Positions 1 through 64,000 of a DNA stretch of 64,000 nucleotides are shown piece by piece. Position 1 is the first letter of the stretch. Each line of letters begins with the position of its first letter. The notes under the pieces were generated by a model that was not told the DNA's origin, did no database searches, and was given only the letters and a program-made list of their open reading frames with translations. Source of the stretch: Paramecium tetraurelia (lineage: Eukaryota > Ciliophora > Oligohymenophorea > Peniculida > Parameciidae); contig NW_001798996.1 of assembly GCF_000165425.1 (NCBI RefSeq), positions 189,072-253,071 on the forward strand, in the 5' to 3' direction. Both the position numbers and the translations under genes were made by a program.

Positions 1-1696
1 ACATTTAGTTTAGATCAGGGCTATCCAATTGATCCCCTTCCATGAATTGTTTATAATTTTCCTAAACTTTGATAAATTAATCTTAGAATTGAATTAGTTA
101 CTCCTCTTCATTTTTGATTTCCTCTTGTATTTCGTTGGGTAATTCAGTTTGTGTTTCCTTTTCCACTGCATTGCTCATACTAGAATCGGTTTGGACAATA
201 TTGTGTCTGAAATCTGGTAAGAGGATCGATCTAAGATTAAGATTAAGAGAGAAGTATTACTTATACTCAGGGACACAGTTAAATACAAAGGTTTGAATGG
301 ATTATTCTTTTTGTAGGTCCAGGATTGTAATTAGATCATTTGTGTCTGTGGCTTAGTTTTTGAGGATGTCTTCAATATTAGATATAGAGATATCTGAGTC
401 GTTTTTTAAGTCATCCATCATTTATGCATCATTTTGGTTGTCGAAGGCTTGATGCATGTTGGGTTGTATCACTTTTATTGGTTGTGGAAATTGAAGGGGA
501 GAATGATCACTGTTTTATGGAGATTATGATCTGTAATTGGTTTGGAATCGCTATTGAAAATCATGGAGATCTGTTTCATTATCTTGGATTTATTGCTTAA
601 GATTTTCGATTTCACTTAGTAAGTACTTATTAGAGGTGGTGTAATCATTGAGTTGGAATTTGAGTTGTCTGACAGTGTTTTGCAGGTTTCTGTTGGTTTT
701 CTTGAGATACTTGGCATTATCCTTTAATTTGATTAATTTTTCTTAAAGTTTTGATTATTCCTCTTTTTAATTTGAAATTATTAATTGAAAATTATCAATT
801 TCCAATTGATATAATTAATGTGTTTTCATGATTTGTTTGAGATTTTATTTTTCAATTTCTTTTTTTTCATTAACAAGTTAATCAATAACAGAGGAGTTGA
901 TTTCAACATATTGAGTCCAAATCTTTTCCAGTAGAACACTAAATAAGTTTACAAATTTACATCACCTCCTTTCAATACAATCAATACTGATTTGGCGTAT
1001 GAGTTCCTTCAAGCACAAGGTGAGAACGTTTTGCACTTCCTCATAGAAATCTAGCTGTTTTTGATCATTGTACTTATCTACAATCTATTGAACCATTAGA
1101 TCAACCCAAACAGCGAGTGATTTAATATCATGTCTACATAAATAATAAGGTTACTTTTGAGGAATACCTCGATGGAGTTTGTCTCTTGGGTTATGTTTAG
1201 ACAGGTTACTGCAGAATTTGCCCAATTGCAAAGGGGGTTCTTTTAATTCAGTGGGGATATGCACTTCAACAGTGGCTTGGATATAAATGAATTGAAATAC
1301 GCTCTCTGAGTGTTTTAGGTGAGAGATACAGTTCAGATAAACGAGTGGGATATTGATAGGGATCCACGCTTTTCAGTTGTCCATAGAAATCATTCCGAGG
1401 CTAGAATTTCATCTTGTCAATAATATCTAATTGATTTTGTGCTAGCAAGGGGGATCCGTAAAAAGTCTATGTATTTATCACTCAAATACTCCTTGAGATA
1501 AAGCCTTGTGCTTTTGAGAATATCTGTATGAGATATTTGAGTACTGTTACTAGTTCTTTAAGTTGGGGAGTGAATCTCTCTGTATTCTGGTGAGTCGTTC
1601 ATTGGATGAGTCAGATCTTTAAGTTGGACATCCTAGTTGGTTAGGCTGGATTGATTAAGTAGTTTTAAGTATGCGAAATTTGTACTATTCGCTCAT
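1..1696 (-). CDS. Coiled-coil protein, 3' end beyond the left edge
   Basis: Unrecognised protein, read with TAA/TAG as Gln. Translation starts at the ATG complementary to 1694-1696 (MSEQYKFRIL) and stays open to position 1, so the C-terminus is missing. At least one 23-nt intron (GTATTT...CATAG, near 1470-1495) restores the frame, and one or two more are needed further on (near 1290-1320 and 940-970). The second half is a long Lys/Glu/Gln coiled coil, followed by a Ser/Asn/Gln-rich and then acidic tail. No catalytic motif is seen. A structural or scaffold role is possible, but no function is assigned. Confidence 0.72.
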
Positions 1697-1729
1697 ATTG
1701 AATTTTGGATAAATTAAAAATATAAATTA

Positions 1730-2529
1730 TCATTACACTAGAATTGACGACTTCTTCTTAAGAATGTTGTTTTTCTTCCAAGCGATAAGAACACAAACGA
1801 ATGCTAGCATACCTGAAGAAAAGAGATATATTGTGAAATTAATAGAGGTTTCTTGTCTATTTAATTCAATCATATATGAAGTGTTGAGCATATTGGCTTG
1901 ATGCTTTACTAAATCGATATCCCTTCTAAACTTTTCAGCCCTATATGAAAGTTACTCATTAAGTAAGATTAATTATTGCAATTCTTCATATTTTATTTTT
2001 TCAATATTCTCTGAATGATGATCATCATGAATATGATTATGTGATTCTTAATTATTATTATTATGCTCATCCACTTCGACATCAGTAACCCATTATACAT
2101 CTTCATTGACTTTTGGTTGATCAACTTAAATGTATATTTCAAACTCCTCCTCAGAATGCTCATGATCTCCAACCAACCATTCAGTAATTGAGTCTGAATT
2201 CCATTGCTTATCAAAATAGATCAAAGCCTTTGCCTCCTTATCGACAAATAACAATTATGGAGTCTGCTCTATACCCAATTCAGCACATAAATCTTCAGCT
2301 TACCGACAATCCACCACTCCCATCATGATTGAATCTGCATGCTATTGATACAATTGATTCCATAAAGCAACCATCTGGTCATCCTTAATGATCAGGAGTA
2401 GCAACTACGTTTACAAAGTCTGCTTACATTTTACTCACTATTGAGAAGATTCTCAAACTCTGACTTGCTTACCCGATCTCCAGAAAATGAGGCATAGGAT
2501 ATCGTCAATAATATGTAAAATATTATCAT
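1730..2529 (-). CDS. Thioredoxin-fold ER membrane protein without CXXC
   Basis: Starts with a signal peptide (MIIFYILLTISYASFS), followed by a thioredoxin-like domain: a hydrophobic strand, a helix, the strand GVVDC, and a cis-Pro-type loop (EQTPQLLF). The usual CXXC redox pair is absent, so a disulfide oxidoreductase role is unlikely. A chaperone or adaptor role like that of non-catalytic PDI relatives is an inference. Next come an acidic and His/Asn-rich linker (HNHIHDDHH), a short coiled coil, one C-terminal transmembrane helix and a Lys-rich cytosolic tail (KKNNILKKK) resembling an ER-retention tail. One 23-nt intron lies at 2405-2427. The start codon overlaps the stop of the upstream channel gene. 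Confidence 0.75.
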
Positions 2530-3913
2530 AATAAAAACAATTATTATTAATCAGAATAGCATTAATAAATCTCTTTCTATTATTCTTGTATCAATTTACA
2601 GATATCCTCATAATCCTACAAGATACACTTGAAATCCTTCATCTTCCTATTGAATAGTTGCTCAGTCAATTCAGCCACTGTTCTCTGATAATTCCTTCTC
2701 TTCTAAAAGAACTTCTTCAAATTGGCCAAGCATTATTTGGCCCTGGCATTTGAAAACGGATTGATGGGGTATTTCATTAAGTAATAGAATTGTTCCCCAA
2801 TTGCCTAGGTCAGTATCAGCATCTATTGAGATGCCTCCAATCGAGCAAGTAACACATAGGCGTTGAATTGATTTGATTTCATATAGAACCGCTTTGCTAC
2901 GGCTGCAATCAACAGCGAAGTAGTAGCAAAACCAGAGTATTGTGTAAGTGTTAGAACCATTTTACCATAAACAGTATATGGTTCGTACTCCTCATAAGAA
3001 TATCTTATCAATGCCAACATGGTCTCGTAAAAGGAGTGCTTCAACAATTGCATTGTATCTGAATTCTCCTCCCTCATATACGGACGTTCCACTATCCACA
3101 ATGCCAAAGTGAGGAAGCATGCTTGAATAATGAAAATGGTCGAAATCACGAGCACTGGTTCCTCGTTTGCCAATGATTTGAAGGTGAAACTCCATTTCAC
3201 TTTGAATCCAAAATATAGGGACAATCTATACACCTGACTGTTGTACAAATGACTCAATCGCAGGAGCATGAACATCAAGGTTATGCCTCTCAAACAGGTC
3301 CACAAAAATAGCAGGTCATTCAAAGTAAAGTAAAACACTCCTTCAACTCGATACAGGGTGAATTCAATCTGAATATCTAATTTAATACTCAACTTACTTT
3401 TTGAAAATACATTAGGAATCGGTAGATATATCAACAATTCTAATAAAAAGGGATTAAAGAAATCGCTTTTATGAAAGCCAAGGTTGAGCGGAATCAACTA
3501 AGTGGCTTTCAAGTAATTAAATTTCATGTTGTATGTCAAATATGTCAGCAGCAACAAAAAGCAATTCAAAGCCAACACCAACCACAAAAACGTATCATCC
3601 TCCCAATCCTATATGAAATATTAATCATCAAACTATATAATAATTCTCATACATCGATGATCAGTATCACAGTTATCACCAATATCAATTGCAATCTCAC
3701 TTGTTCAATCAAACGATGAGTCTCAAATAATAGTTTTGTGACTCTAGCGTCCTCAAATCCAATATGATCCTCCTTCTTTAAGCTAGCATACTCCCCTCCT
3801 TCTGATTCAGACGAGAAGCTTCTCTCGTACCCAAGTCCATGAATCCCCTCTGATATTTGATTGGTTAAATGTAGTGGAATTGCATTGCTCTCATGAAATC
3901 GTTTTTAATTCAT
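2526..3913 (-). CDS. SK-type (small-conductance Ca2+-activated) K+ channel homologue with altered pore
   Basis: Six-TM channel-like protein of about 450 residues. S1 is read before a 20-nt intron (3633-3652). The S4-S5 region (RLSHLYNSQVYRLSLYFGFK) resembles SK channels, as does the S5 segment ending in ALWIVERPYM. After S6 (FATTSLLIAAVAKRFYM) there is a Lys/Arg-rich helix and a coiled coil, where SK channels bind calmodulin. At the selectivity filter, where SK channels have SIGYGD, this protein has RYSYEEYEP (about 2980-3010), although the flanking P..T..YGK matches the family. A second 21-nt intron near 3375-3400 is likely. Paramecium has many SK-like channels. Whether this one conducts K+ is doubtful from the filter. 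Confidence 0.8.
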
Positions 3914-4572
3914 TTATAATTCATGTATAAATATATAATGTAGTCAAACACGATATCTCCATTCCAAGTAAATTAGATCTCTCCTTCTAAACAATCAAAA
4001 TACATCCTTTATAAAATACATTAATAGAAATGTTAACGTTTTGTTTCTAACTGCAATTAGCAATTAATTCATAAACTAAAACCGATTGACATATCATTGC
4101 TAAATTTCTAAATATTAAAAGAACTTGTTCATTGTTAGTTTTCTGATCATTTTTATTTTCATCTCTAATTTTGTATATTTTATTGTATTAGTATTAAATA
4201 TTCTACTTCTACTTATATTTCAATCAAGTAATGCCTTAAATTCATAAGCCTGATAACAATTCCAAATTTAGAAATGAGAATTCAGGAAAACCTGATCACC
4301 ATTAGATAAATTTCTGAATACTATATTGATTTCACAGTTTAATTCAATTCTTTAGAGTGTTGATCTGTGTCAGCTATATTTAAACCATAAACAAAAGAGG
4401 ACTTGGTCAGAATTAACTAATTATTTCTACATCAGCTGAATCACCCTTAATTGGAGCAATCCATTATGTATAAATTTAAGTCTTAGTAAATATACTCTTG
4501 TCTCTATCTGTAATTAGTGTTTCAGTTTTGTTTTGACTAAACTCAAAACATTATTTTTATTATTATAATCCA
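3914..4572. other. Intergenic region, AT-rich
   Basis: It separates the divergent channel gene (minus) and coiled-coil gene (plus). Only short open frames occur, such as one from the ATG near 4231, in no consistent reading. I see no gene that I can support. It probably holds the promoters of both flanking genes. Confidence 0.4.
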
Positions 4573-6718
4573 TGAAAAAAGTTACTTAGACTACAGCATC
4601 CACCTTCCAACCAAAACGTAGTCTTGCCAAGGCAAAAAGTCAAAATTAATTTGAAGAAACAGATCCTGCTTAAAGAGGTTATGTATTTATACTATGAAGA
4701 CAGGAAAATAATCAGGATGAGAAATGTTGTTGATTTGGGAGATGCTTAGGAGGATAACAAAAAAAATTAAAGAAAGAATGGTAATTCTCAAATTGTAATA
4801 AATAGAGGATCAAATCGACCCTTTACTTGAGCAACTCGATCAATGGCATGAAAATATAATGTCGAAGAAAAAGACTTATGCATTTGAATAGGTCAAGCAA
4901 AACGACAACCATAACAAGTTGATTGAAAATGAATTCACATTAGAACATGGACCTCAGATTAATTCAAACATCATCAATCAGATCATGAAACCAATTGAAA
5001 TACCCAACTTCAAAACTGAAGAGAACAATGAAGACGTATAAGTCTAATTCCAAATGCTTAGAGCCAACAAAGAATCTGGAAATGTGCTTAAAACACTCGA
5101 TCAAGTAAGAATTGAAATGAACAAATAAATCTTAAATACACTTCTGCTTCAGAAAGTTACCAAAAGGCTTGATGAAATGCATATCAATAGAAAACATAAG
5201 ACTAATTGGAATATACAACGCATGGATGAAGAAATAACCCAAGTATTTCGAGATTAGACACACACCTTGAAACAAAGAACTTTGAACAATTTCAAAGGTT
5301 TAACCGAATACTTTAGTAATCCTGCATAATACATTGATTATGACATGGTTTTATCAAAAGCTAAATACCATTCTAATAGACCACCAACATCATTCCCTAC
5401 AACTTAAATTCCACAATAACAACAAAACTCTACTTCTGCAAAATCCTTGATGGAGAGCTATCAACTTTTTCAAACATAAATCAAAGAACATAAAAATGTG
5501 CTGTTTTAAATGAGAATTGAAAACAACACCTTAGTTTAGTAAATGAATCATTTTGAGGAAGAAGTTCAAGATATAAGACGAAAGTTTTTTGCCAAAGAAG
5601 AGAAAGCAAGGCAAGGATGGATTCCTGAATAGTAAATTGATGGGTTACCCAACAAAAAAAGGAATCTCATGGATATCATTGAAAAAATCAGAAATTAAAG
5701 GGATTAGGAGGTGAAGACAAGGACAAAGGAAATAATGTCCTTAAGAAAACAAATGTAATAGAATAATGAGAAATAATAATAAATACAAAAGGAACTCGAT
5801 GAGATGAGATAAAAGAAGAGAAGATGCAAAATGCTACTCAAAGATATCTTTCTTAAGCAATTCTAAGATTCAAACAACTCTCTTGTTCCAGAAGGCCTCG
5901 TTAGTATTATCAAGAACATGAGAAAGATCAATGAAAGTGCTAAGCCAGAATATTTCCCTAAATTTCTAGATGAAATTTCTAAGAATTACTTGTTGTTAGC
6001 AGCTTAACTAGAAATCGATATTGAAGAGACTAGAATACTGTCTCAAAAATACAATCATTAACAATTATTGTAGCGTGCCACTAGTGCGAGATAGCATATT
6101 TCTACTCAAAGATAATAGATGAATGTTTCTGAAATTAAAAATTAAGTGAAAATAATGCTAAAGAAAAGTAAGGTGTCAATCAAGAAACCAGTGTTTGTTC
6201 AAGGCATCGATCCAATTAATCCAACTTAGTTTGCTCATGTGATTAAATGGGAACATCAAGATTTGGAACATTAATAAATAACTGAACCTATTGAAAGCAA
6301 TTTTAAAAATTAAAACGTCTCTTCTGAGCGAAATCACATTATGAAAGACTACAATTAGAAGCTAGTTTAATTATAATAGTAGTTAGAATTGATTACGAAT
6401 GAAGAATGCCAACGTATTTTAAAATCATATTCCAATAAAAAGTTATTATCTGATATTCAAGAACTGAAAATGGTTATGTATGCACTCTTTGGTTAAACAT
6501 TGGGAGATTAATAGTGGATCCAATTTGTTGTCGATTGGACTGAATAGAAGCAATTAAATCCCTTATTTGTTTTAAAACAAGAAGAACAAACGAAATAAAG
6601 TGATACACGTAAAGATCAACATTCAATTCCAGACAAGATGAAAGCTAAAGTATCATAAACACTAAAAAAATTAACAGAAGTTACTAATGTTGATTATAAC
6701 TTTGAATTAATCTATTGA
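4573..6718 (+). CDS. Large coiled-coil protein, unknown function
   Basis: Begins MKKVTQTTASTFQPK. The N-terminal region needs two splices: one at about 4683-4749 (67 nt, long for this genome) and a clear 25-nt GTAATT...ATAG intron at about 4781-4805. After that the frame is open to TGA 6716-6718. The protein (about 680 residues) is rich in Lys, Glu and Gln, with extended heptad-like coiled coils in the middle (RRKFFAKEEKARQG; KQMQQNNEKQQQ) and near the C-terminus (KLVQLQQQLELI). No enzymatic motif is seen. Long coiled-coil proteins of this kind are often cytoskeletal or basal-body components in ciliates, but that is only context. Confidence 0.78.
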
Positions 6719-6925
6719 TTTAATATCTATATGTAAAATAATAATTATTTGTTAATAACTAAAAATGGAATTATTAATAAAATATATATTAAGGAGAGCC
6801 ATTTTTAAATCATGAAAGTTATGCTAATATAAATATTAATTCTTGTTCAATTTTGTTACATTATAATCTCTAATTTTTCAATTTATATAATTTATTTTGA
6901 TTATTCTATAATAAAATTTAAAATT

Positions 6926-7579
6926 ATGGAGGAATATTATTGTAATGCCATCATAGAGTTGGTGTTAGAGAGTGAAGGGGGAAAAGTCAATGATCCAAAC
7001 GACCCAGGAGGTAAAACAAACCGAGGGATAACCTAAAAAACCTACAACGATCAACGAAAAGAGATCATGGGGTAAGCAAATAAGTAAATGGCAAAGAAAG
7101 AAAAGAATCCATTGAAAATACCAGAAGACAAAGATGTTTTTGATCTTACAGATGATGAGATCAAAGATTTTTACAAATATTAATTCAAAAGATTTTTAGC
7201 TCATGAAATTAAAGATCCATATACCTGTTATGTGTATTTTGATACTTGTGTTTTGTTTGGCCCTAATAAAGCAATCAAAATACTATAGCTAGCATGCGAT
7301 ATTGAATCAGATGGGAAACTCGGTCCAAATACAAGAGCTAAAGTAGAATAAACTATTGATTAAAGAGGATTACAATTAACTATGCTCTTCTTCAGAGAGA
7401 TGGAACATGAAATGTCGAAAAATTATGGAATATACGGAAAAGGATGGTCTAATAGAATAAAGAAGATCACTCAACAAATAGAGGAGGGAGTAATACCAAA
7501 ATGGCCAAATGATAATGCTAATAAAATAGTACAATTATAATAACAACAAAAAGTCATAAACTAACCTAAGAAGAAATGA
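6926..7579 (+). CDS. GH108-type N-acetylmuramidase (lysozyme-like)
   Basis: The N-terminal domain carries the glycoside hydrolase 108 signature: a catalytic Glu in LESEGG followed by VNDPNDPGG and KTNRGIT. The C-terminal half matches the companion peptidoglycan-binding domain (FGPNKAIKILQLACD, then DGKLGPNTRA), the usual two-domain layout of bacterial and phage enzymes. The expected activity is hydrolysis of peptidoglycan glycan strands, plausible for digesting bacteria in food vacuoles. I chose the ATG at 6926. An in-frame ATG at 6812 would add 38 hydrophobic residues (MKVMLIQILILVQF...), possibly a signal anchor. No intron is needed. The phage/bacterial family inside intron-bearing ciliate DNA suggests old horizontal transfer. 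Confidence 0.85.
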
Positions 7580-7788
7580 ATACTTTAGTAGAATATTATG
7601 CAAAATATATTGAAATTATTATTTTCTCTTCTTAATAGAATTATCTTTAACAATTACTTTATGAGACTAAAGTTAGTTTGAATTACTTAATGATTCGCCA
7701 TTATGTTTGATATATGAAAACAGAATGGAAATCAATTTAACTCTATAAGTTATAAAACGATAGACTTATTTGATATAATTTATTATTA

Positions 7789-8258
7789 TCATTCTGGCTT
7801 TACTTTAGTTGGTTTCTTTGATGAACTACTAGATGAGCTCCACAACAATAAGCCTCCAACCAAGGCAAAAAGTTTTAAAAATTCAATGGAAGTGGTTGAA
7901 TCAGTATTCATTAAAGGGTTGGCTGTGATAACTATTTATAATGACAACCCAAGCAGTGGTAAGTAAACAAAGCTTAGCAAATTAATTAATTATATTACCA
8001 TCTGCATATGAACATCAATACCGAACTGCTGATAAGTCCTGCGATTATTAATTTTGATAATTCAGGTGGCAATAATTTGATGGTATCTGCAGGTATATAC
8101 TTGAGTTTAATTCGAGAATTACTTTTGTGACTAATTTATGTTTTAGTAACTCATTGTATTTAGTGTCAAATTGTTTTCCCAAGGATGAATAGGAGATGAG
8201 AAGGGCACTGTATCCAACAAGAGCTGTGAGCAATAGTACTTTACCGAAAAATGACATA
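7789..8258 (-). CDS. Small DoxX/HR-lesion-like multi-pass membrane protein
   Basis: Starts MSFFGKVLLLTALVGYSALL. The reading needs two small introns: 20 nt (GTTACT...TTAG, near 8128-8150) and 26 nt (GTAATA...TAAG, near 7975-8000). The spliced protein (about 140 residues) has four hydrophobic segments. After the first comes a short loop (GKQFDTKYND), and the third and fourth are followed by a Ser run and a Lys-rich tail (KKPTKVKPE). The pattern resembles small DoxX/SURF4-like or plant HR-lesion-inducing membrane proteins. This assignment rests on topology more than on diagnostic residues, so function stays open. Confidence 0.55.
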
Positions 8259-8369
8259 ATATATATTTTTATTTTATTTAGACACAAGGATAATTAGTGT
8301 TTCTAGGAAAGCAAATCCTCCAATACCCAATAGTATGATGAATAATAAATAATAATGTAATGTAATAAT

Positions 8370-9083
8370 TCATTTGGTGTTTTTTTTCTCTCTAAATTAT
8401 ACTCTGAGTGAATATATTTTTTTATCTTTATCCCAAACTGGTTGAAATTTGCCTTCCTAATATAAATAAAATAAAAAAAGTACTTATGTTTCTATCTCTT
8501 GATTAGGTATTTTAAAGCTAATGTTTTCATATGGTTCACCAGCGAATATCAAGTACTAGTAATTCTTGTCTGGCTACTCAATCTTTTGTTCAAAGGCTGA
8601 CATAACTCTGTGTTTGGGGATGAATCCGGGTTGAATGTCTTCATAATAAAGCTCAAAATATAGAACTTTAGAAGTGTTCTCGACAGTGCGTGTGACCTTG
8701 TACCCTGGACGACCTATCTTAATAGTTTTATGTTTCTAGGGTTTGGGTTGGTTTTATTTGGCCATGTGCATCATCGCATTGAGATCCTTGCCTTCTCTGG
8801 CTTTTCTGCGCAACAGATTCTATTGATGTTTCTTTCCTTGAGTGTGTGCCAAATATGATCCCTCATTGGTATGGAGAGTCAAACATAATCTATAATTTGA
8901 ATTATATGTATACTTGCATTCATAGGTACCAAGATGATTGATCATAAAGTAAGGGTCCTTTTGGAGGTCGATGATCTCCATGGCCAGTTGCTTAAGACGT
9001 TCTCTTCTCTCGACATTGGCATCTGCAGCTGATGCCATAGGACCCGAGCCGGTCCTACCTCCTGGTCGATTTTACATGTCCAT
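8370..9083 (-). CDS. SF3A2: Splicing factor 3A subunit 2
   Basis: A core component of the U2 snRNP (SF3a complex), which helps the U2 snRNP bind the branch site. Near-diagnostic stretches: NRPGGRTGSG at the N-terminus, ERRERLKQLAMEIIDLQKDP, the C2H2 matrin-type zinc finger YECKLCLTLHTNEGSYLAHT followed by QGKKHQ, and GRPGYKV. The sequence later reads YFELYYEDIQPGFIPKHR and MSAFEQKIEQPDKNYQYL. A 24-nt intron (8890-8913) sits inside the zinc finger, between YECK and LCL, and another near 8457-8484 precedes the C-terminal exon. The long Pro-rich tail of vertebrate SF3A2 is absent; the protein ends soon after the conserved core. Confidence 0.95.
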
Positions 9084-9151
9084 TAATTTAATTAATGCTA
9101 TCAAACCCTCACTTAAGCAACTATATAAGGTTTTTCTAGATTATCTCAGAT

Positions 9152-12100
9152 ATGGAACAGGAATGTCTGATTACATAGAAAGAGAAGCACCAATTAAAGG
9201 TGAATCTAACTCTCAAGGACATGCAATTGGTTAACATGATTGCACTCAATACAGGTAGTGAAGGATTACAATTATTCATAAGATGCCGATGACGAAGAGT
9301 TCAAATACAGCATAATCAACTATTTGAGGAAGCAAAACTAGTCTCCTCGTCAGAGACAGGGGTAGAAGATAAGATGCAAGTCAACAGGGATCGAAATGAG
9401 TCCAATACGTTTGATGAGACGCAATTCTGTGAGCAAGGAATCCAAGATCACAGAGGAACAGTTGATGCAACAAATTGATGATTTGAATGACTCGCTTGTA
9501 ATGATTCTATCGAATGAGAACAAATGTGTATATTTCGTCCTTTTAATGGTTTTGACTAGATTCTCACGCACCCGGTAACTGAGAAATTGAAGAGCATCCT
9601 CGAGGTAATACAAAAGACGACCATTTCATCACCATCTACGACAAACACTAAAACACTGTAAGTTGATGAAACAGAGAATTGCAAAATAGTAGACAAATTT
9701 ACTCAGCTCTATTCAGACATGAAAGTATTCGTCATTCTCATCCAAATAGAAACATTACACCGATTATTTGAACTGCCATCTCCTATTAATGGACAACAAC
9801 CTATCCTACGAGACTCTGGTTCAAAGTGTCAGAGTTTTTGTCAAACGATTAATCGATTCCGATTAGATAACTTATTTGCACATCCGAGAGGATCAATCAC
9901 AACAGACATATTACTCAGTTGAAGACTAATACATCATCACAAATGATAAGTAAATCTACAACGAAACTTAACTGATTCAACCCAACAAAGTTTTGCTCCT
10001 AGATGAATGTAATTTCTATCCTGCCTTGAGTGAATAATTCAAGATTAAGTTGTACAAAAGGAATTATTTGATCAAATTGAATAATCAGGATGTTTTCGTC
10101 TGTTTTCATCTGAGTGATCAAACATCCATCATCAGTGAATTTCTAGCCTTGGCAGATGAATTCGATATCTTCGAAGATCTCAATTAACTGTGCACCTTCT
10201 TGATTGAGACCATCAAACAGGCCAAAATCCAGATATTTACTCCACTCCAACTCTCACACATGATCCAAGGTATTGGCATTGCCTTCATTCGAAGTTCCAA
10301 GTACTTGTTCATTAAGAAGTGCATCCATATCTTGCAATCAAAGTACCAAGTTGATATGTATGTATTATATATCCATCTATTTAGTCACATCAATACTGGA
10401 GATGCAATGTCTATAATTAGTAGTCCAAGTTTCTTCTATGGCACTTAGAAATAAGTGGATTTCGAATTCAAAGATGAACTCAATGTATCCATCACCATCA
10501 ATGGCATGGATCTGAATAGGAAGGCAGATCTAATGGTCTACAAATAACTGACTCAAAGTTTCAACAAGTATCTCAAATTCATCAGACAATGTTATGACCG
10601 AACCACCTTCTACAAGTTCTTTGTGAAATCGCAAGACACACTCATTTTTGAATTTGACAAGTTGGGCAGACTAATCTTCCTGTCTCGACCTATCCCTTTA
10701 GAAATCAAGAAGGAATTCAATATAGATTTTGATCCCAAAAAAACCAAAATGACCTATCAACAACTATTCCAAAATGAGGAACTGCTCAAATATATCGAGA
10801 ATTTCCTCCAAGAATAAAACATACTCAGAGACAGTGACCAACAATACCAGGTATTTATGAAAATGGAAGAACGCAGTTTCAAAGGATTTTTCATTATTTT
10901 TTAACAAGGCTGGTTTAAATATGATCAGAAGAAGTTTGATCTCAACGACCCTTCCCTCTAAAAGGAATTGCAGAAATAAATCATTCAACAAGAAACCATA
11001 AGATTTATTGACAAGCTCGAATAAAATAATCCTCAAATTTTGAATTCTGTTGTCTAGATGTTCAAACCAAGATCCACTTAAAGACAAACTGTTCATTACA
11101 GGAATTCCATTCTGCAATTTGAACCTGCAAAACTTGGAGTCCAACACAAATGTTCATTACGATTGGAAGACTTAAGTACTTAATGCACAGTTCCCAATAT
11201 CAATAATTTTAATTTCAATATCCTGTCAGTGGATGAAATGGTTTAAAAATAATTGGTGGTGGTTGAAATCTTAAAACATCACAACTTGATCAAAGAGTAT
11301 GATGTACCCTTGGATACTCTTTGTTCATTCCTTAGTGAAATCGAGTATAAGTACAATAAGAAGAAGAATGTGTTTCATAATTATGATCACGGTGTCTCTG
11401 TTATGCAGAATATTCATGCCATTCTATTTTAATTGCATTAAACTAATAATGCTTCTATTTTATCAACCTTCAATCAATTTGCGTTATTATTGTCTGGATT
11501 ATGTCATGATGTCTCTCACACTGGGAGAACCAATACTTTTGAGATCAATAGCTTATCAAATTTAGCCATAAGATATCACGACAGGAGCGTTTTGGAGTAG
11601 CATCATGCAGCCAAATCTCTTAAGTTGCTTTGTGTACCTCATACAAATATTCTGTAAAGTTTGAAAGGAGAAGAGTTTCGAAAATTCAGGAGGATGTTCA
11701 TTTCCAATATTCTATTCACCGACATCACAGAACATTTCAATTTGATTAAGAATTTTGAGACCAAAGTATTAGAATAGAATTTTGGATCGTAAGATGAGGA
11801 CATCAAATTATTAAGTGGCATGATCATTCATACTTCAGATTTCACAGGAGGAGCTAAGCAATTCGAGTTGTCCAAGCAATGGTCATTTAAGGTGAATAAA
11901 GAGTTTGAATAGCAATATGAATTAGAAGGTTAATTGGGATATCCCCAATTACCATATATGAAGGACTTGCAGAAGGTATCCTCAATTGTAATTAATTAGT
12001 TACCTGTGATGGCAAAACAAGAGGCTGGGTTCTTTAAGTTTATTGTTCGACCATTGTGGCAATCGATGTCCAAATACTTAGATAATAGGTTATAAGAATA

Positions 12101-12158
12101 AGTTGATTATCTTGATGAAACAATATAAAAGTGGGAAGAAATTGCTAATTCTGAATGA
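9152..12158 (+). CDS. 3',5'-cyclic nucleotide phosphodiesterase (class I PDE)
   Basis: Hydrolyses cAMP and/or cGMP. The C-terminal third is a class I PDE catalytic domain: the active-site motif HNYDHGVSVMQ (about 11378-11410), the metal-binding HD motif in LCHDVSHTGRTNTFE (about 11490-11530), ERSVLEHHHA-type helix, and later the Asp region SGMIIHTSDFTGG. The catalytic part ends KQEAGFFKFIVRPLW, typical of PDEs. The first two thirds is a large regulatory region that may hold GAF-like domains, but I could not identify a GAF signature with certainty. Several introns of 26-37 nt restore the frame (near 9254-9281, 9533-9564, 9692-9728, 10361-10385). Stop TGA at 12156-12158. Confidence 0.88.
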
Positions 12159-12169
12159 TATTAATAATT

Positions 12170-13400
12170 AATGATTACATTTACATAATCAAAGAGTCTA
12201 TTTTCTCCTTACTATTAAGAAGAGATTCAGAATATTTAAAAAATCGTACTTCAACAAAATATTTCCAACCATGATAGGCTGTGAAATAAGATATCACATA
12301 TTAGAAAGAAGAAAATTGTAAATTTATGTTGGGTAATTACTATCCTATTAAGAAGAAATAAAACTTCTAATTCAGAATCTATTCAATAAATAAACAAAAA
12401 CTTCTTTCCAATTAAATGCATTGTTGAAATTGACACTCAAGGGCCTAATAGTAATTGGGTTATGTTAAATGGATAAGAGAATATCCTTGATTTAAAATTA
12501 AAACTTAGGTTCATAAAATCAATTGGGAGTTTGAATTGCTATGTAATATTAGAAATAAGGTGTTGGAGAAGGTCTTCAAATTTGGTTAAGAGAAATTAAA
12601 AATATAAATGGATTTAATATTTAAACATATAAGAGAGTGGATGATGTCGAATTACGTTATTTATTTTAAAGTGGAAAGAAATAATTTTTGGCTAAATAGT
12701 TATGTTGTATAATGTAATAATTAGAAAATTTCTTTTCAATAGTGGAAATCTATTGAAAGTTCATATAGTCGATAAAATATATCTTGCTATCATATGGAGA
12801 GTATAAATTCAGACTAAAACTAATGATGAAAAGATTCAACATCTATGTTTAAATAGGCTTATTTCATCTTAGGAATATTTCATAAAATCAAAGAAGATAA
12901 TAGTTTTAATAATGACATCACTTAATATATTGACTTTCCTTCAATTATTGTTGATTATAAATCCTCAGAATTATGTTAATAAAGAGATCTCAGACGCTTT
13001 ATGACTATTGACAAATCTTTGATTCCATTATGGATATATTCCATCTCAAAATTCTTAATTTCTTAATGATAAGATAAAGAATGAATAAATAATAAAGTGA
13101 AATGTGTAAATTAGATAACCTAGATTGATTCAAAGGATATTTATAATATTATGAATAACTAAACGCTTCTGAATTTTAAAGGGGTGTACGCCGTATCCCT
13201 CATTTAACGTTGATGTTAGATGTTAGAAAGAATAAAATATTAGTTAAAAACTTGAGAGTAATGATGAATGATTTTGATGGTTAGAATATTTTAGAAATAA
13301 ACATTTTGGCAAGAAATTAAATCATGGCTTTAATATCAAATTAGGTAGAGTAAACTAATCATCTCATAAATATACAATAAAGATGACTTTTATTTTTTTA
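12170..13400 (+). pseudogene. Probable decayed coding region, family not recognised
   Basis: Protein-like stretches appear in several frames but cannot be joined into one frame with plausible introns. Examples are a stretch at about 12400-12600 (IVEIDTQGPNSNWVMLNGQ), one at about 12560-12755 (GVGEGLQIWLREIKNINGF) and one at about 12845-13065 (FMTIDKSLIPLWIYSISKF). Each is interrupted by TGA or a frame change. The fragments lie in order on one strand, as expected of one ancestral gene that is accumulating indels. It directly precedes the SEC61 pseudogene. Alternatively, it is an intact gene with more introns than I can place. Confidence 0.35.
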
Positions 13401-14309
13401 GGAATTTGAAAGTTGAGATTCATAAATAAATTTGTGTTTGTAATTTCAATCATAGAAGCAAGTTTAATTTGTATTAAGATTCAATAATACCGTCAGTTCT
13501 TTAAGATCTTGATAAGAGAGAATGATACAGTAATAAAGGGTATATAAAAATATCTAATAATATACCTCATTATGTGAGAAATAGTAAGTTATTATTATTA
13601 ACAAAAATTTACTACTCACATGCGACATTTAGATTTAAGATAACGTAAATAATGATATTGTAATATATGTAAGATATAAATATGATGAAATCTTAACTTG
13701 TAGTGTATAACTATGTATTTCAATTAAATATCGCAGAAAAATTTTTATATTGCAATATCTACGATGTTATCGGAGATTAAATTAGACTTACTAATATTTG
13801 ATTGTTAAATATGATTAGCAGGATACCTAGATGTAGTAAAATGATAAAGCTACATGTTGGATGGTAATGTTAATATTTTATAATATTGATATATTATATA
13901 TACATATAATATATAGTGTTATAAAACTGATGATCATAACACTTTATTCTCAACCTGTATGATAATTTAAATCAGCATATAATAAATTATGATTGTTATT
14001 TGAATATATGTATATACTAATGCAATCATTTATAAGCGTCTTAGACTTTCCTGAAAGAGTCGATTAGGTGGTTTGTGCATTTTTCTATTGATAGAGTATA
14101 AGAATTACCAAGACATTAATGATTTTCTTTTGTCAAGACATCATCTTTGGAAGACAATACTCCACATCTAACTTGACAGATACTTGTAAATCTCAAAAAT
14201 AGACCTAGTGTCTCTCTTTATTAAATATTGTCCATAATAATATAATTCACACTTACGAGCGAAGTAAAATTAAAATAACAAAGAGTTCAATTTCCTTTTA
14301 ATAAATTGA
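13401..14309. other. Intergenic region, AT-rich
   Basis: Very AT-rich with short palindromic TA-rich tracts (around 13880-13920). No supported gene or RNA seen. Confidence 0.4.
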
Positions 14310-15790
14310 ATGCCTGGTAAGACGAAGATCTTTGATTAATATAAGACCCAAAATCGCAATTATACCAGATGTGGCTGAGCCAGAGACATGGGTACAGAAT
14401 TGGAGTTTATTCTAGACACTGTTCAAATAAAGAACATTATGAACACCTATAGCAACTCTATTATATTTGAAATGTTCTTCGATTCCTTTGCAGGAATATG
14501 AAAAGCATCTGCAGGGGATCCCTTTTATTGATTAAGAATGATATTGCATTCAAACGAGAAACATAGGTGGAATTCGGTATGTCTCTAATGGTGACTGCCT
14601 CAATGATCATACAATTGTTTGCAGCAGCAAAGTTGACTGATGTAGATTAGAATCGAAGGAGGATAAGCAACTTCCTCAGAAGCATAGATGTTATTGAAAA
14701 TATTATAACATTAGGTGAAGCATTCGTATATGTTCCATCTAGAGATGTATGGAGATTTGGACAAATTGGGAATATTTAATGCTATTTAGATAATAATCTG
14801 TCCTCTGGTGATCATTATTGTTAAGTTGCTATCTAAGGGTTATGGAATATATATTTCTGGAACTTCCCTCGTCATAACAATCAATATCTGCGAAAACATC
14901 ATGTGGAAGGAATTCTCACTATATTACTCACAGAATTAGAACTGGAATATGAATAAGCCATACTTGGTTTCTTCTATGGCATATTAATCCGAGAGGATAA
15001 TATCACTGCCTTTCAATCAAACCTTATTAGAGACTCTTTATGAAACCTTACTAATTTGCTGTCCTCCGTTTTGGTGTTCATGATTGTAAACTATTTCCAG
15101 TGATTTGAAATAAACATTCCAATCAAAAACAACAAATTGAGAGGAGGCCTAACTTTTTATCCTGTCAAAGTGTTCTACACTTTCAAGATACCAATAACTC
15201 TTTAAACAGCATTAGTTTCAAATCCTTACTTCCTTTCACAAATTCTTTACAGAAATTTTATTGGCAATTTCATCATCAGATTACTGGGTCATTGGTAATA
15301 ATTGGAAAATGGATATACTGCTCCCATAGAGTGATTAGTCTACTATGTTTCACCACCCAGATCCATTTCCGAAGCTATTTTAGATCCAATTAACAAAGTC
15401 CTTTATACTGCATTTATTCATGGTATTTGTGCTGTCCTCTCCAAAACTTGGATTGATGTTTCTGGATCATCACCAAATGAAGTTTGCATCACAATAGGTT
15501 GCCAAATAACTCAAAGAACAAGACATGAAAATTGTTGGTTACAGAGACTCCTCCATGAAAGATGTCTTATACGATATATTCCAATCGCTGCTTCCTTCGG
15601 TGGAATGTGCATTGGAGTTTCACTATCTTAGCTGATTTCTAAGAGCCATAGGTTCAGGTAATTGATGAATTTTATATATACTCTTAGGAACCAACATACT
15701 TTTATAAGTTACTATCATTTATGGTTATATCGAAACACTTAAAAAAAGAAAAGGAACAAGGTACACTTGAGTTGTTTTAAGGTTGTTCAA
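14310..15790 (+). pseudogene. SEC61 alpha pseudogene (protein translocon channel)
   Basis: The region is collinear with Sec61 alpha, but no frame stays open. Recognisable pieces in order: RPKIAIIPDVAEPETW, a VTASMIIQLFAAAKLTDVD segment, ITLGEAFVYV, SKGYGIYISGTSLVITINIC-like, NIPIKNNKLRGG, FYPVKVFYTFKIPITLQ, SKTWIDVSGSSPNE, KEQDMKIVGYRDSSMKDVLY, YIPIAASFGGMCIG, and ILLQVTIIYGYIETLKK. The pieces shift frame repeatedly: a 16-nt insertion-like segment near 15485-15500, single-base losses near 15570 and 15637, and an extra A in the run near 15742. These cannot be introns. A genuine 30-nt intron (about 15657-15686) survives. It is probably the decaying duplicate of a functional SEC61A copy elsewhere. 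Confidence 0.88.
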
Positions 15791-15819
15791 TATATTATGA
15801 TGAAGTATTATATATATAA

Positions 15820-16263
15820 TCATGATTATTATTATGGACTCTAAACCACAATATTGTAGAGACGTCTTACAGACACTAACTTATTATTCACAGACGATTA
15901 TAACACAAAGTGACGGGGATACTGCTTCAATTTGCTCACTCCCGCTAATCGAACATTGTACACTGCTGATTCTGTTTCACTTTAAGTGCTTAAGGCCTTC
16001 CTCTTATATTCATTTAATGATATCTTGGCCTCATGGTAACCAACTTATAGTTGTTTTGCCGCGTCCTTCAATTAAACTCCCTGATTGGTCAGGCCAATCA
16101 ACTCTTTTTTTTATTCCAAATTTAAAGGTTTCTTAACTACTGATGGTGATGTTTTCTTTATTTTTTTCATCTCAACTTCCACTTGTTTCTTTATTTCTTC
16201 TAGTATATTCATCTTAATTTAATTCTGCATTTTTAAACCACGATTTCTCTAAACTATGCTCAT
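15820..16263 (-). CDS. Small basic protein with helix-turn-helix-like segment
   Basis: Open frame of 147 codons on the minus strand, without introns, from the ATG at 16263 to the TGA complement at 15820-15822. The N-terminal half is Lys-rich with a helix (EEIKKQVEVEMKKIKKT). It is followed by LIGLTNQGVQLKDAAKQLQV and YHEAKISLNEYKRK, which looks like a short helix-turn-helix (Psq-like) DNA-binding unit. This is pattern resemblance only. Because only TGA stops translation, a frame this long could occur by chance. The composition supports coding. Confidence 0.5.
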
Positions 16264-16984
16264 ACTATCAAATCGAATAGTGCGAACGCACTTATTTATG
16301 ATGTAAATCATTATAAAATGAAGAATTCCATACTACGTCATACATAAATATATGAAATTAAATCAAATCATTCATATAATCATAGTATGCAGTATTAACT
16401 GTTTTTCATACTTTTATTTAATTTACAATATGTTTTATTTATGTCTTACTGCATCAGAAATTTTTAATTAATTAAATATCCATTTCTAAACATCTAAGAA
16501 TATTAATAATTGTATTAACATTTCTAAAAATAGTATATTATTTTTATGACTTTAAACTTTTTCATTTTTTTATTAATAATTATAAATTATAATTGCAAAT
16601 TAATTATAATTATTACTCTAATGTTAATATTGACTAACCAAAGGATTATAAATCATAACATATTATGAATTATTTCAATAACTCTTCTTTGAATTTCAGG
16701 TATTTTCCTTGCATTCTGTATATTTGAATAATCTTTCAGAGATTTCAAACTAATTGTAGAATATAAGAGGATTGACTATTTACCTAATGATTCTTTCAAA
16801 AATTGGATCTGGGATAGATTCTCATGTTAAATCATGTCGTGATTAAAAACAAGAAAATTTAAATGAAAATTAAATTAAAATGGTTTTTATAAAATTTTGG
16901 AGACTAGAGAATTAAATAATAAAATATAAAATCATGATTTATAATTTTAATTGATTATTAAGATTGATAATTAATATTTCTAAA
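16264..16984. other. Intergenic region, AT-rich
   Basis: It lies between divergent genes and is dominated by A/T runs. No gene, RNA or repeat that I can support. Confidence 0.45.
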
Positions 16985-18223
16985 ATGATCCTCAATTCAT
17001 TTTTAGGCTGTTCAGAACCTGAAATAGATGAAGAATTTTATTTGTATTATAAGAAGTAGGAAGAGATTCAAGTTAAAAAGGATGAGGAGCAAGAAAAAAA
17101 GGAATAAGACTAAGGCATGAATGAAAATACTCATCATGAAACCTAATTGATCAATCACATGGAATAATAGACAGAAGTGTAAAATTAAGAATTTGAGGAA
17201 AACAATTCAAATATATTATAGTCAAATTCCAAATCACAAGAAAAAATTTAGACATCAGAAAATACTAACCAATCTAATAATATTGAACATTAAAATTTAA
17301 AAAAATATATTTTAGTCGAACAGGAAGGCTTGGAATCGGTAAGAAGGATTTTTCCAAAAATTATGAATTTGATTAATATAAATGATTTTAGAACCTTTTT
17401 TCATTCGATAACACCAGCCTCAATTAAATCAGCTTATCCAAAATATTTCTTTATTTTGAGTAAACTATGGATTAGAGAGCCTTGGATAAATAAAATGCTT
17501 GACTATAAATTTGACAATAAGGATAAAAATTGGGTTGATAATTGCGACTTTCATCAACCAATAAAAAATTAAAAATATGGAATTTACTCACATGAGAATT
17601 TAATGAAGGTAAATGGATTAGATCAATGCACAAAAGACGACGTACTTCAATCTAAATTAGGTGAGTTTCACATTCTCTGTAAAAAATACAAAATAGTTGA
17701 TCAAATAGATAGATTCATGACTTTTCAAAAATTTAGGAGTGCTATTGATTAAATTAAATAGTAATGTAAGGAAGAGGGAATAGCTGATTCTGATTTCTTA
17801 ACTCATATAAAAGCCTTATAAGAATTCGCTATTATAATTGAATAATTAAAATAGAATACTGTTCGATAGACGAAACAATAACCAAAAATGAAAAAAACTA
17901 TCGACATTCTCGTATAGGATATCTAAGAACTATTTTAAATTCCTGAAATACATCTTTAATAATATATCATCCAGGCTCATATCAAAGATGTCATAAATGA
18001 GGATAATATAAGGCAAGATGATAAGAATAAATGGACTGACTTCTAAAAACTTGTCGATACCATATTCTAAAAAGATTCAAAGAGGGAAACCAAAAAATAA
18101 TAGAAATAAGTTAAGTCAGATTAGAAATTTAGTTAGGCCGATTCTTATTTAAATGAATAATTTGTCAATGCTTGTTTGGATGGAAATTCTGTCTCACATT
18201 CTATCAATTCAATAGATTATTGA
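16985..18223 (+). CDS. Gln/Asn/Glu-rich protein, unknown function
   Basis: An uninterrupted frame of 412 codons from ATG 16985 to TGA 18221-18223, with very many TAA/TAG codons read as Gln. The first 110 residues are low-complexity Gln/Glu/Asn (KKQEEIQVKKDEEQEKKEQ-like). The middle is more globular, with aromatic residues (FRTFFHSITPASIKSAYPK; KLWIREPWINKMLDYKF), and the C-terminal part is again helical and Lys/Gln-rich. No known motif is recognised. Length and composition make coding nearly certain. Confidence 0.75.
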
Positions 18224-18441
18224 TAAATTAATAATATTTATATTTATAGCTCATTATAATAAATTTATTTTCAAATATATACTATTTTATTATGAATGAA
18301 TTTTTACCCCCTATTTGTGATTAAAATATTTATTGTTTGATTTTGCAAACTTGAATCTATTAATGAATGTATTGATGTGATTAGAATTATGAAAATTATT
18401 AATAAAATTTATATAATTGTATTAAGAATTATAAAACTCAT

Positions 18442-20224
18442 ATGGATGAATTATTAAGTGCTGTAGTGTAAAGAAAATCAAAGATAAATGAAGTCTTGGA
18501 AACGATTTTAAAACTGAAGGTTAAAAGTATTTGTTTGATTAAAATATCGTAGATGTCATAAGTCAATCTGAAAGATCAACAATATATGCGATCATAAGGA
18601 AACTGAAAGAGGAGGAGAAAAATAGAACAGAAAAAGAGAATTGGATTGTCAGCATAATGAGAAACACAAAATAATACAACGAGGAGCAGATGAAGTATGA
18701 ATGTATATGTAAAGATAGTCATATATTTGTTAAAACCAATGATATCATGAAATTGATTAATGAATCTTTTATTGAACTTCCCTATTAACCGCCCAATAGT
18801 CTGGTTCAATTTTTGGAATAATACTACAATTTACACCAAGGGTTCTTTTAGCAAATGAATTAAGAGTACCAATTAAAAATATAATACAAACAAGCTATCA
18901 AATAAGGAAATGTAAATGAACATTAATATCTAAAAATAGATCAATTTGATAACTGATTTAATCAAAGCATTGTTAGCATCTTCACGAAAAATCCTAAAAG
19001 ATAATATCGATGATTTGGCATACTAAGTTAACAAGGATCTATCGCCTGAAAAGCAAAAGATTATGAAAAAATTAATACCAGATCCATTGGTCGAGCATTT
19101 AAGAACTAGATCATCCACTTAGAATGGAAAAAAAGATGGAACAGTTATCAGTATGACAAACAGTGTAATTCAAAATGAAGAGCCGATTAGATACAACGAC
19201 AAGAGGGAGTATCAATAAATCAAAGAAAAGTTGAAATAGCAATAACGAAGATTTATTTTATAACCAAAAATCCCAAATCAGGAAATTATGTTCTTGGATT
19301 CACCAGTGTATTAATTAAAGTTGAAATACTAATAATACAACAATAGCAATATTGAAAAGAATCAATTTGCTTCTCTATTCAATAACATCAATCTTGATGA
19401 TTTGGATGATCAAAACATATGTGTTCTAGATTATCAAACTATCAAAAGATAATAATAAAATTTTGAAGAATTTAAACTTAACTTTGATAGTCTATACGAT
19501 AAGATTAAGATGAGGAACAGCTATATACAACAATCAGTAATGGATTACAATTAGTATATTTCAAAGAAGTATGCATTTATATCATATTCAAAGATGTACC
19601 AATTCTACTATGATGCTGAGTAGTCAATGCAATAACAATTTAGAAAATGAGTTTTTTAATGTTATCAAAGATAAGTATGAAGAGTTAACAAGTTTGAATG
19701 CAGAATTCTAATAAAATATGTGTCATTATCATTTTTGTAGGATCTATCTAAAACCACATATTAATTCAATTTGTGCCTGCTATAACACCAACAGTAGTAA
19801 ATATGAATTAAACTCAAATCCAATTAAAAATAAGATTGTCATCAGAAAATCCGTGTAGAGTATTAAAAAATCAACACCCATTTAATAAAATTAAAATACA
19901 TTTACTTCAAAAAATCTTATCGAATAATTGAAGAAAGAGAGAACTTTCAACTAATCAATCATATTAGAAGATTCCAGTTATCAAGATATTTATAAATACA
20001 ATAATAGCAGTGGCATAAGTCCCTTAAACAACTCGATACTCTAAATACGGAAATTGGATTAATCATAAAATTTAAATGGAAGTACTTAATATAAATTATA
20101 TTCTCATAAATTATCAAGCGATATATAATCATTCAAATAAACTTCGTTGCATCATAGAGCTTAATCGGCTAATGGAGATTAATTAATTATTCCTCCTCTC
20201 AACTTGAGGAATTGTGCAGAGTGA
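18442..20224 (+). CDS. Lys/Gln/Asn-rich protein with a Cys/His cluster, unknown
   Basis: Starts MDELLSAVVQRKSK. Introns fit at about 18509-18535 (26 nt), 18911-18938 (28 nt, GTAAAT...ATAG) and about 19594-19621 (28 nt); removing them gives one long frame to TGA 20222-20224. The N-terminus is helical (ERSTIYAIIRKLKEEEKNR), and the centre has Gln-rich stretches. A Cys/His cluster (CHYHFC, then ICACYN) at about 19720-19790 could bind a metal. The Ser/Asn-rich tail ends NLRNCAE. No family is recognised. Confidence 0.68.
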
Positions 20225-20864
20225 TATCAAAGGATAGATTAAATGATACAATTTAAATATTATTTTCAACTCTCATATGTATTCTGATGTCTTTTATTGT
20301 TAATTTGAGATTTTACTAATGACTCTATTAAATTATAAATTCTATAATATTTTTATTATTATTCAAATACTTTTTCTGTTTTAACACTCAATTATTACAT
20401 ATTATATGCAATCTGAAATACTAGATTAGGTTAAACAGATTGATATATATTCATGAATAATAATTCAATTATGTATCTTGCATTTTGAGTTAGATGAGAG
20501 TCAACTTAACAATTATAAACATATTATTCAAATAAATGGTGCACTTATAAGTTGATTAAGTGAATTGCTATTTTCTTAAACTATGAAACAACTAAAATGG
20601 ATTTGAATTCTAAATAATTAATGTCATTCCTATATTTATTAAGATAATATTTCATTGAATGTCAAAGTAGGAATTTTATAAAATTATAAACTAAAAATAT
20701 ATAATTTGTATATATTATTATAAATATTTATCGCTGATTATAATAATTACAATTTATATTGCGAATTATGATAATTATTTTAATTTGTTACACACTAAAA
20801 ACTAGTAAATTTCATAATTCAAAAGAATTTAGTAAATTTAATTTTGTATTTAAAATTAATCGTC
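20225..20864. other. Intergenic region, AT-rich
   Basis: No supported feature. Long A/T runs, probably carrying the 3' end of the upstream gene and the promoter of the next one. Confidence 0.45.
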
Positions 20865-21663
20865 ATGGAAAGCACTCCTCAAAATTAGACTTAGATTGAA
20901 CCATAGCAAATTATATGTAACTCTATCAATTTAACCTTAAGGCATAAATCAAGCAGAAAAAAAAACCCATTCGGAATCGCAATTCAGCTCAAATAAAGAT
21001 TTCCTTTCAGTCACAATAATTGAAAGTAAAGAGATTCCAAAAGAAATACCAATAGGGAAACCTACATACTTTGAATCCTAAAGCTAGAAAGAACTTAAAA
21101 GGTTTTTTGTTTAATATATTTTTAGCTTAAAGCTTTGTTATGCTATTTTTAGTTTATTTATTGTAGGCTTCATCTTAGCAAGAATCTTACCTTAATTTTT
21201 ATTTAATGGCTGTAGAGTTTCTGCTGGTGTCTGGATAGTTAGGTACTTAATTAATAATATCCATAGTATCATCTTATACGTCTCGAATATCATCTATTTC
21301 AATTTATAAATCAGTAACAGAATGTTATGTACAATAACGGTTTGGATGATTATTAATTGCTTAACATTCTTAGCAGATCTCATCGCAACCTTGCTCGCAT
21401 TTTAGGCTCCATTATATTATAATGAATGCAAGACCTAAGATTCTATTGAATCTTCCAATGATTGCTAATAAAAGAGCGAATTAAAAAATGCATTGTAAAG
21501 ATATTCATTTAGCCATAGTTCCATAATGAATGTAATCTTTTTACTGATAATTGGCGTAACTAACGGGTGTTATTGCTATAAAGGGTTTTTGATACGGAAA
21601 TTAATAATCTCTCAGCAAAGGTTAGCGAATAAAGCTCCAATTCCTTTGTAAATTGAATTTTGA
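20865..21663 (+). CDS. Four-TM membrane protein, unknown
   Basis: Starts MESTPQNQTQIEPQQI. A 25-nt intron (GTAACT...TTAAG, near 20919-20943) joins it to the main frame. The soluble N-terminus (about 70 residues) ends at a Lys-rich stretch (ESQSQKELKRFF). Four hydrophobic segments follow: one around LCYAIFSLFIVGFILARI, one around NIHSIILYVSNIIYFNL, one around ITVWMIINCLTFLADLI, and one around NVIFLLIIGVTNGCYCY. The loop between the last two is acidic and Cys-containing. No family motif is recognised. Stop TGA 21661-21663. Confidence 0.7.
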
Positions 21664-21786
21664 ATAAATTTTTTGTTTATTATTTTTTTTGTTGTCCTTA
21701 ATTACTTAATATCAATATTTTTTTCCATTTTTGTATTTTATATATAATAAGATTGAAATTAAAATAATAACATTTTGAGAATAAAA

Positions 21787-22099
21787 ATGAAAGTTATCAT
21801 AGAAATAAATGCTTAACTTTCTAATATCCTTAAGAATGTATTTCATTTTAGATTTCATTCCCATAATTTAATTTATTTTGAAATGGATCGTAAAATCAAA
21901 TTAAGTATTAGAAAAAGAAAAGCAGAACTTAATTCCATAATCTGAAGTTAATAAAAATTTGATACACTCTTAATAATCATCATCAATTTATCCAAGCCCG
22001 ATACAAATTTCAACAATAAGTTTGAGGTGTGCAAAATCAAATTACATTAATATACTTTTCTTTCATCAAATCCTTAAATATATAGGCTTAACCTAGTGA
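21787..22099 (+). CDS. Possible small gene, hypothetical
   Basis: Begins MKVIIEINAQLSN. A canonical 22-nt intron (GTAAAATCAAATTAAGTATTAG, about 21889-21910) joins to a Ser/Gln/Pro-rich frame ending at TGA 22097-22099 (about 96 residues). The exact fit of the intron is the main support. It has no recognisable domain, and its AT-rich composition is close to background, so it may be a chance frame. Confidence 0.35.
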
Positions 22100-22599
22100 A
22101 ATATTGATATCCATATTATATTAAACCATATTGTTCCAATTCTCAATTACTCAATCGAATTAAATTCAATAATATAAGTCGATTGGAAATATCCATATTT
22201 AAGTCGTAATGCATCACATTATATATGAATAAATCATTTTTGTTTTTAAGTAAGAAAGAATTTGTTATTTTTAGTCATCATTACTAATCAGATGATGTGA
22301 AATGAATAACTCAATTTTAATTGGGCAAGGAATATATAAATGATTTGACAATTTTTTAATTCTGAGGCAAAGATTTCTAGTGCAAATGAGATTTTAATTT
22401 GATATATTTAATTAATATTTTTTGGTACAGAATAAATATTGGAAACATAGAGGGGTTAATCAATTAATTTTAATCAGTAAAAATGTAAGTAATTTTTTTA
22501 TTACAAAAATTACAATAGCGGATTACTAGTTGACTCATAAATATTAATAATATTAGTTTAATAAATAAATTAATAAAAATAATCACTTAAATCATACAG
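22100..22599. other. Intergenic region, AT-rich
   Basis: No gene or RNA that I can support. It presumably contains the promoter of the phosphatase gene. Confidence 0.45.
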
Positions 22600-23948
22600 A
22601 TGGATAATATATACAAATTCAAGGCGAGCTCTTCAGTGGGACATCTGAAGAATCTAAATAACGATAAACAGTTTTATTCAGAGGAGGAAACCAGCAAAAA
22701 GGAGGAGGAGGAGAAGCAGTTGAAAAAAGTGAGCAAACCACCTAGTAAGATGTCTCAATTCAGTAAAAATGCTACAGGGTACTAAACTGATGACTCTGAT
22801 AAAGAGACGCCTCGAAACAATAAAGTAGGGCCATCAAGTAAAATAATCTTGAAAAATGTTAGATCAGAAAGTCTCTAAATTTCGTAATCTGGTGAATGCG
22901 AAAAAAATTGAGGGAGACAACGACGATCCAAATTATGACGATGATGATGACAAGCCAACAACCATCTAATAGCAAATACAACATGTACAATAGCATCATG
23001 AGGATCAATATGATATAGAGTAGCAAGCGAAGCAGGATGCAGTAAAAATATGCAAAGGCAGATAAACCTAAGGAATCTAAAATGAAGTACATAATGTTTA
23101 TGAGATTTCATATAGACACTCTAACACACAGTAACCAATGGATGTGAATTCTGATGTTGAATAGATGAAAAACAAATAACATCAGGAAGGTAAATTGAAG
23201 AATCACCCATTTCGACATTTGATATACGGTCCAACCATTGGTGAGAATTCGTTTAATAAATTTTTATAACTCACTTAAAGAGGTTTAGTATATGCTAAGA
23301 AATGCCTAAAGGGTCCTTCTGATAAATTTATCAAGTCAAAGATGGTTTAATTGCCAGAATGTGTGATTGTGAAGCCAAAAACCCTATTGTTGGATTTGGA
23401 TGAAACCTTGATCCACAGTTGTTCTCTAAGAGAAAATCCACAAGTCACAGTCACCGCATTTGGAGATTATGGCGAAGAAGCCAAAGTAATACCCACTCAT
23501 TATTTAGATCCACTTCAATATTAGACCATTTTGTGCGTGGTTCTTGCAATAAATGAGTCAATTGTACACAATTTATGTCTTTACTGCCTCTTCATCTGCC
23601 TATGCTAATGCTATAGTGAATTATTTGGATCCAAAGAGACAATGGATTTTGGGAATTCTATCTCGTGGGAACTGCATGGAGACGAAGAATGGTTTCTTTA
23701 TTAAGGATTTGAGAATTGTTGGGAACAAATAATTGAAGGACATGGTGATTGTTGACAATTTGGCTCATTCTTTTGGATTCCAAATTGAAAATGGTATTCC
23801 CATCTTAGAATGGCATAACGATTAGAATGATTAAGAACTTAAATACTTGGCGACTTATTTGATGGAAGCAGCTGATTAGGAAGACATCAGAGTATTTAAT
23901 ACATAGAGATTAAAATTGGATCAACTTATAGAATATAGTTTAGAATGA
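22600..23948 (+). CDS. FCP1/SCP-like (HAD) protein phosphatase
   Basis: Belongs to the CTD-phosphatase-like (NLI-interacting factor) family of aspartate-dependent Ser/Thr phosphatases. The catalytic DxDxT motif is present as KTLLLDLDETLIHSCSL (about 23373-23430), with later family elements YTIYVFTASSSAYANAIV, LDPKRQWILGILSRGNC, DLRIVGNKQLKDMVIVDN and GFQIENGIPI. The N-terminal 180 residues are Lys/Glu/Ser-rich and probably disordered. Frame changes near 22900-23140 and 23485-23530 require small introns. Stop TGA at 23946-23948. Its substrate is unknown. It lies 50 bp upstream of the MORN gene on the same strand. Confidence 0.85.
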
Positions 23949-23998
23949 TCTTATTATCATTAATAAATAAATTCAATATAAATAATTAATCATCATAA

Positions 23999-24563
23999 AT
24001 GGGGTCATGTTGTTCAACTAACAAGGTAGTTAAGGAAACCTATGATTACCCAGATGGAGGAGTTTATGTAGGTGATTTGGAGAACAATTTGCCAGTATCT
24101 ATTTTAATATTGTGGTAAGCATGGAAGAGGCACAATCAAGTGGGACAATGGTTCATTATTTGAGGGCGAATTTATAGAAGGAAGAAAGAATGGAAAAGGA
24201 TTATACAGATGGAATGATGGATAATATTATGATGGCAATTTCAAAGATGAAAAATTTGATGGCTATGGCGAATATTTTTGGACTGATGGAAAAGTTTATA
24301 AAGGCAACTGGACTGATGGTGAAATGAATGGATAAGGGGAAATGAGTTATCCAGATGGAAGAGTATATTCAGGTTCCAAATTTATTTAATCTTAAGGCAG
24401 TTTCAAAGCAGACAAAAAGGATGGCGATGGTGAAATGACTTGGCCTAATGGAAATAAATATATTGGAGCTTGGAAAAAAGGTAAACAACATGGAAAGGGT
24501 GTTATGGTAGATCGATAAGGGAATAAATCTGAAGGCACTTGGAATAAAGGAAAAAAATAATGA
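23999..24563 (+). CDS. MORN-repeat protein with N-myristoylation signal
   Basis: Begins MGSCCSTNK, a good N-myristoylation/palmitoylation sequence suggesting membrane attachment. At least six MORN repeats follow (for example GTIKWDNGSLFEGEF, GLYRWNDGQYYDGNF, GYGEYFWTDGKVYKGNW, GEMSYPDGRVYSG, GEMTWPNGNKYIGAW). Two small introns fit near 24092-24116 and 24373-24396. MORN proteins bind membranes and scaffold cortical structures, common in ciliates. Stop TGA 24561-24563 after a Lys-rich end (NKGKKQ). Confidence 0.85.
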
Positions 24564-24671
24564 AAATTATATTTAAGCATTGTCAATCTGTGTTAATTAT
24601 TAATTTTAATCCGTTTATCATTAAATATCCAAATTGTATTTACTTATTGTATACAAATTCTAAAATTAATA

Positions 24672-24860
24672 ATGTCTTTCAATATTGAATCGATAATCCA
24701 TCAGCAATTCTATCAACATTGTTAATTTATAAATAATTTTAGGAACGGACTCTTTAATTTTCATCTGTAGCTATTTAAGTAATTGGATGAAATAAACCAA
24801 AAAGAAAGTATGTAACTTGAATGTAAAGCAATTTATCAGACTAAAATACTTATTACTTGA
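24672..24860 (+). CDS. Short open frame, doubtful gene
   Basis: 62 codons starting MSFNIESIIHQQFYQH and ending at TGA 24858-24860. It has two Cys residues but no recognisable motif. A frame of this length is expected by chance when TGA is the only stop. Listed only because it lies alone in the gap between the MORN and vWA genes. Confidence 0.2.
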
Positions 24861-25050
24861 AGTATTTTCAGATTATATCTTTCATAAGTTTTATTTTTAG
24901 AATATATGATAAAATATTACTTAATAAGTTCAAATAGTCAATTTGTTTAAACTATCACTTTTTATCAAAGTTATAAGTTATACAAATAAAATAATAATCA
25001 CATATGCATTTAATGTTTATTTTAATAATAATATGTATTTTAATTCATTT

Positions 25051-27883
25051 TCAAGGTTAATTTAATTCCTGTTTCTTTTATTTATAATCTATCCCATTCT
25101 AAAGTAAATATTAGACTCCTTTGGAGAATATTAATTACCATGATTTTTTAAATTGGCTACAAAACTTTTCTAAATAGAGTAATATTAAAAGAGTATTCCA
25201 TACATCATCTATAAGACCTTGTGAATTGCTTAAATTTAAATAATTGACCTTTAACTGGATGTCATTATTAATCTAAAATCTTCCATCTGCCTAGGCAAAA
25301 TTCATCAAATTTTCATATGTAAGATTATTAATTTCGGGCTACTTAGAGATTGCAAAAGATGTCGAACATATGTCTTCATTTTTGCATTATTATGCCATTG
25401 AAAATGTATCTTCCACAGAACATTTTTATGCCATCTATTGTACTATTGGTTGTTTTGGTGATAGTGGCGTTTGCATTTGCATTGGTTTTGGAAATTACAT
25501 ATTGCAAGGTGGTGGTGGTGGTGTTGCTTTTGATTGCATTGGTAGTGGAAATTACATATTGCAAAATGGTGGTGGTGGTGGTAGTGGTGCTGTTGATTGC
25601 ATGCCATACATTTGTGGTGTTGTTGATTGCATGCCAAACATTTGTGGTGCCGTTGATTGCATGCCGCCAAACATTGGTGGTGTTGCATTTGATTGCATGC
25701 CAAACATTTGTGGTGCTGTTGATTGCATGCTGCCACACATTGGTAGTATTTGTGCTTTCATGCCGCAAGACATTGTTAGTGATGGTGGTGATGCATTCAT
25801 GCACTTTAATTGTTATGAAGGGTATTTTCCTGATGTCATGCTGCAACCTTAACTTAGAAATTAGCAAGAAGACAGACCAAATTGATTTGGAAATGTTTTT
25901 TTAGTATGTGTTATCTTGATTTTAGATCTGGCCTACTATTTTAATTGATCTTCTAATTCGCATACTTCACAAACAAATGCTGTTTTATTACTCAATATTT
26001 AATTTTCTATAGATAGATTCACAATATCCTTATCTTCAATATTTTATTTATTTAATTTAATAAAATTAACTTGTTATTCACCATATTTTATTGCGTTATC
26101 GTAATATGTGATAAACTTATGAGTGGCTAATTTATGAAAATATTCATTATCTTAAGATTAATTTAAATTCAAATTGACAGAATATTTTATAGGCTATTTA
26201 TCTTATGGATTATAGCAATGGATACTAAATTCAATGTTTTCTAATTCTTATTCATTGGAAAATAGAATTTAAATAGTGAGTTCTTAATTTTTTTTTAGAC
26301 TAACTATTGATTCAGGATTTGGAATGATTGAAGAGATTTTATCTACATTAGTTTCTAATTTAAAATCTTCTAGATATGGAGTCAATGAATCCTCCAATAA
26401 GTCAATTACCTTTTCATTAATATCCTCATTATCTCCTACTATGTGAAACTTTCCATTTCCTACCTCAGCAACTCTTTTTATTAAATAAAAACTGCAACGT
26501 TCTCCAATTCCTAATGTATATATCCTAGTTTCTGCCCGATTATTATTTTTAACAAGTTCAATGATTGGATCTGCATTATCTTCTCCATCTGTTAGTAAGA
26601 ATACATTTAAAGTTGTGTCCTTTGAACATCCATAACTACTATTATATATCTTATTTTTTAAAGGATTGTAAATATTAGTTCCTCCCATGTCTGCCTGCAT
26701 ATCTTTTACATGTTAAATGGCTTCTTATAAATTATCTTAAGTATATTGTCTTGATTCTTCCCATAGGGAAACGTATTATGTACCAAATGATATAATATTG
26801 AATAAAGAGGTTTAAGGCAAACTTTTAAGAAATAGAATTAATGATTGTTTTGCCTTTTATATTCTAGATCCATCCATGGATCCACTTCTATCAATAATGA
26901 ATAAATAATTCCCTCTATTAATGTTTTATTTCTCTGGCAAATTTATGCTATCCAGATATTAAGAATAAGCATCATCTAATGACATCTAATTAAATTGCGG
27001 AAATGAAAGTTAATGTGGCACAATATTTCTAAACCTATAAAGCATCATTATTTGTATGACTCAGTATTGCTCTCGGTAAATTGATATCATTGGATGAAAA
27101 CAATAGAGTAAATTTCTTTAAGGGTTTAAAGCTTTCAGGATTATCATCATCTAATTTAAGAACTAATCTTTTGCCATTCTCTTGTTTTATACCTTCAATA
27201 TCTTTGGCATTTGTAGAATGCAATTAATGTGTTGGAGATTTCCAAAAAGTGATAGGTGATCCAGTGTCAAACTCGATCTCAATGTCTTATTGGTACTCAA
27301 AAGTAAAGTCTTTCAATTAAAACATACCATTTAAATATCTTACAATTTTATTAAACCCTATTTGAGTATCAGATTGATTTTTTTAATAATTTTCATCTAT
27401 TATTGGAGATATATCAATTTTCCAAAATTTGTTCAAATACACCTCCAAGGGTTGTATATATTCAAAAATCACTCTTAATTATTTATTTGGAGCAAGTTAT
27501 CCTATTTTGAGTCTTTTTATCTATGGGAATTATTCATCTTCTTCGCTATAAGCCATAGTTTTTCCTTGTTTAATTCCTTCTTCAAATTCTTACTTTGCTT
27601 CTTCTTTTTCCTTCACTATTCCATAAACTATTTACTCTCCTAATTCAACTTTCATTTTAGTGACAGCTGCATTCTCGTTGATAGAAAAAACATATTCTAG
27701 GTCTAATGGCTAATTAAAGGCTTCTGTTAAAAATATTTATTCTATTTGCACGATTTAAAGACCATTATATATTTTTAGGTGATATTTAACACTTCGCAAT
27801 GGTATTACCTTCTTTTAATTTTATTCAAAACAGACAAACAATTATAATGGGTTAACCATTTACCTTTCTCTTTCTTTTCTCAT
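25051..27883 (-). CDS. VIT and von Willebrand factor A domain protein, with an apparent frameshift
   Basis: The N-terminus (MRKERERQMVNPLQ) leads into a VIT domain: LKIYNGLQIVQIEQIF, then LDLEYVFSINENAAVTKMKV and VKEKEEAKQEFEEGI. The vWA domain follows with an intact MIDAS site: DRSGSMDGSRI, ADMGGTNI and LLTDGEDN. After it come a Cys-rich turn (CEVCELEDQ), a Met/Gln/Ser/Pro repeat region with poly-Pro (25500-25780), and a C-terminal helical domain (LMNFAQADGRFQ...YLEKFCSQFKKSW). This architecture is that of the vWA5A-like family, which mediates protein interactions. Near 27000 the conserved segment CATLTFI...QFNQMSLDDAY changes frame by one base with no usable intron. It could be a real frameshift, an unrecognised splice or a sequence error. 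Confidence 0.8.
25500..25780 (-). repeat. Tandem Met-Gln-Ser-rich coding repeat
   Basis: Degenerate units of about 36-45 nt inside the vWA gene, encoding variations of QMFGMQSTAP and PPMFGGMQS, interspersed with runs of CCA codons (poly-Pro). The units share near-identical DNA around ATGCAATCAACA and ATGTTTGGC, which points to expansion by slippage or unequal recombination. Confidence 0.75.
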
Positions 27884-28968
27884 TTCATATTTTTGATTGG
27901 CTTATTAAATTTTAGGACAAGATATTTATACTTAACTCATTTAAATTTTTTAATTATTTATTTTTCCAATTAGTTTTGGTTATGAATACTCCTTTTTTGG
28001 CAATTTCTGATTACAAATTCTACCAAGGATAATAGACTATCATAATAGAATTTTTACTTATAGATTATATTGATCAACTAATTAGAAAGTACTTTTTAAA
28101 TTTTGAATTGCAATTAGACTGAAAGCATTCAATGTTAATTGAAAAATAAAAGATCATAACTAGATGAATTAGAATAATAATAGATATTGTAGATAATCAA
28201 TACTAGGAATTCAGATGGCAGGGGCATATGAAATTTTTATCTAAAGGATAATAGTTTCGATTATTTAAAAATTTGATATTCTAATTCACTTATGAGATTT
28301 GGATATGTGTAAATTTGTTGTAGAATTAATTATATTTTATTAAATTTAAAGGAGGAACTTTCAGGATATATTTTTTTTTATTTATACGTTTAAATTTTCT
28401 ACAATTATTTTCATGGAAAATAAAAAGAAGGTCAATTTGAATAAAATCAAAAATCCATATATTATTTTATCGCTAGAAACGATAGATTTGATGGAAATTT
28501 AAGATAGCAATAGGTGGTCAATGGAAAATTTTAATGATCAAATCTTTTAAAGACGTACACTAAATCAAGAGCTTTGAAATAAATGATTATTTAGAGATAA
28601 TTATTATTTAAGAATTTAGCAGAAAGATGAATTAGAGAGAATTGAAAAATTGTAGAATTTAGAGATAAATTGCATTGAAATAACTCATAGAATTAACTTA
28701 AATATTAATTGAAATTTTGGCTTTTGAGCGAAAAATATTCTATTAAAAATTTAATTTAATAATCTTTTTCGAGTTTATTTTAAAGTATAATGAACAAAAC
28801 CCAGATAATTATCAATAAAAATATAGCATTAGCTTTTAAGAAAGGTGATTAGAAATTCTTGAAGTTCAATTAATCTATCTTAATATCCGATTAAATATCT
28901 ACAAAAACCAGAGAAAGAAGTAAATCAGGTTTAATATTGTTGTGTAAATAGTTAAAATTAAAAAGTAT
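27884..28968. other. Gene-poor region with fragmentary open frames
   Basis: Short frames on the plus strand, for example from the ATG at about 27983 (MNTPFLAISDYKFYQGQQ) and one near 28400-28530 that vaguely resembles MORN units (KEGQFEQ, DRFDGNL). Each breaks at TGA without a convincing intron. It could be the relic of a gene. Nothing is firmly supported. Confidence 0.3.
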
Positions 28969-29049
28969 GACAATAGCCAGATTTCAAACTGATGCGGGAA
29001 AACCCCACAGATTTTAAATCTGCGCCTTAGCCCACTCGGCCACCATGTC
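28969..29049 (-). tRNA. tRNA-Leu(UAA)-like element, possibly degenerate
   Basis: The minus strand reads GACATGG (acceptor), then the D-arm of a Leu tRNA (TGGCCGAGTGGGCTAAGGC), an anticodon arm GCAGA-TTTAAAA-TCTGT with anticodon TAA (34-36), and a class II variable arm with a GGG/CCC stem. This half is convincing. The 3' half is weak: the T-arm (ATCAGTTTGAAATCTGG) pairs over only three or four positions and lacks the normal TTCGA loop, and the acceptor pairs over only four positions (GACA with TGTC). It may be a pseudo-tRNA or a decayed duplicate. Confidence 0.6.
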
Positions 29050-29844
29050 TATGATGAGAATTCATATTGAGAATCAACGATTTTGAAAGATTTACTAAAT
29101 TTTAGATATAAACCATCATAATAGAATATTTTTGTAGAACTAAAAATTATTATTATTTAATAAAAACTGTCCATCAATTTATCCTTTTTAATCAATTTCA
29201 AATAAACTTCACTATTATTATTAACAAACATTTTTCTACTTTGGTTGCAATCTATTTAAAAAATCCTACTTTTAATACCATTAAACAATTATTCCTTGTA
29301 AAGATAGTAAATTCTATAGATTTATATTTGATCTAAGTGTTCCAAAAGTTCCCTTTTATTTAAAGGAGAGTAGAGCATTCTCGATATATTCCATCAATTT
29401 TATATGTTCGCTCCTTATCATAATTAGTCTTTACCAATATTGTATTTTCAAAGGACATTCAATATACAACATTCTAATTAAGAGTAATTATCTTTTTAGC
29501 TCTTTTGACGTAATCTTATTTCATCAGAAAAAGTCAAAATAATAAATTATCAAGTTCATAAAGGGGTTTTTAATTACTTAAATAGAATAAAGGTTGATTA
29601 AATAGATTTATGTAGGAAATTAGGATGGTAATACAGGGAAAGTAGGATGATAGAGCAGCTGACATGATTATTAAAATAGTGATTGTTGTTGTGTATTAGA
29701 AAATGTGAATTTGAAAAATTTTTCCTTAAAAAATAATTAGTATATAAATAAATGTAAAGAAAATCAAATACATTAAAATACTTATGCAAGTTACTTTATT
29801 CTACAACCCCATTTTGTTAGCACAAGAATTCTTGTGTTGTGAAT
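29050..29844. other. Intergenic region, AT-rich
   Basis: A minus-strand open frame at about 29500-29789 (MHKYFNVFDFLYIYLY...) is AT-driven and rich in Asn, His, Ile and Tyr, as expected by chance. I see no supported gene. Confidence 0.4.
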
Positions 29845-30474
29845 ATGTCAAGAGGACTGGTTGAGGCATTCACTAAGGCATTTTTGGCAAAGCTTTGTTT
29901 AAATGCCATAATGTTGGTTATGAGTTCTAAGAAGATTATCAAATCATCTAATAAAATCAAATTGGTTTTTCAAATTTTGATTAATAGGTATTGTATAAAA
30001 TGTAATTATGTATAGAACTAATTTTCATTTGGGGTTATTTATGGGCACATAGACATTTTTAATTAAATGCATTTAATGTCTTTTGAGAGCAATAAGAAAT
30101 AAGGAGGATGGTTGGAATGCTGCAATTTCTGGTTTTATCGCAGGAGGGTTGAGTTTTATAACTTAGAAGCCGCATGTTCAAAATATCCTTAGAGTTTATT
30201 TGTTTGCAAGAGCGACAGAGTGCTTATATCAGATTGGTATTTAGAGGTAAAATATTTAAAAATGAAAAGAAAGTATTACAACCATCAAAAGGCGAACACT
30301 GCAATTGCATTCGTAGCAATGACTGCAGTAATTGCATACGGGTTCTTTTTTGAGCCAGACATATTGCCAATGGACACATTCAAGATGTACGAGAACTTTT
30401 CATAATAAACCCTGGTGGATTAGATTTGGCATATGTGCAATGTATAATAGTATAGAAATAGATGCAATGTTTGA
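29845..30474 (+). CDS. TMEM135-like membrane protein
   Basis: Starts MSRGLVEAFTKAFLAK. Two introns, 28 nt (GTATTG...TATAG, near 29983-30010) and 23 nt (GTAAAA...AAAAG, near 30246-30268), restore one frame. The conserved core matches TMEM135/Tim17-like proteins: RAIRNKEDGWNAAISGFIAG, LRVYLFARATECLYQIGI, and a C-terminal GFFFEPDILPMDTFKMY, where homologues have a Glu-Pro pair followed by Tyr. TMEM135 relatives are associated with peroxisomes and mitochondria; location here is inferred. It is shorter than animal TMEM135 (about 190 residues). Confidence 0.78.
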
Positions 30475-30509
30475 TAGGATATGAACAATACTTATAAGTT
30501 ATAAAATGA

Positions 30510-33500
30510 TCATAAAATTTTCTTTAACTTTCTTAATTTTCTCTGGGAAGTAATTTCATTGAAGCAAAAGTACAGAATCAAAATGGGAGTGCAAGGTAGG
30601 CCAATGACACCAATGAAATTCACATCTCTGTCTGGAAAATAATAAATCATGTAGGGTATGTACATGAGTAACACTAAAAATAGTGAAATTAAATAGGAAT
30701 AGACCAACTTCTACAAAATTGATAAATGTAATAATTTACTTTGTTTAATTTCTAATATCTGAATGATAGGATTCTTGTTCTGCCCAGGAAAACGTGTAGC
30801 CATCCCCACATGATGAATCCATAGATGAACCCTAATTGAGCAATATCCAAAGACAGGTATGAGTAACAGAGTTCTGAGTCATTTAATTTGCAAATATCAG
30901 AGTTGCTGGTGACAAAATTGGTAATCCAAGAGTGATCGGTTTCATTCAATTTGACAATAACATTTCTGAAGTCAAATTCAGATTCCTTATTGAAATGTTT
31001 ATAAAATTAGAAAGTGATAAAAGGATTTTGTGATAATGGTTGGGGATTGATTAAGTTCAGATTGCCCAAATATTGGTCTGAAGTATTAAAATTGTAAAAA
31101 TCAGTAGAATTGAATATTTGACTTGAATATCCAGTTTTGTAGATGATTCCAGGTAAGGATTTGCTTTGAAATCCAAAATAATGCATAGTAACCAAATAAC
31201 TCATCATTCCTGATGATGCAGCCAAGACTCCATGAGTGAGGATCCATCTTAAGAAATGTTGGAGTTTAATAAATATCTTCACATTACTTGGTTCTCTGAT
31301 TATGATGTCGACTTCCTCATTTTCATTCAATACTCCCAAGACCAGAATTTCCAGCACAAATGTTATATACAATATTCCAAAACTAGTGAGTGGCAATGGA
31401 ATCCCAAAAAACAACATTAAGAGAATGGGGATGAATTGACCGAATTTATTACTCAAACACAATTTAATCTGTTTAATTAGGTTATCAGTAAATCGTCTGC
31501 CATGATAAATGCATTTCAGTATCTACTCCAATTCCTGTTGTTCATTGCTCATCAAAATAACTTTAGAGGATTATTTAGCTAATTCATCAGATCTATTCAA
31601 TGCAAAACTTACATCACACTTCCTTAAGGCAGGTGAATCAATCGTATCAAAACCAATCATTCCAACTTTATATCCTTGTTTTTAAAAAGCAGATATAACC
31701 ATTAATTTTTATGCTGGATTTATTCTTGCATATATTGTATTTAATTATGTACATAGTTTTGTATTGATTGATTCTTCATCTGCCTACTCTTTTTATTATT
31801 AATTCTCATCTAATTATTCGTGATCTTCTAAATCATTACCTGTAACTATTTTAGGATTACAAACTAATTGAGATTCTTAAGCAATATATTCTGCAGTTTC
31901 AGGAAAGTCACCAGTCCTTTTTATATGTAAATAGATTACATTAACACAACTCTAATTCCAGACAAGTTCAATTTCTGCAATACTGTCCTAATGATGGGAG
32001 TGATGCTCAATTTCAAGGCAATCGTCCCTAAATTGGTTGCATGATTCAAATTAAAATTAAATTCGTTCGTGTTGGCTATATCGAATCTGTAGTTCTCATC
32101 TAGGATTAAGAGTTTCTCAGCAAATGAGATGAGCGAGTACCCCTTCTTTGCCAAATTTCTGTGAGTATTCAAATATTCAATCTCCTCTTGACTTCCAGAT
32201 CTGAATAGCTTTTATGAAATGACTTCAGGAGAACCCATTAAATACACGATATACTAAGACTTGAATTCCATATTCTGCACTATGGTCAAACAATATCGTT
32301 CTATTGCTGTGAACTGTCTCTATTGAACAATTCTGTAATCGTCAATCCTATAATCCCTAATGAATTGTCTCATTATTTGTTAAATGTCTTATTTGTTGTA
32401 AGACTCCTCCAAGGAATAATTCTCCTGATAGATGCAATAATGGATGCAATTAAGTAAGTCTATCAAATCTAAGATTTAAATACTTTGATAGTTCTTGATC
32501 TTGTTAATGTGATATATTTGATTGTCCAGGATTATCTTCTTAGGTTGTTATCCCTAGACCAGGACAGCTTCCTTATTGATCAACAGCAAACTCATTTAAG
32601 TTAGACTCTCAATCACGTCAACATCCTTCAAAAATACACTCTGATCTTGCATGATTGAGACAATCTTCCTCTTTGAGTAGGAGATCAACAACATCAAAGT
32701 GAAGGGAAGACTAGGTTAAATTATTTGATACTTAGATAGTATGATTATGATGATTGTGTTAATTAGGAATGTGAAGTCGTAGTGTCCATTCTGGTACTCC
32801 TCGAATATCCATCCAATGATTGTTATGATGATGAATGAAAATATTATCAGAGTAGTAATCTATATAATTCTTAATAATTTAAATCAAATACTTCTTGACT
32901 TAGTAATCGATGTGTGAAATGGACATGGGAACATCAATCTTCTTGGCTAGTTTCCCCAGAATAGTCTAATTGCCAGTGTTTATGACTATGGCTCTTCCTT
33001 CCCCAAAAACACAACCGACTCCTAAGAAGGCTACGTTCCTTGCTTCAAATATGGATTTGTGATTGCTTTCTTCTGATTCCAATAATATTGGCTGACAATC
33101 CCCTGTGAATATAAAATTGTCCACACTCAATTGTTGGGATAGTATGATTCTACAATCGGCTGGCACCTTGTAATTGGAATTCAATTCAATCAGATCTCCC
33201 TTCACCAATTATTCCGAGGAGATTTTTTACTTTTAGCCATTTCTTATTACTATCACTTCGTCATTGGTGATTATTTGATTGAATTACTAAAAGAGTTTCT
33301 TCTTCTTTTGATACGACGTGAATGTAATTATGTGGGTGAATACTAGAATTGCCAATAAACTAATGATTTCAATCAGAAATGAAATGTGCTCCTTCTCATC
33401 ATACAAATATCCAACTATCGACAACACTATAACTATAACTAATGCTAATGTAAAGAGGTTGAACACTTCTCGCAATTGCACATTTGCATGTTTGCTCGTA

Positions 33501-33850
33501 ATTTTGTTTAAACCGAATTTTGCAATCTTCTCCTAGACCTATTGATCATTCAATCCATCCGTGATGTTCGTCTTCAAAATCTTTTATATCTATTCAACAG
33601 AGTATGTATGTTCGATCATCTCTATTTGGTCTTAATCAATCTATATAGAATTTTCGGACATATAGGAAGGATATACGTGACTCATTCGCTGACTTGGCTT
33701 CTGCTTGCTAAACAAAATATTCTCATTATCATGCATTTTAGACGAGTAGTCCGCCCCTCTCTCCAAAAACCGAGGAGCCTCCTCAACTATTGAACTGTTA
33801 ATCAATTCCCCCGGTTAGATTGGATGCTCCTTTATTTTGAATTCGAGCAT
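30510..33850 (-). CDS. P2C-type (Na+/K+-ATPase alpha-like) P-type ATPase homologue, catalytic motifs lost
   Basis: The fold of a Na,K/H,K-ATPase alpha subunit is followed end to end: KFGLNKITSKHANVQLREV before M1, a GDLIELNSNYKVPADCRII A-domain, VDNFIFTGDCQP, ARNVAFLGVGCVFGEGRA, a nucleotide-binding domain, LSGIRVVLMTGDFPETA, a hinge region and six C-terminal TM segments. Hallmark residues have changed. DKTGTLT is NKEAVLV (the phosphorylated Asp is Asn, codon at 32575-32577). TGES is TGDC. M4 PEGL is PSLP. KGAPE is MGSPE. GDGVNDSPAL is GFDTIDSPAL. Catalysis by phosphoenzyme is therefore not expected, yet the frame is open over about 1,080 residues with only standard small introns (one of 23 nt near 31931-31953). 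Confidence 0.85.
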
Positions 33851-33986
33851 CGCCTATATAATCGAATATTGCACTAGACTTTTATTTGGAGAAGAGTCTA
33901 AATCACCTAAATAAACATACTTTCAGCGAACGATTTCGTATTATGATTACTTTGCTCTAATAAATATTGAGATTATTCTCCTTTAT

Positions 33987-34430
33987 TCATATAATTATAA
34001 ATTGAATTATAAGTAATTCTTTAACATTAACTTATTTAATATTATCACTATATGTCACTACTTTTACATTATGATCGAATATATATATATATAGAAATTT
34101 TTATAAAAATATTAATAAAGCAGATTTTTCAATCTAATTCCACAAAATATCCTCCTCCCTCGGATCTCCTCCCCGCACTTCGAATCTATTAGATTCTTGA
34201 TTCAGAAGCCCCACATCCTCAATCCCCACCAATAAATTATAGAACTCTTAGGAAGAACTCCACCACTCTTCATATATTTTTCAATATCCACATTCCCAAT
34301 TGACCTGACCTCTATTCTTTTTTTGTGCCTCTCTCTCAAATAGGAATTGATTTGAAGATCAAGCCGTGTTACAGAATTGACTTATAAGAATTTGATTATA
34401 ACAACCAAAATAAATTTGAATCATTATACA
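33987..34430 (-). CDS. Possible short gene, unknown
   Basis: A less AT-rich block at about 34150-34400 reads on the minus strand as EEWWSSSQEFYNLLVGIED and then NQESNRFEVRGGDPREEDIL, with an upstream segment (INSYLRERHKKRIE) in another frame that would need an intron. The composition looks coding. I cannot fix the start, and the frame runs on into AT-rich sequence to a TGA at 33987-33989. No family is recognised. Confidence 0.35.
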
Positions 34431-34508
34431 TCTAAAAATAGATTCAATTAGTATTATAGTTTATACAATGTACATATTGTGATATTGAAAGAAATATATG
34501 AATATGTA

Positions 34509-34700
34509 TCAAATTGGGTTCAATTTTTGTAGTTGCTCAGCTTCCTTAACAAGCTATTGCTGCATTACTTCTAGTATTCTAACATTTTTATCCAAACTTT
34601 CAACTTGCTCCAATATCACATTATGCCAAGGGTAAAGCACAAAGGCCTAAAAGCTTAATGCGCAGATTCCAACAAACATGTTCACTTTCGGGAGAACCAT
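34509..34700 (-). CDS. Small single-pass membrane protein, paralogue A
   Basis: 63 residues without introns: an N-terminal hydrophobic segment (MFVGICALSFQAFVLYP) followed by Trp-His and a C-terminal amphipathic coiled coil (EQVESLDKNVRILEVMQQQ). It is a paralogue of the gene 270 bp upstream on the same strand: both share ALxFQAxVLYPxH and the heptad helix. Function is unknown. The size and TM-plus-coil design resemble small organelle-membrane complex subunits, but this is only an impression. The conservation between the copies confirms it is coding. Confidence 0.72.
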
Positions 34701-34969
34701 TATAATTGCTAAGTTTATCTTAATTTATTAATTAATTTCTCTTCAAACTATTTTTATGCTTTGAAGGAAGATATTTTCCATTTATTTCTAGAAATCATCA
34801 GGTTGCTTCTATTTTTAGATCAAACTCTTCCTTTCACTTCCCCATGCTCCCTTAATGAGCTAAGGTCTCTCTAAAATTGTCTTATTAGATTATTTATATT
34901 ATTGCTACTATTTTTAGGATAACATTATTTATATTTAATATACAAAAAACACAAATGTAGAAAATCACA

Positions 34970-35188
34970 TCAGGCACTTTTTCCATTCCCAATTATTTTT
35001 TGCTTGATCAACTGCTGATTCCTCTCCATATGAGTTTTCAATTCCACTTCCATCTATTCCAATCTCACAATGTTTTTCTCCAATTTGTCGACTTATTGTG
35101 ATATCGTCTCATGACAAGGATAAAGGACCAATGCCTAAAAGCACAAAGCAGTGAAGCCTATCGCAAAATTCATTTTGATTATTCCCAT
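34970..35188 (-). CDS. Small single-pass membrane protein, paralogue B
   Basis: 72 residues starting MGIIKMNFAIGFTALCFQAL. I chose this ATG over the one 15 nt downstream because it aligns with the start of paralogue A (MVLPKVNMFVG). After the TM segment comes VLYPCH, where the copy has VLYPWH, then a coiled coil (QQVDKLEKNIVRLEQMEVE) and a Lys-rich tail (KQKIIGNGKSA). The tandem arrangement suggests local duplication followed by considerable divergence. Confidence 0.72.
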
Positions 35189-35888
35189 CGATCTGAAATT
35201 GATTTATTTTAATAATTGTGTATAAAAACTTACGAATTTTGATTTTATATTCCAAAATTTATAATATTATGTTATATTTATATAACTATCATTTATAGTT
35301 ATTCTGTTGATTATTAACTTAAATTACTCCGTTAAACTTTAAAAAACTCAAATTCTTCTTATTCACAGTACAACCTCCTACTTTGAAATGAAGAACTCTC
35401 CTCCCTCTACTGCAATGCGTTTATCATTTAAAACGGAATCTGATACGCAGTACATTCTCAAATAGGCATGTCAAATATGTCAAATAAAATTATATAATGA
35501 TATATAAGATTATGGGGAATAATTACATGGGAGAGATTATAATATGATGAAAGAAAGATAAGAGTGTGTTTGTTAATAGATCTAGATTTATTTTTGATTC
35601 AAATCTAAAATATGAGTATTATTATTCCTCCTTCTTCAATTTAATTTAATGGCATTTTAGATAATTAATGAGTACATCATACTTTTAATCATGATTTTCA
35701 AAGTCAAAAGATTAATTTTATTTGACATAATTCTTAAAGGAATTATAATTATTATTGATTACTTGGATCTTTAAAAATATATTTTGATAAAATGAAATAG
35801 TGATTAGAATGTAAGTTTGAAGGAAATCTCGTAAAATTTCAGCATTTTTTGGAATTAACAAAGAATTTTTATAATAAATATATATATA
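35189..35888. other. Intergenic region, AT-rich
   Basis: No gene, RNA or repeat that I can support. Confidence 0.45.
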
Positions 35889-38021
35889 TCTCATAATATT
35901 GATTTGTAATAATCAGCTTCTACTTTAGATTGTGTCTTAACTCGTTTTTTATGTTTATTTTAGTCATCTTTGCTTTATATACTATGTAAGGGATGGTATG
36001 TATTAATAGAATCTGTCAACATAAATCCTTGCACTTGATTTTCTGACAATCTGTCTAATCTAGAACTCATTGATTTAGATTTCATAAATGATTAATAATT
36101 TGACTTTATGATATCTACTTTAGATGAAATATTCGGATTCACAACTCTTATATGTTATTTAGCTACTTTTATTTAAGGTAATTATTAAGAATCTTCTTCA
36201 TATGATTGCCTAATAGAAAACTAATCTCTATTTGTTGCAAAGGAAGGGAACTATTTAAGACGAACTGACTGCAAGAGATCTTTGACACTGCTGTTTTATT
36301 TACTAAAATACGGTGTCTTGGCTCTACATATTGCAAGAATAGATACTTAGGTTTGGCAGGTTAAAACTATTCAAATTACTTTTCAACTCTTATCAAAAGA
36401 CACTTTTAGAAATTGTCTCCAGCCAATTTGAGCATGTTAAATTCCTCTTATTTCTCCCCAAATTGTTCATCTAATTTAGTGTGTTAATCAATGATGGATT
36501 TATTTTATTCAACCATTTGCTGTTTAGAGAGTTTTGATTAAAACGTAGAGCGTAGAATAGGTTATGACAGAAATGGCTTAGCTTCTTCTTTGCCAAACTC
36601 ATTTGCGTATCTCCTTTCAACAGCCAGAGCTTCTTCCTTTTTTGTAAGATAGAAGTTACAACTCTTAGTTTTCACAATGTCCTCTATTCTCCTTCTGAAA
36701 AGTTAGCTGTTTCTTTATTGGAGGGAATTCAAAGCCTAGAAAAACTCTGGAAATGTCTTCCTGACAATATGATAATTCTCAAAATAATGAAAATGATATT
36801 TTACTTCTAGAGAAAGACAAAAACAATTGCAAATAGTTAATGTTTTTACTGAATAATCTCTTCTCTCCTTTTTTTAGACCACTTCTGTTTCACCAACAAA
36901 GCAGCCTCCTGTCAGATTGGCCAAGATGATGGTTTCCTTGATATCCTTGATTTCTGGTTTAGAACTTTGGAATATAGACATCAATGTAAAATCTACGTTG
37001 TTCTGAGTGGGTGGTTTTGGATATTCAACATTTTGCAATAGTTACATTTCTCCATCTTTCAAGAGTAGGAATCCATCTGTTTCATCTCCTTATTTCCAAA
37101 TGAAAAAGTTAGCTGGAAATTTGGCAGATGTAAAATACAAAATGAGTTTGGACATTTTATGTTTCGTCATGTGAGGAAACATTTTTAAAAAGTAGTCTAT
37201 TTTCTATTGGAGTGCTTTCATTCCCTTTTCTCCAACTTACTATAGTTATGGATTGGAATTACCTTGAAATTAGCCTTGGATAAGGATAGCAATTTTAGAT
37301 CAGTTAAGCCAAATATACTGGCAGTTCTGGGCTTATCGTTAGTTAATGCCATTTCTCCGAAGATTGTTCCTGATTGCTTTTAGGCCACCAACATAAATTT
37401 GCAGATTCCTTGGTTGGTGAAATATTTTTCAAAGTTTCCCGATCGAAATAATATTAGTTCAGAATCGATGACTTTTTGTGGTTTGGCCTACTTTTTAATT
37501 ACTTAACCATAGAATTTCATTAAATCGTCTCCTTACAATTGAGAGACAGATTCCAAATGCAGCTTTTCGAGCATCTTTAATATTCTTGGTTAAGCAGCTG
37601 CTTCATCGGCTTCAATCGATGCTGGTTGTCTTCTAATATAGATTCCTGCCCTGCCACTCAGAACAATATAGAATTTGTCACCAACATCATCTACATATGA
37701 TGCCAATATCTACCAATGTGAAACACAGGGGAATCTTTTGGGATGAATTCGTAAATGAGGTTTTGGCAGCATAATTTTGTAAACTCCATTAAGGTTTGAG
37801 TGTCAGGACAATTCTCCTTAAAAAAATCAATAACCTGAAGTATTTTGGCGATAATGTCGATTTATTCCTCAGATAAATATTGGTAATCTTGATAAATTTA
37901 GACAACGGGCTTTTTATTATTGTGATTTCATGCATACTTAAAATAATTCTTCCTTTGCCAATGCCTGATCTTCCTGTTCCTTCTCAAAATCTTTGGTTAA
38001 TCCTCTTTTAAGTTTCGACAT
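35889..38021 (-). CDS. Cyclic nucleotide-binding domain protein
   Basis: Starts MSKLKRGLTKDFEKEQ. A 28-nt intron (GTATGC...AAAAG) follows residue 28. The protein carries cNMP-binding (CAP-type) folds: the first begins VFHIG...VDDVGDKFYIVLSG, and a phosphate-binding cassette reads IFGEMALTNDKPRTASI (FGE..L....RxAS). A second unit includes FFIWKQGDETDGFLLLKDG and GGCFVGETEVV. The C-terminal 220 residues are basic and partly coiled coil. There is no kinase or channel domain, so it is not a normal PKA/PKG catalytic or channel subunit. It could be a regulatory-subunit-like cAMP/cGMP effector; that is inference. Stop at 35889-35891. Confidence 0.78.
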
Positions 38022-38090
38022 TTATTTATATACTATATAATGACTGATTATATTATTATTTAATCTGAAATAAAATTATATATGTGTATT

Positions 38091-40918
38091 TCATTCAATC
38101 TTAGTCTATAATACTTTAATTTTGTCTCCCAAATTAATAACGATTTCCCTGACCTTGCTTCTGATCCTCACAAATCCTTGTAATTTATCATTTACCACCT
38201 CAGCACTCACATTAAGTACGAAATCGTCATCTAAACATTAAATCCTAAATGCTTACCAAATTTCGTCTACGCATACATGTTAACACAAATAATATTGCCT
38301 TTGGGATGGTTCTCTTCAATAGGTCTCACCTTCAATTGCTTTTCCAGGAATTGCACATACTTAAAGGGATCACTACATTATCTATGATATATCAATACTT
38401 TTGATTGGTGTTGATCACGATCCTATTTTCCCATTCGTACTTAGCCCAGAACTTTCTGAATTGCTCGATCGAAACAGTGGCAGGTATGATGAAATCAATC
38501 AAATCTACATTGATCTCCTTAGTCACCAAATAGGCCTATTCGATTCCTGCATTGTTCTCATAATGAATAGCCCCATACACCACTCCGATATCTTGTGACG
38601 AGAACTTGATGGTCGTTCTAACTCTGGCCGATTAATTAGGCTGTAAGATGACACCCTAGGCCTTCTCTATGACCTTGCTTTCTCCCTGAGTCCTAAACTC
38701 CACCTAGACATTTTGAACCATCTTCGACCATCTATTGACCATGAGGACTTCGAATTGTATGTCGTATTTATGCACATTAACAAATGCCTCAGCATAGATG
38801 GGATCACAATAGCCAGTCAATTAGACTATGTGTCCTAATCTGGAGACATAAGTATTCTCCTCCTATTTGGTAGCAACGGATGTTTCATCATCGGCCAAAT
38901 CAATTTCATTGAACTCAGAAACTCCCTTTAGTTATCTAATGATGATGGGATCATCGGGTTGTTTGAGAATCTTGTCATAATTTTGATGAGCTCCGAAATG
39001 GGCATTCTACTCAGGAATGACCTCAGACTTTTTGTATTGTTCTAACAATTTATCTTATGGATTCTTGCCAGTTAGGATTCTGATGCTGGATGTGATGGTC
39101 TCTAAAGTATCCTGATCAATTTTGGCAGTGTTCTTTTGATAGTAACGCAAGAGTGAGCAGAAGATCAAGAGCATCTAACTGGAGTACTTGTTGAATTCTT
39201 GAATCTTAGATAAGAGTTTCATGAAGGCTCTACTCAAGGAGGAAGCAAGGAAAGAGTTTTGCATCAACAATTCTCTTAATTTGGATACATGTTCTTCAGT
39301 GTCTTGCTTCTCAATCACTTGAGTGCCATAAGTACCATCAGGGAGGATCACAGTTTTGACTACCTATTTGCTTTCATCTTCCTATTTGACCACAGCCTTA
39401 TCATGTTCAAGAGGGAGATTTCCTATGGCCTTTTTGATTTGATTGAATGATCGAATAGGATTGACACTGTAATCCCCGAGAACTGTGAATGTGGCCTTGT
39501 ATAATTCCATGTGGTGGATATCCAAGAATCGATTAGAAAGTGCAGTTACGATTTTATGTTGAATTGGCTAATCAGATAATTAAACTAATTTGACTAGTGT
39601 CTGTCCAGCTAATTGAGCACATTGATCATCCATTTTATTGTTGCAAATGATGGAATCAATGAAGGTTTGGGCTACAACTTCATGGACCTGAGGGAATTTA
39701 TGAATCATTGGGTTGATCAATTATAACATCAATATCTTGTATTCAGATTAATCATTTAAATTCTAGCATTTTTGGAATTCCTTCTGCAATGATTGAGCCA
39801 ACAAGACAACATTTTCGTGTTTCAATTAAAAGAGTTTTAACACTTTTCTCCTAATATCGATACTCTATTAATTAAGCAAATAGGAGAGGTCTTAGGTCCT
39901 ATCCTCAAGGACTCTAGGATTCAATTGATTGACAGCCTCTAATCTGTCCAAAATGACCAATTTGATATTGTTGTCAGTCTGAGAGTTGATCAAAGACATG
40001 TAGATTTGCACAGCAATTTTTAATGATGCTAAACTGGGTGACACAGCAAAGAGAGTGTTGGCACATTCATATTAGACAGATGCTGATTTGGACTTTGAAA
40101 ATTGATAAATGGACTTCAATAACTTAGGTTTTTGTAGTGGATCCTTTTTGCACACTTTTCTAAACAATTCCAAGATGGATAATTGGAGTATGTCTCCAAA
40201 TTAATTGCTGTCATCTGAATAGTTGATGTTTAAGTAGTCGAGTGCCTTTTGTTGATTGGCATGGAAGAGCAATAAGAAGGCATTCCTTTTAGTGGATAAA
40301 TCTGTTTCATTCAATAACAATTTCTCCATCAGTTCATCCAAGTCTGAGATTAAATCATCTCCAAAGTTCAGGAATATTTCATAGAGACACACCACGGCAT
40401 TCCTTCTCACATACACATGTTTGTGAGTAACATTCTCTACGATTGCTGTTTGCAATGGCTCCAGGATTCCCTATTTTATTAATTGTGATTCAATACACGC
40501 AATTGAATTCTGCTCAAGAGTTTGAGTGTTCTCCCTCTGATGTACTCGTTTGGATGCAACAAGTCCTTCCTTAAACTATTGCATACGAGGATCATTTCCT
40601 CCTTCAATGAACCATTTGGATGAGTTTTCTCAATTACTTCCCAATAGAAGAGGAGAATCTTTTTCAATGAATGTGTCTCATCTGACAATGGCACCAGTGA
40701 GTTGATAACGTTCATCACCATACGAGGCATTTATTCATCATGGATTATCTGAATAACGAGCGATTTCAATGCCTAATCAATAGATTGTGGAATCCTACTT
40801 TCAATTTATCATCGAACTTCCCTGTGTCGAATGCCTTTGCTATCTCCTGTGAACTCATCGGAGCATCCTCGGGAATTACATATACGCTGCACATTCTATC
40901 CACTTTCACTTAAGTCAT
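38091..40918 (-). CDS. COPB1: Coatomer subunit beta (beta-COP)
   Basis: A component of the COPI coat that mediates retrograde Golgi-to-ER vesicle traffic. Conserved stretches include FYWEVIEKTHPNGSLKEEMI, LVCNSLRKDLLHPNEYIRGR, TLKLLSRI, YVRRNAVVCLYEI and STKRNAFLLLFHANQQKALD, which match the N-terminal adaptin-like HEAT region of beta-COP. The C-terminal beta-COP domain reads VSAEVVNDKLQGFVRIRSKV and ends IKVLQTKIE. A 26-nt intron at 40773-40798 and another near 38232-38257 fit the frame. The protein is about 920 residues, near the usual family length. Its function is expected to be essential and conserved. Confidence 0.95.
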
Positions 40919-40979
40919 TATTAATCAAATAATATATTATATACGTGGCAATTTTACTTATTACAAGCACATTTAATAT

Positions 40980-41885
40980 TCACAATTATTCCAACCACTA
41001 TTTATTTTCAGCATCGATAGTTTCATAACTATCCATTCCAGAAAAGTCCTTGATTTTTGGATCAGCTCCATTTTTTAACAACAATTCCAAAATCTCCTGA
41101 TTCCCAGAAAGACAAGCATAATGCAAGGCAGTCATCCCAGACACACTCTCCTATACGTTCATCAAATTGTGTTATTTGTAATAAGGAATCAACAATTTCA
41201 GAGCTTCAACATTTTCAATGTCCACCACAGCATGAATCAATTTAATTTTTTGTTGATTCTCACTCTGCAAATATTTCACATCATTGTGAGTCTACAGCAA
41301 TTCCCCCAATTTGTCAGTATTTTCAAGTGAATCCAAAATCTCCTAAAATATTTGTTGTTCCTTCTCATTCAATTAAAACTCCTATTCTATTGTCTACCCA
41401 GTCTTATTAATCTTCTCTATGAATGCCTCATTAGTGTCATGTTCCGCATTCTTCATCGTACTCACCTTCATTCCGAATTGCGAATTCTGAGCACTCCCTG
41501 TATCGCACTCAACCCCACTCTCTAAATATTATTGTATTTATTTTATGTATAACTTCTCGGCATCTCCCTTCTTTACCCCTTTACACTTCGACCACGCAGT
41601 CCATTTGGCATGATCCTAGAGATGCAAACGCATAGGCTCTGGAATATTGCAATCCCCCACAGTCGCCTACTTGTATAAACTATAGAGCCACAATTGATCC
41701 GGCTAACTCAAACCGACCAAAGTTCTCCCCTTTCGTGCAGCCTCCTTAAACTCCTCAGAGAATTCAGACAAATCAGTCTCCTAATTCAGTTTTGGCTGTC
41801 TCTTCCAAAATAACAAACTTCCCCCTATTGCAGCTATTGTTATCCCAACCATCCATGTCAACTTTTAATTCAATTTCCCCAACAT
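40980..41885 (-). CDS. Acyl-CoA-binding protein with ankyrin repeats (ACBD6-like)
   Basis: An N-terminal TM segment (WMVGITIAAIGGSLLFW) is followed by an acyl-CoA-binding domain: FKEAARKG, LSQPDQLWLYSLYKQATVGD, and PEPMRLHLQDHAKWTAWSKC (the conserved Lys-Trp-x-AW). A linker leads to two or three ankyrin repeats (LIHAVVDIENVEALKLLI; SGMTALHYACLSGNQEILEL; LLKNGADPKIKD). The ACB-plus-ankyrin order is that of ACBD6, a lipid carrier; the N-terminal membrane anchor is an addition compared with animal ACBD6. About 300 residues, no obvious intron. Only about 30 bp separate it from the stop of the LRR gene upstream. Confidence 0.88.
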
Positions 41886-41917
41886 TTTAAAAATCATATA
41901 ATAATAATAATTATCAT

Positions 41918-44518
41918 TCATAACAATTACACATCAGCTATAAAAAACTCTTAATTATTCATTTCCACATCCTCGAACCTACTCTGCAAATCAATAAATT
42001 GCTGCGAAATAATCAGAGTCTTGATACTCGTGTTCTTGTCCAAACTTTCCAAGATCACTTAAATGTCGTTGATCCTATTGCAATTCACATCCAGTAATTC
42101 AAGAGAGATCGAATCCTTTAAACAAGCCGTAAACTGCAATAACTCATCCAATTCAAGATGACTTAAGTGGACACTCCTAAAACAATCGTGCTTAATTATC
42201 AATTCCCCCAATTATTCAATATTCTGAATCGAGTTCTCAGATATGTCCAATTATATCTTTATTATTTCTATTATCGGATCCATTGAGTTCTCATAAAAGT
42301 CTTTCAGCAACTACAAGTTGTACCTATTGTACTGCCCCGTCTTATTCTTCAATTTCTTGATCATCTTAGACAATGTCTTTTACTTATTGTAGAACAACTC
42401 ATTCTCCAATGCTGGAATCTCCAAAGCCTTACAGAACATCACATCAATCGCATTGAACAAATCATTGAAATTCGTTGCCCCAATATTCTTGAAGTTCATC
42501 AAAGTCAGCAATTCTAACTCCATCGAATCCGACTTCCTTGAAATCTGATGTCTTCGATAACCAGGACTAATGCTCTCCAAATTATTAGTACTGTTATCCC
42601 AAAATTGTAAGTATCGTTGCTGAATGCAATTGGCAATTATCTCTATGCCTTCATTTCCGATCCCTTGATTGTCATTCAAATAGATGTGATTCAAAGCAAA
42701 AGAGTTTTGATTCATCAAAAAGCTTCCGAATTCCTTTATCACCAAAGTTGTCAATTGACAATTGCTCAAATCGATTAACTTCAATCTATTCTTATTCTTC
42801 TTAAAATATTATAGTAATTAGATAGTTGCAATTGGACCTAATTGACTGTTTGATAATATCAATTAATAAATCTTATGGTTCATTAAACTATCGAATATAA
42901 TCTGGGTGTATTTTGTTATGTAACATAAAGGTAGCGCATTTTAAATACCTTCTATTTGCAAAGCATTATTAGAGATGTTGAAAGTAGTAAGGTTTTCATT
43001 GAAAAAATAATCAACCATACTAATGGAAGGTGATTTGTCAAACAATCTACAAATCATCCACAAGTTATTTAAATATGCTTTATAGGCTATTTAATTGGAA
43101 ATGGATCTTCTCCAAATTTATCCCACATAGGGCTTCTCCAATTTAATTGTTAAAGATCTATCTAATAATTTAACTATATATGTAGATCCTTCCTCTTTGA
43201 TTAATGCGTCATCCAGTTATCCTATTCCTCTTGCTACCTTATCAGTTTTCAAATGATACCAAACCAAATGAAATCCTCTTTGTTCCAACCAACAAATGTG
43301 AAATTCCTGTGATTTTCCCTTCTATTTTAAAAAGTACTCTCCTTTTTGCAATTTGTCAATACCTCCTTTTCCCATCTTTGATCCTGCTTACAAGTTGACA
43401 TTTGTAGTCTCCTTCAAATGATCCTTTATAGCCCTTTGAGCCTAATACCCTTAATTGTGGGGAATCATTTACACATTATAATCTTTCAATTGTTCAGTGG
43501 TTATAAATTGGAGATGTTCCAACTTTTTGGATCTCTCTTGTTTTTTTGCTTAAGCCTTGACTTTCTTCTCAATTTTTTTGATTTTGTTTTCTGAACTTTA
43601 TTCTGTGAATTCTGATTCATTGGAAATGGGTTGAATTTTATAGGCTTGAGAGGGGAGATTATGAACGATGATTTAATCTTGGATGATGTTGATGGACTTG
43701 ATGTAGTTGTAATCTAGGGCATCTAGAATTAACTCTCGAAGAATCAAGTAAATATTATATTGGCGAGTCAATGCAGAGGGTATGTTCTGATTGTGCATGA
43801 GATTGAATTGTTGGATTCGATTAAGGAATGAAAATTTGAAATGCTGATCAATTTTGACTTGCTATTCAACAAACTATTGTTCATTCTGTTCTTCTTCGAT
43901 TTGATTTTCTACTAGCAGGACTTCATAAATATTTTTGTCTTCTCTGTAAATTTGTCTATTGATTTGATATGGTATGATGTTGATATTCAATTCCATTTCA
44001 TTTTTAAATATGAAATGAATTTGCTCTTTGGTGTTAAATATTTTATAGATTTGCTATTGATTCTCATCCAATAATTGTCCATTAATTTTAGTCACTTGCA
44101 ATTGAGAGGGTTTTTTGGAAAATCTTCTGTAGAAGTTAATTTTATTGCTGACTGAGAGTGCAACCTTTGTTTGGTTAATTTGATCATATTTAATGTTGAG
44201 TTTTTGCATCATTGAGTTGATCAAATGGAATTCCACAAAACCAGTGTCATTGGCAGATTGCATGATGGCTTGCAATTGCTATTACTTTTAATTGAAACTC
44301 TGTTGTCTTTCCTTGAGTTATTGTTGTACAATGATTTTTGAATCAATGAATTTCTGGTCCTTGTGGAGTTAGACTTTGTGCTTGGATTGATTAAGAATGG
44401 CTTGAGTTTACTTGAGCATCTCCTCAGGAGCAAGTTTTGGTTGTTCCTTTGTTTCACTTACAAACAAACATTTCTTTATTGTCTGTAGGTTTTATTCAGT
44501 TTATTTAATTTTATTCAT
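41918..44518 (-). CDS. Leucine-rich repeat protein with coiled-coil N-terminus
   Basis: Begins MNKIKQTEQNLQTIKK, with a Gln/Lys-rich coiled coil. A middle region is rich in charged helices (SSENKIKKIEKKVKAQ). The C-terminal third holds ribonuclease-inhibitor-type LRRs: LIDLSNCQLTTLVIKEFG, LNHIYLNDNQGIGNEGIEII and LELLDVNCNRINDIQVI. The protein is over 800 residues. LRR proteins are protein-interaction scaffolds; no specific partner can be named. The start ATG lies 2 bp from the ATG of the divergent gene at 44521. A downstream in-frame Met is an alternative start. Confidence 0.75.
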
Positions 44519-44520
44519 AT

Positions 44521-44958
44521 ATGTCAACTGATGTTGATTACTATACTAAATAGCGAAGCATATCATAATTGCCTTAACGCAGACATCAACACTTAGATTG
44601 TTATGACATCATTACATAAGACCAACATTATTAAGATTTGGTGAATTTAGCTGCAAAGTTCAGGTATAACAGATTGGATCGCTTTAAAATGTTCGTCCTT
44701 AATGGGATGCTCTAGCGAAACCAGGCGCTTTAATGCTAAATAGAGAGGTGTTTTCGTCGTGGAACTAGACTCCAGACAGAAGAAAGAGTCTTGCAACCAA
44801 TTAAGCAAGGAATACGTCGAACCTCATTGATTGATTACCCGCATTTGGGACGAAAAACTGTAGAGAGATTGAAGATTTAGTAAGAGAAAAACAAAAAATT
44901 AATGAAAGCAATTCATCGCAATAACGAAAATGAAATTTCCACACTCACCACGGAGTGA
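44521..44958 (+). CDS. Small basic protein, unknown function
   Basis: An intron-free frame of 145 codons (MSTDVDYYTKQRSISQLP...) with composition less AT-rich than its surroundings. It is rich in Arg, Gln and Lys; segments include CQIERCFRRGTRLQTEERVL and RRTSLIDYPHLGRKTVERL. No family is recognised. Its 3' end overlaps the convergent gene ending at 44945 by 14 bp. Confidence 0.6.
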
Positions 44959-45400
44959 GAGTCATTTGATCACAATATTATTACTTAGATTTACATTTAG
45001 GTACTAATATCGGTTTTTGGTTTGACATCTTAACTTTACTATTCATATTTTATTTCTTCTATATCAAACAAGGCAAAGGTTGAATGTGAGTAACAATTGG
45101 TTCTTATTTTTAATCCAATGATTTGTTCTCACAAACACTGTTTGCTCTTTTAGTTCGCGATCCATCATTTGAAGTGCTTCTTAACGACCTCTTGGGCTTG
45201 TACATCTCCTTCCGAGGAGACCATCTCTTCAACTATTTTAAATATATCGGGATTGTCGGTTCTAATTGTAACAAAGTTGTGTAATCCATCTTCGTATGTT
45301 CAACTAAGTTCTGAAAAAGATGTTTATTCAGTGTTGGCTATTGTGATTGTAAGTATGTTCTCTGCACGCTTAATAAACTTAATCCTAATTGAGCATTCAT
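44945..45400 (-). CDS. Small basic protein, unknown function
   Basis: An intron-free frame of 151 codons starting MNAQLGLSLLSVQRTYLQ. Basic and Ser/Lys/Gln-rich (LKQLKRWSPRKEMYKPKRSL). The tail has several Cys residues (PKCKSKQQYCDQ). No recognised domain. Overlapping antisense frames exist at 45169-45423, but this one has the more protein-like composition. Confidence 0.52.
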
Positions 45401-45762
45401 TTATATATTATTTTATATTATAAATTATTTAACTCCTCAATACTTGTATGCACGCATTTCATTCAATGTTGTGTGGCACATTTACATTTAATTTCGATCA
45501 GGAATCTCAAAGGAAATAGGATAAAAATAATACTGTACACTATATATGAAAAATTACTAAAATTAATATTCTTGAGATCGTTATCAAATCTAACCTCAGA
45601 AAAGAGAACCTCTGTAGGTACTCATAGAACTTTCTTATGTTTTTAATATTTAAATAATCTCAATCTACAAGTTCTTATTCTATCAAATTAATGCTGTATT
45701 CTACATTACACTATATGGCAGTATTAGTTCTGATATTAAATAATCAATATTATAATATTAGA
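45401..45762. other. Intergenic region
   Basis: No supported gene. It contains a short plus-strand open frame at about 45389-45646 with Ile/Leu/Ser-rich composition that is more likely chance. Confidence 0.4.
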
Positions 45763-47708
45763 ATGAGTTTAATTTATCAAGGCTAAAAGACATTCGTTAA
45801 AAAGGTAGAGATTTGCAAAATAAATAATTTGGAAATTGTATTAGGAAGTGGAGGGCAGGCTACTGTTTATAAGGCTATGATGACTATTCAATAATCGGAT
45901 CAAACTGAGAGATAAATAGATATTGCTTTAAAAAGAATTTTACTACCTAAATCCAACAATTTCAGACAAAGAATGTCTGAATTAATCAAAAGAGAACAAT
46001 CTGTTTATAGATCTATAAAATCTCCTTATATTATTAAATTATATGGAACAAATTTAAACTACTAAAAAAAAAGGCTAGAGGATCTAGAATATTTGGATTT
46101 TTATTTTGAACTATGTGATGGCTGTCTGGCCGAGCTAATCAGGGATAGAGACAAGGGAATAGATGTACCCCTCACAGAGGAAAGTGCATTGGAAATCTTT
46201 GAATCGGTTGTAGAGGTCGAATTGTTATTGGAAAAATCATCCTTTATGAGATCAACTACAGTTTATTAGGGCTTGTTTCATAGAGATATTAATGTTAAAA
46301 ATATCCTTTTTAAAAAGAAAAAGCATAAAATCGAGGTCAAAGTTTGTGATTTTGGTGTTGCCAACTATGAGTATGATCAATTAAATCCTAATAATCGGAT
46401 TGATTTAACTTAAAAAGTCGGAACCCTTGTAATATTTTTAGTTATTTCTAGTCTTTCACAAGTCCAGAAAATATACTCTAGTAAATATATAATTCACAGA
46501 AAAACGAAGCCTGGTCGTTGGGTGTACTTCTGTTTTGTTTGCTAACAGGATTATCATATTATAAAAATGTGTTACATCTTTTCAACAATAATAATGATCA
46601 TCATAAATTAATTGAAAAGATGTAAATCTAAAGGTACACAAAAGAACTATTAATCAATCTATTACAAATTGATCCGGAAAAAAGATGGGCATACGATGAA
46701 ATTGTTTCATCCAAATGGTATACTCTATTTGGTTAAAAGAAATGTAAGATTTTGGAGAGAATAGAGCCTACCCTAAAATTTAGACAAAAGTGTTTTAATG
46801 AGCTGTCCCTCAAATTGATAGAATATAACTAATTTATTGATTAAAACAAACAGTAATCATTAGAATTTTAAATCCCATAAGATCTGCTACTGATAACAAT
46901 AAAGAATTATGAATTGTGGTCTTGGAAATAATTAGAAAAGTATAGTGGAAGTTATTGTTATGAATTCCAAAGTTAAGAAGAAATTGCAGAGTAAACAGCT
47001 TGTAAGGATGAGATTAAAAGCTATGAAAAAAACTTAATTAGAATTACGCAAGAACTCAGGGATTTTTTCTTATAGATTACATCTAATTAGAACTAAAAAC
47101 ATGAGAACTAAGAAAAAACGAAATATGAAGTTAGGAAAGAGGAGGCTATGAAAATTCAATAATTTTGGAGTAAAATTATATGTAATTCAACAACTACCTC
47201 TCATTATAAACCAGATGCTCTGTATTATTATATGCATTTATTTGAAGAAATGGAACAGAAATTATTAAGTCGTTTGTCAATATTTTTAATTTAGAATCAC
47301 TATAACCCAATAAATTTCAAACCTAGTAGTCTAAACAAAATTCCAGTCTAAATTTCGAAGTTATAAAATATATCTGAAGCCTTCTCGTAAACTTTGGTTC
47401 AGAAGGAAATATTAATAAAATAAAATTTGGAATAATTAGTAGCTTAAAATTCAAAAGATAATTAGGATAAGGTTACGATAGAAAAAAAGCTTAGCTAATT
47501 AAAAGAGGAAGTTGATGAACTAAAAATTTAAGTTGATGAATGCACAGCCACAATAAAATAAAAATAAAAAATACTTTAAATCCTAGAATAACAAAAATAA
47601 CTTCAAACGATATTGAAGATGTTAAAAGAAATAAAATAGAAATTTAATCGCTATTATTATTGGAAAAAAGAGGTAGAATATTTGTAAATCTTTCAAAACG
47701 ATAATTGA
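45763..47708 (+). CDS. Protein kinase with C-terminal coiled coil
   Basis: Eukaryotic protein kinase domain. The glycine loop is LGSGGQATVYKA, the VAIK-type Lys is in IDIALKRILLP, the catalytic loop is FHRDINVKNILF, DFG is in VKVCDFGVANYE, and PEN (APE-like) is in SFTSPENILQ. Also present are NEAWSLGVLLFCLLTG and DPEKRW of subdomain XI. A 23-nt intron at 46429-46451 interrupts the activation segment. In the catalytic loop the usual Lys two residues after the Asp (HRDxKxxN) is Asn, while Asp and the last Asn are kept. The C-terminal 350 residues are a Gln/Lys/Glu-rich coiled coil. It may be related to ULK/NEK-like kinases, but I cannot assign a family. Confidence 0.83.
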
Positions 47709-48481
47709 TCTAAATTCAAATTTCATATTTAGATATATAATTCTTATTTTCGTAATTTTTTATTGTTGTTTAATAATTGCAAATTCATTATGACTTTCTT
47801 AGAAGATTACATTTTAATAAACTTGATTCTTACGATAATTAAGTTTTTTAAACATTCCATTTTTTGTTAGGAAAATGATTATAATAGACATAATTACAAC
47901 TAAATTAATATCTAAATTAAACAAAATATTGAATAAAGTAAATATTACTTATTAATGTTTTAGTAATATATAATTCTTAATAAATACAAGTTCTTTATTA
48001 TTGTAAATTGAAAAATTAAAAATTATAAAAAAGAAAAACAAAGTTTAACAATTCATTTGAAATTCATCTATATATATTAATAAAATTAATTAATTGATTA
48101 AAATGAAATCATATATTATTAATCAAATATTAATTTAATTTTAATTCATCAAACTTTAATTTAAATGATTTCTTCTATTTAAATTTAACGTATTCCAAGG
48201 ATCTTGATCATAATGAAATTAAATAGTCGAAGTATTTGGAGATATAAGAAAATATTAGTTTTTATTATAATATATACAGGGTTTTTTATTTCACTAATGT
48301 GTAACAATTCTTAAACTAAAAATGTTTTGCTCTTTTCAAATAGTTTTTTTTTAAGTAATAGCCTAACAACATGCCTTTTTTATTATTATAAAATGATAAA
48401 TAATTTACATACACAAATGAAATATAAAATCAAGTTTATCCAGAAACCACCATTAATTCGATTTAGATGGTGGAATCTGTT
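47709..48481. other. Intergenic region, AT-rich
   Basis: Extremely AT-rich with poly-A and poly-T runs. No supported feature. Confidence 0.45.
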
Positions 48482-49861
48482 TCATTGGATTAAGAATGAG
48501 TAGAATTTCTCTGTTTTGATTTATTTGTAAAATACAAATAGATCAGAGAAATAAAGCCAATAATTGATAATAAAAGTAGCAAAGAGTTCACCTTTTGATA
48601 ATTTTCGTAACTCTCCACGCTTAAAATATTGGCAACAATATATGAAAAACAAGTCAATTCTAAAATAATGAAAATTAATACCTAAATTAATACAGCTATA
48701 TATTAATCCGAATCCAGTGGCTACCATATGTGATGGCACAATATTGGGAATGTATGGCCACATAACTGCAAAATAAACTCCAAAAAAGAGTCCATTAAGA
48801 ATACTTCCAATCAAAGGAAATATTAAACATGGAGACTCGAACTCTGGCAAAATTTAGTACATTATCAAGGTGAGTAATTGACAACTACAAGCAATTATTA
48901 AAATTTCAATGTCTCTTCCTATTCTTTATAAATAATAGCCGACAATTGGACTTAGTAAAGCTGAGAGATAATAAGGAATACTAAACAAAATATTCGCCGT
49001 ATTCTGATCTAATTTAAAGCTATGATATAATTATATAAACAATACTTCTCTTTAAACATTTCTACAGAATTGTAGCTGAAGATAAAAAAAACTGAATAGC
49101 ATGTTGCACAACTTATTAATGTTATATAAAATTCTAAACTAAAATTTTTGATTTATCTCAGATCAATGCTTTCCAGTTTTTGATCCTCGACTTTATCTCT
49201 CATATCGCTAAATCTGTCTATTTAAGTCAGAATTATAATTGTAATAAAACTAAAAATTGCGATTTTAAAGCACATAAGCAGGCATTTTGATAAGTCACTG
49301 TCAGATGCTGAATATAAGAATGGGTATAATATTGAAGCAGTTATTGATCCGATTCTGCAGAGAGCAGTATCGATACTATATTTATTTATAAATAATTACC
49401 CATATGCAAGTGAATTTTCTTTATCTTTGAACCACTTATTAATGTAATAACTCTCTGCTACACATCCACTTGACTCAAATATCCCAAATACAAATCTTCC
49501 GATGATCATTAATTTAAAACTGTGCAAAAATACCGAAAATAAGCACAAAACTAAATGTGGTTATAATTATTATCATACATTAGCCAAGGATTACTACCAA
49601 TGCAAAAAGCACATATGATCTTCTAACGCCAAAGGCATCAATTATTAAACCTCCTACTAAAGTCATGACCATGTTTGGAAGTGATTCAAATAAAAGTAAA
49701 TAATTGACATCTTCTTGTGTGACCTAAAAATAGTCCTTAATTTATTCTCCCAATAACGCAGGAAATTCAGCTATTAGGAATTGTGCTAATGGATAAACAC
49801 CAATTAGACATAATACAAACCATCTTAGATTGGTTTCATGCCAAGAGAGTGCTTTGACCAT
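48482..49861 (-). CDS. Major facilitator superfamily transporter (MFSD1-like)
   Basis: Starts MVKALSWHETNLRWF. Topology and motifs fit a 12-TM MFS protein: FESLPNMVMTLVGGLIIDAFG with the adjacent RRSYVLF loop (MFS motif A region), GQCMIIITTFSFVL, VFSIPYYLSALLSPIVGYYL and SILNGLFFGVYFAVMWPYIP. The pattern ESLPNMV...GGLIIDAFG is most like MFSD1, a lysosomal transporter; substrate is not inferable here. The middle (about 49050-49600) needs several small introns that I did not map one by one. Stop at 48482-48484. Confidence 0.75.
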
Positions 49862-50320
49862 TATTTAATAGTATTTAAAAACTTAAATTTAAAATTAAAT
49901 GATCTTATTAAATTAAATTATTTAAAAATCGCTTTATGATCATTAATTGGAAATTTCCTAAGTAGGATAAAAGTGTATAATTTACAACAAAAAAAGAGCA
50001 AAATTAAACAAGATCAGTACTTTTTTCATTTAAAAATAAAGTATATGAATTTAATTTTCTCTTACCTGAATTTTATTGGCAAAATACAATATTTTGTTAT
50101 TCAACAAAAATAAATCAAATAACTTAATTTAAACCCTAATTATATGGTAAATCTATATTAGATATATAAAGAATATTTTAGATTTGAAAGTAAAAAGATA
50201 CTGTAAAATAGATAATTCATAAAAATTAATTTCAATTTGCTTCTAATCTAATTATCTTTTAAACATTTTAATCTAGACCTAATAGTGTTTGTCTAGACGT
50301 CGACTAAGAATTTAATAAAT
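49862..50320. other. Intergenic region, AT-rich
   Basis: It lies between two minus-strand genes. No supported feature. Confidence 0.45.
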
Positions 50321-53300
50321 TCAAGAGGGATCTTATTTTTAATAAAATATATACTTTTATGATTCTAATTAAAATTTAGATATCTGTATTAAATGAATTC
50401 TTAATTTTATTAAGTTAGTTTTTAATTTTTTTTCTCTTTACTTCATTTAAATTAATTTTCTGTTTACGTAAAGAGTGAGGTTTTAATTGCAATTTAATAA
50501 TTGTAAAGCTTTGTGTAAATTACTTATAAACGGTATTTTGTATTTCTTATAATAGACTCTTAATAAATCAATAACAAATGGATAAGTTAACTTCAAACAA
50601 AGTATAATCAATAACATTTCAATCATAACAGAAGCAATTTTGTTTTCTTATTATTCACTTATATATTTAATTGAAGCTAAGAAGATTGCAATGGAACATA
50701 TTTATCCTGTTGATACATCTAGCTAGTTTAAGTTTTTGATAATATAAGGTTTTTATTTAACTGCATACAATTGATAAAGTAGTAAACATAATCCAAGCAA
50801 TGAAGCCTTCACAAATATGTTTGTTTCAAAATATGTCATAATAAGAATAATGACTGTTTTCTTCCACAATTTGATCCATTCCCAAAAGTAAGTTTCATTG
50901 TTATATTCATTGAATAGATAACAAATATGTTTTCGAAAATTGATTTTGTCAAGCTTTTCTCGTTAAATGTACAGAAGCAGAAATAGAGCAGAGGGGATGA
51001 GACATCCAATCAATCCTAATCCGGGCAAAGCAAAACCAAACATCCAATTTTTATGGTTGGTTGAATTAAATAATAAAGATACATCTCCTGATATATATTC
51101 TATATTGGAGATAACCCTCTTTGCCAACAAGGAAAAGAACCTAAAAAATTATCATATTCATTTACTGTTTTATCAAGGCAGCATAGTTTTAAACATATAA
51201 ATACAAGAGTGCTGTCGATATTAAGCTGCTATTAAACTTTCTCTTTTTGATGGTTGAATACAACTTAAACCCCATGTATATAATTAATAGTTAGGCGATC
51301 ATCAATACAATCATGGTTATCATTCTACTATAAATTAGATGGATATTATAGATCTCGGATAAGTAGCAATCCAAATTATTAGCCATAAAGAATGATGTGT
51401 TGTTTGTCTAATTAATGAAAGTGAATGAAAAGGAAAATTCACATATTAAAAGTAAATATTACTGAAAATATCCATACATAATTGAGAAACAATTTAAGTA
51501 GGATGCTCTCATGATCTAATTATCATAGGAAAAATACCTTGATTAAGTTTGAATATAATTTTCACATACTTTTGTCTCACTTTCAATGAGGAAAATAATT
51601 TATTCGATGTATCGATGCTTCGTAAAGTTAAAAGAGTGGAAATAAGGGCCCTATTATATCATCTTAATATGTAATACCATATTGTTGTGGCAATAAAAGG
51701 TAAAACACTATTAACGGCATCTGTACAATCTTGGCAAGTCATATTTATCAAATTTTTAAAATAATTTCCATGACCTCTGATATCATAAATATCACATTCT
51801 TCACACAAACCTCCAATGTGACCTACAACACATAAGTGATCTGACACTACCCATCCTCCTTCGCAAAAATTCACAAACTTAAAACAATACTCAATATAAT
51901 CAGATTAATAATCAGGTCTCCAATACCCCTGCTTAAGTTCAATCTAATTTGATGTTACGGATTTAAATTTATTTTAATCAAAAATTGAACATTTTGTAGT
52001 GTTGTACGTTACTGAGTAATATCCTTAACTTGGTTAACATATTTAACAACCAGATTAAACATAAAACTCCCCTAATTAACACTTAAAGCCTTTGATTTCT
52101 ATATTATATAACAAATCATCAGTTTAATCATTCAGATGACAAGAGATTTAAATTTAATTGGTGTAATTATTTAATTGGTACGGATCAGCAGTAATTGATA
52201 AAAAGCTTAAATCAAAGCTTTTAAATTCTGAGTTGTATTCTACAGTTGTAATATTGGTTGAATCAATGAGAACATTGTTCTATAAGGTTTACCTAGAGAT
52301 CTTGCATGAGGCATTAGAAAAATTAGGTAATATTTCGTTTAGACTATTCTTGTATGCTATTGAGAATTCATCTATATACTAATCAAATTTAAGTAAAGAT
52401 GGATTGTATATATTATAACGAATAATTTCTTAATTGCTGGGAATCATTAATATTCTAGTTTATTATACTCTTCCTTGTTCCATTACTCGATAGGGCTGCA
52501 AATATAAACTATTTACAATAATATTGTTGATCTTTTTCTCTATGGTATTCATTTCAAAGTTATTGATTGACAAAGTTAAATGAGTGGGCTTTTCTTAAAG
52601 ATTATTTGGAATTTGAGATGCAGAATTCAATTTCATCCAGGAATTAATAAAATTCTCAGAATTTAAATTACTATTGCCATGTAAGTAAATTCCTCCTCCT
52701 TATGAAGCTTAGTTATTGTAAATTATAGTTTGAGCTATTTTGAATTCGTTGTTATTCAATGATAGATAGAGAGCGCCTCCTTATTAAGTAGCAATATTTT
52801 TTAAAAATTTCGAATTGACAAGAGTAATCCTTACATTTTCAGTTGCAATTGCAGAACCAATAGTGCCATTATTCATCATAAAGAGTGAATTCTTTATCAC
52901 TAATTTTGTTTCTTATTAAGTTGAAGATTTAGCAAATATACATCCATAGTTCCTTATATTATTCTTCAGGCAATATGCTTCTACAATTTTAATTGAATAA
53001 TATTATGTCAAATCAAATTAGATTATTCCATTCCAACATTATAAGCATTGATTGTTTGATATTAATAGCTAAGCTAATTTAATTTTATTTTGAGAATGTG
53101 TACTTTAAATATGAATCAAAGCACCTGTTTCACTTGATTAGTGTAAAATTTGTTCAAATATCCACGCAACTTGAGTAGGAGCAGTAAAAACTTGATTCAA
53201 TAATTGAAGATTGATATTGCAATTATTGTAATCTAGAGATATTTTTGAATATTCAATTATATTAGTATTTAATTTACTGAAATCAAATGAAGCCATATTA

Positions 53301-56300
53301 AGAATTTTAATATCTTGTAAAACAACTTAGTAAGAAATGGATATTGTTTGCCCAATATGAACCATATTAATTGGGTAAAAGGATTTAGCATTCAAAACTA
53401 GGAGATTTGACACATGTAGAGTTTATGAATCCAACACTTTTAGTAGTGAAGACAATAAAATTCCTGAAAATTTTAAAGATTAAATATTTAAACTGCATCC
53501 TTATATATTAATAATAGCATTATCATTTGATATTTTCTAAATGTCATAGATGCTTAGAGATTCCATTTTTTAGAAATATTAAACCAATTAGTTTTCATCT
53601 TGAAATATTGAAATGTTCTTCAAAGTAACAATATTCGTTTTAAGAGTTAATAGTTAAAACTCTATCTTCATGAATTAGTTTATTAAAGAGAAGCAATTTT
53701 AAATAGCTATGTTTTGAAATGTTATTAAATTAGACTTGAGGGATGGAATCAATGAAAGTATGGATGAGGCCAATCTATTTTGTATATCTTTAAAGTTCAC
53801 ATTTTTGAATTCTAGTTCTAAAAGACTATTTTTTGAATAAATTGATATAGCTCCGTCATTGTCCCCAATTTAGGAGAATATATTTTATGATGATTCTATC
53901 TAACAGTTTGTTATAGTCACCTTGCCTAGTCCCTGAGTGACAACATCAAGTATAGAACTACTTTGAGCCAATATTTCCTTAAAAACACAATTGTTAATTA
54001 TAAATTATTCTGTTACAATAACCAGAGCTCCTCCTTTATTTTAGATTGTAAATGCTTTATTAATCAAGTGGTTGATGATATCTTAGTTAAATTTTTCCTT
54101 CAAATCTAGGTTGTAATTCTTATTCCAAAACGATGAGTTTAATTAGTTATGATTATTAATACCAATATTATTTATTTTGATGGAGTTCGTATTGATGTAA
54201 ATAAAGGGATTAGTAGAATTAGTTAATGCATTGTTTTATGAGGTTAAATGATTTATGTATAAAGAGCTAGATTAAGAATTAATCAGTAGTAGACTTGAAG
54301 TAGTTTGGGAAGGATCATCAAAAAGTTGATTGAAGCTATTATCCTAAAATTAAATATTCTCCATTTCTATTATCTAAATCTTCTCGGAATATATAGTTAA
54401 TTATGATAATACTAGACCTAAATTCCTTTTTACTAAAATATTTCCTATAAATTTTAAGCCTTTAAGTTTAATGTTCTCTCTCTAATTTGTCACTGATGAA
54501 TTGGATAAAATTTAGATAAAAGATTAATCCACACTGTACTGATTGATAATTTCAATATTTGTTAAGGATAGAGATGAGTATCCTGAAATGTAAAATAGTT
54601 ATGAATTTTTCAATGTAACTTATAAACATTCAATAGATGCAGGCACTTGATATCTCTGTATTTTATTAGCATATGATAAATCTTCAACGCTAATCTAAGT
54701 AACACTTTATAGAATAAAGTATTAAAGATGAAAGGAATTTATTATTTCAAATTTCTTTATCTCTAAACTAAAACAATTAATATGAAATAGATAAGCAGAT
54801 GAATTTTATGCATTTGAAATACCATTTTCTAAGAAATTAATATTGTATAATTTAACTTCTCCTTAATTGAGTGTTGTTTATTACGTTGTGAAAATAAGAG
54901 AAGTGTTAACAAGAACATTGTTTTGAATGTCAAATTGATCGATTAATAAAGTTGCAGTTGATATTAACTTATAAAACAAAAACGTCTAATTTAAATTACA
55001 ATCCTCCAACTTCAATTACTTAATAATTAGACTATTTTAAAAAACTAAAAACTTTGAATTTTCAAATTTATTTGAAATAAATGTAACTTCTGCTAAATCA
55101 ATATAATAAGTGTCTGTCCCATTAATTAGTTATGAGTTTTATATAAGAGAGTTTCTAATTTTAAAATCATTAATGTTAATAATCGATTAGGTGTTACTGT
55201 CTTATTTAAAATCAAAAATTGTGGAGTTAATAAACTAACAATTTTCGATTGTAAGATTTTAAATAAAGCTGTTTTTAGGAAGTGAGTAAAACTAAAAAAT
55301 GATTGTTTGAGAAAAATTACAGTTTCGAATTGTTAGATCTTGTATTTTAATAAAACTAACTTCATCCTGAAATCTAATCTAAAAAGCTATGGAATTTAAT
55401 ATGTTCAAATCGCTTAATGTGATATTCCTGATCTCAAAATGTTAACACTTTTCTGTCTAAACTGTCATATATATTGAATCTTGGTTGCTCGCAAAAAACG
55501 TAGAATCAGTCAGTTTTATATTAGTAGGATAATAAGTATTATGAATATATATCTCCAATGATTCCATGACAAAATATAACAGGTGGTTGAGATTTATGGA
55601 GTCAAAGTCTTAGAATAAAATTCCTGATGGAAAAGTAGTTGGTAAATCATCCCCTTATAAAATCATCTCTGTCCATTATAAGGAAATAACTCTTGCTTAT
55701 AATTAATTAAGTATCTTTAATAGATACGTAAATCTTATGGGACATAAATCTTGAATAAGAATGATTAAGTTAAATCTTTGGGCACCGATTTGATTGAAGT
55801 ATTCAAAATTGAATTACTCTAAAAATCTCTCTAATTCATCAAATATTTCTAAACAATTATATTTGATCTAATTACTTATCTATATATACTTAATAGGAGA
55901 TGATATTGTCACAAATACCATCAAAACAATATTTCGCAACTTATTAATAAGGATCAATCATTATATTTTTTTCTTTCGTTTATTGGACACATTTATATGT
56001 ATATTTTTTATTTGAGTCATTTATTACAAAGGCGGGATTAAGGTTCTAAAATTGGGATATATATTATACCTTGATCTCTTCTATTGTCCTTTCTTAACAA
56101 ACCTAACATAGCAAAGAGCAAGTAATGCATAGTCCTTTTTCTATAGTCCTTAAAGGTTCCATGTAATAACTCTAGGTACATTTTCCACAAGTAAATCCAT
56201 CGGCGGCATTTGTTTCCTTTTGACAAGTAGCACAATTTGAATCGCAATATTTTCTACAGAAATTTTGGTTTAATGAATATTGATCTATACATTTGATTGC

Positions 56301-58915
56301 AATAGGACTAATGTATAATATATCAGTAGACTAAGGATACAGATATTTATTTGGTAGAAATTACATCAAAAAGCTTTGTATTAATTGCATCCATGCATCT
56401 AAATTAGTATAATCTCCTTCTATACACAATTTAGAATATTGTAATTCACAAATTGTACAAAATCCAGTAGTAAGAGAACTTGAATACCCGTCTTCACAAA
56501 CAATGCATTTTACAATTGATTAGGGTGTTTAAATACATTATTTACACTTAGATATATATTTTTAACAGTTTATTATCTCAGGAGCAACCTTAAAGTCTTA
56601 TATCGCTGATAGAGTACATAGTTCTTGTCCTGATTAATTTATAAACGATCTCAAACAATTGGTCAAGGTTGGTTCTTTATAAATACACTTACTTTATGTG
56701 AAATCAAATATAAATCCATCCAGACATAATGCACACCCTATTTTATGAAACTCATCTATTTTAAAAGCTTAAAAATCATTATAGAGTGTGCATTTTGTTA
56801 GATCGTTACTTTCATATTCAAAACAAAACTGACAATTCTCTATTTAACATAAATTACAACCCTTTTCAGATGTTATGTAATAAGGAGCATTGCAATCATT
56901 TATTTATCTTATTCCTCGAGGGGTTATCACACAAACTCCATCTTTTAATTTTGCTACTCTTGAACATTTTATACAAATTTATTTGGTTAATAACATTTAA
57001 CAAATCAAACAGTTTTGAAGAGTACAAGGATAAAAGTCTAAATCTGAGCTGTAGTATGAGTAAAGAATAAGAAAATTCTTATTAGTTATTTCAAAATCTT
57101 AGTATATTCTTTCAATTTGATCTTAATCCTCAATAAAATCCTTTTATGATGGCTTAATCTCCATTCCATCAAATATATAATAAGTCTTAAATTTATCAAC
57201 TTTATATTGTGCTGGGCTTCCAAGATCATCAATGTAGAGATTGGTTTAACAATACGGATCATTATGCCACCCTTTAGGATTTTAAATACATTCTAAACAT
57301 GTCATCAAGCTATCCTTTATCAAAGAAGGGCTAAGTTTAATTACAATATTAAATACCATTTTAAGCAAAATTAATCTTAATTAAAATATCCTTAGCGACA
57401 GTTTGATGTTGAGTCTTATTCAAATCCTGAATTTAGAAATAAATTATAGCTCTCCATACCCTTACATTCTTATTCATCAATATAATTATTTGGGCATACG
57501 CATACTTTATATTATTCAAGATAAACTCTTTTTGATTCTTCTGAACAAGACAAACAATCTTTATATGTAGGGCCTTCACATTCTTAGCAACTATAATGAC
57601 ATCCTGTGATAATATTATCATCAGATGCAGCATTACTAAATCTCAAATTTTTTAGAGCACCAGTCAAGTAATTAGTCGCTGATTATAAAAGATTTCCATA
57701 TTATAATTTAAATTAAACTTCATGGAAATGATTAACTTAAAATTAAGTCTCATGCAGAGTTTATTCCAAGCCTTAAAAAAATGTTATTGAGACTTTTAGA
57801 ATATTTTAGTCTAAAGACACATATAAGAAATGCCATAATTTTATATTATTAATGCTCCAGTCTTTTGATAATAAAAAACCTGACTTCTCAAAATCGTAAT
57901 CAACAAGCGGTAATGTATAGCTATAAGTAGTTACAAGTAGTTTGATTTATGAATTTGAGAATTCATAAAATAATTAAAAAGCTGATAAATTTTCATTTTT
58001 CGCATAGTTATTTTCAAAGTTTGCTGATATTTTAATCAATTAATAAATAAATTATTAATCTTCTTGTCGGAAATCTGATATTCGGATCCAAGCTTCCAAA
58101 GAAAATCCATCACAATTTCTATTTTCTGAAGCGAATACTTCCTGGTTTAATTTGAAAATATCAAAATCTTGTAAACTTTATTCTGAGTTATCTACTTGTG
58201 TGCATTCCGGGTGATAATCATTTGAAAAACTTAAGAAAGTTTCAAATCCTATTTCATTTACTAATTAATTTCCTACATTTGGATGAAGTATTGATAATTT
58301 CCCAGGAAAATAAGAAAGCGTTGATATATCTTGGTTCCAGAGCTACTAGGATTCTTCTACAACTAATCCTCCTCCAATAACAAACTTTAGATCGGAATCC
58401 TTGAAAATACCTTTTATAACATGTTGCTAAATTGCTATTGTAGTTTCCCTTTGAAATATATAAACATCAATAATTCCTTCTGATGGTATCAGATTTAGAC
58501 AAAAAAAATACCAATAATTTTCATATATCAAAGGATCGATTTCAAATTTATAAGTGTATATTTAATTATCACTGCCCAAGAACTAAACCTTCTTATAAAC
58601 AGTATTTGTTGATTGATCAACGCAATCATAGTAGAGTAAGTTTATTTACAAATTTGTGTATTCTGAAATAGAGCTTAACAAATAGCAGTGACTATCAAAC
58701 ATTCCTATCAATCCAACTTAGGAAATTATACTTAAAGGAAGGTATTTGCTCCAAATCCCATAATTAAAGTAATCAAGCTTAGCAAAGTCTACTCCACCAG
58801 TATTGATTGTAAATGCATAATATTATTATTACTCATTTAAGGCTTCGAAGTAAAACGAAAGCACAAAGTTTTTATGATATAGGCCTAATAAGAAAGTTAC
58901 TAAGAAATTATGCAT
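50321..58915 (-). CDS. Giant secreted/membrane protein: signal peptide, Cys-rich repeats, beta-helix-like region, C-terminal TM domain
   Basis: About 2,700-2,800 residues if continuous. It begins MHNFLVTFLLGLYH..., a likely signal peptide, followed by a Tyr/Gln/Asn-rich region that may be beta-sandwich. A Cys-rich section (about 55900-57700) has furin-like CxxC units, then a long section (about 52000-55800) of Asn/Ile/Ser-rich repeats typical of right-handed beta-helices. The C-terminus has CVVGHIGGLCEECDIY, then several TM segments such as FGFALPGLGLIGCLIPSALF and KTVIILIMTYFETNIFVK, ending KYIFYQKQDPS. This layout is common in very large ciliate membrane proteins of unknown function. I have not verified every intron, so it could be two genes. 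Confidence 0.62.
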
Positions 58916-60204
58916 AAAGAATTAAAGTTTTGAATTTAATTCAAATAACTATTATTCAAGAGTTTAAATATGTCTAAAGAAAGGGTAATGGCTGCATAAT
59001 TTTACTAAAAATCACCTAGTTTAAAAAGAGATTAGGAATTTATTAATATCAATGATTGCTTGTTATTTCAATTAACTTGATTTCTTATTTCACTATTCTC
59101 AAAAATTAAATTATGAATTTAAGCACAATCGGACAATCAAATACTTTAAAGTTTTGTATTAGAAAATAAAATATATATGTAAGGAAATCAATTATTTATT
59201 AAAAAGTAAGTAAGGAGTAATTTCTTAACGAATATTAACAGTTTAAACCTGTTGAATAATCAGATAAATTTTTATAAAAAAAAATATATATTTCAATCAA
59301 TTATTACACTTTTATTTTTTTGATATTTAATTATAATTCGTTTTAATTATCAATGCTCCATATAAGTTGTTGATAATTAATTTCGATAGTAATTGATTTA
59401 ATTCCTTTTAGTTATTAGATGTTAAATTTTCGACAACTCATCTCTTAATACTGTGTAAATTAAAAGAAGTTTTAGATTAATGAAAATATTTTTTGAATCT
59501 TTTGATTGCTTAAATATTCTTTATGGTCTATTGTTCAATCCATTTAACTATCAAATATAATTTAGAAATTGCTGACTTTGATTGGGAGAAAACAGAGCAG
59601 ATAAGAAAATATTCCATAAAATAAAATAGGATGTTATTTGATGTTAAAGATCGTCACTACCATAGAAAACATTCTTTTAATATTTTTCATTATAAAGAGC
59701 ATTTTCTTAGGATCAAGTTGTAATATTCATAACTGTCTGGCTTGAATCATTTTCTATGACAGAGAATAAAGATTTATATCAATTTTAAACTAATTTTATA
59801 TTTCATCGATATGATCTTAAGATTAAGGCTTAAATATCTTATTTACTATAAATATAAGCTAAGTTAGAGAAATCTAAAGAATAAAATAAGAAACTAATTA
59901 CAGAGGAATATATTGATAAAACAACAATAGAATTAATGTTAATGCTGAAATCCTTGATGAACGGATTTAATACTAAGTGGCTTTCTTCAAAATTTAATGA
60001 TTTAGTTGTTATTCTGTTTTCTATCAATTTTCCATGTATAATCAATATCAAGGTTAATTCCTAATCAATACTTCTTTGCCAAAGATTCTTGATAAAAAGT
60101 TAATTTGTTTTTTTTCCTAAAAGTTGTTTTTTATGCTAAAACTTGAGGGTTTCTTAAGAAAAAGACCTGATTAATAATAAGAATAAAAGTTTTCCATACT
60201 AACT
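58916..60204. other. Gene-poor region with doubtful ORFs
   Basis: AT-rich. On the minus strand a short frame at about 60050-60200 (MENFYSYYQSGLFLKKP) and another at 59839-60051 (with one hydrophobic segment) might form a small gene, but I could not join them with convincing introns. Confidence 0.3.
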
Positions 60205-61626
60205 TCACTTAAAGGTTATTGCTTACATTTTCTTATTATTTAATTAATTTGTTTATATAAAAATAGTTTTATTACAATAAAGTGATTACCCTAAATGGAG
60301 AAAATTTGAAAAAATTAATTTTTCATCCTTAAAAATAACATTCAATTCTTTATTGTATATTTTCTTACTTGAATGTTCTTTGATACACCATCCAAAAATA
60401 ATCAAATACTCTCCATCTTCACTGACTGTTCCGAATATCCAAGGATTGTAAGCTTCATTAAAAACGATAACTTATGTTAATTAAAATTGCTATTCTGATT
60501 TTTTGTATTGCTCTTCTGTTTGGAATTCAAAATGTTTTAAGATATTTAAGGTGTTTCCGCATTTACTGAATAATATTTTCTTTTAAGTATTATATATCTA
60601 GGGGAAATAATACATGCAATCTTCAAGGTTAAGTTAAATTTAAAATTCTTTATCTTTAATAAATGATTCATTTACAAGGATATAGTAATGAATTTAAGAT
60701 TCTCCATAAGGTTAAAAAGTAAAAGAATCATTATTAATAAAGCAAATTCGATATCCATGTTTTTAAACCTAGATTTTTTATTTAACTATCCAAATGAACT
60801 CTGATGAGGAAATTGGTTCCATAACTAATATTATTCCATCCTTTCCTGCTGATATTACTTTTGAACCATCGTTGTTAATTGATAATCCAACAACACATTT
60901 GATATGCTCAGAAATAACCTGTAAAAATGGCTTTCTCTTGTAATTTGGTTAATCAAACCAAAAAACAATTGAGCCCAGTTTACTACCAGAAATAATGATG
61001 TTCTCTTTTAAAGGATGAATAACAAGGCTTGAAATGTATTCTTAGCCTTCTAATCTTTAAATATATTTAGGATTTGATATAAGGTTATATGACCATTTAT
61101 TAATCAAAGTATCTGATCCGGAAATAAAGATTTACTTTTTTTTATAAAAATTAAGTGTATTGATATAATTAAAGGTATTAGTATATTCCTATTTGAGAAT
61201 TGGGCATCTAATATTTTAGAGAAATTTTAATCCTCCATCTTTAAAATAAAAAAGTTTAAAGTTAAATTCATCTGACACCAATAAGAGCTTATTATCTTAA
61301 TTTATTGCCAAAGCATGTGAAATTGACTCCTACTTTAAGGCAACAACTCATATGAGAAAGTTTAATCATTACATTGTCCTTATGCTTATTTCATAACTTA
61401 AATAATTTTATAAAACTATTTCATTTAGTTTTCAATTTTATTAATTATTACACGCAAGAATGAAACTTAAATCCAATTTTTGTTCAGGGCAACATATCTG
61501 ATAGAGACCAATTTTTAAAAGTTATAATATTAATCATCATAATTATTAATAAAAAGCAATATATGAAATCTAAAAAATGAAATGATTTCATTTAGTTTCA
61601 AATAGAAAAGTAATTTTATTGGACAT
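60205..61626 (-). CDS. WD40-repeat protein
   Basis: WD-like blades are visible: SHALAINQDNKLLLVSDEFN, NTFNYINTLNFYKKKQIFIS followed by GSDTLINKWSYN, then SSLVIHPLKENIIISGSKLG followed by SIVFWFDQP, and VVGLSINNDGSKVISAGKDG. Further on, EDGEYLIIFGW and a C-terminal region end at TGA 60205-60207. WD40 propellers are interaction platforms; no partner is indicated. Short introns are needed in the N-terminal part (one of 26 nt, GTAATG...TGAG, near 61355-61380). The start is uncertain: the ATG at 61626 is the first plausible one, but the N-terminal exons are unresolved. Confidence 0.65.
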
Positions 61627-62743
61627 TTTGAATAAAAATAAACGAAGAAATGAGTAATTCTTTTGAAATTAACAGAAAATTAATTTTAGAATTCTAAATT
61701 TAATCAACCTAATACATCTCTAAGACTTTAGATGAAATTAAATTATAGTTTTAGTGATTATATAGGCGGCTCTTTAAGTTTCAGAAAAGAAAATCAAATT
61801 TGAGAACTAATTTTTAATTAGAAATGATAGCATAAGGATATTTATGAATAAGGAATATTTTTAAAAAGAAATACTATTGAGCTATTGATTGCGAATATAG
61901 CTTAAAAAAGCAGAATTCATTCTAAAAATTAAAGCGTATTATAAAAAGATTTTGCGCACTTAAAATTAACAAATATTAATTAATTTTTATAATTATCTAA
62001 TTTATCATCACTCACATTCAAACTTAAAATCTGACATACATAGGCACCATCCCCATTAAATTCTAAAATCGAAACTTCACTCAATTAATAGTAATAGGTC
62101 ATTCATTTATTTCTTTTATTCATTTCTTCTATCATCATTATATAGCATTGTTTCTGTATAACAAAGAAGATTAATATCTCTTGCTATATAGTTTCAGTTT
62201 AATATAAATCAATACTGCTTCAAATCGCATTACTTAGAACGATGAGAAAATTTAACATTATATAAATAATACATGACTTTCTTAATATTATTTTTATAAT
62301 AATTTTTGATTAAAATAAAATGTATTAAATAATTTCTTAATGTTGATAATTAATTATTTTAGATCAAAAGTTTAATTTTATATAAATTGGATGTTAGTTG
62401 ACAAATGATTTCTTTACCTTATTATGTGTTTTACTGGTGTTGGCTTCTATTCTATAAATTTTCTCTTTTTTTAATTAGTCAAATTCTGACTGATAATTTA
62501 TAAATCGAAAATTCAAAAAGAAAGATAAGGCGATAGATATTTTTAGATTAAAGAATTACCTGAAACACAAATAAAATTTGAAATTATGATGGAGTTTTTT
62601 TAGGTAATTTTGTATTTTTAATAAACAAATATATTGTAGATAATATTATAGAATTTAATCTACGTAGAACAATCGACTTTAATATTTAAGTAAGTACGAC
62701 AAAAATGGTTAAAGAAATCAATTTTATTTAAAGTAATCTAGAT
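61627..62743. other. Intergenic region, AT-rich
   Basis: A short plus-strand frame starts near 61656 (MSNSFEINRKLILEF) but ends within 40 codons. No supported gene. It probably contains the promoter of the downstream gene. Confidence 0.4.
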
Positions 62744-64000
62744 ATGAGCACATTTTTTCTGATTCTTATTGCATCAGTAAGAGGGGAATGGTAAGTCTAC
62801 TATAATGGTTTTCATTAATCGAACTATCTTAATTGCGCTTCTAATACTTGCCCCTATTCATTCAAATTTAGTCAGACATAAACTAGCGCTCTGTTTTCAA
62901 ATTGTACAAATCCTATAGGAACAGCATTAATTTTAAAATCCTCCTAAATGATGGCTAGTATAAGCGAATAACTCAACACTTTGAAAGCAAACGCCATAAA
63001 CCACATTTTAAATTTAGATGTATACTTTCTTACTTAGTGGAATGGAGATTACTTGAAAATAGCGTATAAAACTTAGAACTACTAGTTTTAATTTACCACA
63101 CAGAATCCTTTATAATTTAGTTTAGGAGGCTGTAATTCAAGTTAACATGAAGTAAAGACAATTCAAATAGCATTATCAGAATTCACATCTATGAATGATT
63201 TAAAATTTAGTATCGTTAATGAATCAAACTTGGCTTTAATTAAAAATGTTCATTTATCTTATTATTTATGTCATCCTACTTGTAGAAATTGTACAGGAGA
63301 TAATTATAATTAATGCACATCATGCTTTCCAGGCGTTAGCTTAGTTGATGGTATATGTCGATGTCCCATCAGAACTATTTTAACTGGTGGGCCACCATCA
63401 GATTATAGATGTTTGAGCTTTTGTTTGTAAACATAGACAGATAGAAGAGAGAGATATTGCAAAGCTTATGAAACATAAAATCTACTTTGGCTTTCGCTTA
63501 CAACCTACAGCTACGCATAACTAATTTAGTGGAATATAATTTATGATCCTGCAAATTTAAGCAAAAATAGTAAAAAGTTGGGATAATTTTTTGGAGTTTT
63601 CAAAAATAATGAAGGAGCTTATGTGACAATTAATACAACTTAATTTTTATATCCCATGAGCTTATAACTTTAAGTTTTATTTTGTAATGCCACTCCAATC
63701 AACTCTGGAATTTCGATTTATATAAATTAAACATATTATTCTTCATTTTATTATAATGGAGCCAATTTTGAAGGAGACAATATGTATATTTTTGGTTTTA
63801 GCGGAGCAACATATACCGGATGTTAAAAAGCTACAAAGTATATTTTGTAAACAAATCTCTATGTAGAACAAGGAAATTTTAATTTTTCAATTAAAGGAAA
63901 TTTTACGTAATGATATTATTAAATATAGAAATTCTAATTCTGGATGGTACATTATTTATTGTTTCATTACAAGCGCTTAATGTCCTGCATTTTGTTTAAA
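62744..64000 (+). CDS. Secreted/membrane Cys-rich protein, 3' end beyond the right edge
   Basis: Signal peptide (MSTFFLILIASVRGEW) followed by an extracellular-type region with paired Cys, then a furin-like Cys-rich unit (CHPTCRNCTGDNYNQC, then CTSCFPGVSLVDGICRCP). A 22-nt intron (GTAATGATATTATTAAATATAG) near 63908-63929 continues the frame, which stays open to the window edge. It shares its signal peptide plus Cys-rich design with the giant gene at 50321-58915, so the two probably belong to the same large membrane-protein superfamily. Confidence 0.7.

Follow-up and report, generated by a model that had tools for sequence, protein, structure and literature searches.

A conserved Na,K/H,K-ATPase alpha-like gene of Paramecium tetraurelia with substituted catalytic and ion-binding motifs

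Pseudokinases and pseudophosphatases are well known. Dead ion pumps are, to our knowledge, rare, and the example of TMEM94 is disputed. The animal protein TMEM94, also named ERMA, resides in the ER membrane; it is P-type-like, lacks the TGES motif, and has no detectable ATPase activity (PMC12134183). It adopts one nearly unchanged conformation under six conditions, and the possibility that it is autoinhibited in detergent was left open (PMC12134183). Its function is disputed: another report describes it as an ER Mg2+ ATPase (PMC13322241). The Plasmodium protein PfGC-beta contains a P4-ATPase-like domain without most of the signature residues, and its Toxoplasma relative, which keeps most of the motifs, is proposed to be a lipid mover, according to passages of one paper (PMC6592433). 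CATP-1 of C. elegans is credited in part of a further study with possible pump-independent functions, for which the evidence is mixed (PMC11631496). Portions of two reviews of P-type ATPases contain nothing on dead pumps under the words searched (PMC10654040, PMC6884021). The open-access literature yielded no paper on a "pseudoenzyme" P-type ATPase or on pseudo-pumps; subscription journals lie mostly outside it, and an earlier record is possible.

Here, we describe a P-type ATPase-like gene located in a stretch of 64,000 nucleotides of the Paramecium tetraurelia genome (the window). Its spliced model, translated with the ciliate code in which TAA and TAG encode Gln, has an intact frame and a product of 1112 residues (Table 1). 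The six introns are 23, 22, 21, 24, 23, and 29 bases long, and all are of the GT-AG type. Introns 2 and 5 end with AAG instead of TAG, which is unusual for Paramecium. A spliced aligner guided by the protein of P. primaurelia (P0001) placed six introns of identical lengths with no frameshift, and the intron letters are missing from the proteins of P. primaurelia and P. sonneborni. A frameshift suspected near position 32890 was dismissed, as a 22-base intron is located there and its removal yields the letters of both orthologous proteins. The initial annotation had described the gene as free of stops and frameshifts, and the spliced frame indeed contains none. An early model of 1127 residues, with four introns and two in-frame introns left unspliced, was the query of the first database search and of the Pfam and structure searches. 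The genome searched was the 69.07-Mb assembly.

Table 1 Positions of the pseudo-P2C-ATPase gene and its motifs in the window
Feature	Position	Strand	Basis and remarks
Gene, Met to stop	30510..33990	-	spliced model and spliced aligner; Met codon starts at 33990, terminal TGA ends at 30510
Exons 1-4	33990-33921, 33897-32892, 32869-32732, 32710-32484	-	spliced model
Exons 5-7	32459-31940, 31916-30740, 30710-30510	-	spliced model
N-terminal tail, residues 1-118	33614..33990	-	invariance in three species
RFLERGAD motif of N-terminal tail	33772-33749	-	counterpart RFLEKGPD in second pseudo-pump
A (actuator) domain, residues 201-345	32933..33367	-	boundaries set by us; invariance in three species
TGDC for TGES, A domain	33106-33095	-	alignment
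M4 motif NLPFTL for NVPEGL	32695..32733	-	orthologues and alignment; interrupted by 21-base intron 32731-32711
Phosphorylation site NKEAVLV for DKTGTLT	32557..32577	-	alignment; acceptor Asp replaced by Asn
MGSPE for KGAPE, N (nucleotide) domain	32224..32238	-	alignment; KGAPE Lys replaced by Met
LKLSITP for SLIDPPK (DPPR) stretch	31996..32016	-	alignment; DPPR Asp gone
TGD of LMTGD, retained	31907..31915	-	alignment
NPAQK (P-domain Lys), retained	31706..31720	-	alignment; TSPAQK in intact-motif paralogues
GFDTID for GDGVND	31637..31654	-	alignment; first hinge Asp replaced by Phe, second Asp retained
M5 SNKFGQ for TSNIAE	31436..31453	-	alignment; Lys at Asn position, Gln at Glu position
M6 YITFVLE	31349..31369	-	alignment; Thr and Glu where the Na,K-type site has its two Asp
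M7-M8 loop, long, residues 906-1008	30854..31162	-	boundaries set by us; four N-glycosylation sequons

By sequence, the Na,K/H,K (P2C) branch of P-type ATPases appears to be the nearest to this protein. The best match of the early model among solved structures is the Na,K-ATPase alpha subunit (7e1z, E 1.7e-61, residues 113-925), followed by H,K-ATPase and then by Ca and Mg pumps. Among the 18 NCBIfam families listed, TIGR01106 (Na,K/H,K) ranks at the top for the two orthologues, with 236.1 and 240.1 bits, which fall far short of its curated cut-off of 946.1 bits. The orthologues score 112.7 and 119.8 bits with TIGR01494, above the cut-off of 62.3. The early model, with its two short introns left in, passes the Pfam cut-offs for E1-E2_ATPase (86.3 versus 28.1 bits) and Cation_ATPase_N (42.9 versus 20.4), and stays below those for Cation_ATPase_C (26.2 versus 27.3) and Hydrolase (21.9 versus 26.4). 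A simple hydropathy scan of the protein has eight peaks, one of which is inside the A domain, and ten helices are therefore assumed by homology.

The motifs were compared in an alignment of 18 rows, including the window gene, its two orthologues, and eight P2C paralogues with intact motifs from the same genome. The substitutions NKEAVLV, TGDC, MGSPE, and GFDTIDSPAL, which had been noticed before, are present in the spliced sequence and stand in the alignment. The acceptor site reads NKEAVLV in P. tetraurelia and P. primaurelia, and NKEALLV in P. sonneborni. The FNSTNK stretch is FTAIER in the window gene, with its Phe retained. In M4, the Glu of PEGL is replaced by Phe (PFTL). The earlier reading of PEGL as PSLP is rejected, because its letters come partly from the intron that interrupts the motif, and the spliced NLPFTL is shared by both orthologues.

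Of the features that characterize active P-type ATPases, the acceptor Asp in DKTGT and the TGES, KGAPE, DPPR, and GDGxND motifs are not found in the window gene. The pair of MVTGD and the P-domain Lys (PxxK) is found, as LMTGD and NPAQK. Also retained are PAD and the GD of LVPGD, which reads KGD, and the TGES loop still has T-G with an acidic residue after it. The claim that all catalytic hallmarks are lost is overstated, since LMTGD, NPAQK, the second hinge Asp, and the T-G-acidic sequence are present. In the sense that the canonical catalytic residues are gone, the term pseudo-pump given to the gene in the initial annotation is supported by the alignment. The canonical P2C ion ligands of M4, M5, and M6 are absent as well (PFTL, SNKFGQ, and ITFVLE), although the Asp positions of M6 vary among the paralogues too. 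These replaced residues of M4-M6 had been overlooked, as had the further pseudo-pump relatives of the gene. The roles of the motif residues are established in Na,K-ATPase and SERCA. Together, the replacements would affect the gripping of ATP, the transfer of the phosphoryl group, the binding of Mg, and the cation site. The Lys in the M5 site might serve as a built-in positive charge.

The window gene thus resembles Na,K/H,K-ATPase alpha (P2C; TIGR01106) in its sequence match, and its long M7-M8 loop is also present in the models of P2C paralogues from the same genome, but its acceptor Asp, KGAPE, DPPR, first hinge Asp, and ion ligands are replaced. TMEM94, which likewise has a P-type architecture, is the closest precedent for a stand-alone dead body, the likeness being one of description. 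It keeps an Asp (D417) at the proposed site, where the window gene has Asn. The ATPase domain of the alveolate guanylate cyclases is, in the passages cited above, of the P4 type and fused to a cyclase, unlike the P2C-like, stand-alone product of the window gene.

The first database search returned two orthologues: P0001 of P. primaurelia, which represents eight member sequences, and the P. sonneborni protein P0002. Their identity to the window-gene protein is 95.3% (1059/1111) and 90.0% (998/1109), respectively, and the next database matches are at about 25%. Orthologues with an intact DKTGT would, according to the initial annotation, have refuted its reading; the two orthologous proteins carry the substituted site instead. 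The sister species were compared as protein sequences. The 52 differences from P. primaurelia and the 111 from P. sonneborni have mean BLOSUM62 scores of +1.17 and +0.77. In neutral simulations, run in three settings of 300 for each species comparison, the means lay between -0.37 and -0.21, and the highest were 0.48 and 0.20. The amino-acid changes between the species are far more conservative than neutral. The absence of stops between species is weak evidence alone, since 12 to 43% of the neutral runs were likewise free of stops.

The genome contains a second pair of genes of this kind. The best non-self genome matches of P0001 are located at C197:167832-170582 and C207:188608-191259, and the two genes are referred to as C197 and C207. 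Each is composed of one long open frame with one short intron, and the products have 1020 and 1023 residues. Both matches to P0001 are at 26% identity, and the pair is 28% identical to the window gene. Their acceptor site reads GLNEVIT, the TGES loop is gone, and M4 has PVGL. They also read TGEHPETA and GEGLTD, and have an altered DPPR stretch. KGAPE and FNSSKK are retained, and nucleotide binding may therefore survive in this pair. Ten hydropathy peaks were found in each of the two proteins by the scan used above, and six or seven in three paralogues. C197 and C207 are 89.7% identical in protein sequence, with a dS of 0.863, a dN of 0.0545, and a dN/dS of 0.063; the pair probably originates from a whole-genome duplication. 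Their dN/dS in the M1-M6 core is 0.054, and that of four paralogue pairs with intact motifs is 0.049 to 0.131, at high dS values of 1.6 to 3.0; a fifth pair has an infinite dS and gives no ratio. The similar values indicate that this acceptor-less pump is constrained about as tightly as pumps that have the acceptor Asp.

The two lineages are alike in that both are P2C-like and intact, lack DKTGT, have lost DPPR, and share RFLE[RK]G[AP]D in the N-terminal tail. They differ in what they keep: C197/C207 has KGAPE and FNSSKK and no TGES loop, and the window gene retains the A-domain loop for the most part but lacks ATP-site residues.

A young pseudogene, or an artefact of assembly or splicing, would explain the lost motifs and could be suspected from the two introns that end with AAG. 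The proteins of the two other species are, however, free of the intron letters and have the same motifs, the substitutions are conservative, and the spliced alignment is free of frameshifts. The window also contains a decayed stretch for comparison: a SEC61-like copy, whose SecY match at 15014-15619 has three in-frame TGA codons, in agreement with the contrast drawn in the initial annotation. We therefore consider the explanation by decay or artefact extremely improbable. The shared substitutions, the conservative changes, and the dN/dS of 0.063 in the parallel pair indicate a small family under selection, and the earlier statement that the gene is not decaying stands.

An intact and conserved gene in which TGD, NPAQK, and the second hinge Asp persist could still encode a live pump that employs another acceptor residue or another mechanism. 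This is very unlikely, because all three species lack the acceptor, the KGAPE Lys, the DPPR Asp, and the first hinge Asp, the ion ligands are lost too, and in the other lineage Gly occupies the acceptor position and the TGES loop is missing. Catalytic and transport sites have changed together in a body that is under selection, and we therefore propose that the protein works without the cycle.

The loss of the acceptor is rare among the loci and proteins whose site was read. Among 54 P-type loci of the genome, DKTGT is present in 51 and missing in three, which are the window gene, C197, and C207. The 51 loci comprise 48 with DKTGTLT by pattern, two of the heavy-metal type with DKTGTLF, and one further P2C copy with DKTGTLT. 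The first 50 loci were the top of a list of A-domain scores (117 match rows), so that weaker loci are under-sampled in this count. The genome of P. tetraurelia would thus harbor at least three pseudo-pump genes in two lineages. In the proteins from three database searches, Asp-Lys-Thr is found by pattern in 295 of 297, and the other two are the orthologues of the window gene. No relative from outside Paramecium without the acceptor Asp is among the matches listed by these word-based searches with a capped number of candidates, which in one case were the best 120 of 498; the same searches missed orthologues of C197/C207, so that absence elsewhere cannot be shown from them.

No close intact-motif paralogue that could be a recent source of the window gene was found in the genome; the best non-self matches are C197 and C207, at 26%. 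Eight P2C relatives with intact motifs were modelled, one of which, C47, needs frameshifts. The ends of the full-length paralogue models are uncertain, and in five of the eight (L049, L042, L046, C2, and C47) the aligner introduced one or two frameshifts, marked by X; in the core models on which the motif comparison was based, X occurs only in C47.

Phylogenetic trees unite the window gene with C197/C207, with support of 98/99 in a tree of 22 rows and 99/98 in one of 18 rows. The first tree omits the near copy P0001, and the second also omits C47, P0004, P0016, and P0092 and includes the X-containing models L049, L042, L046, and C2. AU tests rejected two alternative groupings (p 0.010 and 0.024). 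A single ancestral loss is tentatively favored for both lineages. Two separate losses are a less favored but admissible alternative: the tree program warned that long branches meet, and the best single stretch of C207 scores 150 bits against an intact-motif paralogue and 95 bits against the window gene. In the sole leave-one-out tree, calculated with a simpler model and without C197/C207, the window gene, whose branch is very long, has no resolved position among the other groups, and the nearest rows by path are ciliate P2C paralogues. The likeness of the N-terminal tails around RFLE[RK]G[AP]D has a score that was reached by 4 and 16 of 3000 shuffles. The N-tail pieces of four of the eight paralogues, in one frame only, do not exceed chance and lack the motif. 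As a sign of kinship between the two lineages, the N-tail likeness is suggestive only.

Regional conservation of the window-gene protein was determined as the number of residues invariant in the three species, with region boundaries set by us. The front of the protein has 109 of 118 invariant residues in the N-tail, 69/82 in M1-M2, 136/145 in the A domain, and 62/73 in M3-M4. The cytoplasmic parts that follow have 32/38 in the first P part, 134/159 in the N domain, and 153/175 in the second P part. At the rear, 71/75 residues are invariant in M5-M6, 39/40 in M7, and 96/104 in M8-M10 with the C-terminus; the M7-M8 loop is the least conserved region, with 81/103. Conservation is lower in M1-M2 and M3-M4 than in the A domain and M5-M10, and the membrane body is therefore unevenly constrained. 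The conservation of the N-tail is surprising for a mere linker.

The high conservation of M5-M6, M7, and M8-M10 could reflect an ATP-independent membrane function, such as that of a passive channel, a lipid scramblase, or a lipid-binding protein. In the second pair, M1-M2, M3-M4, and M5-M6 have the lowest regional dN/dS values (0.012, 0.023, and 0.008; the second P part has 0.026), and in TMEM94, M3, M4, M5, and M7 form a gorge that contains a lipid (PMC12134183). The A domain and the N-tail of the window gene are, however, equally conserved, which would be needless for a bare conduit, and its M1-M4 is less conserved. We regard such a membrane function as improbable.

Alternatively, the protein may be a sensor: nucleotide or ion binding would be retained and signalled through a change of shape, without turnover. 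TMEM94 is reported to bind AMPPCP with micromolar affinity in spite of its lack of detectable ATPase activity (PMC12134183), the second pseudo-pump keeps KGAPE and FNSSKK, and the window gene keeps the Phe of FNSTNK. The window gene has Met for the KGAPE Lys, however, and its N domain is less conserved than its A domain. The usual cation ligands are gone and a Lys occupies the M5 site; the replacement of the canonical ion-binding residues weighs against a cation sensor that uses the usual sites. A sensor role appears unlikely.

We propose instead that the window gene encodes a conserved protein related to the Na,K/H,K (P2C) alpha subunit, in which the membrane part and the A, N, and P domains are retained. 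The protein is predicted to be incapable of a normal phosphorylation cycle and of holding cations at the usual site, and it would be held in one conformation as a non-catalytic protein. Its membrane body, together with the preserved A domain and N-tail, may bind a partner and regulate or place it, and a candidate partner is a P2C pump with intact motifs. The best preserved parts, the A domain, M5-M10, and the N-tail, could maintain a shape and provide contacts, as would suit the regulatory or scaffold role that the initial annotation had suggested. The absent ATPase activity, the fixed conformation, and the partner role are what we infer from the sequence. That the protein is a conserved dead pump is very probable, and its role through a partner is tentative. 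Taken as a whole, a conserved functional pseudo-pump that works non-catalytically through a partner is the reading that we find reasonably likely.

We further speculate that Paramecium has an old family of dead Na,K-type alpha-like proteins in two classes that have lost complementary halves: the window gene would have kept the actuator domain and lost the ATP site, and C197/C207 would have kept the ATP site and lost the actuator loop. Jointly or in combination with live P2C pumps, the two classes would serve as regulatory alpha-like subunits. This extension is rather doubtful. If it is true, the sodium-pump branch would have in the two classes its first stand-alone pseudo-pumps.

With a body under selection and the catalytic residues lost, the window-gene protein appears to belong to the pseudo-P-type ATPases exemplified by TMEM94. 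Precedents of this type exist, and the window gene adds a P2C-like case of a known kind. The two lineages differ in the sites that they have retained and lost, which provides ready-made predictions. Paramecium is a genetically tractable ciliate, and its three or more dead-pump genes, beside eight modelled P2C relatives with intact motifs, would allow a direct approach to the function of a P-type body that lacks the cycle. The finding suggests that the body of a pump can be put to use independently of pumping.

The SecY/SEC61-like stretch is, judged from its sequence, a decayed copy, since it contains three in-frame TGA codons, which are stops in the ciliate code. The stops reported for this SEC61 copy in the initial annotation are thus confirmed. 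The window holds this decayed gene copy and, in contrast, the intact pseudo-pump gene.

The pseudo-pump region is flanked by open frames matching a cyclic-nucleotide phosphodiesterase on one side and a cyclic-nucleotide-binding domain on the other. An additional open frame, on the strand opposite to the pseudo-pump gene, ends 35 bases away from the pseudo-pump stop, and its unspliced sequence had no Pfam match.

Coordinates of open frames and gene copies in the window and of P2C-type loci elsewhere in the genome
Feature	Location	Strand	Match or motif
Open frame	window 9723-12155	+	cyclic-nucleotide phosphodiesterase
SecY/SEC61-like stretch	window 15014-15619 (G000:C43:204085-204690)	+	SecY/SEC61
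Open frame	window 29683-30474	+	
Open frame	window 36142-37299	-	cyclic-nucleotide-binding domain
Candidate P2C pump remnant (L073)	G000:C211:652812-654100		N-terminal stretch, KGAPE region
P2C pump copy (L071)	G000:C47:543000-548000		DKTGT

The locus on contig C211 is possibly a remnant of a P2C pump. Its two matched parts are a short distance apart, and the intervening A domain, together with the acceptor site, has apparently been lost. The copy on contig C47 retains the acceptor motif, and its alignment with its C2 partner requires two frameshifts. These could mean that the copy is decaying, that introns were overlooked, or that the assembly contains errors.

Among the eight P2C paralogues that were modelled and that keep their motifs intact, the first aspartate position of M6 is occupied by Gln, Glu, Asp, or Cys, and the second by Gly in one paralogue. 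This variation may correspond to different ion choices.
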